Below are positions 1 through 64,000 of a stretch of DNA of 64,000 nucleotides, piece by piece. The position numbers were made by a program, and so were the translations under genes. The first letter of the stretch is position 1, and every line of letters starts with the position of its first letter. This stretch comes from Deltaproteobacteria bacterium HGW-Deltaproteobacteria-2 (GTDB lineage Bacteria > Desulfobacterota > Syntrophia > Syntrophales > Smithellaceae): the NCBI GenBank assembly GCA_002840505.1, contig PHBC01000003.1:426899-490898 (forward strand), written 5' to 3'. Under the pieces are notes generated by a model, which was not told where the DNA came from, did no database searches, and was given only the letters and a program-made list of their open reading frames with translations.

Positions 1-208
1 CAGCATAGGTTGTGCTGAAGGCCCAGCGAATTCCATCCAGCGTGATTCCGGACTGGACATGAAGGTTCTCTGTAACATAAACTTCATCATCGATATTGAT
101 GAAGTCACAGTGGTTTAACTGCCAGAAAACAGCAAGCGTTGCCAATATCAAAGCAATGTAGATGATTAGGCTCTGTTTTTTATGATTTATATTTAGCTTA
201 TTTAGCAT
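1..208 (-). CDS. N-terminal fragment of a TPR/O-mannosyltransferase-like membrane protein
   Basis: The minus strand reads open from an ATG at 208 to the window edge, giving about 69 residues. The fragment starts with a basic stretch (MLNKLNINHKK), then one hydrophobic helix (LIIYIALILATLAVFW), then a loop with NIDDEVYVTEN and GITLDGIRWAF. This loop pattern (F-x-N-x-DD-x-x-YV-x-EN) is familiar from the first periplasmic loop of large multi-pass membrane proteins with C-terminal tetratricopeptide repeats, related to PMT-type glycosyltransferases. That assignment is recalled from the family and cannot be confirmed on a fragment. The gene is divergent from nothing; it runs off the window and has its own promoter just upstream. 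Confidence 0.6.
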   Translation of the reverse strand, partial: MLNKLNINHKKQSLIIYIALILATLAVFWQLNHCDFINIDDEVYVTENLHVQSGITLDGIRWAFSTTYA

Positions 209-215
209 AGCTTAT

Positions 216-244
216 TTTATGTAAAGATCAGCTGGCTTTGTCAA
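216..244 (-). promoter_or_regulatory. sigma70-type promoter of the truncated membrane protein gene
   Basis: On the minus strand a perfect TTGACA (239-244) is followed after 17 bases by CATAAA (216-221), immediately upstream of the ATG at 208. The leader would be only a few bases long, so the start of transcription or of translation may be slightly different. Confidence 0.45.
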
Positions 245-310
245 GTAATATTGAAATTAAAAGGCGGGAGAAAATGTTGCATTCTAACAGCAAATGCAAC
301 AAGGTAAATT

Positions 311-348
311 AAAAAAGAACCCGGCCTTCGAAAATAAAGACCGGGTTC
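311..348 (-). terminator. Rho-independent terminator of the ribF-asd operon
   Basis: Arms GAACCCGGCCTT (317-328) and AAGACCGGGTTC (337-348) form a 12-bp stem (one G-U on the minus strand) around an 8-base loop. On the minus strand it is followed by a run of T (311-316). It lies 11 bases beyond the asd stop codon. Confidence 0.85.
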
Positions 349-358
349 TCATGATAAA

Positions 359-1441
359 TTATTTAACCAGTTTCAGATAATTCTTGACCAGATACTCCGC
401 TGTTTGCAGAGCACCCTTGGCCGCTCCCAACTTGGTGTTATGAGCAAGGCAAACATATTTGATCCCGTTTTCAATAATCGGATCTTTGCGGATGCGTCCA
501 ACAGTAACAGTCATCCCACCGCCCTTGTCTCTGTCCATTCTCGGCTGAGGACGGAAAGGATCATCGGTAACATCAATCAGATGCGCCGGTGAACTGGGCA
601 GGTCAAGATCGATAAAATCCTTGCCGAAATTCATCATTGCCTTTTTCACTTGTTCCGGCGAACAGGGTTTTTCTGTTTGCACAAAAGCGCACACCATATG
701 ACCGTCAAGCACAGGTACGCGGGTACATGTCGCCGTAATACCAAAAGGCGCATGCTTAATATTTTTGCCGGTAAACTTTCCTAAAATTTTTTGCGGCTCA
801 GTTTCCACTTTTGGCTCTTCGCCGGATATATAGGGAATAACATTTTCCGTCATGTCCATAACGGATAAGCCCGGAGTTCTTCCCGCGCCGGACATGGCCT
901 GAAGCGAAGTCATCACTACTTGCTTTACGCCAAAAAGCTCCTGTATCGGTTTCAAAGAAACCACCAATCCGGCAATCGTACAATTCGGTTTTGGAGAAAC
1001 AAATCCCTTCCAGCGGCGGTTCTTCTGCTGCACCGCGAGCAATGCCGCGTGATCCATATTCACTCCACCGACAAGAATCGGTGTGTCATCTTCATAACGA
1101 AACGACGAAGCTGTACTGATAACCGGTGTAGTTTTGGCATACTTCGGTTCCAGTTCTTTGGCTGCACCCGCATCCATTGTGGAAAAAATGATATCCACCG
1201 ATCTGGCATCGAAAGAAGCTGCTTCTTCTACAACCATTTTAGCGATATCATCGGGCAATTCTTCAGTACACCACCAGCGTGAAGAGCCATTGGCATCTTT
1301 AAGAGCTTCAATATATTTTTTCCCTGCCGACCGTTCCGAAGCTACCAACTTTGTTATTTTAAACCAGGGATGCCCGATCAAGCTGACAATCGCCTGCTGA
1401 CCGACTATCCCGGTTGCACCGACAATAGCAATTCTTAACAT
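359..1441 (-). CDS. asd: Aspartate-semialdehyde dehydrogenase
   Basis: Converts aspartyl phosphate to aspartate semialdehyde with NADPH, the branch point to lysine/diaminopimelate, threonine and methionine. The protein opens with the Rossmann motif IAIVGATGIVGQQ; the active-site cysteine lies in SPKPNCTIAGLV (Cys154 from this start) and a basic-residue region RVPVLDGHMV follows near residue 250. Sequence style and about 360 residues match the archaeal/fungal-type ASADH rather than the E. coli type. I chose the ATG at 1441 because GGAGGT lies 10 bases upstream; an in-frame ATG at 1459 overlaps that ribosome binding site and would add six residues (MEVSKK). The gene is 14-32 bases downstream of ribF on the same strand and shares its terminator. 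Confidence 0.93.
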   Translation of the reverse strand: MLRIAIVGATGIVGQQAIVSLIGHPWFKITKLVASERSAGKKYIEALKDANGSSRWWCTEELPDDIAKMVVEEAASFDARSVDIIFSTMDAGAAKELEPKYAKTTPVISTASSFRYEDDTPILVGGVNMDHAALLAVQQKNRRWKGFVSPKPNCTIAGLVVSLKPIQELFGVKQVVMTSLQAMSGAGRTPGLSVMDMTENVIPYISGEEPKVETEPQKILGKFTGKNIKHAPFGITATCTRVPVLDGHMVCAFVQTEKPCSPEQVKKAMMNFGKDFIDLDLPSSPAHLIDVTDDPFRPQPRMDRDKGGGMTVTVGRIRKDPIIENGIKYVCLAHNTKLGAAKGALQTAEYLVKNYLKLVK

Positions 1442-1473
1442 CTTTTTACTAACCTCCATCTAAATTTCCTTTG

Positions 1474-2415
1474 TTATTTATTTTCAATATTCTTAAGCAA
1501 AATTGATCTTGCTTTTTCTACATCCGCCGCAATCTGCTTCTTCAACATTTCGGGACTATCAAATTTGATAATGTCCCTAATCTTCTCCGCAAACTCCGTA
1601 TTTAATCTTTTGCCTCTGAGATCACCGGAAAAATCAAGCAGATGAACTTCAAAAGTAGAAGTATAATCAGCGAAGGTTGGTTTCTCACCAATATTTAAAG
1701 CAGCCATATAACGCTTTCCATCCGCATCGACGAAGGCGGCATATATTCCCGCTTGCGGCAACAATTCTTTCTCTGGCTCTATGTTAGCCGTAGGAAAACC
1801 AAGCCCAACACCGCGCCCTTTTCCCGAAACGACAATACCGGCAATATTATAACATCTTCCAAGCAAATTGGTCACTTTTTTAACGTCGCCTTTGATAATC
1901 AAATTCCTTACAAGCGTGCTGCTGATAATATCCTTCCCCGCTTTAACAGCATCAACAACTTCCACAGTAAATCCCATTTCATTCCCGCGGGAAATCAAAT
2001 AATCGCTGTTGCCTTTTTTGCCCTGACCGAAAGTGTAATCATGGCCGACAATAATTTTTTTAATAGCCAGCTTTTGCCCGAGAAAATCCCGGACAAATTG
2101 TTCAGCAGTCACTCGGGAATAATCCATGGAGAAAGGTATTACCAATGTCCCGTCAATTCCGCAATCTTCCAGCAATTTCAGTTTTTCTTCCAAAGTAGTG
2201 ATCAGATAAAATGGCCGTATGCCAGGATGAAGAATCATCTTGGGATGCGGATCAAAAGTAATAACCAGCGATTTCGTTACTGCTTTTTTCGCCTCTGAAG
2301 CAAGTTTACGGCAAATGAATTGGTGACTCAGATGTACACCGTCAAAGTTGCCGATAGTCACAAATGATCCGCGAAAATCTTCAGTTATGTTTTCTATTCC
2401 CTTAAATATAATCAT
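1474..2415 (-). CDS. ribF: Bifunctional riboflavin kinase/FAD synthetase
   Basis: Makes FMN and then FAD from riboflavin. The N-terminal FAD synthetase half shows the nucleotidyltransferase motif TIGNFDGVHLSHQ near residues 21-33 and GHDYTFGQGKKG near 120-135. The C-terminal riboflavin kinase half shows GRGVGLGFPTANI, PQAGIYAAFV and NIGEKPTF, ending with the helix FAEKIRDIIKFDSPEML. The length of 313 residues is normal for RibF. First gene of a two-gene operon with asd. FAD/FMN supply fits the many flavoenzymes in this window, though that is only a contextual remark. Confidence 0.95.
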   Translation of the reverse strand: MIIFKGIENITEDFRGSFVTIGNFDGVHLSHQFICRKLASEAKKAVTKSLVITFDPHPKMILHPGIRPFYLITTLEEKLKLLEDCGIDGTLVIPFSMDYSRVTAEQFVRDFLGQKLAIKKIIVGHDYTFGQGKKGNSDYLISRGNEMGFTVEVVDAVKAGKDIISSTLVRNLIIKGDVKKVTNLLGRCYNIAGIVVSGKGRGVGLGFPTANIEPEKELLPQAGIYAAFVDADGKRYMAALNIGEKPTFADYTSTFEVHLLDFSGDLRGKRLNTEFAEKIRDIIKFDSPEMLKKQIAADVEKARSILLKNIENK

Positions 2416-2489
2416 TTTTTCTACTAACCATTAAGATAATTGGCTTGCTAACATAGCATTTTGGGGATTAAATTCAAGTTCATTTTATC

Positions 2490-2517
2490 TTGACAATAAG
2501 ATGATGATAGGTATAGT
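2490..2517 (+). promoter_or_regulatory. Promoter of tRNA-Leu
   Basis: Perfect TTGACA (2490-2495), 16-base spacer, TATAGT (2512-2517); the mature tRNA starts 13 bases later. A consensus sigma70-type promoter is usual for a stable RNA. Confidence 0.8.
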
Positions 2518-2530
2518 GCACGTTTTGCGT

Positions 2531-2617
2531 GCCGAAGTGGCGGAATTGGTAGACGCGCTAGGTTCAGGGTCTAGTGGGTGTACGCCTGTCCGGGTTCAAA
2601 TCCCGGCTTCGGCACCA
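2531..2617 (+). tRNA. tRNA-Leu (anticodon CAG)
   Basis: A class II tRNA of 87 bases including an encoded CCA. The acceptor arms GCCGAAG and CTTCGGC pair perfectly, followed by discriminator A and CCA. The D-arm region has GGCGGAATTGGTAGACGCGC typical of tRNA-Leu, the anticodon loop reads TTCAGGG (anticodon CAG), the long variable arm follows, and the T arm is CGGGTTCAAATCCCG. It stands alone between its promoter and a terminator. Confidence 0.97.
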
Positions 2618-2630
2618 TTTAAAAAACAAG

Positions 2631-2675
2631 GGTTTAGGAGTTTACTGTACATGCTTCTAAACCTTCTTTTTTTAC
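2631..2675 (+). terminator. Terminator of tRNA-Leu
   Basis: GGTTTAGGAG (2631-2640) pairs with CTTCTAAACC (2654-2663) with one G-U pair, followed by TTCTTTTTTT. It lies 14 bases beyond the tRNA. Confidence 0.75.
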
Positions 2676-2779
2676 CCTCTTCTAACGGTTTTCTAACGAA
2701 TAGAAAAGAATCTTCTAAAAGTTCAATTTGTTGTCTAGTGAAATCTGTCCATTTTTCTTTTAAACACTGCAGATAAAAA

Positions 2780-2838
2780 CTAAAAAGCGTGGCTTCAAAT
2801 GTAATCTTTATTCGAAAAGTACATTTAAAGCCGCGCTT
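2780..2838 (-). terminator. Long hairpin terminator of the thiolase gene
   Basis: Arms at 2785-2803 and 2820-2838 form a stem of about 19 bp with one wobble pair in the GC-rich base (AAGCGTGGCTT / AAGCCGCGCTT) and a 16-base loop. On the minus strand it is followed by TTTTTAGTTTTT. It lies 23 bases beyond the thiolase stop. Confidence 0.75.
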
Positions 2839-2861
2839 GTGAATTCAAGTTTATTCAGACT

Positions 2862-4049
2862 CTATTTATGAACATTCTCCCATATCACAGCATTTCCGAT
2901 ACCCCATCCGCCGCAAAGACTGGCGCAACCGTATTTGGCGTCTTTTCTTTCCGTCTTCATAATGGTGTTCAATGTTACTGAAAGCCGGACTCCCGATTCG
3001 CCCAGCGGGTGACCAAGAGCGGTGGCTCCGCCCCAGATATTTACGTTCTTAAAAGGAGCATTTTCTTCAATTCTAAACTCTCTCACAATGGCCAACACCT
3101 GACTGCAGAAAGCTTCATTGATTTCCCATATGCCGATGTCCTTTACGTCAAGTCCGGCTCTGGCCAGAGCTTTTTTTACTGCCGGTATCGGACCTATACC
3201 CATTACATAAGGGTCGCAGCCTGCCATGGCTCCGGCCACATATTTTAAATGATAGCCGAGCCCTAGTTTATCCGCAAGATTCCTCTCCATCAGCAACATG
3301 GCCGCGGCACCGGTTGACAGCGGTGAAGATGTTGCTGCCGTTACTACACCACCGGGCTTAAATGGGGACTGCATCGTCGCCATTTTTTCCATGGTTATAT
3401 CTTCTCTTATCCATTGATCGGTATCCACCATAAACTTTGTGCCGTCTTCTTTTTCTCCTTCTATGGGAACTATCTCTCTTTTGAATTTTCCTTCCTTCGT
3501 AGCCTGAGCGGCTTTCATATTACTCCAGTATGCCATGTTTTCCATGTCTGTTCTGCTGATATTATAAACTTCTGCTACTTTTTCCGCTGTTACACCCATC
3601 ATAAGATCGTTCATATTATACTTTTCAAACAACCTTTTAGGCCATTCCATAGAGTGACCCATTGGAACGTGCTGCATGTCTTCAACACCTGCGGCAATGT
3701 AGATGTCTCCCTCGTCGGCTAAAATAGCTCTTGCGGCATGTTCTGTTGCTGCCATCCCTGAGGGGCATTGCATGTTAACATGATTCTGTGGAACACTCTC
3801 CGGAAATCCACCAGCCAGCCATGAAAAGCGCGCCAGTTCATTTTGGCAACCGGACTGATTTGAGGTACCCACATAAACCGCTTCAACGTCTTCCGGTCTG
3901 ATCTTCTTAACCTTATCAAATAAAGCAGAATAAACTGTTGTGAGAATTACATCCGGCATTATGTTTCTGAACCATCCTTTCTCCGCGTGCGCGCGACAGT
4001 TTGCCGATCTTACACCGTCAATTAGAACGCATTCCCTGATTTTTTTCAT
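2862..4049 (-). CDS. Thiolase (acetyl-CoA C-acyltransferase)
   Basis: Cleaves 3-ketoacyl-CoA with CoA, the last step of beta-oxidation, or condenses two acyl-CoA units. The nucleophilic cysteine is Cys95 in NMQCPSGMAA; the C-terminal motifs GGATALGHPLGESG (His) and CASLCGGWGIG (second Cys) complete the thiolase active site. Length 395 is standard. Start ATG has AAGGGGGCTTT upstream. The gene is divergent from the TetR gene and its upstream region holds palindromes, so it may belong to the same regulon as the FadB-like gene at 5350. Substrate chain length cannot be read from sequence. Confidence 0.93.
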   Translation of the reverse strand: MKKIRECVLIDGVRSANCRAHAEKGWFRNIMPDVILTTVYSALFDKVKKIRPEDVEAVYVGTSNQSGCQNELARFSWLAGGFPESVPQNHVNMQCPSGMAATEHAARAILADEGDIYIAAGVEDMQHVPMGHSMEWPKRLFEKYNMNDLMMGVTAEKVAEVYNISRTDMENMAYWSNMKAAQATKEGKFKREIVPIEGEKEDGTKFMVDTDQWIREDITMEKMATMQSPFKPGGVVTAATSSPLSTGAAAMLLMERNLADKLGLGYHLKYVAGAMAGCDPYVMGIGPIPAVKKALARAGLDVKDIGIWEINEAFCSQVLAIVREFRIEENAPFKNVNIWGGATALGHPLGESGVRLSVTLNTIMKTERKDAKYGCASLCGGWGIGNAVIWENVHK

Positions 4050-4104
4050 AAAGCCCCCTTTCGATCTATAAGTGGTTTATCGGTCTTTATTTAATATTTA
4101 ATAA

Positions 4105-4148
4105 GTCATTAGAAATGACCATTAATCTTTAGTATCCTAAAATAGGAT
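4105..4148. promoter_or_regulatory. Two palindromes upstream of the thiolase gene
   Basis: GTCATT-AGA-AATGAC (4105-4119) and ATCCTA-AAA-TAGGAT (4134-4148) are perfect 6-bp-arm palindromes with 3-base centres, 56-99 bases upstream of the thiolase start. The first resembles the AATGAAC/GTTCATT sites near the TetR gene and could be a weaker operator of the same regulator. The rest of 4149-4416 holds no convincing gene. Confidence 0.45.
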
Positions 4149-4416
4149 TTTGCTTAATTAAAAAAAGTGAAAGACCATCACTCTCCGGACGCTGTTTGAC
4201 TCAGTATGCTTCAGCACTATTTGCAGAGTGCTCTCTGTGTTCAGAAATTCAATCATGATCGTTAGCAATTGTTTTATTTTCCATCCCTGACAAGTTTTTG
4301 AAAAACGAATTGTCGTATGGATTTTACAGGTTATCCCTATAGCATGGGGACCATTATTTTTAAATGATTTTATGCGAGTTATTAAAATCAATTCATAAAA
4401 AAAGTGCCAACAGACC

Positions 4417-4431
4417 GTTCATTATATGAAC
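4417..4431. promoter_or_regulatory. Putative TetR operator, upstream site
   Basis: GTTCAT-TAT-ATGAAC is a perfect palindrome with half-sites that match those of the operator at 4524-4547, about 170 bases upstream of the TetR gene. Confidence 0.55.
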
Positions 4432-4496
4432 ACAAAGACTTTGCTTTTCGTATCTCAACTAGATAAATAATCTATGAAATCTTACTAAAAAACCAA

Positions 4497-4547
4497 TTGA
4501 CAATCTCATTTTTTGGGTTTAAAAATGAACACGTTCATTTAATGAAC
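4497..4547 (+). promoter_or_regulatory. TetR promoter with overlapping operator
   Basis: TTGACA at 4497-4502 and a TAAAAAT-like -10 about 17 bases later are directly followed by AATGAAC-AC-GTTCATT-T-AATGAAC (4524-4547), three alternating half-sites that form two overlapping perfect palindromes. The position immediately at and downstream of the -10 suits autorepression by the TetR-family product encoded 38 bases later. Confidence 0.6.
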
Positions 4548-4584
4548 GCGTTTTTCTCTCTATGTTTCCATATCGTTATAAAGG

Positions 4585-5226
4585 ATGTTTTATAGGATAA
4601 TGGGCATCAACGAAAGAAAACTAAAGGAAAAAGAATTACGAATTAAGCAAATCCGGGATAGTGCTGCCGCTCTTTTCTATAAGAAAGGTTACGAAGCCAC
4701 AACTATTGAAGACATAGCGAAACTGGCCGAAATATCCAAGGGAACTATCTATCTCTATTTTAAAAGCAAAATTGATCTTTACTATAGTATGGTCGAACCA
4801 TCCTTGGATGTGCTTTCCAAAAAGCTGAGCAAAATAGCCAGCATGAAAAATATTTCTCCTGAGCTCAAAATAAAAAAAGTAACCGATGCCACTTATGAGT
4901 TTTATGTTAAAGACCCTGATGCTTATCATCTCATATCGCGCTATGAAGCCTCCGTTTTCTCTAATCTCCTTTCCCCCAAAAAGCTTGATCATCTCAAACA
5001 CCTGATGCGCTCTAATCTTCACCAATTAGAGATCATTGTTTCCGAAGGGATCAATAAGGGCCTTTTTCAAAAACTCAATCCCAAAATGACGGCAATTGTA
5101 TTCTGGAATACCTTCATGGGTATCATCCAATTCCAGGAAAACAGGCTGGAAAAAGGGAAAGTCGATTATCGTAGATCCACGATCAATAGTGCTATGAAGC
5201 TTATAATCAGGGGGATTAGAAAATAA
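4585..5226 (+). CDS. TetR/AcrR-family transcriptional regulator
   Basis: Residues about 20-65 form the TetR helix-turn-helix: IRDSAAALFYKKGYEATTI, then IAKLAEISKGTIYLYFKSK. The C-terminal two thirds are alpha-helical ligand-binding sequence without further signature. It sits between the divergent thiolase gene and the co-directional FadB-like gene, so control of fatty-acid degradation by an acyl-CoA ligand is a reasonable inference. The start could also be the ATG at 4600 (MGINERK), since neither ATG has an ideally spaced ribosome binding site. Normal length at 208-213 residues. Confidence 0.9.
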   Translation: MFYRIMGINERKLKEKELRIKQIRDSAAALFYKKGYEATTIEDIAKLAEISKGTIYLYFKSKIDLYYSMVEPSLDVLSKKLSKIASMKNISPELKIKKVTDATYEFYVKDPDAYHLISRYEASVFSNLLSPKKLDHLKHLMRSNLHQLEIIVSEGINKGLFQKLNPKMTAIVFWNTFMGIIQFQENRLEKGKVDYRRSTINSAMKLIIRGIRK

Positions 5227-5349
5227 TCATAACAATGCTTTCATTAGCTGACTTTGCTGCAATAGTTTGCCCGTTAGCCTTTTGCGAATGCGATTCACGC
5301 TTGATTTTTTAATGTTCCATCAAATTGCTGAATACATGGAGGTATCAAG

Positions 5350-7344
5350 ATGGCTAATATATTTAATTTAGAGAAAGCAGATAACATAGGAATAGTAACC
5401 TTTAATGTGCCCAATGAAGCGATGAATACATGGACAGAAGAGGCCATTATGAATTTTGGCGAAATTCTCAATGTCCTGGAAAAAGAAAAAGATGTCATCG
5501 GATACATATTTATTTCCGGTAAACCGGATAATTTTTTTGCCGGCGCCAATCTGAAGATGATTGAACAAATGAACGATCCGGCTTCTGTTAAAAAGGGATT
5601 GGATTATTTCCATGATGCCTTCAACAAACTCAGCGACTTTAAAGTTCCGACAGTGGCGGCTATAAACGGTGTTTGTGCGGGAGGCGGACTGGAGTTTGCC
5701 CTCGTCTGCACTGCCAGGATTGCCACGGATGCTAAAAATACAGTTATCGGTTTGCCGGAATGCAAGGTCGGTATTTTCCCCGGCGCTGGAGGAAGCCAGC
5801 GTCTACCCCGGCTTATTGGATACAACGCCATAGAATTGATATTAAAGGGCACCCTCCTCCCCGCTCCCAAAGCACTGGAAGCGGGCATCATTGACCGGAT
5901 AATACCGCAAGATAAAGACTTGCTTACAGAAGCAAAGTCTTTTCTTCGGGAGATCGCTGCCGGAAAAGCCAAACTGGAACGACCGGTACATGATTTCTCC
6001 CAGGTCAAAGCGGTGGCTGAGATGGCCCGCCAAAACGTTTTAAAAGTCACAAAGGGGAGAGAAATCCCCGGGCCTATGTTTTGTATCCGGGCAATGGAAG
6101 AGGGTCTCAACCTTCCACTCAGCGAGGCCCTGGAATTGGAAAAGAAATATTTTGCTCAAGCTGCCCTTTCCAATGAGGCCAAAGGCAGCATTAATACCTT
6201 CTTCATCAAGACAATGACGGACAAGCCCAGGAATATGATGACTGAAGGTTTCACACCAAAACCTTTGAAAAAGGCAGCCATCCTGGGATTCGGAACTATG
6301 GGCCGGGGCATTATCATCGATATTCTGCGCAACACGCAAATGCCCGTGCTTGTCAAAGACTTCCCTGATGCTCATGAGCGGGGACTTGCTTTCGTGCGGA
6401 AGATTCTGGAGGGAATGGCAGAAAAAAAGCGATTGAAATCTACGGTGGATGATCTTATGAAACGCATCACCACAACCTCAGAGTACATCGCAGAATTCAA
6501 TGAAGTGGATATTGTTATCGAAGCGGTCTTCGAAAGTATTAATGTGAAGAAAGAGGCCTATGAATCACTCTGTAAAGTCGTGCGGGATGATTGCATCCTT
6601 GCCAGCAATACATCTTCTATTCCTGTTGCTGCTATGGCCAAGTTTGTAACTTTTCCTGAACGTTTCGGGGGCACTCACTTCTTTTCGCCTGTCTGGATCA
6701 TGGAACTCGTGGAAATAATCCGGGGTAAAATGACCAGTCAGGATACGATTGATAATCTTCTGAACTTTGCCGCCTCTATTCGTAAACGTCCGATTGTTTG
6801 CAGGGATAATCCCGGTTTTGTCGTGAATGCCTTGCTCTTTCCTTATCTCTACAATTCCATTGAATATCTCGAAAAAGGAAATTCCATCGAGAAAATCGAT
6901 AAAGCTATTGTGCAATTCGGAATGCCTGTAGGACCGCTCAGGCTTATCGATGAAGTGGGCATCGATGTTCTCTATAAAGCATTTGCCTCGATGGGGATTA
7001 CGCAGGAAACCCTTAAAAATATAGTGGAGTCGGGGCGTCTCGGCCTGAAAAAATCCGGGAAGGGAATGTTCCTGAAAGACGGCAGCACGGATCCGGAAGT
7101 GCTGCCGCTCATATCGAAAAGAGACCCCGCGGAATTATCAGAGAAGGAAATTGAAATGGGTTTGATCACCGGCATGGTAATAATGGCTAATGACTTGCTC
7201 AATAGAAAGATCGTAGAAGATCCGCGGATGATTGATGTCGGAATGATTTGGGGTACCGGATTTCCTCCCGATAAGGGTGGTCTTTTGAAATGGTCGGACC
7301 TCATTGGCCTGAGCAAGCAGCTCTTTGGCAGGAATTTTTATTAG
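5350..7344 (+). CDS. FadB/FadJ-type enoyl-CoA hydratase / 3-hydroxyacyl-CoA dehydrogenase
   Basis: Bifunctional beta-oxidation enzyme. The crotonase domain covers about residues 1-190, with the oxyanion-hole loop AGANLKM and both catalytic glutamates present: Glu115 in CAGGGLE and Glu137 in GLPECKVGIFPG. The NAD-binding 3-hydroxyacyl-CoA dehydrogenase domain starts around residue 310 with AILGFGTMGRG, followed by DIVIEAVFE, ASNTSSIP and the catalytic-histidine motif GGTHFFSPV near 440; a C-terminal helical domain completes it. At 664 residues it is slightly shorter than E. coli FadB (about 730). Start ATG has a perfect GGAGGT six bases upstream. Thiolase is encoded divergently next door rather than as fadA in tandem. 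Confidence 0.93.
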   Translation: MANIFNLEKADNIGIVTFNVPNEAMNTWTEEAIMNFGEILNVLEKEKDVIGYIFISGKPDNFFAGANLKMIEQMNDPASVKKGLDYFHDAFNKLSDFKVPTVAAINGVCAGGGLEFALVCTARIATDAKNTVIGLPECKVGIFPGAGGSQRLPRLIGYNAIELILKGTLLPAPKALEAGIIDRIIPQDKDLLTEAKSFLREIAAGKAKLERPVHDFSQVKAVAEMARQNVLKVTKGREIPGPMFCIRAMEEGLNLPLSEALELEKKYFAQAALSNEAKGSINTFFIKTMTDKPRNMMTEGFTPKPLKKAAILGFGTMGRGIIIDILRNTQMPVLVKDFPDAHERGLAFVRKILEGMAEKKRLKSTVDDLMKRITTTSEYIAEFNEVDIVIEAVFESINVKKEAYESLCKVVRDDCILASNTSSIPVAAMAKFVTFPERFGGTHFFSPVWIMELVEIIRGKMTSQDTIDNLLNFAASIRKRPIVCRDNPGFVVNALLFPYLYNSIEYLEKGNSIEKIDKAIVQFGMPVGPLRLIDEVGIDVLYKAFASMGITQETLKNIVESGRLGLKKSGKGMFLKDGSTDPEVLPLISKRDPAELSEKEIEMGLITGMVIMANDLLNRKIVEDPRMIDVGMIWGTGFPPDKGGLLKWSDLIGLSKQLFGRNFY

Positions 7345-7436
7345 GGAGATTTAATTTTTTACTGATATAGCTATCCGGCAAACAATTAAATGTTTTTTGT
7401 CTTTAACGTGAAAATAACTATATAAGGAATTTGTTA

Positions 7437-8243
7437 ATGAAAGAAATAGTCCGCGATCTTAAAGAAGAATATGAAGCCCTTGATACTATTGTTTCAGGCC
7501 TCGATGAGAAGGACTGGTATATTAAAACGCCGTTTTTTGATTGGACCGCAAAAGATACAATCAGTCACTTGGTCTATTATGATAATGCCGCCATGCTTTC
7601 GGCAACTGATGCTGAGGCGTTCGAAAAACATACAGCAAATATGCTCTCCGGCATTACAAACTATGACGAACTACACGAAAGAGTAAATTCAGTTGGGGGT
7701 AATCTATCCATTGCGGATTTGCTTTCATGGTGGCGTAAGGAGCGCAAAAACCTTATTTTAGCCTATGAATCTTTAGATCCAAAGACCAGATTGCCATGGT
7801 ACGGCCCCACGATGAGCGCCCGGTCTTCAGCGGTCGCGCGAATGATGGAAACATGGGCGCACGGCCAGGATATAGTTGATACTTTTTCTATATCACGTCC
7901 GGCATCCAACCGACTTAAACATATATCCCATCTCGGAGTAGCCACTTTCAAATGGAGTTTTACTGTTCGTCAACTGGAAGTTCCGAATGAACCGGTAAGA
8001 GTTGAGCTGACCGGTCCGTCAGGAGATCTTTGGACATGGGGCCCCGAGGACGCTGAAAACATTATCTGCGGCACTGCAGAAGATTTTTGTCTATTGGTAT
8101 CACAGCGGCGTAATATTATCGATACCGGTATAGTATATAAAGGAGATGTTGCGAGCAAATGGGTGTCAATTGCACAAATCTTTGCCGGGCCGCCCGAAGA
8201 GCCGCCAAAGCCGGGATATAGGAAAATAAATAAGGATTGTTAG
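7437..8243 (+). CDS. TIGR03084-family putative metal-binding protein
   Basis: About 268 residues with the DinB/maleylpyruvate-isomerase-like fold. Likely metal ligands are His in DTISHLVYYD and the pair in ETWAHGQDIVD (H-x-x-D), which are the conserved features of this family; the C-terminal part (VRVELTGPSGDLWTWGPEDA) is the sterol-carrier-like beta region. Function is not established. I prefer the ATG at 7437 over the in-frame TTG at 7431 because AAGGA lies about 8 bases upstream. It is encoded just after the FadB-like gene with an 92-base gap and converges on the next minus-strand gene with 8 bases between stops. Confidence 0.8.
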   Translation: MKEIVRDLKEEYEALDTIVSGLDEKDWYIKTPFFDWTAKDTISHLVYYDNAAMLSATDAEAFEKHTANMLSGITNYDELHERVNSVGGNLSIADLLSWWRKERKNLILAYESLDPKTRLPWYGPTMSARSSAVARMMETWAHGQDIVDTFSISRPASNRLKHISHLGVATFKWSFTVRQLEVPNEPVRVELTGPSGDLWTWGPEDAENIICGTAEDFCLLVSQRRNIIDTGIVYKGDVASKWVSIAQIFAGPPEEPPKPGYRKINKDC

Positions 8244-8251
8244 CGGACAAC

Positions 8252-9751
8252 TTAATAAAAGCGGAACAAATTTGGTGCGTTATCACGCGAGGTAACCAAT
8301 CCTTTTCTTCCGACAAATTCCTCTGTTTCCATGAGTTGAAAAAGGGACGGGTCTTTTTCCGTATGCGCCCAACACCTTCTGCCGTCCTCTAATCTTGCTA
8401 TGATTATGGAATTAAGGGGTTCCCCATGGCGATCATGCATTACTGTATAAGTTTCAACCATCGCCGGACCGCCTGGTTTTTCTGCCAGTTCAGGACTATG
8501 CATGCTGTCGATTTTGCGTTGTATATTTTCAGATTGATCAAAGCAAAGTAAATTCTTTGGTTCCATTCCGCCGTATATTCCAACAGAGTGTTTTGTAATG
8601 TACCATCCCAGAGCGGTGATGAGACCTAATTCTTCAGGATTTTTTCGCAACCTCTCCACGGCATGAGCAATGGCATGTAATGAATAATTGTTGCCAGGAC
8701 CGCCAAAGTACGCCAGTCCTCCCGTTATCGTCAAAGGTGGCAGTTTGTTAAGATTCAATCCTATTGATTTTGCCGCTATAACCGCCGCGCAGGGGAAGCA
8801 ACTATAGAGGTCAAAGAAATCTATTTCACTGATATTAATTCCGGTTGACTCAAGCGCCGCGCCGACTATCTCCTTGATTGCCGGACTGGAAGTATAGTTT
8901 GCCCTGTCTGATACGAACCATTTGTCAGTAGCATCATATCCGGCATGCAGATAAATCCATTTATTTTTCGGTATTGATAGCCGCTTAGCAACTTTACTGC
9001 TGGTAATAATTATAGCAGCGGCTTGGTTTACATCCATTATCGGATTCATAAATTTTGTGTAAGGAAAACCGATCATGCGATTAACCGGAGTTACAATTTC
9101 TATCTCCTGAGCACTTTTCTCTTCTCTAAACCAGGCAAGCGGATTTTTTGCCGCAATTTTAGAAAATCCGGCACAGAATTCGGCTAGGAATTTATTATGA
9201 TCTGCAATACTGAGATTACGTTCAGATCTCAAAGCGTTCTCGAAAAGAGGATATACAGTGATGGGCACTTCTGCATAATGCTTAACTTCGTCGGAATTCG
9301 ATGCAGAACGGTTATCGCCCACCATGGTTGGATTGTTCTTAGAATAAGGCCAGTCCAGAATAGTATTTTTTTTCGCTGCGGCAGCAACCGTATACATGGC
9401 TTCCGCTCCGCAAATCAAGGCTATTTCTATTTCACCCGCCACAATTTTTTTAGCGGCCCTGTTCACCAGCCATTGCGGAGTATTTCCTCCTATAGCAGTG
9501 TATTCAGCCACTTTCGGCTTAATGGAGAGCATTTCACAAAGCAGGCCAGACGGATTTTCATACGTCCAGGAAAACATGTTGATAACAGACAATAAATCAA
9601 CGTGGCGAAGAATTTCGGAGCATTGTGCGTCGTCAAGGCTTTTCTCAACGGCCATTTTCGCCAGTTGCAGGGGGTGCAATGCGTTTTCGTTATCTCCAAA
9701 ACGATGGGTTATCTGGCCGACACCGACAATCACAGGACGTATCATCGTCAT
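8252..9751 (-). CDS. Thiolase-like protein (SCPx/acetyl-CoA acetyltransferase-related)
   Basis: About 499 residues. The N-terminal half follows the thiolase fold (PVIVGVGQITHRFGD, then IALICGAEAMYTV), and the C-terminal half carries DFFDLYSCFPCAAVIA and GGLAYFGGPGNNYSLHAIAH. The position where thiolases have the nucleophilic Cys reads YTAIGGNTPQWL, so the usual N-terminal catalytic Cys is absent. A C-terminal beta-rich tail (residues after about 420) is typical of this subgroup. Function is uncertain: a non-canonical acyl-CoA lyase or a partner protein is possible. Start at ATG 9751 has GGAGGC eight bases upstream. Last gene of a minus-strand operon with the acyl-CoA dehydrogenase. Confidence 0.8.
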   Translation of the reverse strand: MTMIRPVIVGVGQITHRFGDNENALHPLQLAKMAVEKSLDDAQCSEILRHVDLLSVINMFSWTYENPSGLLCEMLSIKPKVAEYTAIGGNTPQWLVNRAAKKIVAGEIEIALICGAEAMYTVAAAAKKNTILDWPYSKNNPTMVGDNRSASNSDEVKHYAEVPITVYPLFENALRSERNLSIADHNKFLAEFCAGFSKIAAKNPLAWFREEKSAQEIEIVTPVNRMIGFPYTKFMNPIMDVNQAAAIIITSSKVAKRLSIPKNKWIYLHAGYDATDKWFVSDRANYTSSPAIKEIVGAALESTGINISEIDFFDLYSCFPCAAVIAAKSIGLNLNKLPPLTITGGLAYFGGPGNNYSLHAIAHAVERLRKNPEELGLITALGWYITKHSVGIYGGMEPKNLLCFDQSENIQRKIDSMHSPELAEKPGGPAMVETYTVMHDRHGEPLNSIIIARLEDGRRCWAHTEKDPSLFQLMETEEFVGRKGLVTSRDNAPNLFRFY

Positions 9752-9878
9752 GTCCAAATGCCTCCTTAAGAATAGGACAAGGTTATCATTCTAAACAACT
9801 ACTTCAGGAAGTAGCATGGCAACACGCTTAATACTAAATCCTTTAGCGGCATAGATGAGTTATTGAAAACAGATGAGA

Positions 9879-11024
9879 TCACATGATTAAGCCAGAAACA
9901 ATTTCTTTCATGATCTCAGTGGTCCCGCCGCCTATGGAAAGGATTCTGTTGTCGCGGTAGAGGCGTTCAACCAGGTAGTCTCGCATGAAGCCGTATCCTC
10001 CGAATATCTGAACTGCATCATAGGTGACCTTGTCGCTGACATTGCAGGCGAATATCTTGGCCATGGAAACCTCTTTTAGCTGATTTACACCAGCATTCAT
10101 CTTGGCGGCAACCCGGTATGTGAATTCACGGCTTGCTTCCACCAGTGTGGCCATGTCCGCCAGTTTATGTCTTGTCACCTGGAAGCCTCTTAGCGGCAGA
10201 CCGAATGCCGTTCGTTCACCGGAGTATCTTATGGATTCTTCCAGGGCAATCTGCGCCGTCATGTTGGCCATGATGCAAAGCATGAGTCTTTCCTTTTGGA
10301 AATTTTCCATGATGATGGAGAATCCTTTGTTTTCTGCTCCGATCAGGTTTTCCACCGGTACCCTGCAGTTATCAAAAAATATTTCCGCCGTGTCCGATGC
10401 CCACCACCCGGTTTTTTTTAAGGGATGGCCTGTCGAATATCCCGGGGTATTAGATTCAATAATCAGAAAGCTGATTCCGTGCGCACCCTCACCGCCGGTT
10501 CTCACAGCACAGGTGATCTGGTCGGCTCGTGCACCGCTTGTTATAAAAGTTTTACTTCCATTGACTACGTAAAAATCACCGTCACGCACAGCTCTTGTCC
10601 TAAGGCTGGCAACATCCGACCCTCCGCCCGGCTCAGTAACAGCCAGAGCGGCAATTTTCTCGCCTCTAAGAACAGGTTTTACGAAACGTTCCTTCTGGAA
10701 GGGTGTGCCTCTGCGCACGATCGGCGGTATGGCAATGTCCAGAGATCCGAGACCGGCAACCAGACCGGCTGATCCGCTACGCATCAGTTCCTCAACCACG
10801 ACGATTTTAAGAAAAATATCGCCGGGCGTTCCGCCTACTTCCTCAGGATATCCTATTCCCAGAAAGCCCATATCCCCGGCGATCTTGTATAATTCCCGAG
10901 GGAATTCTCCCGCTTCTTCCCATTTTTCAATTTCCGGCAATATTCCCTTTTTAACAAGAGATCTGATTGAATTGCGCAGCATATCATGTTCTTCTTTGAA
11001 GTATTCCTGATATTCGTTCGTCAT
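9879..11024 (-). CDS. Acyl-CoA dehydrogenase
   Basis: FAD-dependent alpha,beta-dehydrogenation of acyl-CoA. Family motifs: ALAVTEPGGGSDVASLRT (FAD/substrate contacts near residues 130-150), VNGSKTFITSGA, RTAFGLPLRGFQVTRHKLADM, QIFGGYGFMRDYLVERLYRD. The C-terminal segment reads IGGGTTEIMKEI, so the catalytic Glu of MCAD-type enzymes is missing there, while FQKERLMLC provides the Glu in the helix position used by long-chain and isovaleryl-CoA dehydrogenases. Length 381 is normal. Electrons would go to ETF, which is not encoded in this window. Middle gene of the 12.3-8.3 kb minus-strand operon. Confidence 0.93.
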   Translation of the reverse strand: MTNEYQEYFKEEHDMLRNSIRSLVKKGILPEIEKWEEAGEFPRELYKIAGDMGFLGIGYPEEVGGTPGDIFLKIVVVEELMRSGSAGLVAGLGSLDIAIPPIVRRGTPFQKERFVKPVLRGEKIAALAVTEPGGGSDVASLRTRAVRDGDFYVVNGSKTFITSGARADQITCAVRTGGEGAHGISFLIIESNTPGYSTGHPLKKTGWWASDTAEIFFDNCRVPVENLIGAENKGFSIIMENFQKERLMLCIMANMTAQIALEESIRYSGERTAFGLPLRGFQVTRHKLADMATLVEASREFTYRVAAKMNAGVNQLKEVSMAKIFACNVSDKVTYDAVQIFGGYGFMRDYLVERLYRDNRILSIGGGTTEIMKEIVSGLIM

Positions 11025-11109
11025 ATTTTCGTCATCCTTTCCCTTTAGTTATAAATTTAATGAGCAAATGATCTTTCAGCCAACTTCAATTCTCATCCGG
11101 TACATTTTA

Positions 11110-12252
11110 TCATTTTATTGTAACGGTCTGCGGTAACTTCTCCATCAAAATTTCTGCAGTTTCAGCCACCATATCCTCAACCACCTGACGGGCGGGGACA
11201 ATCTTATGAATCAGGCCAGAAATCTGTCCGGCGAATCCACCGATATAGTCCTCTTTATTGCCTTTCACGAAGGATCCCAGCAGTGCCGAGGCCAAAAGGA
11301 CCTGGATGGGAAAGGGCATTGCTTCAAGACCAGATTTATCCCAAAGATCATGGATTTTGGTATAATTGGCCCTAGATGTTTTGCCGGTATAAAGCTTGCT
11401 GACGCGCGTATCTTCATCAGTAGCATCAAGAATACGTTGCTTGCAAAGATCCATGGCACCGCCTTCATTTGTAGCGAGAAAACGTGTCCCTACCCAGACT
11501 CCGATACAACCCATGGCCAGAGCAGCCGCCAATCCACGTCCGTCACCGATACCTCCAGCCGCTAATACCGGAATCGGTGTTACGCTATCAATTACCTGGG
11601 GAAGCAAGGCCATCGTACCGATTCTTCCTGTATGACCGCCTGCCTCATGACCCTGAGCCACGATAAGATCGAGACCCGATACGGCCATACGTTTCGCATT
11701 TTTCACATTGCCTGTGATTCCCAGAACTTTCATCCCATGGGCATGAGCTTCATTCACCATACCCCCCGGGTTGCCCAGACCGGCACAAAAGAGCGGCACT
11801 CTTTCCTCGATGCAGATCCGAATTGCTTCTTGGGGTTGCACTACAGTCGTGTCCATTTTTACCATGAGATCAATTTCCGGCAAATCCATTTCCGCTTTTA
11901 TTTTATAGAACCAATCAAGATATGGTGGGGGAAGGCCTTCGAGTAAAGTCATGAGCGGAATAGACTCATGCGAGCCATCTGTTTTTATAACATTTTGAGG
12001 AAGCAGCAGGTCAACACCAAAGGGTTTGTCGGTTTGGGCTTTGATTTCCCGAATGGCCTGTTGCAGTTCATCGATATTGAAGCCTGCTCCGCCAAGAACT
12101 CCCAAACCTCCGGCCTCAGATACAGCCACGACAAGTTCTACTGGCGCCCCATTCGGTTCACCAATCAATGTGGGGCCCATGCCCGCACTGATGATGGGAT
12201 ACTCGATGCCCAGCATGTCACACAATTTGGTACGGAGAACTATCCTTTTCAT
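11110..12252 (-). CDS. Nitronate monooxygenase / FabK-type FMN-binding TIM-barrel protein
   Basis: About 380 residues of the NMO/2-nitropropane dioxygenase superfamily. Visible FMN-barrel motifs are YPIISAGMGP at the N-terminus, SEAGGLGVLGG, VLGITGNVKNAK, VAQGHEAGGHTGRIG, PVLAAGGIGDGRGLAAALAMG and VWVGTRFLAT. The catalytic His of Class I NMOs would be in GHEAGGH. Members of this family next to acyl-CoA genes in anaerobes are usually of unknown substrate; an enoyl-thioester reductase role is an alternative. First gene of the operon with the acyl-CoA dehydrogenase (85-base gap). Spacing upstream to the promoter region is AT-rich. Confidence 0.87.
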   Translation of the reverse strand: MKRIVLRTKLCDMLGIEYPIISAGMGPTLIGEPNGAPVELVVAVSEAGGLGVLGGAGFNIDELQQAIREIKAQTDKPFGVDLLLPQNVIKTDGSHESIPLMTLLEGLPPPYLDWFYKIKAEMDLPEIDLMVKMDTTVVQPQEAIRICIEERVPLFCAGLGNPGGMVNEAHAHGMKVLGITGNVKNAKRMAVSGLDLIVAQGHEAGGHTGRIGTMALLPQVIDSVTPIPVLAAGGIGDGRGLAAALAMGCIGVWVGTRFLATNEGGAMDLCKQRILDATDEDTRVSKLYTGKTSRANYTKIHDLWDKSGLEAMPFPIQVLLASALLGSFVKGNKEDYIGGFAGQISGLIHKIVPARQVVEDMVAETAEILMEKLPQTVTIK

Positions 12253-12576
12253 ATGAAAACCTGCTCCTTATTTGTTTTTCAAACTTCTTAGGACAATCTC
12301 TGATTTTTATCCGGTCGTGCTAACAACACCTCTCATGTAAATTTTCATGCTAACTTTTTTATCTTTAATGTATCATGTTTCTAGGCAGTACCCGGAATTC
12401 TGCCATATTAAATCCGAATGTCAACATGAATCTACTGCTGAAAAAATGTATGCCATTCGTTATACTGTTTGATATAGATAATAATTTGATATAGATAATA
12501 AAATAAACACACTATATTTTGGAGAAAGCTTTTTACTTGACGCCTTAAAGCAATTTCTCTATCTTGTCAGTAAGTA

Positions 12577-12727
12577 ATACCATCTCAATTCAAAGGATAA
12601 CGACGCAGCCGACAAAGTTAACCAAATACCGGGAGCGTATCCCGTAAGGGGAGCGCATAATAAAGAAGGTTTTTACCTTGCCGGTAATTACCACCTGCAA
12701 GGTGGGAACTTACAAGCGAATTGGTAT
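12577..12727 (+). repeat. Interspersed element copy 1 (long subtype)
   Basis: Bounded by ATACCATCTCAATT and GCGAATTGGTAT, imperfect terminal inverted repeats. Inside are TTCAAAGGATAACG, GACAAAGTTAACC, GGGAGCGTATCCCG and GGTAATTACCACCTGCAAGG. The same modules in the same order occur in reverse orientation at 51773-52023. It lies between the NMO gene promoter region and ccdA; its right end abuts the ccdA leader, so it may contribute transcription signals. The adjacent 12253-12576 is AT-rich with a direct repeat (TTGATATAGATAATA twice at about 12470-12500) and no gene. Confidence 0.8.
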
Positions 12728-12752
12728 AAAATCAAAACAAAGAAAAAGAACA

Positions 12753-13469
12753 ATGATTGAAAATCTGATTAATAATTTATCTTTATATCTGCAGGGTTCG
12801 CTATTTTTAGCGTTTTTAGCCGCTTACTTGGGCGGACTTGTAATCAGCTTTACTCCCTGCACTTATCCCTTGATTCCTGTGACCGTCGGCTTTATTGGAG
12901 CGCAAAGTTCTTCATCCAAGCTCCGTGGATTTTTTCTTTCGTTGTTTTATGTTGGTGGACTCGCTTTCACCTACTCCATTCTGGGCGGCGTAGCCGCTTT
13001 ATCGGGCAAACTCTTCGGACAAATGCAAACAACTCCATGGACGTATTTCATCATGGGTAATTTATGCCTTATCATGGGACTATCCATGTTGGATGTTTTC
13101 AGTATCTCCCTGCCCCTTCCGCAAAAGCTTATCAAGATATCGGCCAACAGTAATAAAAAAGGATTTTTAAGCAGTTTTTTGGTAGGCATCTTATCCGGTG
13201 TAGTTATCGGTCCCTGCACTACTCCTGTATTGGCTGTTTTACTGGGATACGTTGCTGTAAAGACGAATGTTATGCTGGGAATAACTCTTCTTTTTGTGTT
13301 CGCCTTTGGTATGGGTACATTGCTGATTATCGTCGGTACTTTTGCCGGGATTATTGCCACATTGCCCAAATCCGGAGTTTGGATGACAAAAATAAAATTT
13401 GTTTTTGGATTGATATTAATTGGCGCGGCTGAATATTTCCTGTATACTGCGGGCGTTTTATCAATATAG
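12753..13469 (+). CDS. ccdA: Cytochrome c biogenesis / thiol-reductant transporter CcdA-type
   Basis: About 238 residues, six predicted membrane helices. The two conserved cysteines are in FTPCTYPLIPVT (helix 1) and IGPCTTPVLAVLL (helix 4), with the usual flanking prolines; they shuttle reducing equivalents from cytoplasmic thioredoxin to periplasmic partners. The open frame extends upstream to 12678 into the repeat element; I take the ATG at 12753 (MIENLINN) as start. The next gene encodes a periplasmic TlpA-like thioredoxin, its likely electron acceptor. Confidence 0.9.
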   Translation: MIENLINNLSLYLQGSLFLAFLAAYLGGLVISFTPCTYPLIPVTVGFIGAQSSSSKLRGFFLSLFYVGGLAFTYSILGGVAALSGKLFGQMQTTPWTYFIMGNLCLIMGLSMLDVFSISLPLPQKLIKISANSNKKGFLSSFLVGILSGVVIGPCTTPVLAVLLGYVAVKTNVMLGITLLFVFAFGMGTLLIIVGTFAGIIATLPKSGVWMTKIKFVFGLILIGAAEYFLYTAGVLSI

Positions 13470-13484
13470 AAAAACGAGGCTCTG

Positions 13485-13982
13485 ATGAATAAAAAAATAA
13501 TACTGTTATTTTTCACGATTTTATTGATTTGTATTCCATTTTCTCTGTCATTTGGACAATACAGGCCCAGTGTCTTTTCCATTCCGGCACCTGATTTTTC
13601 ATTATATGATATTCAGGGAAAAATGTTTAAATTAAGCAGTCAAAAGGGAAATCCGGTCGTAATGTTTTTCGGAACCACCTGGTGCCCGGCCTGCCGCAGT
13701 GAAATGCCTTACTATAAAGCCCTTTATGAAAAATATGCACGGCACGGATTAAAATTTCTTTATATTGATATAAACGAATCGACTAAAAGAGTGGCTCGTT
13801 TTGCTAAAGAAAATTCATTCCCTTATCTTGTTCTACTTGACTCAGACGGCAGTGTTGCCAATAACTACAACATTACCGGAGTTCCGACATTAATTCTCGT
13901 GAATAAACAAGGAAACATCATCGGCGTGAGCCACCGGACATCAGATTTGCCAATTAATGACCTTTTCCCCTCTAAAAAATAA
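13485..13982 (+). CDS. TlpA/ResA-like exported thioredoxin
   Basis: 165 residues: N-terminal signal peptide or anchor (MNKKIILLFFTILLICIP, residues 1-20), then a thioredoxin fold with the redox motif FGTTWCPACRSEMPYY (Cys65 and Cys68 region) and the cis-proline motif NITGVPTLILVN. Such proteins keep apocytochrome or other periplasmic thiols reduced. It follows ccdA by 15 bases and is likely its redox partner. Confidence 0.92.
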   Translation: MNKKIILLFFTILLICIPFSLSFGQYRPSVFSIPAPDFSLYDIQGKMFKLSSQKGNPVVMFFGTTWCPACRSEMPYYKALYEKYARHGLKFLYIDINESTKRVARFAKENSFPYLVLLDSDGSVANNYNITGVPTLILVNKQGNIIGVSHRTSDLPINDLFPSKK

Positions 13983-14048
13983 AATGTTATAATTTAAAGA
14001 TAAGATTGATTAAAAATTAAGCTACAAAATTATGATGGAGAAAAATTG

Positions 14049-14261
14049 ATGACAGAGAAAAACTGGCTGCAAACCTTAACAAAATCAGATTCTGACAAAT
14101 GGATCGGCGGTGTTTGCGGTGGCCTTGGTGAAAGCTCTCCAATTCCATCCTGGGCTTGGCGTCTGCTGTTTGCAACACTTATCATATGTTTCGGCACAGG
14201 CATATTATTATACATCTTACTTTGGATTTTCGTTCCGGCTAAATCGAAAGAAGGGAATTAA
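14049..14261 (+). CDS. PspC-domain small membrane protein
   Basis: About 70 residues. Residues 16-35 read WIGGVCGGLGESSPIP, the PspC motif, followed by one strong membrane helix (LLFATLIICFGTGILLYILLWIFV) and a basic tail. GGAG sits 8 bases before the ATG at 14049 (an in-frame TTG at 14046 is less likely). PspC proteins take part in envelope stress responses, but no other psp gene is in the window. Confidence 0.82.
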   Translation: MTEKNWLQTLTKSDSDKWIGGVCGGLGESSPIPSWAWRLLFATLIICFGTGILLYILLWIFVPAKSKEGN

Positions 14262-14263
14262 CC

Positions 14264-14929
14264 ATGATATTAAAAAACGATATTTATATTTATGAATGGA
14301 CCAATCCTTTTGAAAATAACTGCAACAGTTTCTATATCGGCGGCAATGTACAGGCGTTAATTGATCCCGGATTAACCGGATACGTGCCTGATCTGCTGAA
14401 TAAAATGTCCGCCGATGGTATTAAAAAAGAAGAGATCCGCTACGTCATCAACACCCATTCTCATCCTGATCATTTTCAGGGTTCTGAAATTTTTGATCAG
14501 GAAAAAGTTAAGGTCGGGCTGCATACAAAAGAAATTGAATTTTTAAAAGGAGATGGCGGCGAGTTATACAGCCTTTTCGGAATCAACGTTCCCAAGATGA
14601 ATGTAAATTTCCCGCTGGAAGAAGGCGACGTAGCTTTGGGAGACCAAATATTTAAAATAATTCTTGCCCCCGGCCATTCACCCGGATCCATCGGTCTTTA
14701 CTGGCCAGGGCAAAAAGCATTGTTCTGCGGTGATGTGATTTTTGACCAAAGCGTCGGGCGAACCGATTTTCCCGGAGGCAACGGCGCTCTATTAAAGAAA
14801 AGCATCCTTGCTTTTTCTAAACTTGATCTGGAACTTATTCTTCCCGGACACATGGGCATCCTCTCCAGCAAAAGCAGCATCAAGAATAATTTTAATTTAA
14901 TCATTCAGGGAATATTCCCTTATATTTAA
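14264..14929 (+). CDS. Metallo-beta-lactamase-fold hydrolase
   Basis: 221 residues of the MBL superfamily, glyoxalase II-like branch. Metal-binding motif THSHPDHFQGS (H-x-H-x-D-H) at about residue 66, second His in LAPGHSPGSIGLY, Asp in LFCGDVIFDQSVGRTDFPGG, last His in ILPGHMG. GRTD is common in bacterial glyoxalase II-like and persulfide-related enzymes. Substrate not identifiable. Starts 2 bases after pspC, with GAAGGGAA upstream, so co-translated. Confidence 0.87.
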   Translation: MILKNDIYIYEWTNPFENNCNSFYIGGNVQALIDPGLTGYVPDLLNKMSADGIKKEEIRYVINTHSHPDHFQGSEIFDQEKVKVGLHTKEIEFLKGDGGELYSLFGINVPKMNVNFPLEEGDVALGDQIFKIILAPGHSPGSIGLYWPGQKALFCGDVIFDQSVGRTDFPGGNGALLKKSILAFSKLDLELILPGHMGILSSKSSIKNNFNLIIQGIFPYI

Positions 14930-14955
14930 CGTCTGCTTTACGGAGAAAATTTTTT

Positions 14956-16641
14956 ATGGCCAATGAAGGAAACAAGGTAATTTACTCCATGATCGGGGTA
15001 AGTAAAATATACGAAAAAAAACCGGTACTTAAAGACATATATCTGTCTTATTTTTACGGCGCGAAAATCGGCGTTATCGGGTTAAACGGCTCCGGGAAAA
15101 GTTCTCTTCTGAAAATTCTCTCCGGTGTGGATACAGATTTTCTAGGGAAGACTATTCTTTCTCCCGGTTACACGGTTGGCTATCTGGAACAGGAGCCTCG
15201 TTTGGATGAAGCCAAAACCGTACGGCAAATTGTGGAACAGGGTGTGCAAAGCACCATGGATTTAATCCATGAATACAATGAAATAAACGAGAAGTTTGCC
15301 GAGCCGATGTCGGATGATGAGATGGCAAAACTCTGTGAAAGGCAAGGCGCCGTGCAGGAAAAACTCGACGCACTTGACGCCTGGGATATCGATTCGCGTC
15401 TGGAAATGGCCATGGACGCTTTGCGCTGTCCGCCCGGCGATACGTCGATAAAAGTTCTCTCCGGTGGCGAAAGACGCCGCGTGGCGCTGTGCCGTCTGCT
15501 TCTGCAAAAGCCGGACATTCTGCTTCTGGATGAACCAACCAACCATCTGGATGCCGAATCCGTTGCTTGGCTCGAACATCATCTGCAGAAATATGAAGGC
15601 ACCATCATCGCCGTCACTCACGACCGCTATTTCCTCGATAACGTCGCCGGCTGGATTCTGGAGCTCGACCGCGGACAGGGCATTCCCTGGCAGGGCAATT
15701 ATTCTTCATGGCTGGAGCAAAAACAAAACCGCCTGAAAAATGAAGAAAAGGCGGAAAGCGACCGAATAAAAACTCTGGAGCGCGAGCTCGAATGGATTCG
15801 CATGTCGCCCAAAGGCCGGCACGCCAAATCCAAGGCGCGCATTAATGCTTACGAGGAACTGTTGGGAAAAAATATGGATAAAGAATCCGGCACGCGGGAA
15901 ATATTTATCGCGCCGGGACCCCGTCTGGGCGATCTGGTGATTGAAACCAAAGATGTAAACAAAGGTTATGGTGAAAAGCTCTTGGTAGATGGTATGAGTT
16001 TCACTTTGCCACCCGGCGGTATCATAGGCGTAATTGGTCCCAACGGCGCGGGCAAGACCACGCTGTTTCGCATGATCACCGGACAGGAAAAACCAGATTC
16101 CGGCGACATACGCATCGGTGAGACAGTAAAACTTGCTTATGTTGACCAGAGCCGCGACACACTCGATTCCAATAAAAACATCTGGGAAATGATTTCCGAC
16201 GGACAGGATATTATTCCCATAGGAAGTCGACAGATTAATTCACGCGCTTATGTCTCGCGATTTAATTTTTCCGGAACAGACCAGCAAAAGAAAGTAGGCA
16301 CTCTTTCCGGCGGCGAACGCAACCGCGTTCATCTGGCACGCATGCTCAAGGAAGGAGCCAATGTGCTTTTACTTGATGAACCGACCAATGACCTGGATGT
16401 CAACACGCTCCGTGCGTTGGAAGATGCGCTGGAGAGTTTTGCCGGTTGTGTCGTCGTCATCAGCCACGACCGCTGGTTTCTGGATAGAATATGTACGCAT
16501 ATCCTGGCATTTGAAGGTGAAAGCAAGGTACTTTTCTTCGACGGCAATTATTCTGAATATGAGGAAGACCGCAAAAGAAGACTCGGCAGCGCCGCCAGCC
16601 AACCCCACCGCATCAAATACCGGCAACTGACCAGAAGATAG
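14956..16641 (+). CDS. ettA: Energy-dependent translational throttle protein EttA (ABC-F ATPase)
   Basis: 561 residues, two ABC ATPase domains in tandem, no membrane helices. Domain 1: Walker A GLNGSGKSS, signature LSGGERRRVAL, Walker B LLLDEPTNHLD. Domain 2: GPNGAGKTT, LSGGERNRVHLARML, LLLDEPTNDLD. Between them is the linker helix pair with EWIRMSPKGRHAKSKARI, which is highly characteristic of EttA. EttA binds the ribosomal E site and gates elongation by ATP/ADP ratio. Full length compared with E. coli (555). Last gene of the ccdA run. Confidence 0.95.
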   Translation: MANEGNKVIYSMIGVSKIYEKKPVLKDIYLSYFYGAKIGVIGLNGSGKSSLLKILSGVDTDFLGKTILSPGYTVGYLEQEPRLDEAKTVRQIVEQGVQSTMDLIHEYNEINEKFAEPMSDDEMAKLCERQGAVQEKLDALDAWDIDSRLEMAMDALRCPPGDTSIKVLSGGERRRVALCRLLLQKPDILLLDEPTNHLDAESVAWLEHHLQKYEGTIIAVTHDRYFLDNVAGWILELDRGQGIPWQGNYSSWLEQKQNRLKNEEKAESDRIKTLERELEWIRMSPKGRHAKSKARINAYEELLGKNMDKESGTREIFIAPGPRLGDLVIETKDVNKGYGEKLLVDGMSFTLPPGGIIGVIGPNGAGKTTLFRMITGQEKPDSGDIRIGETVKLAYVDQSRDTLDSNKNIWEMISDGQDIIPIGSRQINSRAYVSRFNFSGTDQQKKVGTLSGGERNRVHLARMLKEGANVLLLDEPTNDLDVNTLRALEDALESFAGCVVVISHDRWFLDRICTHILAFEGESKVLFFDGNYSEYEEDRKRRLGSAASQPHRIKYRQLTRR

Positions 16642-16667
16642 CACCACTTTTAAAGGAAAGAATTCTA

Positions 16668-16997
16668 TTATTCCGACTGGTCTTTTTTCCCCTGGTGTTT
16701 ATCTATTGATTTTCCGCCAACTCTTGTAATACTTACATCACCTGGTTCAGCAGAAATGAACCAATTGTCCAAATCAAACTGAATATTGCTAACATGGGGC
16801 AGGTTCATTAATTCCGATACCAAAGCTTCAATGTTAGGAAGACTCAAGTCTTCCTGAGATAATTTACTCAAACTGCCATAGAAATGTATTGTTTTATTGA
16901 CACAAGAATAGTTGATTTTCGTCATATCAACATTGCGGCTTACTAAAATTTGTTTCACTCTTCTATTGGTTTCATACCTGGAAAATTCATCTGACAT
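16668..16997 (-). CDS. Hypothetical protein, possible BON-like domain
   Basis: 109 residues without signal peptide or membrane helix. The sequence alternates helix (RYETNRRVKQILVSRNV), strand (TIHFYGSLSKLS), helix (NIEALVSELMNLP) and strand (HVSNIQFDLDNWFIS), the order seen in BON/SpoIVFA-like modules; this is a fold guess, not a recognised family. Converges with ettA (26 bases between stops). Composition is like the neighbours, so I regard it as a real gene. Confidence 0.6.
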   Translation of the reverse strand: MSDEFSRYETNRRVKQILVSRNVDMTKINYSCVNKTIHFYGSLSKLSQEDLSLPNIEALVSELMNLPHVSNIQFDLDNWFISAEPGDVSITRVGGKSIDKHQGKKDQSE

Positions 16998-17337
16998 AAG
17001 TGCCTTATCGTAAATTGATTGCTTTTATTTTAAAATTAAACAAAATTTGGATCAATGTCAATCTCTTATGCGGCTACTAACAATAAGTTATGATTATCTC
17101 TCTCTATAAAATAAGCATGCCTTCATCAAAACTCTTGCAGAGAAGCTCTTTAGAGAGAAGAACGACCTCATTTAATAGAAATTACCGGACTGAAATTATC
17201 GACCATGATCCCTATAACGCGAAAGAACAGGCGCAATCAATGTAGCAGTTTGATATTCCGGATACAAAAAGACTTGATAAAAAACGTCACCTTATATTAT
17301 AGGCAATGCATTCTATGCTCAAAAAGAGGAGGTTGTC
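16998..17337. other. Intergenic region with one possible 42-residue frame
   Basis: No clear gene. A plus-strand frame from ATG 17117 to TAG at 17243-17245 would encode 42 residues (MPSSKLLQRSSLERR..., ending IIDHDPYNAKEQAQSM). It reads like soluble protein but has no ribosome binding site, so I do not call it. Confidence 0.3.
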
Positions 17338-17871
17338 TTGGCACGCATACCATATTTTACAGCGCAAGATGCTCAAGCGGATCCCAATAAACTGGCATTG
17401 CTGGGAAAAGAACCTCAAATGAACATTTTCAAGATCATTACCCATGCCACATATCCGATTGCCCGTAAATTCATTACTTTGCCCGCGTCGGTGCTCATAA
17501 ACGGCAAAGTCAACCCGATACTGAGAGAGATGGCCATAGTTCGGGCCGGCATTCTTTGTCATTCGGAATACGAAGTGCATCAACATCTTAAAGTCTCCCG
17601 ATGGGTAGGCATGCCGGAGGAGAAGATTGAAGCACTTAACATAGGTTCAAAATCACCTGTTTTTTCAGAGGTTGAACGCCTGGTGCTTCGTTTTACCGAA
17701 GAGATGGTTCAAAATCACAAAACCAGTGATGAAACTTTCACTGCACTGAGCAAACACTTTTCTTATGAAGAAATGGTAGAACTTTCTATTGCCGTGGGAT
17801 GCTACATGATGATAAGCATTTTTCTCAACACTTTCGAAGTCGATATTGAAGACCAGCCTTTATCTCCCTAA
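17338..17871 (+). CDS. Carboxymuconolactone decarboxylase (CMD)-family protein
   Basis: 177 residues, all-helical AhpD/CMD fold. The conserved core is LREMAIVRAGILCHSEYEVHQH (Glu, Cys and His of the CMD active region), followed by SRWVGMPEEKIEAL and FTEEMVQNHKTSDETF. There is one Cys (LCHSEYE) rather than a CxxC pair, so a peroxidase role is unlikely; lactone or 4-carboxymuconolactone chemistry is possible but the substrate is unknown. The start is a TTG preceded by AGAGGAGGT at five bases, a strong site. No operon partners. Confidence 0.87.
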   Translation: MARIPYFTAQDAQADPNKLALLGKEPQMNIFKIITHATYPIARKFITLPASVLINGKVNPILREMAIVRAGILCHSEYEVHQHLKVSRWVGMPEEKIEALNIGSKSPVFSEVERLVLRFTEEMVQNHKTSDETFTALSKHFSYEEMVELSIAVGCYMMISIFLNTFEVDIEDQPLSP

Positions 17872-18004
17872 GGCTGAATCAGCCGGATCTTAATCTTCTT
17901 TTTTTAAGCATTAATGAAATATCAACAGACTATGTTATTGTACATTGGTTTTTGACGGAAAAATAGAATTTATTTTCCCCTTAAGAAGATTGCATCAAAA
18001 AAAA

Positions 18005-18039
18005 CCGCCCTCATGGTGAGTTTTGAACCATGAGGGCGG
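18005..18039 (-). terminator. Terminator of the first exported small protein gene
   Basis: Perfect 13-bp arms CCGCCCTCATGGT and ACCATGAGGGCGG with a 9-base loop; on the minus strand followed by TTTTTTTT. It lies 31 bases after the stop of the gene at 18070. Confidence 0.9.
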
Positions 18040-18069
18040 ACGTTTGAAAATAAACGCTTATGTACTTTC

Positions 18070-18396
18070 TTAAAAAAAGTTATAATTTAACAATTTGGTC
18101 ATACATGGCGTAATAGCTTTCACCAGTGGGCTGTTTATTACAGAAGTAAACAACTTAGACGTACCTACCTGGGTCAAAAAGGTTGTAAATTGAGCATCGC
18201 TAACGCCCCAGTAGTTTAAACTACTTTGAACTCCAGTGATTAAACCACTAATAAGTTGAGCACCGGTTATCTGACCTGTGACCATTTCCATTTCATTTTC
18301 GGTCATTGCCTGCATCTCAGCTTTTGCAGTTAACGGAACAATCGTTATAGCCAAAACAAAAAATAAAACCATGATTCCTGTAATTGCTTTCTTCAT
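18070..18396 (-). CDS. Small exported protein with post-signal MTENEMEMVTGQ motif (paralog 1)
   Basis: 108 residues from the ATG at 18396 (GGAG eight bases upstream); the open frame upstream to 18453 is leader. Signal peptide MKKAITGIMVLFFVLAITIVPLTAKA with a Sec-type cleavage site, then EMQAMTENEMEMVTGQITGAQL. The rest is hydrophobic and Ser/Thr/Gly-rich with one Cys (AITPCMTKLL). The motif after the cleavage site is shared with the genes at 18741 and 62876. Function unknown; a cell-surface or filament-related role, as in other exported proteins with a D/E-x-E-x-x-x-V-x-G-Q start, is only a guess. Confidence 0.75.
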   Translation of the reverse strand: MKKAITGIMVLFFVLAITIVPLTAKAEMQAMTENEMEMVTGQITGAQLISGLITGVQSSLNYWGVSDAQFTTFLTQVGTSKLFTSVINSPLVKAITPCMTKLLNYNFF

Positions 18397-18596
18397 TTTC
18401 CATTCTCCTTTATTTTTTAAGAAACCAACAATTTCTTCCTTATGTAACTTCAAAGGATAACCAATAAAATCATCTAAAGCATGGGGTTAAAACGAACAGA
18501 AACGTACAGGATGACATGGTCAACAATCAGAAGGAGAAACGTACCGCTTGAAATACAGGTTTAAATTTATAATAATACTCTTTTTATTTTTGTCAA
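18397..18596 (-). promoter_or_regulatory. Promoter and long leader of exported paralog 1
   Basis: On the minus strand TTGACA (18591-18596), 16-base spacer, TATTAT (18569-18574). The transcript would have a leader of about 165 bases containing two GTACGTTTCT blocks (around 18538-18547 and 18501-18510) and the segment CTCCTTCTGATTGT. The same promoter spacing and leader blocks recur upstream of the gene at 18741. Confidence 0.65.
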
Positions 18597-18675
18597 GTAA
18601 AAATGTATACGTTTTTCAATATGTAGAAAAATTCCATTCTGGCGGGGCATTAATCAATATAAATACATATACTTA

Positions 18676-18712
18676 CGTCCTCATGGTTTGGCCTTTTAAA
18701 ACCATGAGGACG
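18676..18712 (-). terminator. Hairpin downstream of exported paralog 2
   Basis: CGTCCTCATGGTTT (18676-18689) pairs with AAACCATGAGGACG (18698-18712), closely related in sequence to the terminator at 18005-18039. It lacks a clear T run on the minus strand, so it may be a degenerate terminator or an RNA-stability hairpin. Confidence 0.5.
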
Positions 18713-18740
18713 GGGAATTTACAAAAATATATTGATTTAC

Positions 18741-19106
18741 TTAATTAATTGTACACAAAGCTTTTATTACATCTTGGGGAACTTGAAAGTTCAATAATAA
18801 TTGAACAGTTGGTTGAGAAGCTGTCCCCAGGTCACTGTTAATCAGAGGCATTGCCAGAGGCATTGCTAATGATGCTATGCTACTTCCAACTGTCGTAACT
18901 ACTGCAGGACTAAACCCTATTTTTAACATCGTAGATCTAAAAATGCCATCACCCGTTCCAACAAGGCCGGCTAAAGATACCTGACCTGAAACCATTTGCA
19001 TTTCATTATCGGTCATAACTTTCATTTCTGCCTTGCCATTTAATGGAATGAGCGCCACGGTTACAACAAAAAACAAAATTATGATTCCTGTGATTATTTT
19101 TTTCAT
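18741..19106 (-). CDS. Small exported protein with post-signal MTDNEMQMVSGQ motif (paralog 2)
   Basis: 121 residues. Signal peptide MKKIITGIIILFFVVTVALIP with cleavage after GKA, then EMKVMTDNEMQMVSGQVSLAGLVG. The first 50 residues are strongly similar to those of the neighbour at 18070; the C-terminal parts differ (here hydrophobic, alanine and proline rich, ending VPQDVIKALCTIN), so the two share the export and N-terminal module but not the body. GGAG is 6-7 bases upstream of the ATG. Tandem duplication with its regulatory region. Confidence 0.75.
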   Translation of the reverse strand: MKKIITGIIILFFVVTVALIPLNGKAEMKVMTDNEMQMVSGQVSLAGLVGTGDGIFRSTMLKIGFSPAVVTTVGSSIASLAMPLAMPLINSDLGTASQPTVQLLLNFQVPQDVIKALCTIN

Positions 19107-19309
19107 TTTTTTCTCCTTTTTTTCTCCTCTGTTAATAAGACGTCAACATTCTTTTTCATACATCACTTAAAAGTAATAAGCTTTATACAACCAAACGCAT
19201 AAGCAATTTGAAATAGGCAGAAACGTACAGTTTGGAAGGGACAATCAAAAGGAAAAACGTGCAACATGAAATTTCATTCATATAATAATGTTTTTTTTAC
19301 TTTTGTCAA
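19107..19309 (-). promoter_or_regulatory. Promoter and long leader of exported paralog 2
   Basis: TTGACA (19304-19309), 16-base spacer, TATTAT (19282-19287) on the minus strand, then a leader of about 170 bases with GCACGTTTTTCCTTTTGATTGT and CTGTACGTTTCTG. It parallels the leader at 18397-18596 block by block. I found no match to a riboswitch class I know. Confidence 0.65.
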
Positions 19310-19602
19310 GCAAGATAAATTATAATATATAAATATAATGTTATCGCATTGTTAGACAACAAGGAACGTCTTTCTCATACCAAATAAACGTGATGGCTAT
19401 AATCAAAAAATAGATCAAATTAGAATTGACACTAAGGTTTCGAATTTCCTGAAGTGTCTGCCATGTAAAGCGTATTTATGAACGCAATTAACTCCATATT
19501 AAAATTGCTTTATTTTTAAAAACACATCAGTTAAACAAACAATCAACAAAAAAGATTTTTATGATTATGAATAAATAACTATTCATTTAATGAGGTATAT
19601 TT
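19310..19602. other. AT-rich intergenic region upstream of sulP
   Basis: Nearly 300 bases with no gene. An imperfect hairpin with arms GACACT and AGTGTC lies at about 19427-19458, and TTGACA occurs at 19425-19430 without a good -10. GAGGT just before 19603 is the ribosome binding site of the next gene. Confidence 0.4.
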
Positions 19603-21354
19603 TTGGAAGAAAAAAATCCCGCTGCTAAACTTTTTGTTCATCAGTCTCGTCCCCGTGGTCTATCCAAATGGATTCCTCTTATCGAAACACTGAGTAATTA
19701 CAAAAGTGACTGGGTCATCCATGATATAATTGCCGGTCTGGTGCTAACCGCTATTCTAGTACCGGTAGGTATGGCTTACGCATCAGTTTCGGGTTTGCCA
19801 GCTATTTATGGTCTTTATGCCACAATAATACCCCTTATCGCTTATGCTCTTTTCGGACCCAGCAAAATTCTGGTTTTGGGACCGGACTCGGCTTTGGCCG
19901 GCCTCATCGCTGCGGCAATATTGCCCCTTGCCGCGGGCAATCCCGATAAGGCCATCGCTCTCGCCGGAATGCTGGCAGTGCTTGCCGGCGCTTTGTGTAT
20001 TTTAGCCGGTCTCGTTAAATTCGGTTTCATTACCGACCTTCTTTCCAAACCGATCCGCATAGGTTATCTGAACGGAATCGCGCTCACAGTTTTAATCGGT
20101 CAGTTGCCGAAGGTTCTCGGTTTTTCAGTCAGCGGCAATAATTTTTTACTGGAAACAAACGGTCTGATACAAGGCATTGTGAATGGACAAATAAACTGGA
20201 CATCCTTTATTATCGGATTTTCATGCTTGATCATCATTCTTGGTTGCAAGAGCTGGTTCTCAAAGATTCCGGGTGTACTAATCGCAGTAGCAGGCGCAAC
20301 AATTATCTCTTCCTGGCTTAATTTATCCGTAAGTTCCGGAATTGCCGTGGTCGGGCCATTGCCACAGGGACTGCCTCAATTTCAAATTCCCCTGGTTTCT
20401 TTTGAGGAATTCAAGGCTTTGTTTGCCGCCGCGGTGGCCATCGCTCTGGTTTCGTTCGCCGATATGAGCACTCTCTCCCGAACCTTCGCCATGCGTACCG
20501 GTCACAAAGTTGATAGCAATCAGGAAATCATCGCTCTGGGCGCCGCTAATGCGGCCGCAGGATTTTTTCAGGGATTTCCTGTCACCAGCAGCGCCTCACG
20601 CACACCGGTAGCCGAATCGGCAGGAGCTAAAACACAAATCACCGGTTTGGTCGGTGCATTATGCATCGCCCTTCTATTGATTTTCACTCCGAATCTGCTC
20701 AAAAATCTTCCTCAGGCAGTGCTGGGCGCCGTAGTCATCTGCGCCTGTATCTATCTTTTTGAATTTCATGTCGTTGCGCGTTTATATAAATTGCGACGGG
20801 AAGAATTCGTTTTCTCCATGGCGTGTTTTCTGGGTGTAATTTCTCTGGGCATCATCAAGGGTATCTTTATTGCCATAGGTCTGGCATTAGTCGCTTTCAT
20901 CTGGCGAGCATGGCATCCTTATGATGCCGTGCTCGGCCATGTGGAGGGACTGAACAGTTATCATGACATTTCCCGCCATCCAGAGGCCAGACTTATTCCC
21001 GGATTGGTACTTTTCCGATGGAATGCGCCGCTGTTTTTCGCCAACGCGGAGACTTTCCTTGAAAATATACTGCGCGCTGTAGCCGACGCTCCGACACCAA
21101 CCAAGTGGGTTGTCGTGACGGCTGAACCGATTACCGATGTAGACACCACGGCAGCGGACATGCTGGCTGAACTGGACAACTCTCTGCATCAGGCGGGAAT
21201 GGATTTGGTTTTCGCGGAAATGAAAGGTCCGGTAAAAGACATGCTCAAGCGTTACGGCCTTTTCAACAGGCTTGGCGTTGATAATTTCTTTCCAACGATT
21301 GAACAAGCCGTAGAACGATATCTCGCTGTGCATAAAATTGACCAACCGGATTAG
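19603..21354 (+). CDS. SulP-family anion transporter with STAS domain
   Basis: 583 residues: 10-14 membrane helices over about residues 35-430 and a C-terminal STAS domain (VVVTAEPITDVDTTAADMLAEL, residues about 505-530). SulP signatures: PVGMAYASVSGLPAIYGLYA, FGPSKILVLGPDSALAG, GFFQGFPVTSSASRTPVAES. The family moves sulfate, bicarbonate or other anions, usually with H+ or Na+; a dissimilatory sulfate role cannot be claimed. The start is TTG at 19603 with GAGGT six bases upstream. Single-gene unit. Confidence 0.93.
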   Translation: MEEKNPAAKLFVHQSRPRGLSKWIPLIETLSNYKSDWVIHDIIAGLVLTAILVPVGMAYASVSGLPAIYGLYATIIPLIAYALFGPSKILVLGPDSALAGLIAAAILPLAAGNPDKAIALAGMLAVLAGALCILAGLVKFGFITDLLSKPIRIGYLNGIALTVLIGQLPKVLGFSVSGNNFLLETNGLIQGIVNGQINWTSFIIGFSCLIIILGCKSWFSKIPGVLIAVAGATIISSWLNLSVSSGIAVVGPLPQGLPQFQIPLVSFEEFKALFAAAVAIALVSFADMSTLSRTFAMRTGHKVDSNQEIIALGAANAAAGFFQGFPVTSSASRTPVAESAGAKTQITGLVGALCIALLLIFTPNLLKNLPQAVLGAVVICACIYLFEFHVVARLYKLRREEFVFSMACFLGVISLGIIKGIFIAIGLALVAFIWRAWHPYDAVLGHVEGLNSYHDISRHPEARLIPGLVLFRWNAPLFFANAETFLENILRAVADAPTPTKWVVVTAEPITDVDTTAADMLAELDNSLHQAGMDLVFAEMKGPVKDMLKRYGLFNRLGVDNFFPTIEQAVERYLAVHKIDQPD

Positions 21355-21384
21355 ACGGATATAAAGAAGACTATGTAATTAAGA

Positions 21385-21684
21385 TTATGGTATTTTAATT
21401 TTTCTTTTTTCCGGGTCCGGGTGTTGACGGTAAAAGATTGCGATATTGCCAATGAGTCCGATAAGTTCACTTTTGGTGGATTGGGCTATTTCTTCGGAGA
21501 TTTCTTTTTTGGTTTCCTTGAACTCGCCGAATTTTACTTTGATGAGTTCGTGATCTTTCAGGGCAAGGTCAACTGAACCGATTAAATGGCCTGTTACGCC
21601 TTTTGTCCCGACTATCACCAGCGGCTTTAAATGATGTGCCTGCGAGCGTAAATATTTTCTTTGCGAACCTTTAAGTTTATCCAT
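21385..21684 (-). CDS. yhbY: YhbY family RNA-binding protein (CRM domain)
   Basis: 99 residues from ATG 21684 (AAGGAA five bases upstream). The CRM/KH-like domain motifs are LRSQAHHLKPLVIVGTKGVT and ALKDHELIKVKFGEF; family members bind pre-50S ribosomes. The open frame runs further upstream to 21783 but that portion derives from the adjacent repeat region. Convergent with sulP. Confidence 0.9.
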   Translation of the reverse strand: MDKLKGSQRKYLRSQAHHLKPLVIVGTKGVTGHLIGSVDLALKDHELIKVKFGEFKETKKEISEEIAQSTKSELIGLIGNIAIFYRQHPDPEKRKIKIP

Positions 21685-21768
21685 AAATGTTCCTTTTGAC
21701 GAAAAACTCTTACCATAATTAAATCGAATAATAAACTTTTTAATGAGACTCGCTGAAAAATCCCAAGT

Positions 21769-22007
21769 TTTGGGGCTATTCAAAAGCTTGTCCCGTACTT
21801 GATACGGGATGTTCAGATGCAGGCACGCAAGAAACCGAACCGCGAGGCGTATATTTACATACGTTGAGCGGTGCGGTTTGCAGCGATCCCGCTTTTATCG
21901 GGACAGATGAGAGCATTGTAAAGCCTACGGCTTTTTCCGACAAGGAAGGTGACTAGTTATAATTGCGCCTCCCTACGTGAATACGCTCCCGGTCAACAGC
22001 CCCAAAG
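21769..22007. repeat. Divergent interspersed element (copy 3)
   Basis: Begins TTTTGGGGCT and ends AGCCCCAAAG (9 of 10 bases inverted). It contains the core CGAGGCGTATATTTACATAC followed by GTTGAGCGG, which matches the other elements, plus two hairpins: TCCCGTA-CTTGA-TACGGGA (21791-21809) and GATCCCGCTTTTATCGGGAC (about 21885-21904). Terminal sequences differ from the ATACCAATT type, so it may be a related family or a composite. No coding potential. Confidence 0.6.
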
Positions 22008-22082
22008 GTCTTATTTTAGACTTTACAAATTCCATTTATATTGATTAGAGTATAAGTGTATTATTCAAGAGGAGGTTTATCA

Positions 22083-23045
22083 GTGAGCAAAGCAAAGTTG
22101 CCTGAATATGATTACGATACGATTATTATTGGCGGCGGACCGGCCGGCTATACCGCAGGAATTTATGCCGCCAGAAGCGGGCTGAAAACATTGCTCGTGG
22201 AAGGAGCGGCAACGGTCAGCCAGATAACAATTACCGATACAATTGAAAACTATCCGGGAATTCCAGACGGCATCAACGGTTTCGATCTGATGCAGTTATT
22301 TAAAAAACAGGCTCTCAATTTCGGACTGGAAATTCAAGCCAATGATGTCTCGTCAATTAAAAAAAACGCCGGTACACCATTTATCTGGGATATTGTAGTG
22401 CAAAATAAATCGTACAGTACTTTAAGCGTAATTGCCGCGACCGGTGCGCAATGGAACAAGTTGGGAGTTCCCGGCGAAGAGGAATTCGCCGGCAAAGGCG
22501 TTTCTTACTGCGCCACCTGTGATGGGCCGTTTTATAGAAACAAGGATGTTGTTGTTGTGGGCGGCGGCGATACGGCTATTCAGGAAGCTTTGTTTCTGAC
22601 TCATTTTGCCAGAAAAGTTACCGTGATTCATCGTCGCGACCGTCTGCGCGCGGCGGCAATTCTGCAGAAAAGAGCGTTCGCGGAAAAAAAAATTGAATTT
22701 ATCTGGAAATCAAAACTCGCTGAAGTTACCGGGCAGGAATTTGTTACCGGCGTAAAAGTAGCCGATGTTGAATCAGGCAAAATTAACGAATTTGAAGCGG
22801 AAGGAGTTTTTATATTTGTCGGCCGAATTCCTCATACGGACATTTTCCGAAATATCTTAAAACTGGATGCGGGCGGCTACATTATATCAGATGAAAACAT
22901 GCGCACATCAGCGGCAGGAATATTTGCTGCCGGTGATTGCCGCGCCAAACAGTTCCGGCAGGTGGTAACAGCTGCGGGCGACGGAGCCAATGCCATTTAC
23001 AGCGCCGAGTTATACGTCGAAGAACTCAAAGGCGAATCATACTAA
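22083..23045 (+). CDS. trxB: Thioredoxin reductase (NAD(P)H, FAD)
   Basis: About 320 residues. FAD-binding DTIIIGGGPAGYTAGIYAAR at the N-terminus, redox-active pair in CATCDGP, NAD(P)-binding VVVVGGGDTAIQEALFL with HRRDRLRA, and C-terminal FAD motif GIFAAGDCRAKQFRQVVTAAGDGANA. Start is GTG at 22083 (GGAGGTTTATCA upstream); the frame is open to 22056. It heads a plus-strand run with lgt and terC and would serve the thioredoxin-like proteins in the window. Confidence 0.95.
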   Translation: MSKAKLPEYDYDTIIIGGGPAGYTAGIYAARSGLKTLLVEGAATVSQITITDTIENYPGIPDGINGFDLMQLFKKQALNFGLEIQANDVSSIKKNAGTPFIWDIVVQNKSYSTLSVIAATGAQWNKLGVPGEEEFAGKGVSYCATCDGPFYRNKDVVVVGGGDTAIQEALFLTHFARKVTVIHRRDRLRAAAILQKRAFAEKKIEFIWKSKLAEVTGQEFVTGVKVADVESGKINEFEAEGVFIFVGRIPHTDIFRNILKLDAGGYIISDENMRTSAAGIFAAGDCRAKQFRQVVTAAGDGANAIYSAELYVEELKGESY

Positions 23046-23069
23046 AGTTAAAACAGAGAAAATATAATC

Positions 23070-23915
23070 ATGGAATCTTTCATCAATGCCTGGCAGCAAT
23101 TACCTTCGCAGATAAGCCCATCTCTTTTCAGCATAGGATCATTTCAACTGCGCTACTACAGTTTGATGTATCTTGTTGCTTTTGTCATCGTCTATTTTCT
23201 AACCATCTATCGTCTTAAAAGTGAAAATTACGAATATACGGCGGAAACGGTGCAGGACTATCTCGTTTGGGTAATGCTTGCTTTGATTTTAGGAGGACGG
23301 TTCGGTTATGCCTTATTCTACAACTTCGGTTATTATCTGCAACATCCGCTAGAAATAATTTTACCCTTCGATTTTTCCAACGGAATTAAATTTGTCGGAC
23401 TCAGCGGCATGTCTTATCATGGAGGACTTATTGGCATCGTTATTGCCACTATATTATTCTGCCGCAAAAGTAAGATTGATATCTGGAATTTCGTTGATCT
23501 TTTCTGCCCGGCCATACCGCTGGGTTACACTTTCGGCCGACTCGGCAATTTCATCAATGGCGAATTATATGGCCGCGTAACCGCTGTACCGTGGGGAATG
23601 TATTTCCCCTTAGATTCAACACACAGCCTGCGCCATCCTTCCCAGCTTTACGAAGCGTTTTTCGAAGGAATTGTTCTTTTTATTCTGCTGTGGATTATTA
23701 GAAAAAAGAAAAGTTTTGACGGACTACTTCTGGGAATATACCTTTGCGGCTACGGTTTTGTGCGTTTCTTTATCGAATTTTTCCGTGAACCCGATTATCA
23801 ACTTGGTTTAGTTTTAAGCTTCATGAGCATGGGACAGGTTCTTTGCTCGCTGATGATGATAGCGGGCATAATTATCATCATATGGCGCAGACACGTCTCA
23901 GTTTCAACAAAATAA
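23070..23915 (+). CDS. lgt: Prolipoprotein diacylglyceryl transferase
   Basis: 281 residues, about seven membrane helices. Lgt signature GRLGNFINGELYGR at about residue 155-168, with SGMSYHGGLIG (the essential His region), RHPSQLYEAFFEG and RFFIEFFREPD. It attaches diacylglycerol from phosphatidylglycerol to the lipobox Cys in the inner membrane. 24 bases after trxB. Confidence 0.96.
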   Translation: MESFINAWQQLPSQISPSLFSIGSFQLRYYSLMYLVAFVIVYFLTIYRLKSENYEYTAETVQDYLVWVMLALILGGRFGYALFYNFGYYLQHPLEIILPFDFSNGIKFVGLSGMSYHGGLIGIVIATILFCRKSKIDIWNFVDLFCPAIPLGYTFGRLGNFINGELYGRVTAVPWGMYFPLDSTHSLRHPSQLYEAFFEGIVLFILLWIIRKKKSFDGLLLGIYLCGYGFVRFFIEFFREPDYQLGLVLSFMSMGQVLCSLMMIAGIIIIIWRRHVSVSTK

Positions 23916-23930
23916 GCAGGAGTTTGCATA

Positions 23931-24875
23931 ATGACTTTGTGGTGGATATTTTTTGGTGTTTTTATCTTTGCTATGCTCGCTTTAGACCTCGGTGTTTTTA
24001 ACCGCAAGATTCACGTCATCAAAATGAAGGAATCCTTGCTTTGGACGGCTTTCTGGGTGACCCTGGCGCTCTTGTTTTGCGCGGGCATTTTCTTTTTCCA
24101 CGATGAAGGCCACTCCAAAGCGATGGAGTTTTTTACCGCTTATATCATTGAATACTCTTTGAGCATCGATAATCTTTTCGTCTTCATGCTGATATTCAGG
24201 TTTTTCAACGTGCCGCACTCTTATGAACACAAGGCTCTGTTCTGGGGAATATTGCTGGCGCTGATTACCCGCGCGATTTTTATCTTCGCGGGCGTCGCGC
24301 TCATCAATACCTTTAGTTGGGTAATGTATATTTTTGGTGTTTTCCTTATTTTTACCGGCATCAAAATGGCCTTGAACAAAGAAACCGAAGTTCATCCCGA
24401 TAAAAATATCGCCATCAAAATGCTGCGTTTTTTCATTCCTGTGACAAAAGAATTTCAGGAAGCCAAGTTTTTTATCATTAAAAACGGCAGGCGTTTTGCA
24501 ACTCCCATGCTGGCCGTGCTTCTGGCGCTGGAAACCACCGATATCCTGTTCGCTGTTGATTCCATCCCGGCGGTTCTGGCCATTTCCAAAGATCCTTTTA
24601 TTGTTTATACTTCCAATGTCTTCGCCATTCTTGGCCTGCGCTCTTTGTTCTTTGCTATTTCCGGTTTGATGAAATTGTTTCATCTACTGCATTACGGTCT
24701 GGCGGCAATCCTGAGTTTTGTCGGCGTTAAAATGCTTATTGAAGATTTTTTTCACGTACCGGTCGGAGCTTCTCTGATTGTAATATCCTCTATTCTTGTT
24801 ATTTCGGTTGTAGCGTCCATAATATGGCCGGATACAAAGTATGAAGATATTCCTCAGATAACTATAGAGAAGTAA
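23931..24875 (+). CDS. TerC-family integral membrane protein
   Basis: 314 residues, about eight helices. Conserved acidic sites of TerC/Alx: EYSLSIDNLFVFMLIFRFF and ALETTDILFAVDSIPAVLA. The family is linked to tellurite resistance and manganese export/metalation of exoenzymes; a Mn2+ role is the best general inference. Operonic with lgt (15-base gap). Confidence 0.92.
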   Translation: MTLWWIFFGVFIFAMLALDLGVFNRKIHVIKMKESLLWTAFWVTLALLFCAGIFFFHDEGHSKAMEFFTAYIIEYSLSIDNLFVFMLIFRFFNVPHSYEHKALFWGILLALITRAIFIFAGVALINTFSWVMYIFGVFLIFTGIKMALNKETEVHPDKNIAIKMLRFFIPVTKEFQEAKFFIIKNGRRFATPMLAVLLALETTDILFAVDSIPAVLAISKDPFIVYTSNVFAILGLRSLFFAISGLMKLFHLLHYGLAAILSFVGVKMLIEDFFHVPVGASLIVISSILVISVVASIIWPDTKYEDIPQITIEK

Positions 24876-24879
24876 TATT

Positions 24880-25659
24880 ATGCAAACAGAATATTTAAAC
24901 GCTTCTCAAGCGCAGTTGAAAAAATGGGCAAGGCTTGACGACACCAAGGTGCGGCAAGAGGAAGGAATCTTCCTGGCCGAAGGCGTCAAGGTTGTCGAAG
25001 AGCTGCTGACTAGCGACTGGCAAATAAAAGCAATACTGGTTATGCCCGAAAAAATACAATACCGGGAGAAGCTCGCACTGCCAGCCGCCGAAGATATTCT
25101 CATTTATCAACTCACACGTTCCCAATGGCAAAAAATTGGACAGGACAGAGAACCGGAAGGAATTATGGCTGTAGTCGGTATGAAACAGGCACAAAATTTT
25201 TCTTCATGGCTGCCTAAAACTTCCGGCAATATTTTGATTTTGCATGAAATCAACAATCCCCTCAATCTCGGAGCGCTCATGCGCAGCGCGCGATGGTTCG
25301 GCTTTGATGGAATAATTTTAAGTGCTAACTCGGTGGACTACACCAATCCTAAAGTCGTGCGCGCTTCCATGGGCAGTATTTTCCATCTGACAATTATCCC
25401 CGATATTGATTTGTCTGCCACATTGCCGGAAATTAAAAAACGCTTTTTTCTCATTGGCTCTGATGTACGCGACGGTTTACCGCCTCATCCGGTCCATAAA
25501 AAGGCAGCTCTGCTTTTGGGCAACGAAAGCCACGGTTTGCCGGAAACCATTTTAAGACTAGCCGATGAAAAATGGAGCATTCCCGGAATCGGTAAAGCCG
25601 ATTCCCTGAGCTTGCCGCAGGCGGCCGCGATTATGATGTACGAATGCACACGACCTTGA
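24880..25659 (+). CDS. TrmH/SpoU-family RNA 2'-O-methyltransferase
   Basis: 259 residues. N-terminal substrate-binding domain (EGIFLAEGVKVVEELL), then the SPOUT knot: LHEINNPLNLGALMRSARWF (motif 1), ASMGSIFHLTII (motif 2 region), LLLGNESHGLP and SIPGIGKADSLSLPQAAAI (motif 3, SAM-binding knot). Likely methylates 23S rRNA or tRNA ribose; RlmB versus TsnR-like cannot be resolved. 4 bases after terC. Confidence 0.92.
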   Translation: MQTEYLNASQAQLKKWARLDDTKVRQEEGIFLAEGVKVVEELLTSDWQIKAILVMPEKIQYREKLALPAAEDILIYQLTRSQWQKIGQDREPEGIMAVVGMKQAQNFSSWLPKTSGNILILHEINNPLNLGALMRSARWFGFDGIILSANSVDYTNPKVVRASMGSIFHLTIIPDIDLSATLPEIKKRFFLIGSDVRDGLPPHPVHKKAALLLGNESHGLPETILRLADEKWSIPGIGKADSLSLPQAAAIMMYECTRP

Positions 25660-25673
25660 AAAAAACTCATATG

Positions 25674-25740
25674 TCCCGATTCCATCGGGATTGCGCTGCA
25701 TGAACTCCTCTCCCTTGAGGGGAGAGGTCGGGTGAGGGTG
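25674..25740. repeat. Hairpin-rich intergenic repeat of a widespread type
   Basis: TCCCGATTCCATCGGGA hairpin followed by CCTCTCCCTTGAGGGGAGAGG and GTCGGGTGAGGGTG. The CCTCTCCC/GGGGAGAGG...GGTGAGGG sequence is a repeat type I recognise from many bacterial genomes. It separates the methyltransferase from cutA and may form a terminator or RNA-stability hairpin. Confidence 0.6.
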
Positions 25741-25744
25741 AAAA

Positions 25745-26068
25745 ATGAAATCTTACATTCAAATATCTACAACAACCGAAACCAAAGAACAGGCACAAAA
25801 AATTGCCCGATATTTAGTCGAACAAAAACTGGCCGCATGCGTGCAGATCTCCGGCCCCATTGAAAGTATTTATCACTGGAAGGGAAAAATGGAAACCTCC
25901 AGAGAGTGGCTTTTACTGATTAAAACACGGGAAGACTTATTTAAAAAAATTAAATCCTCCATCAAAAAACTGCACTCTTACGAAACACCGGAAATCATCG
26001 CCGTGCCGATTATTAAAGGGAGCAAGGAATATCTGAACTGGCTTGATGACGAGCTATCCCATTCCTAA
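25745..26068 (+). CDS. cutA: Divalent-cation tolerance protein CutA
   Basis: 107 residues, trimeric ferredoxin-like fold. Signature elements: LVEQKLAACVQISGPIESIYHWKGK and SYETPEIIAVPIIKGSKEYLNWLDDEL. Normal length for CutA1. The stop codon TAA (26066-26068) lies within the terminal inverted repeat of the interspersed element at 26058-26200. Confidence 0.95.
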   Translation: MKSYIQISTTTETKEQAQKIARYLVEQKLAACVQISGPIESIYHWKGKMETSREWLLLIKTREDLFKKIKSSIKKLHSYETPEIIAVPIIKGSKEYLNWLDDELSHS

Positions 26069-26200
26069 ATCAAAGCGCTATTTTTGTTGGCATAGCCTGC
26101 CCCGGCACAGGCTGGGATTGTTGGCTTCCTCAACGTATTTATAATACGCCTCTTTGCCTCCAGCTAGCATCCTCGATATCATCCTTGATTTAGGAATAGG
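26058..26200 (-). repeat. Interspersed element copy (CTAAATCAAAG-ended subtype)
   Basis: Ends CCATTCCTAAATCAAAG and CTTGATTTAGGAATAGG are near-perfect inverted repeats of about 17 bases. Internal GAGGCGTATTATAAATACGT (minus strand) plus GTTGAGGAAGCC and GCCTGTGCCGGGGCAGGC. The same order is found at 54067-54191 in the opposite orientation. The element overlaps the last 11 bases of cutA and leaves 8 bases before the end of the FMN reductase gene. Confidence 0.85.
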
Positions 26201-26208
26201 ATTCGGTA

Positions 26209-26760
26209 TTAAACCGCGTGCTTCCTCACCCACGCGACATATTTGTCCATCCAGCTCTGCATGAATTTTTTACTGTCTACCCCGATGTTACCGGTCTCGT
26301 CAAACAATCCGTCTTTCATCTGGATAAAAGCTTCAGGCTGACAAAGTGTTGGGGCGTTCAATGCGGAGAGAATATTGCGTAAATGCTGCTGCGCCATGGC
26401 GGTTCCAGTAGCGCCGCTTGAAACACCTAGAATACCGGCAGGTTTTCCGGCCAAAGAGTTCAGGCCATAAGGACGCGAGGCATGGTCGATGGCGTTTTTA
26501 AGCACACCAGGTATTGAACGATTGTATTCCGGAGTGACAAACAAAAGTCCCTGAGCGCTTTTGATTTGGGTCTTTAGCCGCTTGACCGGCTCGGCCTGAT
26601 TCGCGTCGTCTTCCTGATTGTAAAGCGGCAGATCATTGATTTGCGCGTGCTGGAAAAAGAACTCCTGGGGCGCCAACCTTATAATGGCATCAGCCAGTTT
26701 GCGATTGAATGAATCCTTACGAAGACTCCCGACTATAACGGTTATTTGGTATGTATTCAT
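26209..26760 (-). CDS. NAD(P)H-dependent FMN reductase (ChrR/ArsH-like)
   Basis: 183 residues, flavodoxin-like. FMN phosphate loop GSLRKDSFNRKLA near residue 12, and the isoalloxazine-binding loop TPEYNRSIPGVLKNAIDHASRP around 80-100, both diagnostic for the NADPH-dependent FMN reductase family (quinone, azo or chromate reduction). AGGAGGCCTCA precedes the ATG. Confidence 0.92.
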   Translation of the reverse strand: MNTYQITVIVGSLRKDSFNRKLADAIIRLAPQEFFFQHAQINDLPLYNQEDDANQAEPVKRLKTQIKSAQGLLFVTPEYNRSIPGVLKNAIDHASRPYGLNSLAGKPAGILGVSSGATGTAMAQQHLRNILSALNAPTLCQPEAFIQMKDGLFDETGNIGVDSKKFMQSWMDKYVAWVRKHAV

Positions 26761-26908
26761 TGAGGCCTCCTTTCAAGATCACCGCAACGTCCTGATTTAT
26801 TTTTCAGGAATAATCTTGTTATTTTCTACAATGACTAAATTTGAAAAGAATATTAGCACGAAAATCACCAATAATTCAATGACGTGAATATCTGGACTTT
26901 GCCGTTGG

Positions 26909-27277
26909 TCATGACTTTATCTTCCCCGGTTTTCCAGCTTCGCCGTCGGTAAGATCACACGATTTTATAAGGTTGTCGAGCTGTCCTTCGGTGAGCCCGC
27001 TGCCCAAAACACCTTCAATACGCTTGATCGCCCGTCCCTTTTCAAAAAAGATTACCGTCGGCACTACTTCAATGTCGTATGTATCTTCACATTCCCTCAC
27101 TTGATCGGTCATCATTCGGCAAAATTGCGGATCGTTATCAAGGGCATACTTATCGAAGATTGGCAGAAATCTGCGTGAGTGAGGGCACCACGAAGCATAG
27201 AAAAGAACGAAAACCCTCTGGCATTCTTTTAAAACAGCAGTGAGTTCGGCTTCGTTTTCAATAATCCTGTTTATCAT
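26909..27277 (-). CDS. Thioredoxin-fold protein with CPHS active site
   Basis: About 122 residues from ATG 27277 (the frame is open to a GTG at 27301 but the promoter's -10 lies only 10 bases above that). Thioredoxin core VFVLFYASWCPHSRRFLPIF and VVPTVIFFEKGRAIKRIEG. The second cysteine of CxxC is Ser, so this is a monothiol type unless Cys at CRMMTDQVRECED acts as resolving residue. Cytoplasmic. Stands alone. Confidence 0.8.
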   Translation of the reverse strand: MINRIIENEAELTAVLKECQRVFVLFYASWCPHSRRFLPIFDKYALDNDPQFCRMMTDQVRECEDTYDIEVVPTVIFFEKGRAIKRIEGVLGSGLTEGQLDNLIKSCDLTDGEAGKPGKIKS

Positions 27278-27310
27278 TCCTCTTTCTTTCGTTATATTCA
27301 CCGTGAAAGG

Positions 27311-27319
27311 ATTATAGCA
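27311..27319 (-). promoter_or_regulatory. Extended -10 promoter of the CPHS thioredoxin gene
   Basis: TGCTATAAT on the minus strand (27311-27319), a perfect extended -10 box, about 34 bases upstream of the preferred ATG; no good -35, which is usual for extended -10 promoters. Confidence 0.55.
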
Positions 27320-27482
27320 TCTGTGCCTGTTTGTGCATGAAAGTCTAACTAAACCGTTGTTTATAATATATTATCTTCCTGTATTTATTTTATAATATTT
27401 TTTTCATAAATGAAATTTGAAATATTTTTCAAGAAAAGTTTTAAAAACCTTTTAAATATGTTAATACACTTCCCATATTCTT

Positions 27483-27625
27483 ATACCATTTCGATTTCAA
27501 AGGATAACGAGGCGGCGAGGAGGAGGCTCCGCAGACGTATATATCGATACGTTGAGGATACCGACCCCGGCCTGCGCCGGGACAGGCTAAGCCAATAAAG
27601 TTAGCCGAAAAAATAGGAATGGTAC
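27483..27625 (+). repeat. Interspersed element copy (GGATAACG subtype)
   Basis: ATACCATTTCGATTTCAAAGG at the left end, GGAATGGTAC at the right. Contains GGATAACGAGGCGGCGAGG, AGGAGGCTCCGCAGACGTAT, ATACGTTGAGGATACCGAC, a GCGCCGG hairpin and AATAAAGTTAGCC. The same modules occur at 32807-32930 in the opposite orientation. It sits directly in front of the transketolase gene (22 bases). The stretch 27320-27482 is AT-rich without a gene. Confidence 0.85.
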
Positions 27626-27646
27626 AAATATTTTTAAGGAGACTAT

Positions 27647-29704
27647 ATGTCCGATAAAAACGAATTGGAAAATAAATGCATTGATACTATACGTTTTCTG
27701 GCTGCTGACGCGATTGAAAAAGCCAAATCCGGCCATCCCGGCATGCCGATGGGAGCTGCCGCCGCTGCTTTTACCTTATGGACAAGACATTTGAAACACA
27801 ATCCCAAGAATCCTCAGTGGCCTGATCGCGATCGCTTTGTTCTTTCCGCCGGTCATGCATCAATGCTTTTATACGCCCTTTTGCATCTCACCGGTTATGA
27901 TCTTACTCTTGACGATATTAAAAATTTCCGTCAATGGGGAAGCCGTACACCGGGTCATCCCGAATACAAGCATGCTCCCGGTGTGGAAGTAACCACAGGG
28001 CCCTTGGGACAGGGTTTGGCCAACGCCGTAGGCATGGCTATTGCCGAGACGCATCTGGCGGCACGCTTCAACCGCGAAGATGAAAAATTGGTTGATCATT
28101 TTACTTATGTCATGGCTAGTGACGGCGATATAATGGAAGGTGTTGCCGCTGAGGCCTGTGCTCTGGCCGGTCACCTGCGCTTGGGAAAACTTATCGTTCT
28201 TTATGACGACAACAAGGTAACTCTTGCCGGCGCAGCTTCTCTTTCCTCTACGGAAAATACCGAACAGCGTTTTAAAGCTTACGGCTGGCAGGTGCAGAAA
28301 GTTGCCGATGGAAACGATGTTGCCGCTATTGACCGAGCCATCAAAAAAGCCAAACGTGAAATTGAAAAACCTTCATTAATTTGTGTTCAATCGACAATAG
28401 GTTTCGGCGCACCCTGCAAACAGGGGAAATGTGACGCACACGGTTCTCCGCTGGGAGCCGATGAACTGCAAAAAACAAAAGAAGCTCTATGCTGGACTAC
28501 GGATTCGACTTTTTATGTTCCCGAAGATGTTCAGAAATATTTCCGCAAGGCTATTTCACGCGGTAAAAAATGCGAGAAGCAATGGCAGGACACTTTAAAT
28601 ACTTACCGGCAAAAAGAAACTGCTCTTGCCGCGGAATTTGAACGATCAACAAAAGGCGACCTGCCGGATAATTGGGAATCGACATTAAGCGAATTCCCCA
28701 ACGGATCAAAAGACGTGGCGACACGCAAGGCAGGAGAAATTGTAATGCAGGCCATCGCCTCAAAAGTACCCGAACTTATGGGCGGCTCGGCTGACCTTAA
28801 CCCTTCTACTTTTACCTGGCTTAAAGGAATGGGCGACTTTCAAAGTCCTCTACTTCCCAAAGAAGGTTTGCACGGCATGGTGGGAGGTTCGTGGGATTAT
28901 ACAGGTCGCAACATTCATTTCGGGATAAGAGAACACGCAATGGGATCGATTACCGTAGGCATGGCTTTACATGGCGGCCTTATTCCCTATACGGCCACTT
29001 TTTTGACCTTTGCCGATTACATGCGCCCACCTATGCGCCTGGCCGCGCTGATGGGCTTGCGCGCTATTTTTGTATTCACGCATGATAGCATCGGCTTGGG
29101 AGAAGACGGCCCCACGCATCAGCCGGTGGAACAAATTATGAATTTGCGTCAAGTGCCGAATATGACCGTTATCCGTCCGGCCGATGCCAATGAAACTTTA
29201 GAGGCTTGGAAAATTGCTATATCTAACACCAGCGGCCCGACAACGCTAATCTTCAGCCGTCAAAATCTACCGGTGCTTGATCGAAGTGTCTGCGGTGCCG
29301 CATCAGGTGTGAGACGCGGCGGTTATATTCTGTGGGAATCGGCGCCTAATCCCGAATTGATTTTAATATCTACCGGTTCGGAAGTTTCCTTAACGCTAAC
29401 GGCTGCCCGTAAACTCACTGAAAATGGAACAAAGGTAAGAGTTGTCTCGCTCCCCAGCTGGGAAATATTCGATCGTCAAACGCAAGAATATCGTGACAGC
29501 GTTTTGCCGCCGGCGATAACTTCTCGGATTGCCGTGGAGACCGGAATCAAGCTGGGATGGGAACATTACGTGGGGCTGCAAGGTATGATCATCGGCATGG
29601 AAACATTCGGCGCCAGTGCTCCGGGACCGGTGCTCTATGAAAAATTCGGTTTCACTGTTGAAAAAATTGTGGCAGCAGCAAAAGAATTGTTCCTTCGCGT
29701 CTAA
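27647..29704 (+). CDS. tkt: Transketolase
   Basis: 685 residues. Thiamine-diphosphate motif in [21 protein letters not shown] through YDDNKVTL (GDG...N), N-terminal [34 protein letters not shown], and the C-terminal pyrimidine domain with [31 protein letters not shown]. Transfers two-carbon units in the non-oxidative pentose phosphate pathway. Immediately followed by a Pgi gene (14-base gap). Confidence 0.96.
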
Positions 29705-29718
29705 AGGGAGAAAAACAA

Positions 29719-31413
29719 ATGAATAATGAATATATTTCTTTTTCTCTGGGAATATATCAAGATTCAATCATGAGCGCATTGGATCAAATGCGCCGCGACA
29801 ATACTATCGGCCGCATCTGGGCAAAAGACTATACCGTCTGGAAATCATCTCCTGATGAAATTGTCAACCGATTGGACTGGCTTGACGCACCATCGGAAAC
29901 ATTAGAAAAGATAACCTATATTCGCCAAACTCTTGAACCATTCATCAATGGCAGCATTAATGACGTTGTTTTACTGGGAATGGGTGGATCGATTTTGGCT
30001 GCTGAAGTATTCAATCAAATATTCGGCAGTGAGGATGGTTATCCTAAGTTACATGTTATTGATACAACAGATCCGATTTCAATATCTCGTTTTACTCAAC
30101 GCCTGAATTTTGAGAAGACTATTTTTCTTGTTTCCTCAAAATCGGGAAAAACGATGGAAGTTGCATCCCTCTTTCATTTCTTCTATAACTTAGCCCTCGA
30201 AAAAATAGGAGATTCTGCCAGTAATCACTTTATCTTTCTTACCGATAAAGGTAGTGCCCTGGAGGAATTGAGCAAAAAGCTTTCTATTCAGCATGTATTT
30301 TCAAGCGATTCGAATATCGGGGGACGTTATTCAGCTCTTTCCATAACGGGAATAGTTCCCGCAGCACTTATCGGCGTTGATGTGGAAATACTTCTGCTAT
30401 CAGCAATAGACGCTCAACAACTGGAAAAAACTGAAAACTTTTCTGGTGAGTTTGCCGCCACCGGAGCCGTATTAGGCGCGACTCTGGGCACATTGGCGCG
30501 GCAAGGACGAAATAAAATCACCTTTATTATGTCGCCGCAGTGGGCTCCTTTTGGCAACTGGCTGGAACAACTTATCGCAGAGAGTACGGGCAAGGAAGGA
30601 AAAGGAATCCTGCCTGTTCTTGATGAACCGTTGGTAGACCCGTGTGTTTACGGTAATGATCGCTTATTTGTTTTTTTTCAAAATGCAGCCGTTGATAATT
30701 CGACAAAAATCAACGGCCTTGTTGAAGCCGGACATCCTGTAATTACTATCACTTCCAATAATCGTTACGATCTGGGCAGCCAAATGTTTCTTTGGGAAAT
30801 GGCTACAGCCGTAGCCGGACACTTTTTAGGTATCAATCCTTTCGATCAACCGGACGTGGAAATAACAAAGGCGCATATCCGCCGCATGATTGCAGTTTAT
30901 CGCGAGCATAAAGAACTTCCTTATGAGTTATCTTCTTTAACAACTCCGGAATGTGTTGTTTATGGAGGGCCACAAGCTCTTACTTTGGCCGATAAGTTCA
31001 ATAATTTTCTTTCTGAAGCGGATAACGGTGATTATTTTTGTTTGCAGGTTTACTTAAACCAGTCGCCGGAAGTGGATGAAGCGCTATGCACTCTGCGTGA
31101 AACGATTTTTATCAAATATGGACTCGCTGTAACAAAAGGTTATGGACCAAGGTATTTGCATTCAACCGGACAATTACACAAGGGCGATTCCGGAAATGGG
31201 TTATTTATCCAGTTGACACAAGAAAATTTCTGGGATGTTGATATTCCCGATGAAATCGGCAATAAAAAATCTTCGCTCACCTTTGGCACGCTCCAAGCCG
31301 CTCAGTCTCAGGGCGATTGGCAGGCACTGAAAGACGCGGGACGAAGAATAATTCGTTTTCACTTCAGGACAAATCCCGTTGCCGGGCTAAAAAATCTTAC
31401 CGAAATTCTTTAA
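29719..31413 (+). CDS. Phosphoglucose isomerase of the Tal-Pgi C-terminal type
   Basis: 564 residues. SIS-fold sugar isomerase: VVLLGMGGSILAAEVF, FLVSSKSGKTMEVAS, STGKEGKGILPVLDEP and the PGI signature GPRYLHSTGQLHKGD near residue 480. The arrangement, including the loop before the signature, resembles the isomerase half of transaldolase-phosphoglucose isomerase fusions rather than E. coli Pgi; no transaldolase domain is present here. Interconverts glucose-6-P and fructose-6-P; co-transcribed with transketolase. Confidence 0.87.
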   Translation: MNNEYISFSLGIYQDSIMSALDQMRRDNTIGRIWAKDYTVWKSSPDEIVNRLDWLDAPSETLEKITYIRQTLEPFINGSINDVVLLGMGGSILAAEVFNQIFGSEDGYPKLHVIDTTDPISISRFTQRLNFEKTIFLVSSKSGKTMEVASLFHFFYNLALEKIGDSASNHFIFLTDKGSALEELSKKLSIQHVFSSDSNIGGRYSALSITGIVPAALIGVDVEILLLSAIDAQQLEKTENFSGEFAATGAVLGATLGTLARQGRNKITFIMSPQWAPFGNWLEQLIAESTGKEGKGILPVLDEPLVDPCVYGNDRLFVFFQNAAVDNSTKINGLVEAGHPVITITSNNRYDLGSQMFLWEMATAVAGHFLGINPFDQPDVEITKAHIRRMIAVYREHKELPYELSSLTTPECVVYGGPQALTLADKFNNFLSEADNGDYFCLQVYLNQSPEVDEALCTLRETIFIKYGLAVTKGYGPRYLHSTGQLHKGDSGNGLFIQLTQENFWDVDIPDEIGNKKSSLTFGTLQAAQSQGDWQALKDAGRRIIRFHFRTNPVAGLKNLTEIL

Positions 31414-31462
31414 TACTACAAGTTATGTCATTGCTCATCTCATTCGGGCAATTCAGTTCACT

Positions 31463-31511
31463 TGTTTCCTGGATTCTCTTGTCTCGCCCATGCTCGCACA
31501 AGAATGACAGA
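31463..31511. repeat. Possible remnant of a CTGGATTC...GAATGACAG repeat
   Basis: CTGGATTC near 31468 and GAATGACAG at 31502-31510 match the ends of a hairpin repeat common in bacterial genomes, but the middle is degenerate. Low confidence. Confidence 0.25.
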
Positions 31512-31531
31512 GGTGAAGGGACATTTTTATT

Positions 31532-32101
31532 TTAACTGATTACTCTGAGAATCTGTGGAGCGTGTCGTTCGGACGCTGCTGGTATATTCTCAGGATAGCC
31601 GATAATAATCGGCGCTACAATACAGCAGCCATCGGGAATTCCCAATAAAGCTTTTGTTTTAGGATCGCGGATTTGTGAACCCAACGCAATCCAACAGGTT
31701 CCTAATCCTCTTGATACCGCGGAAAACATGATATAACTCGCCGCCAGCGCGCAGTCAACATCAAGCGAACCTACGCTTGTCGAACCGATAACGTAAATCA
31801 GACATGGCGCATTATAAAAAACATTGAAATTTTTATCTTTCAGCACATCCGCATAGGCAGGATTAAAAGATGCTTTATTTTGAGCAAAATCGTCGAGGAG
31901 GTTTGCTTTGCTTTCATCGGAGAGAGCTTTAATAGTATTTTTACAATTGACGATAGAAAACCGGCAGGGCTGGCCGTTACTGGCTGAAGGCGCCAGAGTA
32001 GATTCCTGCAGGATTTCCTCCACCATCTTCAAAGGCACTTCTTTGTCCTGAAAATCACGAATAGATCTTCTTTTTTTTAATAACTCTGTGAATGTCATCA
32101 T
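31532..32101 (-). CDS. Nitroreductase-family FMN oxidoreductase
   Basis: 189 residues. FMN contacts in KRRSIRDFQDKEVP and APSASNGQPCRFSIV; SRGLGTCWIALGSQ and PIIIGYPEN are the family's C-terminal motifs. Reduces nitro- or quinone substrates with NAD(P)H; natural substrate unknown. AGGAG lies upstream of tandem ATG codons; the first (32101) is taken. Convergent with the Pgi gene. Confidence 0.92.
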   Translation of the reverse strand: MMTFTELLKKRRSIRDFQDKEVPLKMVEEILQESTLAPSASNGQPCRFSIVNCKNTIKALSDESKANLLDDFAQNKASFNPAYADVLKDKNFNVFYNAPCLIYVIGSTSVGSLDVDCALAASYIMFSAVSRGLGTCWIALGSQIRDPKTKALLGIPDGCCIVAPIIIGYPENIPAASERHAPQILRVIS

Positions 32102-32149
32102 AACAATATCTCCTTTTTGTTAATGATTATAATTTCATCTATCAATATT

Positions 32150-32794
32150 TTACCCGGCGCCGATTGCGCGTAGAATCAAAGATATAAACATGACTATGAT
32201 ATTTTGAAACAAGTTTATCACCGGATTAAGCGCACCTAAAAAGAGCAATCCGATAACAATAAAAAATCCAAAAGGTTCCAGTTGATTCAGTACCTTGTTT
32301 GCAGATTCCGGCGCAAAACCCATAAGTATTTTAGAACCGTCAAGCGGCGGAATCGGGATTAAATTAAACGCTGCTAATATAATGTTAATATGGGCCAGCA
32401 AAAGAAAGACTTGCCCGGCCATCCCGGAAGGTTCAGGAGAAATCAGCTTCAATAGAAAAAGCGCGACAAAAGCGAAGATAATGTTTGCCGTAATGCCCGC
32501 CGCCGACACTAAAATAAGACCTTTTCGTCTTTTATCGCCGGGAATATTTCCCAGATTCACCGGAACTGGTTTTGCCCAGCCGAATCCAACAATCAGGAGC
32601 ATCAAACTTCCGAAAAGATCGAGATGCTTGATAGGATTAAGCGTCAGTCTTCCCAGCCATTTAGCCGTTGGATCACCCATTTTATAGGCAACCCATCCGT
32701 GAGCCAGTTCATGAAATATTACCGAATATAACAGGAGAACCGACAATATTACAAAAGACAGCGGATCTTTAATTAATAATTGTATTAATCCCAT
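32150..32794 (-). CDS. Site-2 protease family (M50) membrane metalloprotease
   Basis: 214 residues, about five helices. Zinc motif HELAHGW (HExxH) at residue 28 and the third ligand in NLIPIPPLDGSKIL near residue 150. Short SpoIVFB/YwhC-like version without PDZ domain. Cleaves membrane-embedded substrates; partner unknown. The upstream start is 12 bases from the interspersed element at 32807-32930. Confidence 0.93.
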   Translation of the reverse strand: MGLIQLLIKDPLSFVILSVLLLYSVIFHELAHGWVAYKMGDPTAKWLGRLTLNPIKHLDLFGSLMLLIVGFGWAKPVPVNLGNIPGDKRRKGLILVSAAGITANIIFAFVALFLLKLISPEPSGMAGQVFLLLAHINIILAAFNLIPIPPLDGSKILMGFAPESANKVLNQLEPFGFFIVIGLLFLGALNPVINLFQNIIVMFISLILRAIGAG

Positions 32795-32806
32795 AGTAAC
32801 ATCCTT

Positions 32807-32930
32807 ATACCAATTTGCTTTCTTTGGCTAACTTTGTTGGCTGCGTCTGTCGGCTTCCTCGACGTATTAGTAATACGCCTGCGGAGCCTCCTCCTTGCCG
32901 CCGCGTTATCCTTTGAAAGCAAAATGGCAT
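32807..32930 (-). repeat. Interspersed element copy (GGATAACG subtype)
   Basis: Ends ATACCAATTTGCTTTC and GAAAGCAAAATGGCAT are near-perfect inverted repeats (14 of 16). On the minus strand: GGATAACGCGGCGGCAAGG, GGAGGAGGCTCCGCAGGCG, GTATTACTAATAC, GTCGAGGAAGCCGACAGACG, CAACAAAGTTAGCC. Same order as the element at 27483-27625. Confidence 0.85.
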
Positions 32931-32955
32931 TTAGTTGCAATTTTTGTTTTGCTCT

Positions 32956-33954
32956 TTACAAATCTGTATTTGCTTTCGTTTTCATTATCATAGACCCCTC
33001 TGGGCGACCATTTGCCAGCTCGGAGAAATATCCATATCTTAAACCTATAATCAGTGCAACAATTCCCATAAAAAGTTCAACGACTGTCAGCAATATACGT
33101 GTCGCGATAGGCAGAATCAGCGCGGCTTCTATGCCGGAAAATTGTCTCAGCATAAAAAACATCGTTCCCTCCCGGACACCAAGTCCGCCCATGCTGAAAA
33201 AAGCAACATAACCAGCCATCGCCGATACGGAAATTGTTGCCATAATAGCAATCATACTGGTCAAAGGTATTTTCATGTTGAGTCCCCTGGCAAGAAAGTA
33301 CATTGCCACTCCCAAAAGAATATAAGAAAAAAAATAAAATAATTGGGTATACACAAATATTATTTTCTTGGTTTTCAATGGTTTTATTTCAACTCTAAAC
33401 AAACGGTTTACGGGAACTATCAGAAAATTTATTATAGAATTGTTCCACACAATAAAAACAAAATCCAGAACAATCAATAAAATAAATGTCAAAATGGAAA
33501 TTCCCAACGTTGTAACCCGCACACAGAAAAGATAATAATAAGATGCAAACATGGCTGACACAAACGCCAGACAAATGAAACTTACCATATTGATGTAAAT
33601 GAGAGCTACGTTAGAAATCCTTTTCGATGACATTAATGTTATTTGCGCCGCGTAAGTCCAAATTTTCCCGGGAATGTACTTAAACATCGCTGAAGTGCAG
33701 TAAAGAGCGTAACTTTCAGAATAATTCAGTTTTTCGTTCAGATAATTATTTACGTAAATCCTCCACACGAAAGGCCCTGACAATAAAGCGATACTTCCGA
33801 TAATAATTGACACAAAAATATAATAAGGATTAATACTGAAATCATACGTGCTTATCAAATCCGCGTTAGCCTTGTATTGCAGATAGAAAAAATATACCGC
33901 AGCGATCATCACTGCCAGAGTAAAGCTGTACCGCAGAATTTTTCTAAGGCTCAC
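32956..33954 (-). CDS. Lysylphosphatidylglycerol synthase TM-like flippase family protein
   Basis: 332 residues, about eight membrane helices. Typical elements of the LPG_synthase_TM/UPF0104 family: AMFKYIPGKIWTYA near residue 90 and FSMGGLGVREGTMFFML near 245 (GGLGVREG is the diagnostic loop). Family members move lipids or have unknown roles; no synthase catalytic domain is attached. Sits alone between the site-2 protease and the efflux regulator. Confidence 0.87.
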   Translation of the reverse strand: MSLRKILRYSFTLAVMIAAVYFFYLQYKANADLISTYDFSINPYYIFVSIIIGSIALLSGPFVWRIYVNNYLNEKLNYSESYALYCTSAMFKYIPGKIWTYAAQITLMSSKRISNVALIYINMVSFICLAFVSAMFASYYYLFCVRVTTLGISILTFILLIVLDFVFIVWNNSIINFLIVPVNRLFRVEIKPLKTKKIIFVYTQLFYFFSYILLGVAMYFLARGLNMKIPLTSMIAIMATISVSAMAGYVAFFSMGGLGVREGTMFFMLRQFSGIEAALILPIATRILLTVVELFMGIVALIIGLRYGYFSELANGRPEGSMIMKTKANTDL

Positions 33955-34121
33955 TTCATTAGTCTCCGAATTAAATTGTCAGAGGATCTTTCCCGGAATG
34001 TTCGAAATTCGTTATGGAATATTCGCGCCGCGCCAAGCGTGTAAAGATATATGATAATTGGTATTTTGTGTCAAAATAATTCTGGGAATAAAGCATGGGA
34101 AATATCTGAGCTAAAAAATAC

Positions 34122-34150
34122 TTGACAACGAGTGAAATTATTCATACAGT
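34122..34150 (+). promoter_or_regulatory. Promoter of the regulator-efflux operon
   Basis: TTGACA (34122-34127), 17-base spacer, TACAGT (34145-34150). Imperfect inverted sequences (ACAAC...GTTGT, 34126-34154) cover the promoter and may be the regulator's operator. Confidence 0.6.
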
Positions 34151-34178
34151 TGTTTAAAACAGATGTTTGAATATATTT

Positions 34179-34847
34179 ATGGAAAACAAGAAAACACATT
34201 CAAAAACACGCGCCGCCATCATGGAGGCGGCAGGCAAGATATTTGCCGAAGATGGATATTCCAAGGCGACGGTTCGGGACATCTGCCGGGAAGCCGGAGC
34301 AAATATTGCCGCTATCAATTACCACTTTGGCGACAAAAAGGGTCTTTATCTTGCCGTATTGAAACATTATCAGGAAATTGCTTTTCAAACTCATCCGCAC
34401 AATCTTGGCATAAAAGAAGCACAAAAACCCGAAGAAAAACTGCGTGCATATATCAGGTCATTTCTTACGCGAATTATGGATGACGGCCATCCCGCCTGGT
34501 TCGGCAGACTTTTGGCGAGAGAATTCACCCAACCAACATGGGCGTTCGATATTCTGGTGGAGGAAACAATTCGTCCTTCCTTTCAACTGCTCACCGAAAT
34601 TATAGCTGCTATTTTGGAGAAGAAATCTAAAGAAAGGATTGTGCGGCTGTATTCCATGAGTATAGTTGGTCAATGCCTTTATTTCCGCCATTCACACCCC
34701 GTGATTAGCAGACTTTATCCTGGTGAATTTTTCGGTCCTAAACAAATTGACGAATTGACTGAACATATTACTCTTTTTTCTTTGCACGGACTTTTAAAAG
34801 AAAAAAACAAAAAGAACTTACAGGTGAAAACATGCAAAAAAAGATAA
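34179..34847 (+). CDS. TetR/AcrR-family regulator, CecR-like
   Basis: About 222 residues. N-terminal helix-turn-helix: IMEAAGKIFAEDGYSKATV, then ICREAGANIAAINYHFGDKKG. The C-terminal part (ILEKKSKERIVRLYSMSIVG, HSHPVISRLYPGEFF) fits the DUF1956 ligand domain of CecR-like repressors that control efflux genes. The 3' end overlaps the tolC-like gene by 16 bases, so the regulator is part of the operon. Start at ATG 34179; the frame is open to a TTG at 34167, neither with a good ribosome binding site. Confidence 0.87.
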   Translation: MENKKTHSKTRAAIMEAAGKIFAEDGYSKATVRDICREAGANIAAINYHFGDKKGLYLAVLKHYQEIAFQTHPHNLGIKEAQKPEEKLRAYIRSFLTRIMDDGHPAWFGRLLAREFTQPTWAFDILVEETIRPSFQLLTEIIAAILEKKSKERIVRLYSMSIVGQCLYFRHSHPVISRLYPGEFFGPKQIDELTEHITLFSLHGLLKEKNKKNLQVKTCKKR

Positions 34848-36112
34848 TCCTTATTATAATTTTTACATTTCTTCTGCCTTTGATAGCTAAAGCTATCGAG
34901 CCTGCTGCAAAAAACACGACATATAACCTCGAGCAATGTATATCAATTGCTCTGGGAAAACATCCGAGCCTCAAGGCTTCCGCGGGCACTATTAAGGCAA
35001 ATGAAAGCAAAGTCGGGCAGGCTAAGGCCAACTACTACCCCCAGATCAACTTGTCCACGAGCTATCAGCGGATCGGCCCGACTTCCCCGCCCGGCAGCAA
35101 TCTGGACTCTTATGATAAATATTCAACCGATGTCAACGTCGGAATGACCCTTTTCGATTTCGGCAAAACATCCACCCAGGTGAAGATTCAGAATTTGAAT
35201 GTCAATGCCTCCCGGGCTGACTACGACGACGTCATGACCATGGTCGTCCTGAACGTGAAAAATGCCTACTATAATCTTCTACAGAACCAACGGAATCTGG
35301 TTGTTGCTATCGATACTATGCAGCAGTTCCAACAGCATCTGGATCAGGCCAACGCTTTTTTCCGCATCGGCACCAAGCCAAAATTCGATGTGACTAAAGC
35401 GGAAGTTGATTTCGGTAATGCCCGGCTTAATGTCCTGAAGGCGGAAAATGCTGTGCGCGCCGCCCGGATAACATTGAAGGATGTAATGGGCATTCCGGGT
35501 AACGCCGATTTTAATATTGTGGACAATCTGACTTTTCAAAAAAGTAATCTGCAATTAAACGATGTCTTGAGCAAAGCTTATTCCACTCGCCCCGATCTTC
35601 GTTCCGTGATTGCCAAACGGGAAGCTACGGAGAAATCAATTGATCTGGCCCAAAAGGGCTATTATCCCACGTTGTCTGGAAGCGCAGGTTACGGATATTC
35701 CGGAACAGATTTCCCTCTTGGCAGCGGCTGGAACGCGGGAGCCGCGCTTAGCTTCCCCATCTTTACCGGGCTTTCGACTAAATATCAGGTTGATGAAGCC
35801 AGAGCTAATCTTGAAGTTCTTAAAGCAAATGAAGATTCCATCCGTCAGGCAATCATCCTTGATGTAAAGCAGTCCTACCTTAATCTTCAGGACACGGCCC
35901 AACAAATATCCATGGCCGAAATGACAGTGCTTCAGGCTAAAGAAAACTATGATCTGGCATCAGGACGCTACCGGGCAGGTGTGGGCAGCCCCATTGAAGT
36001 CGCGGACGCCACTATAACCCTAAATAACGTACGAGCTAACTTGAATACAGCTCTTTATAATTATAAAATGGCACAAGCCGCCCTGGAAAAATCCATAGGA
36101 GTAAAACCATGA
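34832..36112 (+). CDS. TolC-family outer membrane efflux protein
   Basis: 426 residues. Signal peptide MQKKIILIIIFTFLLPLIAKA, then two outer-membrane-efflux repeats; first one begins YNLEQCISIALGKHPSL, second DLAQKGYYPTLSGSAGYGYS, both with the long coiled hairpin regions typical of TolC trimers. Forms the exit duct for the MacAB-type pump encoded next. Overlaps the regulator gene upstream and the adaptor gene by 4 bases. Confidence 0.93.
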   Translation: MQKKIILIIIFTFLLPLIAKAIEPAAKNTTYNLEQCISIALGKHPSLKASAGTIKANESKVGQAKANYYPQINLSTSYQRIGPTSPPGSNLDSYDKYSTDVNVGMTLFDFGKTSTQVKIQNLNVNASRADYDDVMTMVVLNVKNAYYNLLQNQRNLVVAIDTMQQFQQHLDQANAFFRIGTKPKFDVTKAEVDFGNARLNVLKAENAVRAARITLKDVMGIPGNADFNIVDNLTFQKSNLQLNDVLSKAYSTRPDLRSVIAKREATEKSIDLAQKGYYPTLSGSAGYGYSGTDFPLGSGWNAGAALSFPIFTGLSTKYQVDEARANLEVLKANEDSIRQAIILDVKQSYLNLQDTAQQISMAEMTVLQAKENYDLASGRYRAGVGSPIEVADATITLNNVRANLNTALYNYKMAQAALEKSIGVKP

Positions 36113-37293
36113 AGAAAAAAATTATCATTTTATCAATAATCGCTGTAGTGATTGTTGCGATCGGACTCTTCTTTTACCTCCGGGGAAACGGAAATGACAT
36201 GGCCTATAAAACGGAAAAGGTCTCCCGCGGCGAGATTAATGCTCTGGTAACAGCTACAGGTACGGTAAACGCCGTCACGACCGTTTCCGTGGGCACACAG
36301 GTATCCGGAACAATCAAGAGGCTTATGGTCGATTACAATTCACCTGTGAAGAAAGGCCAGCTCCTGGCCCAGATCGATCCTGCTAATGTTCAGGCTCAGG
36401 TCGATCAGGCCAATGCCAATCTGTGGTCGGCCAAAGCAACCATGGAAAAAGCGGCCGTTGCCACTCTTGATGCCCGGCGAACCCTCCAGAGGAACAAGGA
36501 ACTCTTTGACCAGAATTTTATCGCCAGAAGCGACTGGGAAACAGCCGAGACAAATTTTCAATCCGCAGAAGCCCAGCAGAAGGTAACCAAGGCACAGGTG
36601 GGACAGGCGCAGGCGGCCCTAAGGATCGCAGAAACGAACCTGCAATATACAAATATTCTTTCTCCCGTTGACGGAACCGTCATTTCCCGAAGCGTGGATG
36701 TCGGCCAGACAGTCGCCGCCAGTTTTCAGACGCCGACCCTCTTCAGTATCGCTCAGGACCTGACCAAGATGCAGATAGACACCAATGTGGACGAGGCAGA
36801 CATCGGCAAGGTCCAGGTCGGACAGGACGTCTCCTTTACAGTGGATGCTTACCCCGATACGATCTTTAAAGGGAAGGTCGCCGTGGTGCGCAATGCGCCC
36901 ATCACGGTGTCTAATGTCGTCACTTACGATGTTGTTGTTCATGTGGATAATTCCCAGTTAAAGCTAAAACCGGGAATGACAGCCAATGTATCCATCACGA
37001 TCGAGACCAGAAAGGATGTTTTGCGAATTTCCAATGCGGCCCTGCGCTTCAAACCGGCAGAGGCAAAGGGTAAAAGCGAAAAATCCCAAGACAAACAGGG
37101 AATGAAAGGGACAAAAGTCTGGATACTGGAAAACAACAAACCGAAACCTGTCAAAGTGACGACTGGACTCAGTGATGGAACTTACACGGAAATCATGACC
37201 GGAGAACTTAAAGCAGGTCAGGAAATTATCACGGACAGTCTTAATAACAAAAAAACCAGCAGCAGCTCACGTCCGCCGGGGTTCATGCACTGA
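36109..37293 (+). CDS. MacA-like periplasmic adaptor (membrane fusion protein)
   Basis: 394 residues. One N-terminal anchor helix (IIILSIIAVVIVAIGLFFYL), lipoyl half-motifs (ATGTVNAVTTVSVGTQVSG and SPVDGTVISRSVDVGQTV) flanking an alpha-hairpin rich in Ala/Gln (residues 85-175), then beta-barrel and membrane-proximal domains. Links the MacB permease to TolC. Start overlaps tolC by ATGA and its stop overlaps the ATPase start. Confidence 0.93.
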   Translation: MKKKIIILSIIAVVIVAIGLFFYLRGNGNDMAYKTEKVSRGEINALVTATGTVNAVTTVSVGTQVSGTIKRLMVDYNSPVKKGQLLAQIDPANVQAQVDQANANLWSAKATMEKAAVATLDARRTLQRNKELFDQNFIARSDWETAETNFQSAEAQQKVTKAQVGQAQAALRIAETNLQYTNILSPVDGTVISRSVDVGQTVAASFQTPTLFSIAQDLTKMQIDTNVDEADIGKVQVGQDVSFTVDAYPDTIFKGKVAVVRNAPITVSNVVTYDVVVHVDNSQLKLKPGMTANVSITIETRKDVLRISNAALRFKPAEAKGKSEKSQDKQGMKGTKVWILENNKPKPVKVTTGLSDGTYTEIMTGELKAGQEIITDSLNNKKTSSSSRPPGFMH

Positions 37294-37985
37294 TGACTCT
37301 TATCGAAACACATAAACTTGCCAAGCTCTATGATGTCGGCGATGAGGGCATTCATGCTCTGGAAGATGTGTCCGTTAAAATTGAAAAGGGAGAATTTGTC
37401 GCCATCATGGGACCTTCCGGATCGGGCAAATCAACCTTCATGAATATCGTCGGTTGTCTTGATCAACCAACGGCGGGCGAGTATTTACTGGATGGTCAGA
37501 AAATCAGCGGTCTGTCACGCGACGAACTGGCGGCCATTCGTAATCAAAAGATCGGTTTCGTCTTCCAGGGATTTAATCTGCTCTCCAGGACAACGGCTCT
37601 GGAAAATGTAGAACTTCCTCTTCTGTATAATCATGTGCCGCCTAAAGAGCGAAAAAATAAATCTCTGGCAGCCTTGAAAATGCTGGGGTTGGAAGGGAGA
37701 GAACACCACCATCCCAATCAGCTTTCCGGTGGTCAACAGCAGCGGGTGGCCATTGCCCGGGCGCTGGTCAACGACGCCCCTATTTTGATGGCTGATGAGC
37801 CGACAGGGAATCTCGACACGAAGACAAGCATTGAGATTATGGAACTTCTCGTTAAACTGAACAGAGATTCCAGAACAACAATTATTCTCGTCACCCATGA
37901 ACCGGATATTGCCGCTTTCAGCAAACGGATCATCCGGTTTGTTGATGGACATGTAATCAGCGACGAGGAGGTAAAAAAAGCATGA
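37293..37985 (+). CDS. MacB-type ABC transporter ATPase
   Basis: 230 residues, single ABC domain: Walker A MGPSGSGKST, signature LSGGQQQRVAIARAL, Walker B ILMADEPTGNLD, switch His in TTIILVTHEPD. Separate ATPase and permease chains, as in many MacB-like exporters (LolD-like family). Overlaps both neighbours by one to four bases. Confidence 0.95.
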   Translation: MTLIETHKLAKLYDVGDEGIHALEDVSVKIEKGEFVAIMGPSGSGKSTFMNIVGCLDQPTAGEYLLDGQKISGLSRDELAAIRNQKIGFVFQGFNLLSRTTALENVELPLLYNHVPPKERKNKSLAALKMLGLEGREHHHPNQLSGGQQQRVAIARALVNDAPILMADEPTGNLDTKTSIEIMELLVKLNRDSRTTIILVTHEPDIAAFSKRIIRFVDGHVISDEEVKKA

Positions 37986-39211
37986 TCAGCATTTTTTCCA
38001 CTCTCCGAATCGCCCTCAGGGCTTTGTGGGTCAACAAGATGCGCTCATCCCTTACTATGCTGGGAATCATCATCGGCGTCAGCGCTGTGATTATCATGCT
38101 GGCTGTGGGTACAGGGATCAGTGAGAAAATTTCCGGACAGATTTCCAGCATCGGCAGCAATCTCATAATCGTCGTACCCGGCAGTTCCACACAGGGAGGC
38201 ATCAGGATGGGCGGAGGCAGTCAGTCCACCTTGACAAAGGACGATGCTGACGCCATCGCCAGAGAATGTTCCGCCGTTTCCGCTGTGGCTCCCGAACATC
38301 ATGGCGCTGCTCAGGTGGTGTACGGAAATCAGAACTGGTCTACCAGCATTCAGGGAACAACCCCGGGCTTTCTGCAAGTGAAGGATTTAGGTCTCACAGC
38401 GGGACGAAACATGACAGATCAGGATATCCGCAACGCTACGAAAGTCTGCCTTCTGGGACAAACCGTAGTTGATAATCTCTTCGGCAGTATTGACCCTCTC
38501 GGCCAGATAATCAGAATCAAGAAGATTCCCTTCACGGTCATCGGCGTTCTGGAATCCAAGGGACAGTCACTTGGAGGTCAGGATCAGGATGATACCATTT
38601 TAATCCCTCTGACCACTGCGCAGAAAAAAATCTTCGGAACAACTATTCCGGGTATGGTGCGCACCATCATGGTCAAGGCCAGAAGCGAGGAGGACCTTCC
38701 TATAGCGGAAAGACAAGTGAATGATCTTCTGCGCCAGAGACATCGCATCGGCCCAAACAAGGAAGATGATTTTACGGTCAGAAACCTCACCCAGATACTG
38801 GAGATGGCGGAACAGACAACCAATGCCCTGACACTGCTTCTGGGGGCAATAGCCTCGGTATCGCTGCTGGTCGGCGGTATCGGCATCATGAACATCATGC
38901 TTGTTTCCGTTACGGAAAGAACCCGGGAAATCGGCATCCGCATGGCCGTCGGAGCAAAGACCTGGGATATCCGGATTCAGTTTATTATTGAGGCGCTGAC
39001 CCTTTCCATGATAGGAGGGATTACAGGAATTATAATCGGCAGCGGCGGATCCGTCATTCTGTCTACCGTATTTGAATATCCATCAATTGTCTCGCCTCTG
39101 TCCATTCTGCTTTCGTTTAGTTTTTCCGGTCTGGTGGGTATCTTTTTCGGCTTCTATCCGGCCTACAAAGCATCCCTGCTCAATCCCATCGATGCATTAA
39201 GGTTTGAATAA
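37982..39211 (+). CDS. MacB-type ABC transporter permease
   Basis: 409 residues: N-terminal helix (MLGIIIGVSAVIIMLAVGTG), a periplasmic MacB_PCD domain (residues about 50-230), then three C-terminal helices with the FtsX signature near GGIGIMNIMLVSVTERTREI. Drives outward transport of peptides, macrolides or lipid-like substrates across the envelope with MacA and TolC. Stop lies 7 bases before the ATG of the P-type ATPase. Confidence 0.93.
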   Translation: MISIFSTLRIALRALWVNKMRSSLTMLGIIIGVSAVIIMLAVGTGISEKISGQISSIGSNLIIVVPGSSTQGGIRMGGGSQSTLTKDDADAIARECSAVSAVAPEHHGAAQVVYGNQNWSTSIQGTTPGFLQVKDLGLTAGRNMTDQDIRNATKVCLLGQTVVDNLFGSIDPLGQIIRIKKIPFTVIGVLESKGQSLGGQDQDDTILIPLTTAQKKIFGTTIPGMVRTIMVKARSEEDLPIAERQVNDLLRQRHRIGPNKEDDFTVRNLTQILEMAEQTTNALTLLLGAIASVSLLVGGIGIMNIMLVSVTERTREIGIRMAVGAKTWDIRIQFIIEALTLSMIGGITGIIIGSGGSVILSTVFEYPSIVSPLSILLSFSFSGLVGIFFGFYPAYKASLLNPIDALRFE

Positions 39212-39218
39212 AATACAT

Positions 39219-41807
39219 ATGGCGCTAACTGAAGAACAAGCTAAACAAATCAAAGGACTGTCCAGTGCAGAGGTCTTGGAAAAACTGAAGAGCGAGGGCT
39301 ACAACGAGCTCCCCTCCTCCAAGAGGCGCAACATTCTGGCCATCGCCTTCGAGGTGGTGAAAGAACCAATGTTCCTGCTGCTCGTGGCGTGCGGCAGCAT
39401 CTACCTCTTCCTCGGTGAACCTAAGGATGCCCTATTACTGCTTGGTTTTGTGTTCATCATGATGGGAATCACCATCTACCAGGAAGGCAAAACCGAGAAG
39501 GCTCTCGACGCCCTGCGCGACCTCTCCAGTCCCCGCGCTCTTGTTATCCGTAACGGACAACACATCCGTATTCCCGGCCGCGAGGTCGTGAGCGGCGACA
39601 TGGTGTGCCTGGCCGAAGGTGACCGTATTCCCGCTGATGGAGTTATCGTCTGGGTCCGCAATCTCTTAGTAGATGAATCGTTGCTGACCGGTGAGTCGAT
39701 TTCCGTAAGAAAGACCGCGGCGGCACAAGATCCGGCGAACCTGACAATGGGCAAGCCGGGCGGCGAGGACATCCCTTTTGTCTATTCAGGAACTCTGGTG
39801 GTGCAAGGCCAGGCCATCGCTTACGTCAAGGCCACCGGAATCCATACCGAGATCGGCGCTATCGGCAAGGCACTGCAAACTGTAGTCCCGGAAGACACGC
39901 TGCTCCAGAAGGAGACAGGACGTATCGTCAAGGCGGTCTTCCTCATCGCACTGATACTCTTTGGCCTTGTGGTTCTTATCTATGGGCTGACGCGCAGCAG
40001 TTGGATGGACGGCATTCTGGCCGGTATCACTCTGGCCATGGCTATGCTGCCCGAGGAATTTCCCGTTGTGCTGACAATCTTCCTGGCACTTGGCGCCTGG
40101 CGAATCTCGCTTAAGCAGGTGTTAACTCGCAAGATGGCCGCTGTGGAAACTCTGGGAGCGGCGACTGTGCTTTGTACTGACAAGACCGGTACCCTGACAC
40201 AGAATATCATGGATATTCGTATGCTCATGGCCTGCGATGAATTCTATATCATCCGGAAAGAATACCCTATTCCCTTGCCCGAAACCTTTCATGAATTGGT
40301 CGAATTCGGCATTCTGGCCAGTAAGAAAGATCCCTTTGATCCCATGGAAAAGGCCTTGTTGAAACTGGGGTTGGATAAACTCGCTCAGACTAAGCACATC
40401 CATGCCAACTGGAGTCTGGTGCATGAATATTCGCTTTCCCCGGAGCTCCTGGCCCTGTCGCATGTTTGGAAATCGCCGGATGGAAAGGACTTCGTCATAT
40501 CGGCCAAGGGAGCGCCGGAAGCCATTGCCGACTTATGCCACCTCGATGATAACAGCCGTAAATCACTGGCCGTAAAAATTGAACAGATGGCCGGAGAAGG
40601 ACTGCGGGTGCTGGGCGTGGCCAAGTCCTACTTCCATGAAGAAAATCCCCTGCCTGCAATCCAGCATGATTTCACCTTTCAATTCATCGGTCTTATCGGT
40701 CTGGAAGATCCCATCCGTCCGACCGTGCCGGATGCCATCCGCATGTGTTATTCAGCAGGCATCAAGGTCGTGATGATCACAGGCGACTACCCGATTACCG
40801 CCCAAACTATTGCTAAACAAATCGGGCTTAAGAATCCGGAGAAGGTCATCACCGGCAAAGAATTGGAACAGATGAATGCTCTTGCCCTTCAACAAAGAGT
40901 CAAAGAGGTTAATGTTTTCGCCCGCGTGGTACCGGAACAAAAACTTATTTTAGTGAACGCTCTTAAGGCTGGCGGCCAAATAGTAGCGATGACTGGCGAC
41001 GGCGTGAATGACGCGCCGGCTCTAAAATCCGCTCATATCGGCGTCGCCATGGGTGAACGCGGCACGGATGTCGCCCGCGAAGCATCAGATCTCGTTCTGC
41101 TCAATGATGATTTCTCTTCCATCGTCAGCGCCGTGAGAATGGGTCGCAAGATATTCGACAATCTGAAAAAAGCCATGGCCTACATTGTCAGCGTCCATAT
41201 CCCGATTGCGGGAATGTCCCTGCTGCCGGTCTTTCTGGGATGGAAAGAGATGGTTCTATTACCCGTCCATATCGTGTTTCTGGAACTTATCATAGACCCC
41301 GCCTGTTCCGTGGTGTTCGAGGCTGAGGCTGAAGAAGCAGGAATCATGCAGCGCAATCCCCGGGATCCCAAAGAGCGCCTGTTCGGTAAACGTTCTCTAG
41401 TTATTAGCGCAGCCCAGGGGCTCGTGGCCCTCCTCGTGGTAGCCCTGGTCTTTAAGGCCGCACTCTATCTGGGACAATCCATGGATGAGGCTCGCGCCAT
41501 CGCCTTTGTTACTTTAATCATCTCCAATCTTTGTCTCATCCTGACCAACCGCAGTTGGTCACGAATCATCTTTGCTTCCTTCAAGGCACCCAATCCCGCG
41601 CTTGTCTGGGTCATGGGAGGAGCGCTCATCTTCCTGGGGCTTGTGATTTTTGTACCCTTTCTGCAGGAAATTTTCCACTTCGCCCCCATGCACGCCATAG
41701 ATTTCTGTCTGGCCATCATCGCCGGGATCGTGAGTATCACCTGGTTCGAAATTTTAAAAATCTTCACGCGGAAAGAGCATATCGATTTGCTTGAAGATAA
41801 AACATAG
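39219..41807 (+). CDS. Cation-transporting P-type ATPase (P2-like)
   Basis: 862 residues. Order of domains: N-terminal cation-ATPase region, actuator domain with LTGESISV, phosphorylation motif CTDKTGTLTQN (Asp321), nucleotide domain with SAKGAPEAI, hinge TGDGVNDAPALKSAHIGVAMG, and C-terminal helices. The membrane-helix-4 motif reads MLPEEFPVVL rather than the PEGLP of Ca2+ pumps, so the ion is uncertain. Encoded in the MacAB-TolC operon with an open frame (TTG 39204) that overlaps the permease; no strong ribosome binding site at the ATG, so start is uncertain and coupling is likely. Confidence 0.9.
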   Translation: MALTEEQAKQIKGLSSAEVLEKLKSEGYNELPSSKRRNILAIAFEVVKEPMFLLLVACGSIYLFLGEPKDALLLLGFVFIMMGITIYQEGKTEKALDALRDLSSPRALVIRNGQHIRIPGREVVSGDMVCLAEGDRIPADGVIVWVRNLLVDESLLTGESISVRKTAAAQDPANLTMGKPGGEDIPFVYSGTLVVQGQAIAYVKATGIHTEIGAIGKALQTVVPEDTLLQKETGRIVKAVFLIALILFGLVVLIYGLTRSSWMDGILAGITLAMAMLPEEFPVVLTIFLALGAWRISLKQVLTRKMAAVETLGAATVLCTDKTGTLTQNIMDIRMLMACDEFYIIRKEYPIPLPETFHELVEFGILASKKDPFDPMEKALLKLGLDKLAQTKHIHANWSLVHEYSLSPELLALSHVWKSPDGKDFVISAKGAPEAIADLCHLDDNSRKSLAVKIEQMAGEGLRVLGVAKSYFHEENPLPAIQHDFTFQFIGLIGLEDPIRPTVPDAIRMCYSAGIKVVMITGDYPITAQTIAKQIGLKNPEKVITGKELEQMNALALQQRVKEVNVFARVVPEQKLILVNALKAGGQIVAMTGDGVNDAPALKSAHIGVAMGERGTDVAREASDLVLLNDDFSSIVSAVRMGRKIFDNLKKAMAYIVSVHIPIAGMSLLPVFLGWKEMVLLPVHIVFLELIIDPACSVVFEAEAEEAGIMQRNPRDPKERLFGKRSLVISAAQGLVALLVVALVFKAALYLGQSMDEARAIAFVTLIISNLCLILTNRSWSRIIFASFKAPNPALVWVMGGALIFLGLVIFVPFLQEIFHFAPMHAIDFCLAIIAGIVSITWFEILKIFTRKEHIDLLEDKT

Positions 41808-41932
41808 AAAAGAAATCAATGAAAGTTGATCGCAAAATATCGCATTGACACACACAGTTATTCCTTATATGTTCGCGCCGTGAGAAGGAAGGAAAGGTCT
41901 TGTTCTGTAGCAAGTAAAAAGTTTTAATATTC

Positions 41933-42733
41933 ATGAAAACACAAAATATAATTAATAAATCCACAAAAATAATCTGGCATAAGTGGTCAGTAGCCTTCAA
42001 AATAATGCCCGTGATTATTTTGGTAGCCATATTAAAGTTTTTTTCTCATAAATTCGGATTTGAGATTATGGAATTAAATGCCCTTTTTACCAGTTTGGTA
42101 GCGGGTACAATATTCCTGATCGGATTTCTTATTACGGGCGTACTTTCCGATTACAAAGAAAGCGAGAAAATTCCCAGTGAACTAACGGCATCCTTGAAAT
42201 CATTATTTGATGACGCATACACTATATATAAAGGCAAGAATTCCACCCCTGCTCATCAATTTATGGAATTTCAAAAGTCATTTATTAATTCTTTGGTGGA
42301 TTGGTTCTATAGAAAGGAAAGAACTAAATCCATGTTGCATAAAATCAGCGCTATGAATGATTTTTTTGTTGAACTTGATAAAGAAGGTGTTCCAGCCCCC
42401 TACATAGTAAAAATGAAGAGTGAACAAAATAACATCAGAAAAATGATCATGAGAATTGACACTGTCAGAGACACCGATTTTATCAGTTCAGCTTACGCAA
42501 TTGTGGAAGCGATGGGGTTCCTGACCGCACTTGGTCTGATATTTACTAAAATTGAACCATTTTATGCGTCTCTCTTTTTCACATTACTTGTTACTTTCCT
42601 GATTGCCTATATGGTTTTCTTAATTAGGGACCTTGATAATCCGTTTGATTATGGCGTTAACGGCGAAGGTGGAACTGAGATTTCCTTAAAGCCGCTTCGC
42701 GATCATGAAACTGCTTTAAAAGATTTCAAATAA
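41933..42733 (+). CDS. Bestrophin-like membrane protein
   Basis: 266 residues. Helices at about 25-45, 55-75 and 195-235, basic N-terminus, long cytosolic helical middle (residues 85-190), acidic tail ending with RDLDNPFDYG. The hydrophobic/cytosolic pattern and the RDLDNPFDY motif resemble bestrophin-like/DUF4239 membrane proteins; the similarity is not strong enough for a firm function. Alone between the P-type ATPase and the convergent CoA-transferase. Confidence 0.6.
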   Translation: MKTQNIINKSTKIIWHKWSVAFKIMPVIILVAILKFFSHKFGFEIMELNALFTSLVAGTIFLIGFLITGVLSDYKESEKIPSELTASLKSLFDDAYTIYKGKNSTPAHQFMEFQKSFINSLVDWFYRKERTKSMLHKISAMNDFFVELDKEGVPAPYIVKMKSEQNNIRKMIMRIDTVRDTDFISSAYAIVEAMGFLTALGLIFTKIEPFYASLFFTLLVTFLIAYMVFLIRDLDNPFDYGVNGEGGTEISLKPLRDHETALKDFK

Positions 42734-42762
42734 TTAAACATGTCTTTACTTATAAGCAGAAT

Positions 42763-44496
42763 TTAAGAATTTTCAAATTTTAGAGAAAAACCTTTACCGC
42801 TTACGATCTCTGGCGCCACGTTGGGCACAATATGATCCGGGATAATGAAACGCGCCCCGCCGGCATTTACTATATCCTTTTGTATATCGATGCCTGGCAT
42901 AAGTCGGATTAACTCAAGGCCTTCTTGAGTTAGTTTGAAGACGCCAACCGTGGTTACGTAAAATACAAGTTTACCAGCTTTCAGCGCCCTTTGGGCATTG
43001 AAAGTAATCTGGTCCACCTTGTCAATGAATTTAAGCTTGCCCGATTTCTTAAGTCTTACACAGCCGTTTTTCAATTCATATTTTGCTTTATCCATCCAGT
43101 TTCCCACAAAGATGATTGTCTTGGCATATTCGACAATATCCGTGAACCCTCCCGGCCCAACGAAATTTATCATCTTGGGACCCCTATGAGATACATTGAC
43201 ATTTCCTGATGAATCCACCTGCAGAAATCCGAGCACGCTGGTTTCCAGTTTCCCTTCATAAAGATGAAACATTTCCGCAGTATTCAAGAGGCGTTGCGGG
43301 CTGATGGCCGCGCCAAAATAGACGCCTGCAGCCGGGAGACCGCCGTAAGCTCCGCCTTCGGTAGTAAAAATAATTTTCTTGTATAATCCGAATTCATAAA
43401 GCATGCGGGCGACTTCCTCGCCGATGCCTATGCCTATGTTCACAATAGCCCCGGATTTGGTGTTCTTGACAAAAGTATCGGCGCATAAGCGCGCAATAAT
43501 ATCGGCAACCTTACCGCGATAGGGAGTAACTTCTATAAAGGTGTTGATGGACTTCATAAGCTTAACTGCTTCGTCGTCCACGTCAGATGAGCAGGCCGAA
43601 AAATAAGGCTGGCATTTTGCCTGGAGAAAACCTCCGGCCTGTTCGTTACGCGGGTTGACTACGATTGCATCAACATCATCTGCCTTAATAGCGATTCGAG
43701 AGATGTCCTTGGGAATAACTTTGGATACTGATACGATTACCTTACCGCTATTTTGTCGCGCCGCTGCCGCTGCATCTTTGTAGTCCAAAATCAGGGCCGC
43801 GTCGGTAAAGTAGATATTACCTTCACTATCGGCATAAGGCGCAAGAAAGAGCGCTCTATCTATTACGGGCAGATAACATTCCAATTTTTCGCCCTTAATT
43901 CTGATAAAATTATTTCGTGCCCCGGAAGATACGGCCGAACCGCGGCCTATGGCCGGATCAAGAAAAGTGCCCCGTCCTATACTGGTTTCAATGGAACCAA
44001 TACCCTTTGTCTGGGCTTCGATCAAAAACGCCATAATTCCCTGCGACATGGTATGAAGCTCGAGTTTACCCTCGTCGGCCAGTTGCAAGAGCGCCTTGGC
44101 GGTTTCACCATGTCCAACAATATAACGTGTGATAATTCCCGGTGCGCAAAGTTCCTCGATTGTACCGGGCACCTTGCCGCGGCCGCCCTGCGGGCATGTA
44201 CCGATCACTGTCAAATTGCAGGGATGACCTGTGCGTTCAAAGGCGTCTCTCAATGCCCAGTAAAAGATAGAGGCGCGGCCGATAGATGTAAAACCGCCAA
44301 TAGTAAGTGTTGCCCCATCGGGAATCATTCCGGCCGCCTCGCGGGCGCTGATAAACTTGGGCACCAGACCTGCCGGCACATAATCCAAGTCACGTCTGGT
44401 CCATGTCAGACGGAAATACAAAAGCCCGGCTATGGTTTTGGACATCTTGAGTATATTTACTCCTTTGAGTGCCCACATACTTCTTACTACGTCCAT
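42763..44496 (-). CDS. Fused alpha-beta acyl-CoA transferase (family I)
   Basis: 577 residues. N-terminal alpha half (residues 45-300) with the loop ATLTIGGFTSIG and CPQGGRGKVPGTI; C-terminal beta half with IVNIGIGIGEEVARML and the active-site Glu380 in FTTEGGAYGGLPAAG, the covalent CoA-thioester residue of family I transferases. Same architecture as E. coli YdiF/acetate CoA-transferases. Activates carboxylic acids using acyl-CoA, which suits the beta-oxidation genes around it. GGAGGAAGA precedes the ATG. Unknown acid specificity. Confidence 0.9.
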   Translation of the reverse strand: MDVVRSMWALKGVNILKMSKTIAGLLYFRLTWTRRDLDYVPAGLVPKFISAREAAGMIPDGATLTIGGFTSIGRASIFYWALRDAFERTGHPCNLTVIGTCPQGGRGKVPGTIEELCAPGIITRYIVGHGETAKALLQLADEGKLELHTMSQGIMAFLIEAQTKGIGSIETSIGRGTFLDPAIGRGSAVSSGARNNFIRIKGEKLECYLPVIDRALFLAPYADSEGNIYFTDAALILDYKDAAAAARQNSGKVIVSVSKVIPKDISRIAIKADDVDAIVVNPRNEQAGGFLQAKCQPYFSACSSDVDDEAVKLMKSINTFIEVTPYRGKVADIIARLCADTFVKNTKSGAIVNIGIGIGEEVARMLYEFGLYKKIIFTTEGGAYGGLPAAGVYFGAAISPQRLLNTAEMFHLYEGKLETSVLGFLQVDSSGNVNVSHRGPKMINFVGPGGFTDIVEYAKTIIFVGNWMDKAKYELKNGCVRLKKSGKLKFIDKVDQITFNAQRALKAGKLVFYVTTVGVFKLTQEGLELIRLMPGIDIQKDIVNAGGARFIIPDHIVPNVAPEIVSGKGFSLKFENS

Positions 44497-44613
44497 TCTT
44501 CCTCCGGCTTTTTCTTCACGCTCAAACGTCCGACGTCAACGCCAACACACACTCAATGCTTTCATCGAAAGCGCATTCCCGCAGGGAAAGCAAATAGAAC
44601 TCTACATTGATGA

Positions 44614-44640
44614 AAGTTTTCGCCATTATGGCGAAAACTT
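44614..44640. promoter_or_regulatory. 13-bp-arm perfect palindrome between the CoA-transferase and the monooxygenase-fold gene
   Basis: AAGTTTTCGCCAT-T-ATGGCGAAAACTT (44614-44640). It lies 118 bases upstream of the CoA-transferase start and 21 bases beyond the stop of the gene at 44661. No T run follows on the minus strand, so a regulator-binding site is more likely than a terminator. The rest of 44497-44613 holds no gene. Confidence 0.6.
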
Positions 44641-44660
44641 CATTTATAATGGGAACAAGA

Positions 44661-44948
44661 TTATTTTATAATCTCGTAACAGGTTTTGATATCCATGCCC
44701 GGCTCCAACAATGGTATAATCTTTTCAATATTTTTCATCAAATTTGCAGAATGCAGTTTCAGGGCATCTTTATCAATATATTTCTCATAAAAAATAATGG
44801 CCTTGTCATCGCCACGAACAGTATGGGGTATATATTCCAGACATCCCGGTTCGTTCGCTTTAATTTTGGGAACGATTTCTTTCAGAGCATTAATCGCCTC
44901 TTCCATTTTTCCTTCTTTAATTTTTAAAGTCGCAATCAGCGTAATCAT
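44661..44948 (-). CDS. Antibiotic biosynthesis monooxygenase (ABM)-fold protein
   Basis: About 95 residues, dimeric ferredoxin-like barrel as in YgiN quinol monooxygenase. TLIATLKIKEGKMEEAINAL at the start, NEPGCLEYIPH and FYEKYIDKDALKLHSANL (the conserved HSxN-like residues). I use the ATG at 44948, since GGAG lies eight bases upstream; the ATG at 44954 is also possible. Function unknown, often quinone or aromatic oxidation. Confidence 0.85.
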   Translation of the reverse strand: MITLIATLKIKEGKMEEAINALKEIVPKIKANEPGCLEYIPHTVRGDDKAIIFYEKYIDKDALKLHSANLMKNIEKIIPLLEPGMDIKTCYEIIK

Positions 44949-45046
44949 TATCATATCTCCTTATTTATATTTTATAATGAAAGTATAAGGAGAAGACTTT
45001 TGCGTGTCAACTTTTTAAACTTGCAGATGCAGAATTTATTTCGTTA

Positions 45047-45075
45047 TTGACATATAGCATCGTTCTTCCTATACT
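45047..45075 (+). promoter_or_regulatory. Promoter of the HerA-like ATPase gene
   Basis: TTGACA (45047-45052), 17-base spacer, TATACT (45070-45075), 48 bases before the ATG. Near consensus. Confidence 0.75.
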
Positions 45076-45122
45076 TTCTTAAAAAGCAACCACATGAGAA
45101 TTGCCACAAATAAGGAGCAAAT

Positions 45123-46649
45123 ATGACCGCACCGCTTGTTATCGCCATGTCTCAGGGTAAGGAAATTGCTTTATTGCCGCAAATGGCCAATCGCCATGGA
45201 CTTATCACAGGAGCTACCGGAACAGGAAAAACCGTTACTTTGCAAAAGATGGCGGAATCCTTTGCGTCAATCGGAGTACCTGTTTTTATGGCTGACGTTA
45301 AGGGAGACCTCTCCGGCATAGGTGCAGAGGGCGTTTCATCGGAAAAACTGCTCAAACGTCTGGAAGGAATAGGCGTCAAGGAATTCAAGCCCCGATCCAA
45401 CACAACAGTATTCTGGGACGTGTACGGCAAATCAGGCCATCCGGTGCGGGCAACGGTTTCCGATATGGGCCCCCTGCTTCTGGCGCGCCTGCTAAACTTG
45501 AATGATACTCAATCCGGCGTTTTACAAATTGTCTTTAAAATAGCTGATGATAACAAACTTTTGTTGATTGACTTGAAGGACCTGCGGGCGATGATTCAAT
45601 TTGTGGGAGATAACGCCAAAAAATTCAAGACAGAATACGGTAATATTTCCACCGCTTCCATCGGCGCGATACAGCGCGGTCTTCTGACTATCGAAGAGCA
45701 GGGTGGCGACAAATTCTTCGGCGAGCCGATGCTGGACATAGCGGATTTGATACAGACGGACAGCGAAGGACGAGGCGTCATGAACATCCTTGCCGCTGAC
45801 GAACTCTATAATAATCCTAAACTCTATTCCACTTTCCTGCTCTGGATGCTGGCTGAACTTTTTGAACAATTGCCTGAAATTGGCGATGTGGAAAAGCCCA
45901 AGCTTGTGTTCTTCTTTGACGAAGCGCATCTTCTTTTCACCGACGCTCCAAAAGCTCTCCTGGAAAAAATTGAACAGGTTGTGCGCCTGATTCGTTCCAA
46001 AGGCGTGGGAGTTTATTTTGTCACCCAGAATCCTCTGGATATACCCGACACGGTCCTTGCTCAACTGGGCAACCGTGTTCAACATGCATTGCGTGCATTC
46101 ACGCCGCGTGATCAGCAGGCAGTTAAAACGGCTGCGTCAACGATGCGCCAAAACCCGGCCTTTGACGCCATGCAGGCAATTACCGAACTTGGTGTCGGTG
46201 AAGCGTTGATTTCTTTTCTTGATGAAAAGGGGCGTCCCTCGGTTGTAGAACGCTCCTTTGTCATTGTTCCTTTCTCGCGCATGGGTGCAATGACCAATGA
46301 TGAACGTTTGACCGCTATCAAAGCTTCTACTATTTACGGACATTACGAAAAAACTCTTGATCGCGAATCCGCTTATGAGAAATTACGCGGCGGCGCACAG
46401 GAAGCCGCACAGGAAAATAAGCCGGCAGTTAAAGTCGAAGAATCCGCTGCACCCGCTAAAGATGAGGGTGGAATTTTAGGCGGCATCGGCGGTGGTTTGG
46501 GCAAAATCATTTTCGGGAGCACCGGCCCCCGCGGAGGTCAGAGAGAAGGAATGGTGCAGGCCGCCGCAAAAAGTATGGCTCGAACCATAGGTACGTCTAT
46601 AGTACGCGGTGTTCTTGGATCAATTCTTGGCGGCTCGCGCCGCAAGTAA
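45123..46649 (+). CDS. HerA/FtsK-like ATPase, DUF853 (YjgR-type)
   Basis: 508 residues. Walker [16 protein letters not shown] at about residue 29-43, Walker [14 protein letters not shown] near 262-274, and [18 protein letters not shown] (sensor region). The C-terminal 80 residues are Gly/Ala/Lys-rich ([13 protein letters not shown]) and low complexity. YjgR-like proteins are related to the HerA translocase but their role is unproven. Single gene with a consensus promoter; no NurA-like nuclease nearby. Confidence 0.92.
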
Positions 46650-46849
46650 AGTATAAAGCGAAACAAATAGCATTATCGAAAAGTGGCGATACTAACCATC
46701 CTTAACAAGCATTGACATTCGAGGAAATGCTATGGAAATTTGTCATTGTTACAAGCTATTTAATTTAACGATTTCTTTGTTTCTCATCATAACAAGAATT
46801 ATCATTCCCTTAACAAATACCGAATCCTTTTCGCCATGGAGGCTGTGCA

Positions 46850-49800
46850 ATGACTGCTATTAGCATCAGAATGTTTTTTACCGGATCTGTCATATTCATC
46901 CTCCTGTGCGTTATCGTAATGACATCGCTTTGGTGGCAAAACAAGAAGAGGTCTCCGGAAATTACTCTATGGCTTGTCGACTACATTCTACAATTTATCG
47001 CGCTTCTTTTCATTACGTTTCGCGGAATTATGCCGGATTTATTTTCAATCGTTCTGGCCAACCTGTTCATTATCGGAGGCACTGTCGTCCTTTACATAGG
47101 ACTTGGCCGCTATGCAGGCAGGGAAAGCCGTCAGCATCACAACTATGTGATGCTAACCGCCTTTACGCTTGCATACTTGTATTTCACATATGTTGACCCT
47201 GATATTGCGTTGCGTATTGTTACTCAATCGATTGCTGCAATATATATTTTCTCACAGTGTTCCTGGCTTATGCTGCGAGGAGTAGATCGTGGTCTACGGC
47301 CGGCTACGAGACCGGCAGGCATTGTTTTTGCGTTATTTTGTCTCGTCAGCGCAGTTCAAATCGCAGTAAATCTAACCATACCTAAGACAAACAATATATT
47401 TGTATCCGGACTTTTTAACTTATCTGCGATTTTCATGTACCAGATATTATTCATCGCGTTAACATTTGCTTTGTTTATCCTGGTCGGCCGCAGGCTGTCG
47501 ATGTTGCTGCAGAGCGAACTCTCTCAACGTATGCAAGCAGAAGAGGAACTGCGTCAGAGTGAAGAAAAATTCGCAAAGGCTTTCCAGACATCACCCTATG
47601 CCATTGCCATTACACGCATGGAAGACGGTAAATTCATCGAAATTAATGATGCTTTTGCCAACTTGACAGGTTATTCAAGAGAGGAAGCAATGGCAACGTC
47701 GTCAATAATGATGAAGCTTTGGGTGGATGAAAAAGATAGAGAGGAAGTGGTGTCCATTCTTCGTAAAGAAATGCCGGTAACCAGCAAGGAGTTCCTGTTT
47801 AGAAAGAAAAATGGAGAAATCCTAACAGGCTTATTTTCCTCCCGGCCAATTAAATTTACTCACGAACCATGTCTTCTGTCCAGCATTGACGATATCACTA
47901 AACGAAAGCAGGCGGATTGGGCATTGAAAGAGCGGTTTAAGGAATTGAACTGTCTTTACGGCATCTCTGCAATCATAGAGGAACCGGATATTTCAATAGA
48001 CGAAATAATGAAGAAAGCAGTTATGCTCCTACCTCCTGCCATGCAGTTTCCGGAAATAACAGAGGCTCGTATCACACTGGAGGAACAGGCCTTTCAGACT
48101 CAACGCTTCCAGAAAACACAGTGGATGCTTACACAAAAAATCATAGTGGACGGCAAACAGGCCGGACAGATTGAGGTGTGCTATCTGGAGGAGCGACCTC
48201 TAAACGATAAAGGACCATTTTTAAAAGATGAGCGACAATTGCTCATAGCCATCGCCGAGCGGCTTGGCCGTGTCATAGAGCGTAAAATGGCCGAGGAGCA
48301 AATTCGCCTTAACGAAACAAGACTAATGAGTCTTCTGGAAATCATGCAGCACCGGTCCAAGACAACGCAAGAATTCCTCGACTACGCGCTTGATGAAGCT
48401 ATCAAAATCACTCAGAGCAAAATTGGCTATATCTACTTTTACCATGAAGATAGCCGGCAGTTTATCCTGAATACCTGGTCGAAAGACGTTATGAAGGAAT
48501 GCACGATAGCCAATCAGCAAACTTGTTATGAACTGGAAAAAACCGGCATTTGGGGCGAGGTTGTACGCCAGAGGAAACCACTTATTTTAAACGATTTTCA
48601 GGCAGATCATCCGCTCAAGAAAGGATATCCTGAAGGCCATACTCCTCTCCACAAGTTCATGACCGTGCCTGTATTCAAGGACGATACCATTGTCGCCGTT
48701 GTGGGCGTAGCCAATAAGTCCAAAAATTATGACGAAGCGGATGTGCTTCAACTCACCCTGCTGATGGATACCATTTGGAAGTCCGTCGATATCAAAATGG
48801 CGGAAGAGAAGTTGCGCGAAAGCGAAGAACGTATCAGCGCCATTACTAATTCAGCTCATGACGCGATCACCATGATGGACAACAATGGAAATATATCTTA
48901 CTGGAATCCTTCCGCGGAGCGCATTCTGGGTTACACGCAAGAGGAAGCCATTGGAAAGAACCTTCATGAATTGATCGCCCCGGAGCGATTTCATCCTGCT
49001 CATCTGGCGGCCTTTCCTGAATTCCAGCAAACGGGACAGGGGAATGCCATCGGAAAAACTCTTGAACTGGCCGCGCGCCGGAAAGACGGCTGCGAAATAG
49101 ATGTGGCACTGTCTTTGTCGGCGGTAAATATCAAAGGGGAATGGCACGCTGTCGGTATTATTCACGACATTACCGAACGCAAACAGGCGGAAGACGCGCT
49201 TCGTAAAAGCGAGGAGCGGTACCATTTTATCGCGGATCACACAGCAGATCACATTTGGACAATGGACTTGTCACTGCACTTTATCTATTCAAGTCCCGCA
49301 GTAACAAAGATACTCGGCTATACAGTTGAAGAGTTGACAGCGTTGAAGATTGATCAGTTTTTTACTCCCGAATCGCTTATAGCAGCGACTAAAGTGCTTG
49401 CAGAAGAACTCCAAACAGATAAGGACCCGGATGCTGATCCGAATCGTATCCGCACATTTCAGACTGAACATTACCACAAAGACGGCAAAACGATCTGGGT
49501 GGAAAGTTCCATAACTTTTATTCGTGACGCATACATGAAACCTATTGGCATTTTGGGAGTTTCCCGCGACATTACCGAGCGTAGAAATACTGAGGAGGCA
49601 CTGCGGCAAAGCGAGAGTTTTTTAAACACACTGCTCAATTCGATACCCATTCCTGTCTTCTATAAGAATAGGACAGGACAATACACGGGATTCAACAAAG
49701 CTTATGAAACATTCTTCGGTGCAACGAAGGAAACACTCATCGGTAAAACTGTATTTGATATCAGCCCGCCGGAACTTGCGAAAATTTATTATGACAAAGA

Positions 49801-50494
49801 TAATGAGCTCTTCAAGAGCGGAGGTGAACAGCATTACGAAGCGCAGGTAAAAAACACTTTTGGGGAGACAAGGGACGTCATCTTCAATAAGGCTGTTTTA
49901 ACTGATAATCAAGGGGCCATCAGTGGGTTAATCGGGGCAATACTAGATATTACCGAGCGCAAGCAGGCCGAAGAGCAGATAAAATATCTGGCAACCCACG
50001 ATTTGCTGACTAATCTGCCCACTTTGAGATTGGCTATGGATAGATTATCCTCAGCCATTAACATCGCTCGCCGACATAAGAAATCAGCGGCAGTGATGTT
50101 TATTGATCTAGACGGTTTCAAAACCGTCAATGACACCCTCGGTCACGACGCCGGGGATTACGTGCTCAAGCAAGTCGCCCAACGCATGCTTTCCTGCGTG
50201 CGCGATACTGACACGGTAGCTCGCGTCGGAGGAGATGAATTTTTGATCATCGCAACAGAAATCAACACTCCTGATAATGTCGTGCAAGTTGCAGAAAAGG
50301 TGCTTCAGTTGGTATCTCAGCCTATTATTATCGAAGGGCAAAAGGCGGTTGTAAGTACAAGTATTGGAATCGCGCTCTTCCCCGATCATAGCGAAGATAT
50401 GGACAAACTTATCAAACTGGCTGATGAAGCCATGTATAAAGTCAAAAACGCCGGCAAGAATGGATTTCGTTTTGTAAATACTATGATAAAATGA
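46850..50494 (+). CDS. Multi-PAS/GAF sensor diguanylate cyclase
   Basis: 1214 residues. N-terminal membrane sensor of about seven helices (residues 10-220), PAS 1 (residues about 240-355, FAKAFQTSPYAIAITRM), helical/GAF region (about 370-480), a GAF domain (about 500-650, YALDEAIKITQSKIGYIYFY), then three further PAS domains (SEERISAITNSAHDAITMMD, ADHTADHIWTMD, LNTLLNSIPIPVFYKN) linked by ITERKQAEE-type connectors. C-terminal GGDEF: DLDGFKTVNDTLGHDAG and ARVGGDEFLII, with RDTD five residues before GGDEF as inhibitory I-site. No EAL or HD-GYP domain. Makes c-di-GMP in response to membrane and small-molecule signals. Confidence 0.93.
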   Translation: MTAISIRMFFTGSVIFILLCVIVMTSLWWQNKKRSPEITLWLVDYILQFIALLFITFRGIMPDLFSIVLANLFIIGGTVVLYIGLGRYAGRESRQHHNYVMLTAFTLAYLYFTYVDPDIALRIVTQSIAAIYIFSQCSWLMLRGVDRGLRPATRPAGIVFALFCLVSAVQIAVNLTIPKTNNIFVSGLFNLSAIFMYQILFIALTFALFILVGRRLSMLLQSELSQRMQAEEELRQSEEKFAKAFQTSPYAIAITRMEDGKFIEINDAFANLTGYSREEAMATSSIMMKLWVDEKDREEVVSILRKEMPVTSKEFLFRKKNGEILTGLFSSRPIKFTHEPCLLSSIDDITKRKQADWALKERFKELNCLYGISAIIEEPDISIDEIMKKAVMLLPPAMQFPEITEARITLEEQAFQTQRFQKTQWMLTQKIIVDGKQAGQIEVCYLEERPLNDKGPFLKDERQLLIAIAERLGRVIERKMAEEQIRLNETRLMSLLEIMQHRSKTTQEFLDYALDEAIKITQSKIGYIYFYHEDSRQFILNTWSKDVMKECTIANQQTCYELEKTGIWGEVVRQRKPLILNDFQADHPLKKGYPEGHTPLHKFMTVPVFKDDTIVAVVGVANKSKNYDEADVLQLTLLMDTIWKSVDIKMAEEKLRESEERISAITNSAHDAITMMDNNGNISYWNPSAERILGYTQEEAIGKNLHELIAPERFHPAHLAAFPEFQQTGQGNAIGKTLELAARRKDGCEIDVALSLSAVNIKGEWHAVGIIHDITERKQAEDALRKSEERYHFIADHTADHIWTMDLSLHFIYSSPAVTKILGYTVEELTALKIDQFFTPESLIAATKVLAEELQTDKDPDADPNRIRTFQTEHYHKDGKTIWVESSITFIRDAYMKPIGILGVSRDITERRNTEEALRQSESFLNTLLNSIPIPVFYKNRTGQYTGFNKAYETFFGATKETLIGKTVFDISPPELAKIYYDKDNELFKSGGEQHYEAQVKNTFGETRDVIFNKAVLTDNQGAISGLIGAILDITERKQAEEQIKYLATHDLLTNLPTLRLAMDRLSSAINIARRHKKSAAVMFIDLDGFKTVNDTLGHDAGDYVLKQVAQRMLSCVRDTDTVARVGGDEFLIIATEINTPDNVVQVAEKVLQLVSQPIIIEGQKAVVSTSIGIALFPDHSEDMDKLIKLADEAMYKVKNAGKNGFRFVNTMIK

Positions 50495-50609
50495 TGTCCA
50501 CTCCTAAACTCATTAATTTTGATTAAAAAGAATCATCCAATATTGTTTCCCCTCTCGCAACACATGGCACCTTCGCGTTTAATACAAAACAATACAGCTA
50601 ACTAATTTT

Positions 50610-51713
50610 TTAAATGCTATCGGTAAAAAATCGTGCTTTTAAAATTCCTTCTGCCCACTCTCCTTCGGCCGTTGAATCCCACACAATACCGCCACCGATG
50701 CCCATTTCTCCCTTCCCATTTATGCGATCTATCAAGGCCGTACGTATCGGAATATTAATAAATAAATCTTTGTTGGGTTTAATATAGCCGATGGCACCGG
50801 TGTATATGTTTCGTGGCTCGCGTTCAAGTTCATGAATGATTTCCATAGCCCTTATTTTAGGCGCGCCGGTTACTGACCCTGACGGGAACAGGCTTTTAAA
50901 TAAATTGTATATTGATATATCCGGTTCGATATCAGCGGCAACTGTTGAGGTCATTTGAAATAGTGTTTTATACGGAGTTATTTCGTATAAGCGCGGCACG
51001 TGAATATTTGTCCCGATACGCCCTAAATCATTACGCAGCAAATCAGTAATCATTACGTTTTCGGCCCGGTTTTTTTCATCGTGATAAAATTGATGTCTGG
51101 CTATGATGTCACTAAGACTCGTGTCGCCTCTTTGCCATGTCCCTTTCATGGGTTTTGACAAAATGGAACTTCCTTTTTTGTATAAAAATAATTCCGGAGA
51201 GAGTGACGCGATACTATATTGATCAGTTTCGATAAAGGCGGTATAGGGCACGGGCTGCACATCAAACAGTTTTTGATATAAATCGTATGCATTGCCTTTA
51301 AAATCAAAAAGAATCTTCAGACAATAAGTAATCTGGTACACATCGCCCGACTGTAAATATGAACGAATAATATCAATATGCTCAAAATATTTCTCTTTGG
51401 AAATGTTAAATCGCAAATTTTCTTTTTTACTTGAATGACTATCAGCGACAAGTTGATTCTTATACTGTTGAGATTTTGTGTAACAGCCTACATAGATAAG
51501 AGGAAACCCGTTAAGCGGGTAAGATGAAAATTTATCTTCAAACGCGTAGCCCAGTTCGTAGGAAAAAAAGCCGGCTATATATAAGCCCTGCGCAAGCGCT
51601 TCCTCGATCTTTTCAAAAGACCTCGGAACGTCTTCAAAAGAAGAACAAACTATAACTGAAACAGGATTATCAAAATATAAAGCTGGTTTTTCAAAAGCAC
51701 AGATTATCTTCAT
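50610..51713 (-). CDS. pabB: Aminodeoxychorismate synthase component I
   Basis: 367 residues. Chorismate-utilising domain: SGDVYQITYCLKI, SLSPELFLYK, SKPMKGTWQRG (the lysine of PIKGT-type motif of PabB), ENVMITDLLRNDLGRI, PSGSVTGAPKIRAMEII and GIGGGIVWDS. Makes 4-amino-4-deoxychorismate with a glutaminase subunit (pabA/trpG), which is not in the window, for folate. The N-terminal 100 residues are divergent. Alone on the strand; convergent with the diguanylate cyclase. Confidence 0.9.
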   Translation of the reverse strand: MKIICAFEKPALYFDNPVSVIVCSSFEDVPRSFEKIEEALAQGLYIAGFFSYELGYAFEDKFSSYPLNGFPLIYVGCYTKSQQYKNQLVADSHSSKKENLRFNISKEKYFEHIDIIRSYLQSGDVYQITYCLKILFDFKGNAYDLYQKLFDVQPVPYTAFIETDQYSIASLSPELFLYKKGSSILSKPMKGTWQRGDTSLSDIIARHQFYHDEKNRAENVMITDLLRNDLGRIGTNIHVPRLYEITPYKTLFQMTSTVAADIEPDISIYNLFKSLFPSGSVTGAPKIRAMEIIHELEREPRNIYTGAIGYIKPNKDLFINIPIRTALIDRINGKGEMGIGGGIVWDSTAEGEWAEGILKARFFTDSI

Positions 51714-51772
51714 ACGGCACCCTTTATAGATCTGGATGCCTTATTGTTTAGGCTAGAACATGATCTGCGAAT

Positions 51773-52023
51773 ATGCCAATTCGCTTGTAATTACCACCTT
51801 GCAGGCGGTAATTACCGGTAAGGTAATATTTGTTAATTATGCGCTCCCCTTACGGGATGCGCTTCCGGTCTTTGGCTAACTTTGTTGGTCCCGATGTATC
51901 GGGATCGTCGGCTCGTTATCCTTTGACCGAACGCGCAACCAAAGGGCGCGCAATAGAAATAAAACTTATTACCCTACCGGGAAGTGACGCCGAACAGGCG
52001 GCCATTTCCAATCGAAATGGCAT
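51773..52023 (-). repeat. Interspersed element copy (long subtype)
   Basis: Ends ATGCCAATTCG and CGAAATGGCAT are inverted repeats. Read on the minus strand it has GGATAACGAGCCGACG, an ATCCCGATACATCGGGA hairpin, CCAACAAAGTTAGCC, CCGGAAGCGCATCCCGTAAG and GGTAATTACCGCCTGCAAGG; this is the module order of the element at 12577-12727, about 65-80% similar by eye, plus an insert next to the right end. Fills most of the gap between pabB and the peroxiredoxin. Confidence 0.8.
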
Positions 52024-52125
52024 TACTTATTTTTCGCGGCGGAGTATATGAAGAAGAAGCGTATATGTCAATCACGAATATGATACCCCGAAGCAAGCTG
52101 CAGGGTATCATATTTCCACATGGGA

Positions 52126-52596
52126 TTAAGCATTTTTGAGAAAAACGATAATTTCATTAATATCCGGCAGCTGGGCGATGGGATATACTTTTACAAAACA
52201 AACCTTTCCCCCCTCATCGAGAATGACGTTTGCCCGTTGTGAAATACCGTCTTGTTCTCTGAAAAGACCGAGGCTTTTGGCCACATTTCCGTGCGGCCAA
52301 AAGTCCGATAAAAGTTTCGTCTGTCTGATCTTTATTGATTTGGCCCATGCCGCCTTGCAGGGAACACTATCCACACTCAAACCCACGGCGATTGTGTTGA
52401 GCTTATCGAATATCTTTTTGTTCTTTTCCAGAGACTGCATCTGCAAAGCACAAACAGGCGTCCAAGCGAGTGGATGAAAAGATAACAAGACGCGATGACC
52501 TCTCATCTTAGACAGGATAAAGTTCTGACCGAATTGATCCTGCAGTGTGAAACTTTTAACCATCTTTCCCAACTGAATAATTGTTTTTTCCGTCAT
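52126..52596 (-). CDS. Peroxiredoxin (AhpC/TSA family)
   Basis: 156 residues. Thioredoxin-like fold with peroxidatic motif FHPLAWTPVCALQMQSL (P-x-x-x-T/S-x-x-C, Cys near residue 49). A single other Cys (PCKAAW) may act as resolving residue. Reduces H2O2 or alkyl hydroperoxides; electron donor could be the thioredoxin system (trxB, 22 kb). GAGGTG upstream of ATG. Confidence 0.9.
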   Translation of the reverse strand: MTEKTIIQLGKMVKSFTLQDQFGQNFILSKMRGHRVLLSFHPLAWTPVCALQMQSLEKNKKIFDKLNTIAVGLSVDSVPCKAAWAKSIKIRQTKLLSDFWPHGNVAKSLGLFREQDGISQRANVILDEGGKVCFVKVYPIAQLPDINEIIVFLKNA

Positions 52597-52645
52597 AGAG
52601 CACCTCTATAAATATTTTTTATCTTTTTATTTATTCACATAATCC

Positions 52646-54031
52646 CTATCTGATAATCCTGAATAATAATTGTAACAGCGAAACCCTGTCACGGTAAGGC
52701 GGATAACGCAATGATATATCCAACAAATTTGAACGAACCAGAATGCCGCGCTGATGGGTGAAAGTATCGAAACTTGCCTTGCCGTGATAGCCGCCCATGC
52801 CGCTTTCCCCGATACCGCCGAAGGGAAGTTCCTGACTCCCGATGTGGGATATGGTGTCATTGATACAACCGCCTCCGGAAGATGTTTCGCGAAGAACCTT
52901 GTCTTGAATTTTCTTATTCTCAGAAAAACAATAAAGCGCCAAAGGACGCGACCGCTGATTCACAAAAGCAATGGCCTCGTCAATATCGCTGTATTCAATC
53001 AGGGGAAGGATAGGACCGAAGATTTCTTCCTGCATCACGGGATCGTTTGGAGAAACCTGATCAATGATTGTCGGAGCTATATAAAGATCTTTTCTCAGGG
53101 TTTTGCCGCCATAGAGAATCCATCCGCTTTTCATAAGTTGGACAAGTCGGTTAAAATGCCGCTCGTTGATGATTCGGGCATAATCCGGACTCATCATTGG
53201 ATTTTCACCATAAAACGTGTGAAGCGTTTCTATCATCTTCTCGATAAAGGCATCTTTTATTTTCCGGTGTATCAGAGCGTAATCCGGTGCAATACATGTC
53301 TGACCGGCATTGAAAAATTTTCCCCAGGCAATTCTTTTTATCCCATAATTAAGATTGGCATCCTCATCAACAATAGCGGGGCTTTTTCCTCCCAGTTCTA
53401 ATGTTACCGGTGTAAGGTAGCGGGCTGCCGCGGTCATGATAATCCTTCCGACGGCCGTACTTCCGGTAAAGAAGATATAGTCGAATTTTTCCTCCAACAG
53501 ATTTTTTGTCGCCTCAGCTTCTCCCTGAAAAACTGTCACATAATCGGGATCGAACAATTCGGCTATCATCTTTTCAGTAGTTGCCGATGTGGAAGATGAA
53601 AACTCGGAAGGTTTGACCAGTACGCAATTGCCCGCGGCTATGGCGCCTATTAAAGGCGTAATGGTCAACAGGAAGGGATAATTCCACGGACTGATAATCA
53701 AAACAACGCCGTATGGGTCATGATAAATGTGGCTTCGTGACAAAAAATGAATGATGGGTGTCGCTACGTGTTGGGGACGCGACCAAGACCAAAGGTGATT
53801 TATTACATGATCAATTTCCGTGTAGAGAATTCCGATTTCACTGGCATAGGCTTCAAAAGGCGGTTTGCGCATGTCGTCATAAAGAGCGGCCATGATTTCC
53901 GCTTCATACTTGCGTATACCTTCTTTGAGCTTTTTCAGTTGGGCGATACGAAATTCGACATCTCTTGTTTTTCCTGCAGTAAAGAACGCCCTTAGTCGAA
54001 TCAACGTTTGCGATATGGATTCCGGTGACAT
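52646..54031 (-). CDS. Aldehyde dehydrogenase (class 3-like)
   Basis: 461 residues from ATG 54031 (GGAG eight bases upstream). NAD(P)-ALDH motifs: SPWNYPFLLTITPLIGA, FTGSTAVGR, LELGGKSPAIV (catalytic Glu), FFNAGQTCIAPDYAL (catalytic Cys), EEIFGPILPLIEY. Class 3/fatty-aldehyde type by the short C-terminus with a hydrophobic segment. The open frame continues upstream to 54163 into the repeat at 54067-54191, which is not part of the protein. Oxidises aldehydes to acids. Confidence 0.93.
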   Translation of the reverse strand: MSPESISQTLIRLRAFFTAGKTRDVEFRIAQLKKLKEGIRKYEAEIMAALYDDMRKPPFEAYASEIGILYTEIDHVINHLWSWSRPQHVATPIIHFLSRSHIYHDPYGVVLIISPWNYPFLLTITPLIGAIAAGNCVLVKPSEFSSSTSATTEKMIAELFDPDYVTVFQGEAEATKNLLEEKFDYIFFTGSTAVGRIIMTAAARYLTPVTLELGGKSPAIVDEDANLNYGIKRIAWGKFFNAGQTCIAPDYALIHRKIKDAFIEKMIETLHTFYGENPMMSPDYARIINERHFNRLVQLMKSGWILYGGKTLRKDLYIAPTIIDQVSPNDPVMQEEIFGPILPLIEYSDIDEAIAFVNQRSRPLALYCFSENKKIQDKVLRETSSGGGCINDTISHIGSQELPFGGIGESGMGGYHGKASFDTFTHQRGILVRSNLLDISLRYPPYRDRVSLLQLLFRIIR

Positions 54032-54066
54032 TAATGTTTCTCCATATACCGAGTTTATATGATGGA

Positions 54067-54191
54067 ATACCATTTCTAAATCAAAGATGATATTGAGGCT
54101 GCCAGGAGAAGGCGACGAGGCGTATTGTACATAGGTTGAGAAAGCCGACGACGACGCCAACAAAAATAGCGCTTTGATTTAGAATTGGTAT
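54067..54191 (+). repeat. Interspersed element copy (best-preserved)
   Basis: ATACCATTTCTAAATCAAAG and CTTTGATTTAGAATTGGTAT are 20-base terminal inverted repeats with one mismatch. Internal GAAGGCGACGAGGCGTATTG, ACATAGGTTGAGAAAGCCG and CCAACAAAAATAGCG. Reverse-orientation relative at 26058-26200. Lies 36 bases above the aldehyde dehydrogenase start; the remaining 54192-54355 is AT-rich without gene. Confidence 0.9.
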
Positions 54192-54355
54192 AATTATATG
54201 GAGAAGGTTTTTGTATGTCAAAGAAATATTTCTCGTAAAAAAGGATAAAATTATAACTGCTTTTTTACGCAACTAACTAATAACAAACGTTTGATTTTAA
54301 TACAGCATTGGGTTAAATAATTAGACAGTGAATCAGAATTATTTTTTGAGAAACA

Positions 54356-54919
54356 ATGATAAAAAAACTGCTCAACAAAAAACATGTTTGTCCCTGGTGG
54401 TTATGCTTTACATTCGATAACCCGTTGCGCAGAATTTTTCATGATCCGATTAAAATTCTCAGCCCCTACGTTCACCAGGGAGATACTGCAATTGATATCG
54501 GGCCCGGCATGGGCTATTTCAGCATACCGTTGGCTAAACTCGTTGGACCATCAGGTCGCATCATCGCTGTTGATATTCAGCAGAGGATGCTTTCCGCACT
54601 TGACGCACGCGCTCAGAAACATGGCGTCTCCGCAATCATCAAAACACATCTGACAACTCCGGATTCACTTTGTTTTCATGAAAAGGCTGATTTCATCCTG
54701 GCTTTCTGGATGGCGCATGAGGTTCCCGACCAGAAAAGATTTTTCTCAGAAATTCACGACCTGACAAAACCAGAAGGGCTTTTTCTTCTGATCGAACCTG
54801 TAATTCATGTATCAAATAAAAATTTTTCGCGCGCAGTCGAGATGGCAAAGGAAGTTGGATTCTCCATTAAAGACTTCCCCAAAATCAGCATGAGCCAGAG
54901 TGTTCTATTTCACTGCTGA
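54356..54919 (+). CDS. SAM-dependent methyltransferase (class I)
   Basis: 187 residues. Motif I AIDIGPGMGYFSIPLAKLVG at residues about 46-65, post-I RIIAVDIQQRML, then an acidic and hydrophobic strand (FILAFWMAHEVPD). N-terminus with CPWWLCF suggests Cys/Trp-rich lid. Substrate unknown. Followed after 26 bases by another methyltransferase, likely co-transcribed. Confidence 0.87.
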   Translation: MIKKLLNKKHVCPWWLCFTFDNPLRRIFHDPIKILSPYVHQGDTAIDIGPGMGYFSIPLAKLVGPSGRIIAVDIQQRMLSALDARAQKHGVSAIIKTHLTTPDSLCFHEKADFILAFWMAHEVPDQKRFFSEIHDLTKPEGLFLLIEPVIHVSNKNFSRAVEMAKEVGFSIKDFPKISMSQSVLFHC

Positions 54920-54945
54920 AAAAAAGAGCAGCAGGAGTAATAACA

Positions 54946-55587
54946 ATGACCAAAGACGCAAGGGAATATCAGTACTGGAGTAAAAAAGCTGACAGCTTTG
55001 ACGCAGCCAATATTTGCATCGTCGGGGAAAATACACGCAATGCCGCTGAGTGCTGGTTAAAAAATCAGCTTCGTACAGAAGATATTGTTCTGGAACTCGG
55101 CTGCGGCACGGGAATTTTCTCTACCGTAATTGCTGAAAGCGCCCGGCACTTGACGGCTACGGATATGTCGCCGGAAATGCTGGCAAAGGCAAAACTGTGC
55201 TTGCAAAGCTATCCCAACGCCGAAGTCAAGCCGGCGGACGGTTATCAAATCGCCTATGGAGATTCCGCTTTTGATGCTGTGTTTATGGGAAATGTTCTGC
55301 ATATCGTGCGAGGGCCCTTGACGATATTACGGGAATGTCATCGGGTCTTGAAACAAGGCGGCAGAATGCTTGCGGTTGACTACACGCTGGCCGGTATGTC
55401 CTTGATGGCGAAGCTGGCCAAGGGAATGCGTTATGTGAGCAAACTGGGAATACCTCCCAAAGAAAACAAGAGTTATCGGTCCGAGGAACTCGCAGAAATA
55501 GTAAGGCTGGCTGGTTTCGAAATCAAAGAAGCGCAAACAATCAAACGGGAATCAAACGTTATCTGCATCAACGCTGTAAAGATTTAA
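54946..55587 (+). CDS. SAM-dependent methyltransferase (UbiE-like)
   Basis: 213 residues. Motif I VLELGCGTGIFSTVIA (about residue 47), HLTATDMSPEMLAKAK, DAVFMGNVLHIV and RMLAVDYTLAG (motif II-III). Methyltransf_11-type domain close to UbiE-like enzymes. C-terminal helix VSKLGIPPKENKSY. Substrate not readable. Confidence 0.88.
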   Translation: MTKDAREYQYWSKKADSFDAANICIVGENTRNAAECWLKNQLRTEDIVLELGCGTGIFSTVIAESARHLTATDMSPEMLAKAKLCLQSYPNAEVKPADGYQIAYGDSAFDAVFMGNVLHIVRGPLTILRECHRVLKQGGRMLAVDYTLAGMSLMAKLAKGMRYVSKLGIPPKENKSYRSEELAEIVRLAGFEIKEAQTIKRESNVICINAVKI

Positions 55588-55611
55588 GGCAATTCAATGT
55601 GGAGGAACGAC

Positions 55612-55983
55612 GTGAAAAAATATTTTATATTAAATGCCTTTTTGGCATTTGTTGTTTTATGTAACGGGTGCGTTAAAATCACTCCCGTAAAAAACCTGGC
55701 ATTGCCGCCCGTAAGTATAATCGAAGGGAATATAACCCGGCTTGATGATGGCGGATTTGATCTAACCGATGATTCCGGATCAATCTACGTCAGGGCGGAG
55801 TTGCCGGAAAATATCAAACTGAAAATTTCTGTTGGTGAGAAAGTCAAGGTGTATGGTAATTTGCAAGGAGGCAAGAAAAAAATATTCGACGGATATGTTA
55901 TTAAAAAGTCCTCGGGAGAGCAGATTATTGTAAGCAATCCGTCTCCTCATTTCGGCTTTATTTTACAGAGCTCTTTTAAGTAA
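55612..55983 (+). CDS. Putative lipoprotein with OB-fold-like domain
   Basis: About 123 residues from GTG 55612 (GGAGG six bases upstream; an in-frame ATG at 55597 has no ribosome binding site). Hydrophobic signal with Cys (VLCNGCVKI, imperfect lipobox), then SIIEGNITRLDDGGFDLTDDSG and EKVKVYGNLQGGKKKIFDGYV, a small beta-barrel pattern like BOF/OB-fold stress lipoproteins. The end overlaps glf (antiparallel) by 21 bases. Function unknown. Confidence 0.65.
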   Translation: MKKYFILNAFLAFVVLCNGCVKITPVKNLALPPVSIIEGNITRLDDGGFDLTDDSGSIYVRAELPENIKLKISVGEKVKVYGNLQGGKKKIFDGYVIKKSSGEQIIVSNPSPHFGFILQSSFK

Positions 55984-57075
55984 CATCTTTACCTGCTCCA
56001 AAGCTCCGGAGATGACCTGATCCATATTATAGTATTTATACTCAGCTAACCGGCCACCGAATATAACATCACTCTCACGGCTTTGCGCCTTTTGATATTT
56101 GGCCAGCATTTCCTGATCAGCTTTCAGTCTTACCGGATAATATGGTTCATTCGGATCATCGCAAGGATACTCTCTAATGACAACCGTGCCTCTCGACAGA
56201 TGGGCATTTTCGCGATAAAAATGTTTTGGTTCTAGAATGCGTGTATAGGGCACTTCCCGATCGGCATAGTTCATAATGCTGACACCCTGATAATCGTCCA
56301 ACTGCATTTCTTCGATTTCAAATTGGCAGGACCTCCACCGCAGTTCTCCATAATTGTAATTGAAATAACGGTCTATGGGACCAGTGTAAACAAGAGTCCT
56401 GGCGATGGACTTCCAGTAATCTCTTTTTTCCAGAAAGTCTGTTTTCAGTTCCACCGGTATATCCTTCAACAATTTTTCAAAAATCGGCGTGTAGCCGCCG
56501 CTGGGCATTCCTTGATAATCATCATCGTAATAAATGTCATTGTAAGTGGTTCTTACCGGAAGCCTTGTGATAACTTCAGCGGGAAGATCTTTCGGATCAC
56601 AGTCCCATTGCTTTATTGTATAACCCTTTATAAACGTCTCGTAAAGCTCTCTGCCGATAAGACTTATCGCCTTTTCCTCCAGATTTTTGGGGTAAGAAAT
56701 CGCAGGTGTTTTGGATTTTAAAAACTCTCCGGCTTCATCCGGTGTTAAAGATAGGTTATAAAACTTATTGATGGTTGCCAGATTGATCGGCAGGGAATAA
56801 ACTTTTCCGCCTGCGGTTGTGAGCACACGATGCCGGTAATTATTAAAATCGGCAAAAGAATTTATATATTTCCAAATATTTTCAGAAGATGTGTGAAAAA
56901 TATGAGGCCCGTATTTGTGGACGTTGATGTTATTTTTAGGACAATCATAAGAATAACAATTGCCGCCGATATGATCACGTTTTTCGATTATTAAAACTTT
57001 TTTGCCGGCTTTCTTCATTTCGTAGGCAAAAATAGCTCCAAAAAAACCGGCGCCGACTACAATAAAATCATACAC
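55963..57075 (-). CDS. glf: UDP-galactopyranose mutase
   Basis: About 370 residues. FAD-binding DFIVVGAGFFGAIFAYEMK, NVHKYGPHIFHTSSENIWKY, FIKGYTIKQWDCDPKDLP, RTTYNDIYYDDDYQGMPSGG and C-terminal RGTVVIREYP are typical of Glf. Makes UDP-galactofuranose for surface glycans. Start at GTG 57075 is a guess (AAGGA about 12 bases upstream); the frame is open to 57135. No other LPS or glycan gene is adjacent. Confidence 0.92.
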   Translation of the reverse strand: MYDFIVVGAGFFGAIFAYEMKKAGKKVLIIEKRDHIGGNCYSYDCPKNNINVHKYGPHIFHTSSENIWKYINSFADFNNYRHRVLTTAGGKVYSLPINLATINKFYNLSLTPDEAGEFLKSKTPAISYPKNLEEKAISLIGRELYETFIKGYTIKQWDCDPKDLPAEVITRLPVRTTYNDIYYDDDYQGMPSGGYTPIFEKLLKDIPVELKTDFLEKRDYWKSIARTLVYTGPIDRYFNYNYGELRWRSCQFEIEEMQLDDYQGVSIMNYADREVPYTRILEPKHFYRENAHLSRGTVVIREYPCDDPNEPYYPVRLKADQEMLAKYQKAQSRESDVIFGGRLAEYKYYNMDQVISGALEQVKMLLKRAL

Positions 57076-57211
57076 TTTATAAATATATCCTTCTACATAT
57101 GTGCGTGGGGAAATGCTTGTACCAGAAGCAGGCAACTCTTTCCATCTAAAGAATTACTATTCTCTCTTCGTCCTGCGCTCTCAAATCAACAGTTGTCTGT
57201 TGTTAATCGCT

Positions 57212-58060
57212 TTAGCCCGAAAAATGAGCATCAAATACGGCCAGGATTTGCGGGTAGAGCCGTGGTTCATTCGACAAACCTTCCAGTGCTATCCTAACGT
57301 TTACAGAAGTTCCATGAGTGTAAGTACGAAGATCGACCTTCAATTTTGCTTTCCGGGCCTCAGGAGAGTTATTGAATTGTTCGATCTCTTTCTCAACAAT
57401 AGAGGACTTGTTTTCCCAAGTAAATTTTCGAACTATTGCAAAGGCCAGACCTTTCATTCTCCAGTACGTCTCCCACATCCACTCGCACTTTTTTTCGAAA
57501 ACAGCATCGATCCTGGCACACATTGACTTGAACCTGGTCAGCGCTTCCTGCTCTTCTCGTGAATCATTGGGATAAGATACGAAGTGAAGATTTACGAGAC
57601 TTTCCAAACCCGTATACCCACGCAGTTCTGACGGATCGTAGCCTTCATTGAACCCTATTCTTAAGCTCGCTTTATCCTTATTAATTTTCCACGGCCACAG
57701 ATCGACGACAACCTTGGCTTTTTTCACACGTAAGCAAAGAGCTTCACCCATCTCACGGGTTAAAATACCAATGTATTGCTCAATGACAGGATTCGGTGCC
57801 TGAATAAGAAATGATTTTGTTTCGTGGTCCCATGTCCACGCGGAATTTCCTTGAGGAACGCCGGCGAGTTTTTCGAGAAGAGATCGAAAAGCAGCTAATT
57901 CTAAACAGAGGTTTGATTGCACATCACCCGTTCGCGCTTTTTCCATATCCATGGAAAAAGCACCGGATTCATTATGAATCTGGTCAGCGTTCGAGATCAC
58001 AGAGTCTGTCCCAGCTTCGGCTGGCCTGCCGCTCATTGGATCTGATTGTTTAATATTCAT
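57212..58060 (-). CDS. Hypothetical protein, 282 residues
   Basis: Not recognised. Cytosolic-looking, no signal or membrane helix. N-terminal 60 residues are Ser/Asp/Glu-rich; the rest alternates helix and strand, with NKDKASLRIGFNEGYDPS, KCEWMWETYWRMKGLAFAIV and TYTHGTSVNVRIALEGL. GGGGAG lies directly upstream of the ATG. A frame read in the preceding DNA overlaps its start by ATGA, see the small ORF at 58057. Confidence 0.6.
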   Translation of the reverse strand: MNIKQSDPMSGRPAEAGTDSVISNADQIHNESGAFSMDMEKARTGDVQSNLCLELAAFRSLLEKLAGVPQGNSAWTWDHETKSFLIQAPNPVIEQYIGILTREMGEALCLRVKKAKVVVDLWPWKINKDKASLRIGFNEGYDPSELRGYTGLESLVNLHFVSYPNDSREEQEALTRFKSMCARIDAVFEKKCEWMWETYWRMKGLAFAIVRKFTWENKSSIVEKEIEQFNNSPEARKAKLKVDLRTYTHGTSVNVRIALEGLSNEPRLYPQILAVFDAHFSG

Positions 58061-58188
58061 GATCTCCCCGCATCTTTATTGCAGACTAGCTTTAAGAATT
58101 TGCCGATTGTTGTTTCCCGGCAAATCTCTTTTCCGTTACAATCCCATATCTTGCAGGTAATTTCATCATTTGGGTGCAGTTGCCTCAC
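58057..58188 (-). CDS. Possible small ORF coupled to the hypothetical gene
   Basis: Minus-strand frame ending TGA at 58057-58059, which overlaps the ATG of the next gene (ATGA). It reads protein-like (LHPNDEITCKIWDCNGKEI, ETTIGKFLKLVCNK), and stays open upstream to 58250, where a strong promoter lies. The only standard start is GTG at 58188 (43 residues, no ribosome binding site); an ATT at 58236 would give 59. Low certainty that it is translated. Confidence 0.3.
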   Translation of the reverse strand: MRQLHPNDEITCKIWDCNGKEICRETTIGKFLKLVCNKDAGRS

Positions 58189-58254
58189 TAAAAGAGACGT
58201 TGCAGATCGGTCAAGAAAAATTCTTTGATATACAATATTGTTTATTCCAGTTTA

Positions 58255-58283
58255 ACTATAAGAAATTACGTTTTTTTTGTCAA
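58255..58283 (-). promoter_or_regulatory. Promoter upstream of the hypothetical gene at 57212
   Basis: On the minus strand TTGACA (58278-58283), 17-base spacer, TATAGT (58255-58260). Near-consensus sigma70 site. Transcript start would be about 190 bases upstream of the ATG at 58060. Confidence 0.7.
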
Positions 58284-58350
58284 TGACAAAAAGCTCTGAG
58301 CAATAAAGTATATCTTTGGCGTTTTGTTTTGACGTAAGGTTTTTAAGCAA

Positions 58351-58385
58351 AAAAAGAATGGCTCAGGCAGCCATTCTTTTTTTTT
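58351..58385 (-). terminator. Terminator, bidirectional
   Basis: AAAAGAATGGCT and AGCCATTCTTTT (58353-58380) form a 12-bp stem around a 5-base loop, with A/T runs on both sides, so it works in both directions. It ends the minus operon starting at 60191. Confidence 0.85.
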
Positions 58386-58433
58386 AATGATTGGATGATT
58401 AATTACCGTTAGTTTTGTAACTATTTATTATAT

Positions 58434-59423
58434 TTATTCTTTAAACATATTCGTTACGTATTCAATATCAGTCTTGGCCTTTGCCACGATTCCTTCGATA
58501 AGGTCTTTACACGTGGGGATATCCTTTACCAACCCCACCGATTGTCCCATCATCATGGGCGCGGTATCGACCTTGCCGTATTCCCATGCTTCTTTTATTT
58601 TCTCTCCGGCAATTAGCGGAATAAGTTTTTCCAAACCGCCGCCCTTTTCCTCCACAGCCAAAACTTCTTCAACAAGCTTATTTTTTATAGCCCTGCCCTG
58701 CAAACCAATCGTTTTGCAGATAAGAGCCGTTTCATATTCCTGCCGCCGGACTAGTTCCCGCTTGATGTTATCGTGCACTTCACATTCCTGCGTGGCAACA
58801 AAGCGGGTCGCCATCATAACTCCCTGAGCCCCAAGAGCAAGTGCCGCGGCCAAAGTACGACCATCAGCAATACCCCCTACAGTGACAACAGGAATTTTCA
58901 CTGTTTCGGCAATACGCGGTGTCAGTATCATTGTTGTGACATCGTCATTTAACGGATGACCGCCTTCTTCGATCCCTGCGGCATAAATTCCGTCGTAACC
59001 AACTTTCTCGGCGTGCACGGCATGACGCACTGCTCCCACCTTATGGAAAAGCTTGATTCCCGCCTTTTTCATGACGTCTACGTATTCTCTCCCCACTACT
59101 TTGTCCAGCGGTGTGCCGGATATTTCCAGCCCGGCAACCCTTTCCTCAACACAAACACGCAGGAACATTTTGTGATGCTCGGGTGTGATATGAACCGATG
59201 GCAGAATTGTTACATTTACCATAAATGGTTTGTCCGTAAGCTTCCTTGTCAATTTAATGGCATCACGGAATTCTTCCTCAGTTGAATAGTTCCCGGCAGT
59301 CAGGTTTCCCATGCCACCGGCATTAGATATGGCGGCACAAAGCTTTGGTTTGCAAAGCCACATCATCGCACCGCATATAATGGGATATTTAATTCCGAAC
59401 ATTTCGGTAATGGCTGTTTTCAT
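58434..59423 (-). CDS. Nitronate monooxygenase / FabK-like FMN TIM-barrel protein (second copy)
   Basis: 329 residues. FMN-barrel motifs YPIICGAMMWL, SNAGGMGNLTAG, AAGIEEGGHPLNDD, VVTVGGIADGRTLAAALALGAQG and MMATRFVATQECEVHD. Distinct from the copy at 11110 (the GGHTG motif is GGHPL). Some members are enoyl-ACP reductase FabK-type; encoded next to an enoyl-CoA isomerase-like protein, a role in acyl-CoA double-bond reduction is possible but unproven. Confidence 0.88.
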   Translation of the reverse strand: MKTAITEMFGIKYPIICGAMMWLCKPKLCAAISNAGGMGNLTAGNYSTEEEFRDAIKLTRKLTDKPFMVNVTILPSVHITPEHHKMFLRVCVEERVAGLEISGTPLDKVVGREYVDVMKKAGIKLFHKVGAVRHAVHAEKVGYDGIYAAGIEEGGHPLNDDVTTMILTPRIAETVKIPVVTVGGIADGRTLAAALALGAQGVMMATRFVATQECEVHDNIKRELVRRQEYETALICKTIGLQGRAIKNKLVEEVLAVEEKGGGLEKLIPLIAGEKIKEAWEYGKVDTAPMMMGQSVGLVKDIPTCKDLIEGIVAKAKTDIEYVTNMFKE

Positions 59424-59465
59424 TTTTCCACCTGATAAATTTTTTAATAATTGTTTGTTATTATA

Positions 59466-60191
59466 TCAATCAGCAACAACCAGAACATCGATATTCGTCG
59501 ATGGCGGCATATGATCATCGTCTAATACTTTTACAATATCGCTATACAGTCTTTCTTTTATTTTGCCGAGAATTCCCCGCTTTTTCTGAAGTGTCCTGGC
59601 ATAAGCTATGGCCTGCGCCATTAGATCTTCCTGGCTGGCGCACGCTTTTACAATAATATTGAGCTTTTCCAATTCCGGCGCGGTGTAACGATTTCCTGTA
59701 AATTCCATTTGTGATAATATATGCAAAGGAATGGCTTTCTTCATAAAAGCGTTCATGCCCCATCTGAATGGAATGCCTATATTTACTTCCGGAAAGCAAA
59801 AGAATCCGCGGTCCGACCGCATGAAGCGAAAATCACAGGCACAGGATAATATCGAACCATTGCCGAAGGCATGGCCGTTAATCGCCGCAATTACCGGTAC
59901 AGGATAAAGAACAAGCGTTTTAAAAACAATGTCCATCTCATTGATAAAATCTCTAACTGGTTGATGGTCATTTTTCTGCATTTTTTCCATAATCCAGTTA
60001 ACATCTACTCCCTGAGAGAAATTCTTCTCGTCATTAGACGTAATAATCAATGCCGTTATTGATTTATCAGCAATTATCTCATCCAGCATAGCTTTTAGGG
60101 TTTGGGCAAATTCAAGATTTTGCCTGTTTTCACCATTGCTCATAGTAATAATTGCTACAGTTTCATCTTTAATCCATGTCATGATAGCCAT
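59466..60191 (-). CDS. Enoyl-CoA hydratase/isomerase family protein (ECI-like)
   Basis: 241 residues. Crotonase fold: NFSQGVDVNWIMEK (oxyanion-hole loop), AAINGHAFGNGSILSCACDFR and FCFPEVNIGIPFRWGM. The first hydratase Glu is replaced (GNGSI) and only the second Glu (FPEVNIG) is kept, as in Delta3,Delta2-enoyl-CoA isomerases. Start ATG 60191 with GGAAGA upstream. 42 bases before the NMO gene. Confidence 0.88.
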   Translation of the reverse strand: MAIMTWIKDETVAIITMSNGENRQNLEFAQTLKAMLDEIIADKSITALIITSNDEKNFSQGVDVNWIMEKMQKNDHQPVRDFINEMDIVFKTLVLYPVPVIAAINGHAFGNGSILSCACDFRFMRSDRGFFCFPEVNIGIPFRWGMNAFMKKAIPLHILSQMEFTGNRYTAPELEKLNIIVKACASQEDLMAQAIAYARTLQKKRGILGKIKERLYSDIVKVLDDDHMPPSTNIDVLVVAD

Positions 60192-60644
60192 ATAGTTTTC
60201 TTCCTTTCACTTTTAACAATGTATTTATCAACGATCCTTCCTTATAAAGAATAACTAAAGAAGATGTCAAGCTAGTGTATGCATTACATTCACAATGTAA
60301 TTTTAAAGATACGCAAAATCATGCCATCAGGATCCTGATATGAGCTGGAACAGGCGGATGTGATTATACATTTCACAGCAAATAAGCCTTTTATCGCGGG
60401 CACACTACTACACATTGTCCTGTAAGGAAACCTTACGACATTATGGCACCGGAAACCTGTTCCGCACACTATCCTTGACTCCATCGAACCACTGGCAACA
60501 AGCAACCTAAAATCCACCACAACAATTTTATCAGTTGCCAAATTCTCGCCGTTCAATATCAGAGCTGAGGCTATAAGCAAACTAGAACTTGCCCGACACT
60601 AGGACACATAAAAATTGTTTCTGTCGTTTCTCCGCGTCGCTAGC
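60192..60644. other. Intergenic region without a firm gene
   Basis: A minus-strand frame (60290-60580) starting at TTG would encode 96 residues with several Cys, but it has no ribosome binding site. No hairpin terminator was seen. I leave it uncalled. Confidence 0.3.
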
Positions 60645-60749
60645 TTAAATTTTCAAGAAAAATTGGTAGAAAATTCCAGCAACAATAACGACCATCAGTA
60701 CCGCCAATAACACAAAATTGAATTTGCGTTTTTCTTTCATTACCGCCAT
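60645..60749 (-). CDS. 34-residue single-pass membrane protein
   Basis: Short gene read directly from the sequence: MAVMKEKRKF then NFVLLAVLMVVIVAGIFYQF and FLKI. Basic N-terminus (KEKRKF) followed by one 20-residue hydrophobic helix; typical small inner-membrane protein. AGGGGGG lies five bases upstream of ATG 60749, and a consensus promoter is at 60806-60834. Function unknown. Divergent from abfD. Confidence 0.7.
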   Translation of the reverse strand: MAVMKEKRKFNFVLLAVLMVVIVAGIFYQFFLKI

Positions 60750-60805
60750 AGTTTCCCCCCCTGAATTGTTATTTATCTGATATAATACTGTCCCGTTGAG
60801 TGCGG

Positions 60806-60834
60806 AGTATAAAAAGTCCATCTTTGTATGTCAA
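60806..60834 (-). promoter_or_regulatory. Promoter of the 34-residue membrane protein
   Basis: TTGACA (60829-60834), 17-base spacer, TATACT (60806-60811) on the minus strand, about 55 bases upstream of the ATG. Near-perfect consensus. A TGGTATACT extended -10 on the plus strand (60859-60867) may serve abfD. Confidence 0.75.
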
Positions 60835-60973
60835 GGAAATAATAGCGACTAATATTTATGGTATACTATTAAAAATACTGGTTATTTATTATTAATTGAT
60901 GCTGAACAACTTGGAAATACAATTGCGATACTGAAAATCTTGATCATTCAAATATTGAAGGAGGCACAAAGCA

Positions 60974-62425
60974 ATGACGTTAAAAACAGCCAACCAATAT
61001 GAAGAAAGTCTGCGTAAAATGAATCTAAAAGTATATCTGCTGGGTGAATTGGTGAAAAATCCGGTGGATCATCCGATAATCAGACCATCTATGAATTCCG
61101 TAAAAATGACCTACGCTTTAGCTCAGGATCCCCAGCACGAAGATCTGATGACGGCGAAATCTCATCTAACAGGAAAAAAGATAAACCGTTTTTGTCATCT
61201 GCACCAAAGCACTGAAGACCTGATCAAAAAAGTAAAAATGCAACGATTACTGGGACAAAAAACAGCTTCCTGCTTTCAAAGGTGCGTCGGAATGGACGCA
61301 ATCAATGCCGTGGACAGCGTAACTTTTGAAATGGATAAGAAACTAGGCACTCATTATCATGAGCGATTTATCAAATTTCTGAAAATGATGCAGGAAAATG
61401 ATTTTACTGTGGATGGCGCCATGACCGACCCCAAAGGAGACCGCGGCCTGCCACCGAGCAAACAGGCGGACCCGGACCTTTACACGCGTGTTGTGGAAAA
61501 AAGAAAAGACGGCATTGTTGTGCGGGGCGCCAAAGCGCATCAGACGGGAGCCATTAATTCGCACTGGATTTTAGTTATGCCGACTGTCGCCATGACCAAA
61601 GATGACGCTGATTACGCCATTTCTTTCGCCGCGCCTGCCGACGCGGAAGGCATTTCTTACATTTACGGCAGGCAGTCCTGCGACACGCGAAAACTCGAAG
61701 GCGGAGAAATAGACGTAGGCAACTATCAGTTCGGTGGTCACGAAGCACTCATGGTTTTCGATAATCTGTTTGTCCCCTGGGAAAATGTGTTTATGTGTGG
61801 AGAATATGATTTTAGCGGCGCATTAGTCGAACGCTTTGCCGGTTATCACCGTCAGAGCTATGGTGGCTGCAAAGTAGGCGTGGGTGACGTGCTCATCGGT
61901 GCCGCGGCGCTGGCCGCTGAATACAACGGCGCGTCCAAAGCCTCTCACATCAAAGATAAATTGATTGAGATGATACACCTGAACGAAACGCTTTTCTCCT
62001 GCGGTATTGCCTGTTCCGCGCAAGGACACAAAACAGCTTCCGGCACTTACCTGATTGATTTGCTGCTGGCCAACGTCTGCAAACAAAACGTAACCAGATT
62101 TCCCTATGAGATTGCAAGGCTAGCGGAAGATATCGCCGGCGGATTAATGGTCACGATGGCTTCGGAAAAAGATTTGCGTCATCCGGAAATCGGTAAAATA
62201 GTCGAAAAATATTTTAAAGGAATCGCTTCGGTATCCACTGAGAACCGTTGCCGTATTCTAAGACTGGTGGAAAATATCACCCTGGGCACAGCCGCAGTCG
62301 GTTACCGCACAGAATCCATGCATGGCGCCGGTTCACCTCAGGCACAGCGTATAATGATTTCCCGTCAGGGGAATCTCGAATATAAAAAGAAGCTGGCTAA
62401 AGAAATCGCCGGAATAAAAGAATAA
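60974..62425 (+). CDS. abfD: 4-Hydroxybutyryl-CoA dehydratase / vinylacetyl-CoA isomerase
   Basis: 483 residues. [4Fe-4S] ligands of the Clostridium aminobutyricum enzyme are conserved: Cys100 and Cys104 in SCFQRCVGMD, His292 and Cys299 in YHRQSYGGCK, and acid/base residues Tyr296, Lys300, and Glu257 (GGHEA). FAD-binding acyl-CoA dehydrogenase-like fold. Dehydrates 4-hydroxybutyryl-CoA to crotonyl-CoA, an unusual ketyl-radical reaction. Start ATG 60974 with GGAGG nine bases upstream. In this organism it would feed C4 acid use into beta-oxidation. Other genes of that route (4-hydroxybutyrate dehydrogenase, CoA transferase specific to it) are not adjacent. Confidence 0.95.
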   Translation: MTLKTANQYEESLRKMNLKVYLLGELVKNPVDHPIIRPSMNSVKMTYALAQDPQHEDLMTAKSHLTGKKINRFCHLHQSTEDLIKKVKMQRLLGQKTASCFQRCVGMDAINAVDSVTFEMDKKLGTHYHERFIKFLKMMQENDFTVDGAMTDPKGDRGLPPSKQADPDLYTRVVEKRKDGIVVRGAKAHQTGAINSHWILVMPTVAMTKDDADYAISFAAPADAEGISYIYGRQSCDTRKLEGGEIDVGNYQFGGHEALMVFDNLFVPWENVFMCGEYDFSGALVERFAGYHRQSYGGCKVGVGDVLIGAAALAAEYNGASKASHIKDKLIEMIHLNETLFSCGIACSAQGHKTASGTYLIDLLLANVCKQNVTRFPYEIARLAEDIAGGLMVTMASEKDLRHPEIGKIVEKYFKGIASVSTENRCRILRLVENITLGTAAVGYRTESMHGAGSPQAQRIMISRQGNLEYKKKLAKEIAGIKE

Positions 62426-62454
62426 TTCATGTGACGTGGTATATTAACATGGTT

Positions 62455-62584
62455 ATATCGATTTGCAGTCAAAAGTATACCGCGGCGGCAAGGAAGAGGC
62501 GACGTATGCGTATTATTTATACGTTGAGGAGCCGGTGACGCAGCCAACAAAGGTAGACGAATGAATGCAAATTGATATCGGTAT
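62455..62584 (+). repeat. Interspersed element copy overlapping the next gene's start
   Basis: ATATCGATTTGCA at the left and TGCAAATTGATATCGGTAT at the right are inverted repeats of 12-13 bases. Internal CGCGGCGGCAAGGAAGAGGC, GTATTATTTATACGTTGAGG, GACGCAGCCAACAAAGGTAG match the other copies. Its right end includes the start codon of the gene at 62565. Confidence 0.8.
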
Positions 62585-62879
62585 AAAATATTGCGGCGGG
62601 TGCAATCCCATTATAGACAGAGCAAAACTGGTGCGGGAGATAGAAAAGCTGCTGCCACCGGAATACAGTTTTTCAAAAGATCAATCCTCCAATAATTGGG
62701 ACTTAGGTATTCTTGTCTGCGGTTGCCTGACCGCATGCACGGATAAACCAGAATTTAAAAATCTCGCCCGGAAATGGATTACCATCGCCGGGAATTCCGT
62801 TAATATGGATAGCGCACCGGAAGAAAAACTAGCTGCTATTGTCGCCAGTAAAATAAAAATAAATAATTTTATGTCCTAA
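62565..62879 (+). CDS. Small cysteine-rich conserved-looking protein (CGGC motif)
   Basis: 104 residues. YCGGCNPIIDR at the N-terminus and GILVCGCLTACTD in the middle, six Cys in all, suggesting metal or Fe-S binding. I do not recognise the family. AGGT is 10 bases before ATG 62565; both lie inside the repeat at 62455-62584. 3' end overlaps the antiparallel gene at 62876 by four bases. Close to abfD (139 bases), so a partner role is possible. Confidence 0.65.
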   Translation: MQIDIGIKYCGGCNPIIDRAKLVREIEKLLPPEYSFSKDQSSNNWDLGILVCGCLTACTDKPEFKNLARKWITIAGNSVNMDSAPEEKLAAIVASKIKINNFMS

Positions 62880-63256
62880 TGGGCATAAATTACCATTGAC
62901 GAACCACCAATATACGATACACCCAAATGCGATGAATTTAAGCCAGTATTGGCCGGTGCCTGAATACTGCCTCCATGAGAACTTAAAATAATTTTGTTTA
63001 AGAAAAAAGGGGTTCTTCCCCAAAAAGTCAATTTTTTTGGGGCTAGATCATTAATTGGAGAGCTTGTTGTTCGAACACCCCAGTAGTTTGTGCCTATTGA
63101 TGTTGAACCAAGGATGAAACTACTGAAGTCAATTGAAATACCGGTCTCACCTGATATGGTGCCCAACTCGCTATCAGACATAGCGGTTTTAGCAAACGAT
63201 GCAAGGGGAATCATTAAAAATATTGCAATAAGTACTGAGATTAAAGTTTTCTTCAT
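62876..63256 (-). CDS. Small exported protein with post-signal MSDSELGTISGE motif (paralog 3)
   Basis: 126 residues from ATG 63256 (GGAG five bases upstream; frame is open to 63283). Signal peptide MKKTLISVLIAIFLMIPLASFA, then KTAMSDSELGTISGETGISI. Body is Ser/Gly/Asn/Thr-rich beta-like (SSFILGSTSIGTNYWGVRTT). Same arrangement as at 18070 and 18741 but distant in sequence; NYWGV is shared with the gene at 18070. Function unknown. Confidence 0.7.
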   Translation of the reverse strand: MKKTLISVLIAIFLMIPLASFAKTAMSDSELGTISGETGISIDFSSFILGSTSIGTNYWGVRTTSSPINDLAPKKLTFWGRTPFFLNKIILSSHGGSIQAPANTGLNSSHLGVSYIGGSSMVIYAH

Positions 63257-63356
63257 ATTGTCTCCTTCAGTTTTATACACCATTTAAATTTACTAAGAAT
63301 GAAAGCATGTAAAGGCTTCTTATAAATAGTAAAAACTTATACGGAGAAAAATAATC

Positions 63357-63380
63357 AATCCCTCGAAAGAGGGATTTTTG
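63357..63380 (+). terminator. Tetraloop hairpin terminator
   Basis: AATCCCTC-GAAA-GAGGGATT (63357-63376), 8-bp stem with a GNRA loop, followed by TTTG. It would stop plus-strand transcripts coming from the abfD side that have run antisense across the gene at 62876. Confidence 0.65.
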
Positions 63381-63578
63381 TTTATTATGTATTGAAAGAA
63401 AACTTATTTGCCAAGGTTGACGATCTGTTTCTTTCAGGAAAGATAATTTACAGGTGATCTTAAAACCCGTTTTCAAGATAATTTCGTTCTACAACCTTGT
63501 AATTATATAATCCTCTTAATTATTTTTCAATTTATCACCATTTTTATCAGCCATTCTAGCCATGTTTTACCTTGTAAT

Positions 63579-63648
63579 ATTATTTTATTTCATAGTCTGA
63601 CTATGAAATAAAATAATTATTGACAGTGTGACTATGATAATGTATCTT
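63579..63648 (+). promoter_or_regulatory. Palindromic operator and promoter of the TetR gene
   Basis: Perfect palindrome with 19-base arms (63579-63597 and 63599-63617) around a single T; centre CATAGTC-T-GACTATG. It ends two bases before TTGACA (63620-63625), 17-base spacer, TATCTT (63643-63648); a further GACTATGA half-site lies in the spacer (63630-63637). Arrangement suits autorepression. Confidence 0.75.
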
Positions 63649-63675
63649 ATAACTATCTAGATGGAGGATATTATA

Positions 63676-64000
63676 ATGACGGATAAGCACCGACCGAAGA
63701 CCAGAAAAGACCGCATAATGGATGCCGCTCTGCGCATATTTGCCGAGAAAGGTTTTCAGAACGCGACGATAACTGAAATAAGCAAAGAGGCAGGAGTTTC
63801 TGAAGCCACAATCTATGAATATTTCGGCACGAAAGAAGATCTTCTTTTTGCCATTCCCGAAAAAATATCCAATGACACTTTCGAAGCATCATCAAAAGTC
63901 ATCCCCTACATAAAAGGAATTGAAGGAAAGATAAGAGCTATTATGCTTTTCTATATTGAATTATATCAATCCAATCCCGATTATTCCGCTTTAGTGTTGC
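63676..64000 (+). CDS. TetR/AcrR-family regulator, 3' truncated by window end
   Basis: About 108 residues to the edge. TetR helix-turn-helix: RIMDAALRIFAEKGFQNATI, then EISKEAGVSEATIYEYFGTK, then FYIELYQSNPDY of the ligand domain. GGAGGATATTATA precedes the ATG. No target gene visible in the window besides itself; the palindrome upstream is its likely operator. Confidence 0.9.
   Translation, partial: MTDKHRPKTRKDRIMDAALRIFAEKGFQNATITEISKEAGVSEATIYEYFGTKEDLLFAIPEKISNDTFEASSKVIPYIKGIEGKIRAIMLFYIELYQSNPDYSALVL

Follow-up and report, generated by a model that had tools for sequence, protein, structure and literature searches.

A probable miniature transposon of Smithella-like Syntrophales that is also a conserved folded element

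Seven intergenic intervals of the window (the whole 64-kb stretch of DNA analysed here) carry a repeated sequence that an earlier note took to be either a MITE or a structured element, which raises the question of which description is correct. Our analysis indicates that both hold: the sequence behaves as a MITE and, at the same time, as a folded element under conservation. On the evidence of its ends and of the target-site duplication (TSD) beside them, we consider it a non-autonomous DNA transposon (MITE) with a probability of about 0.85.

We found one repeat family in all seven intervals, as copies or remnants, and the view that they belong to a single modular family in either orientation was borne out. 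The copy at 54067–54191 (plus strand, 125 bp) is full length, has arms of type A (..CTAAATCAAAG../..CTTTGATTTAG..) and, as claimed, matches at 19 of 20 terminal bases; the other window copies match at 6 to 18 of 20 in an ungapped comparison. Full-length copies are also found at 32807–32930 (minus strand, 124 bp), with arms of type B (..CAAAGGATAACG../..GTTAGCC..), and at 62455–62578 (plus strand), with diverged arms (ATATCGATTTGCAGTC../..GAATGCAAATTGATAT). A type A copy of 147 bp at 26056–26202 (minus strand) has a hairpin insert in its core, and the copy at 27483–27624 (plus strand), upstream of the transketolase gene at 27647–29704, has a CCCCGGCCTGCGCCGGG hairpin in the 3' half of its core and is absent from the same site in the genomes G003 and G004. 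In the gap upstream of transketolase (~27440–27640), at least 6 of 12 relatives carry other small hairpin repeats, as judged by eye, which resembles a hot spot. The remaining copies, at 12577–12727 (plus strand, 151 bp; missed by the core covariance model described below) and at 51773–52023 (minus strand, 251 bp; 23 bits with that model), owe their odd lengths to the loss of most of the core and to the presence of a second repeat, which is nested in one arm (the right) of the former and in both arms of the latter. The core GGCGTAT..ATACGTTGAGG attributed to the family is present, with small changes, in five of the seven copies, and is mostly gone from these two. Similarly, the ATACCAATT type of inverted end exists, but as one among several tip variants (ATACC, ATTCC, ATGCC). 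Matching flanking triplets (TAA/TAA) are intact only at the 12577 copy; the 54067 copy has TAA on its right and no TNA on its left. Inverted repeats of 12 bp are hardly more frequent in the window than in shuffled sequence (4, as compared with 0–4 in 20 shuffles), so the evidence for the family is its repetition and not palindromy alone.

The nested second family consists of two hairpins joined by CCGGTAAGGTAAA-like sequence and ending in CCCGG, found at recurring places in the arms. With limits read from the sequence, it occupies 12629–12712 (plus strand) of the 12577 copy, within the right arm, and 51787–51868 (plus strand) and 51927–52009 (minus strand) in the two arms of the 51773 copy. 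One of its hairpins is listed 11 times, with 8 instances in right arms of type-B copies and 2 in left arms of type-A copies; another is listed 6 times, always immediately before TCAAAGG, or a close variant of it, in the left arm. The nearest relative, G001, shows an empty left-arm site for this second family, without target duplication (L053 as compared with L253), and the repeat at 51927–52009 occupies the same kind of site as in that clean insertion.

We measured the abundance of the element with a covariance model of its core (R1; 86 positions), built on 60 of 133 collected copies. At E ≤ 0.01, the genome (3.28 Mb) has 75 places that match the model, a few at the bottom of the ranking being weak, and BLAST with the 54067 and 32807 copies gave at least 48 and at least 42 matches, respectively, in the same genome (40 candidates scored for each), confirming repetition above chance. 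Arm types A and B both occur on one common core. Within the genus, 16 of 17 genomes have core-model matches, with 0 to 103 per genome (E ≤ 1e-4). In a sample of the phylum, with scoring limited to 15 candidates in each genome, 37 of 297 genomes match (E ≤ 1e-6); they represent 28 of the 198 genera and 17 numbered families. When named genomes were scanned with a pattern, at least 120 stretches were returned, nearly all from Syntrophales, Smithella or deltaproteobacterial MAGs; the matches listed also include Desulfobulbaceae and five contigs from MAGs that bear the names of other groups. The element-bearing relatives are Smithella-like Syntrophales, of which G001 is 93% identical across 3.8 kb.

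No family in Rfam 15 matches the element, and low-score matches to other families are attributable to chance. One copy queried against each of a plasmid and a phage collection had no match, which disfavours a plasmid or phage source. A general role in coding was rejected because differences in apical loop length are not multiples of three. We found no description of the family in the open-access papers that our search covered. A sister family combines the same core motif with arms of the kind CTTCTCACC../..GGTGAGAAG; it occurs at L115, L141, L153 (Fermentibacteria MAG) and L395, that MAG being assigned to another phylum.

The case for a transposon rests on the ends. The element is ~122 bp without inserts, lacks a transposase gene, and mostly ends in T[A/T/G]CC..GG[T/A/C]A, with TNA outside. 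We examined the flanks of 140 copies picked by tip motifs at both ends (ATACC, ATGCC, ATTCC, ATACT, ATATC and their complements), and found T at −2 in 120 and A at +2 in 113. The base between this T and A is the same on both flanks in 74 of the 140 copies, as compared with 40.6 expected, and is complementary in 26, as compared with 39.2 expected. Among the 97 copies with TNA on both flanks, the middle base agrees in 60. When this was broken down by tip form, using the 107 of 242 helices with the required TNA on both sides, agreement was 43/65 for TACC, 4/5 for TGCC and 13/18 for TTCC; aberrant tips had no TSD excess (5/19). In distant copies, TNA is present on both sides in 22 of 53, and the middle base agrees in 20 of those 22. 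The complete genome G302, some stretches of which were picked for known copies, has 10 places (one of them listed twice) with near-identical copies (≤5 substitutions), and the flanking triplets are identical at 8 of the 10: TTA, TAA and, once, TTT. Because the middle base varies among near-identical copies (TTA, TAA), the triplet is a direct 3-bp target duplication and not an inherited end. The earlier note had named target-site duplications as a check on its proposal, and would have been refuted by a few copies without boundary conservation; the repeats are instead found at 75 places genome-wide, with fixed, inverted ends. A trans-acting transposase whose cuts at (Y)TNA(R) are staggered by 3 bp would move the element and thereby duplicate TNA.

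We also searched for that enzyme, and the transposase gene with matching ends that the earlier note had proposed to look for did not appear in the loci searched. No insertion sequence with the element's ends was detected in ~2 Mb of loci, 32 transposase loci and 780 kb of G302; long IS-like pairs of element ends in the loci read are chance-like only. The IS5 family, the IS1031 group and PIF/Harbinger elements duplicate TNA or TWA and have G-rich ends. The 3-bp TNA duplication is a shared trait; however, the T[A/T/G]CC tips are not G-rich, and the Pfam domains tested are rare in, or missing from, several carriers. DUF4096 was found in 2 of 17 genus genomes, only one of them above the cut-off, and is absent from the element's own genome; since carriers mostly lack it, an IS1031-type mobiliser is disfavoured. 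DDE_Tnp_1 was found in 14 of 17 genus genomes, with one weak match in the own genome and none in the carriers G003, G007 and G016, and DDE_Tnp_4 in 3 of 16 carriers. The lack of these two domains in several carriers disfavours IS4/IS5-type and Harbinger-type mobilisers. Y1_Tnp has no match in the own genome (E ≤ 0.001), which disfavours mobilisation by RAYT or other Y1 enzymes.

We next consider the fold. For the copies tried, folding as RNA was better in both strands than in any of 200 shuffles, and the effect was greater for the G-rich strand; folding as DNA gave a weaker effect, with one strand of L033 equalled by 10 of 200 shuffles. We kept 134 of 177 copies (those with both anchors and without a long core insert or repeats of the same core), and for covariation 79 of 86 type-B copies, the other 7 having an arm replaced by another repeat. 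Across these 79 copies, 92.9% of the cells of a 34-pair rod are paired, as compared with 86.0% in shuffles, and 158 cells are changed on both sides, as compared with 49.0 ± 5.0 in shuffles (none of 500 as high) and at most 61 when slid; related copies are not independent, so cell counts of this kind overstate the number of events. For the phylum-wide core, with 20 inner pairs in 45 sequences (43 from outside the own family), 95.9% of cells are paired, a percentage that is favoured by a structure drawn from the same alignment; the excess of double changes is safer (85, as compared with 18.9 ± 4.3 in shuffles and at most 21 when slid). The compensatory change that had been suggested as a check is therefore present in both sets, far above the shuffled and slid controls.

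As the covariation shows, the element can form one long rod, in which paired arms lead to two short GGC/GCC helices lying between internal loops rich in purines, and the tip is an apical GCGTAY/RTACGT hairpin. Core helices of only 1–3 bp covary across families, and these purine loops are retained phylum-wide. AAA opposite AA(G/A) mismatches are kept in most copies, with A.A in 57 of 67 in-register type-B copies. In L052, L057, L146, L172 and L180, arms have been wholly replaced and yet still pair. A bias of G-U over A-C would point to RNA; G-U exceeds A-C in the outer arms (64 vs 19), the GGC helices (12 vs 7) and the apical helix (74 vs 3, mostly one fixed G-U pair), but the bias in helix 2 is opposite (6 vs 11), and the test did not decide which strand folds. 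The element's apical GAGGCGTAT..ATACGTTGAG motif recurs in another repeat family, which has TTTTTCAACAG-type ends and GCGCAACAAAGCAG; copies of that family are at L063:3963–4106 (minus strand), L166:2506–2610 and L345.

The genomic setting of the copies was determined with a crude ORF caller, using gaps of >100 bp from the same loci as background. Among 63 copies in the own genome, 33 are in tandem, 24 in convergent and 6 in divergent gaps (background 83, 37 and 25), and among 107 copies elsewhere, 64, 27 and 16 (background 221, 52 and 85). Orientation relative to transcription in tandem gaps is near random (17 same and 16 opposite in the own genome; 27 and 37 in others), and 7 cores in the own genome and 13 in others lie inside a called ORF. 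To the resolution of the gene caller, insertion or survival is thus mostly away from promoters and near gene 3' ends, in either orientation. T accounts for only 24 to 41% at each base from +3 to +12 beside the right arm, so there is no T-run.

Comparison with related genomes revealed turnover. In G001, 7 of 22 copies are at a site of an own-genome copy by inspection of BLAST flanks, and 6 by a stricter script. At sites shared with G003, for which the stretches compared held 42 of 52 model-listed copies, 6 of 7 pairs show greater similarity in the element than in its flank; with G001 this is true of only 4 of 6. L008 and L303, a pair that was left unaligned, occupy one shared site in opposite orientations, and conversion-like swaps of an arm or the core are seen at the orthologous sites L004/L310, L039/L286 and L057/L280. 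The reversal, the swaps and the mixed flank comparison together indicate that copies are turned over, converted and partly conserved; gene conversion could likewise make copies look conserved. A clean empty site was sought among close relatives and not found, because the intergenic DNA beside the copies has itself been replaced. L238:2218–2373 and L339 differ in that only one of them has an element; across it, identity falls from 97.5% to 85%, resembling a recombination junction. In L065, L099, L132 and L142, the left arm is swapped for a GTTAGTTGAACT..-type repeat joined to the core, a further modular exchange.

Some of these observations could be read as the mark of a cis-acting regulatory RNA or a terminator, multiplied by selection and not mobile: covariation is strong, copies lie near gene 3' ends, and in 6 of 7 pairs with G003 the element has changed more slowly than its flanks. 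We think this very improbable, given the near-random orientation, the lack of a T-run beside the right arm, the TNA duplications, the near-identical copies at unrelated sites in G302, and a copy number that ranges from 0 to 103 inside one genus. Slightly less probable still is a palindrome of the REP/BIME kind, which a Y1 transposase (RAYT/TIRYT) would mobilise in the form of single-stranded DNA. The hairpin form and the location at gene 3' ends recall such repeats, but the own genome lacks Y1_Tnp at E ≤ 0.001, and a direct 3-bp TSD is present, which Y1 enzymes are not known to produce. The element is also much longer (~122 bp with TACC-type ends) than a REP, a 20–40 bp hairpin tagged GTAG or CGTC. 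REP/BIME and the long-TIR repeat families described around RAYT/TIRYT genes (PMC3733652) are nonetheless abundant intergenic bacterial hairpins, as is the element.

A more serious alternative concerns the fold and not the mobility. The fold may be functionless, with template switching during replication copying one arm onto the other (quasi-palindrome correction), such that a plain MITE drifts and yet stays palindromic. Template switching would account for whole outer arms that were replaced and remain complementary in single copies (L057, L172, L180 and L146), for the conversion-like swaps at the three orthologous sites, and for the near-random orientation, and the mechanism has been published for RNA hairpins (PMC8794818). 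By contrast, indiscriminate correction should close the AAA vs AA(G/A) mismatches and the purine loops, which persist, and the core helices that covary across families are only 1–3 bp long. We therefore regard this explanation as possible but clearly the less probable one, and somewhat favour selection for a folded transcript element over template-switch correction alone. After insertion, the copies keep their pairing while the letters change; what is selected may be a self-contained transcript hairpin, working in either orientation and tolerated in UTRs and riboswitch loops. Template-switch repair between the arms possibly helps to keep the pairing.

We also identified copies inside cobalamin riboswitches, in two distant genomes, and inside a protein. 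In L431 (G217), a full-length match to the cobalamin riboswitch (88.8 bits) has the element inserted between model positions 58 and 59, exactly at a riboswitch hairpin loop. This riboswitch is the first of two in tandem before a TonB-dependent receptor gene. The ORF called for that gene begins within the other riboswitch, which makes a later true start probable. G168 likewise has a tandem pair of riboswitches, with genes for a TonB receptor, a periplasmic binding protein, FecCD and ABC components downstream, and the elements L435 and L388 are at the first of the pair. Rfam aligned this element-bearing riboswitch only around L388 (33.8 bits); by our reading of the flanking sequence, L435 probably sits in the same loop as L431. 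The cobalamin riboswitch match at L380 is weaker (22.9 bits) and under the Rfam cut-off. From the copies inside riboswitches, we infer that some copies of the element are transcribed. At L429 (G217:C29:164332–164717), a copy of the element forms, in frame, part of a 48-residue extension at the N-terminus of an RNase J-like protein. The fragment has 92 residues, of which those from 49 onwards match RNase J1, and some of the residues before that point come from the element. Scores for L429 are far under full-length cut-offs because the sequence is a fragment.

Bacterial MITEs are usually defined by sequence, and we know of no such conservation of structure in ordinary ones. The element resembles ERIC, RUP, Correia/NEMIS and QMITE, as reviewed in PMC10969869, in being short, non-coding and intergenic, with inverted ends, direct repeats, stem-loop transcripts and, sometimes, a place at gene 3' ends. 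It is unlike them in the copy-specific compensatory changes of its arms and its phylum-conserved multi-helix core, and no insertion sequence with its ends was found in the loci searched. Palindromic, multicopy intergenic sequences have also been described in Geobacter bemidjiensis, one family of which occurs inside genes as well (PMC2996986); the likeness is one of description only.

What sets this element apart is that it has the ends and the target-site duplication of a transposon and yet changes in its arms and core as a structured RNA would, in 17 families of the phylum sample. This makes it a testable question whether selection or template-switch repair is the keeper of hairpins scattered through genomes. 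The copies in riboswitches before B12-uptake-like genes, together with the copy in the RNase J-like protein, show a route by which such elements can be absorbed into regulatory RNA and protein. More tentatively, the element may represent a class that is inherited as a folded shape: a transposable rod of RNA or single-stranded DNA, found phylum-wide, whose fold would be kept by selection in either orientation and tolerated in riboswitch loops, and which an undescribed transposase would recognise by its fold more than by its letters.
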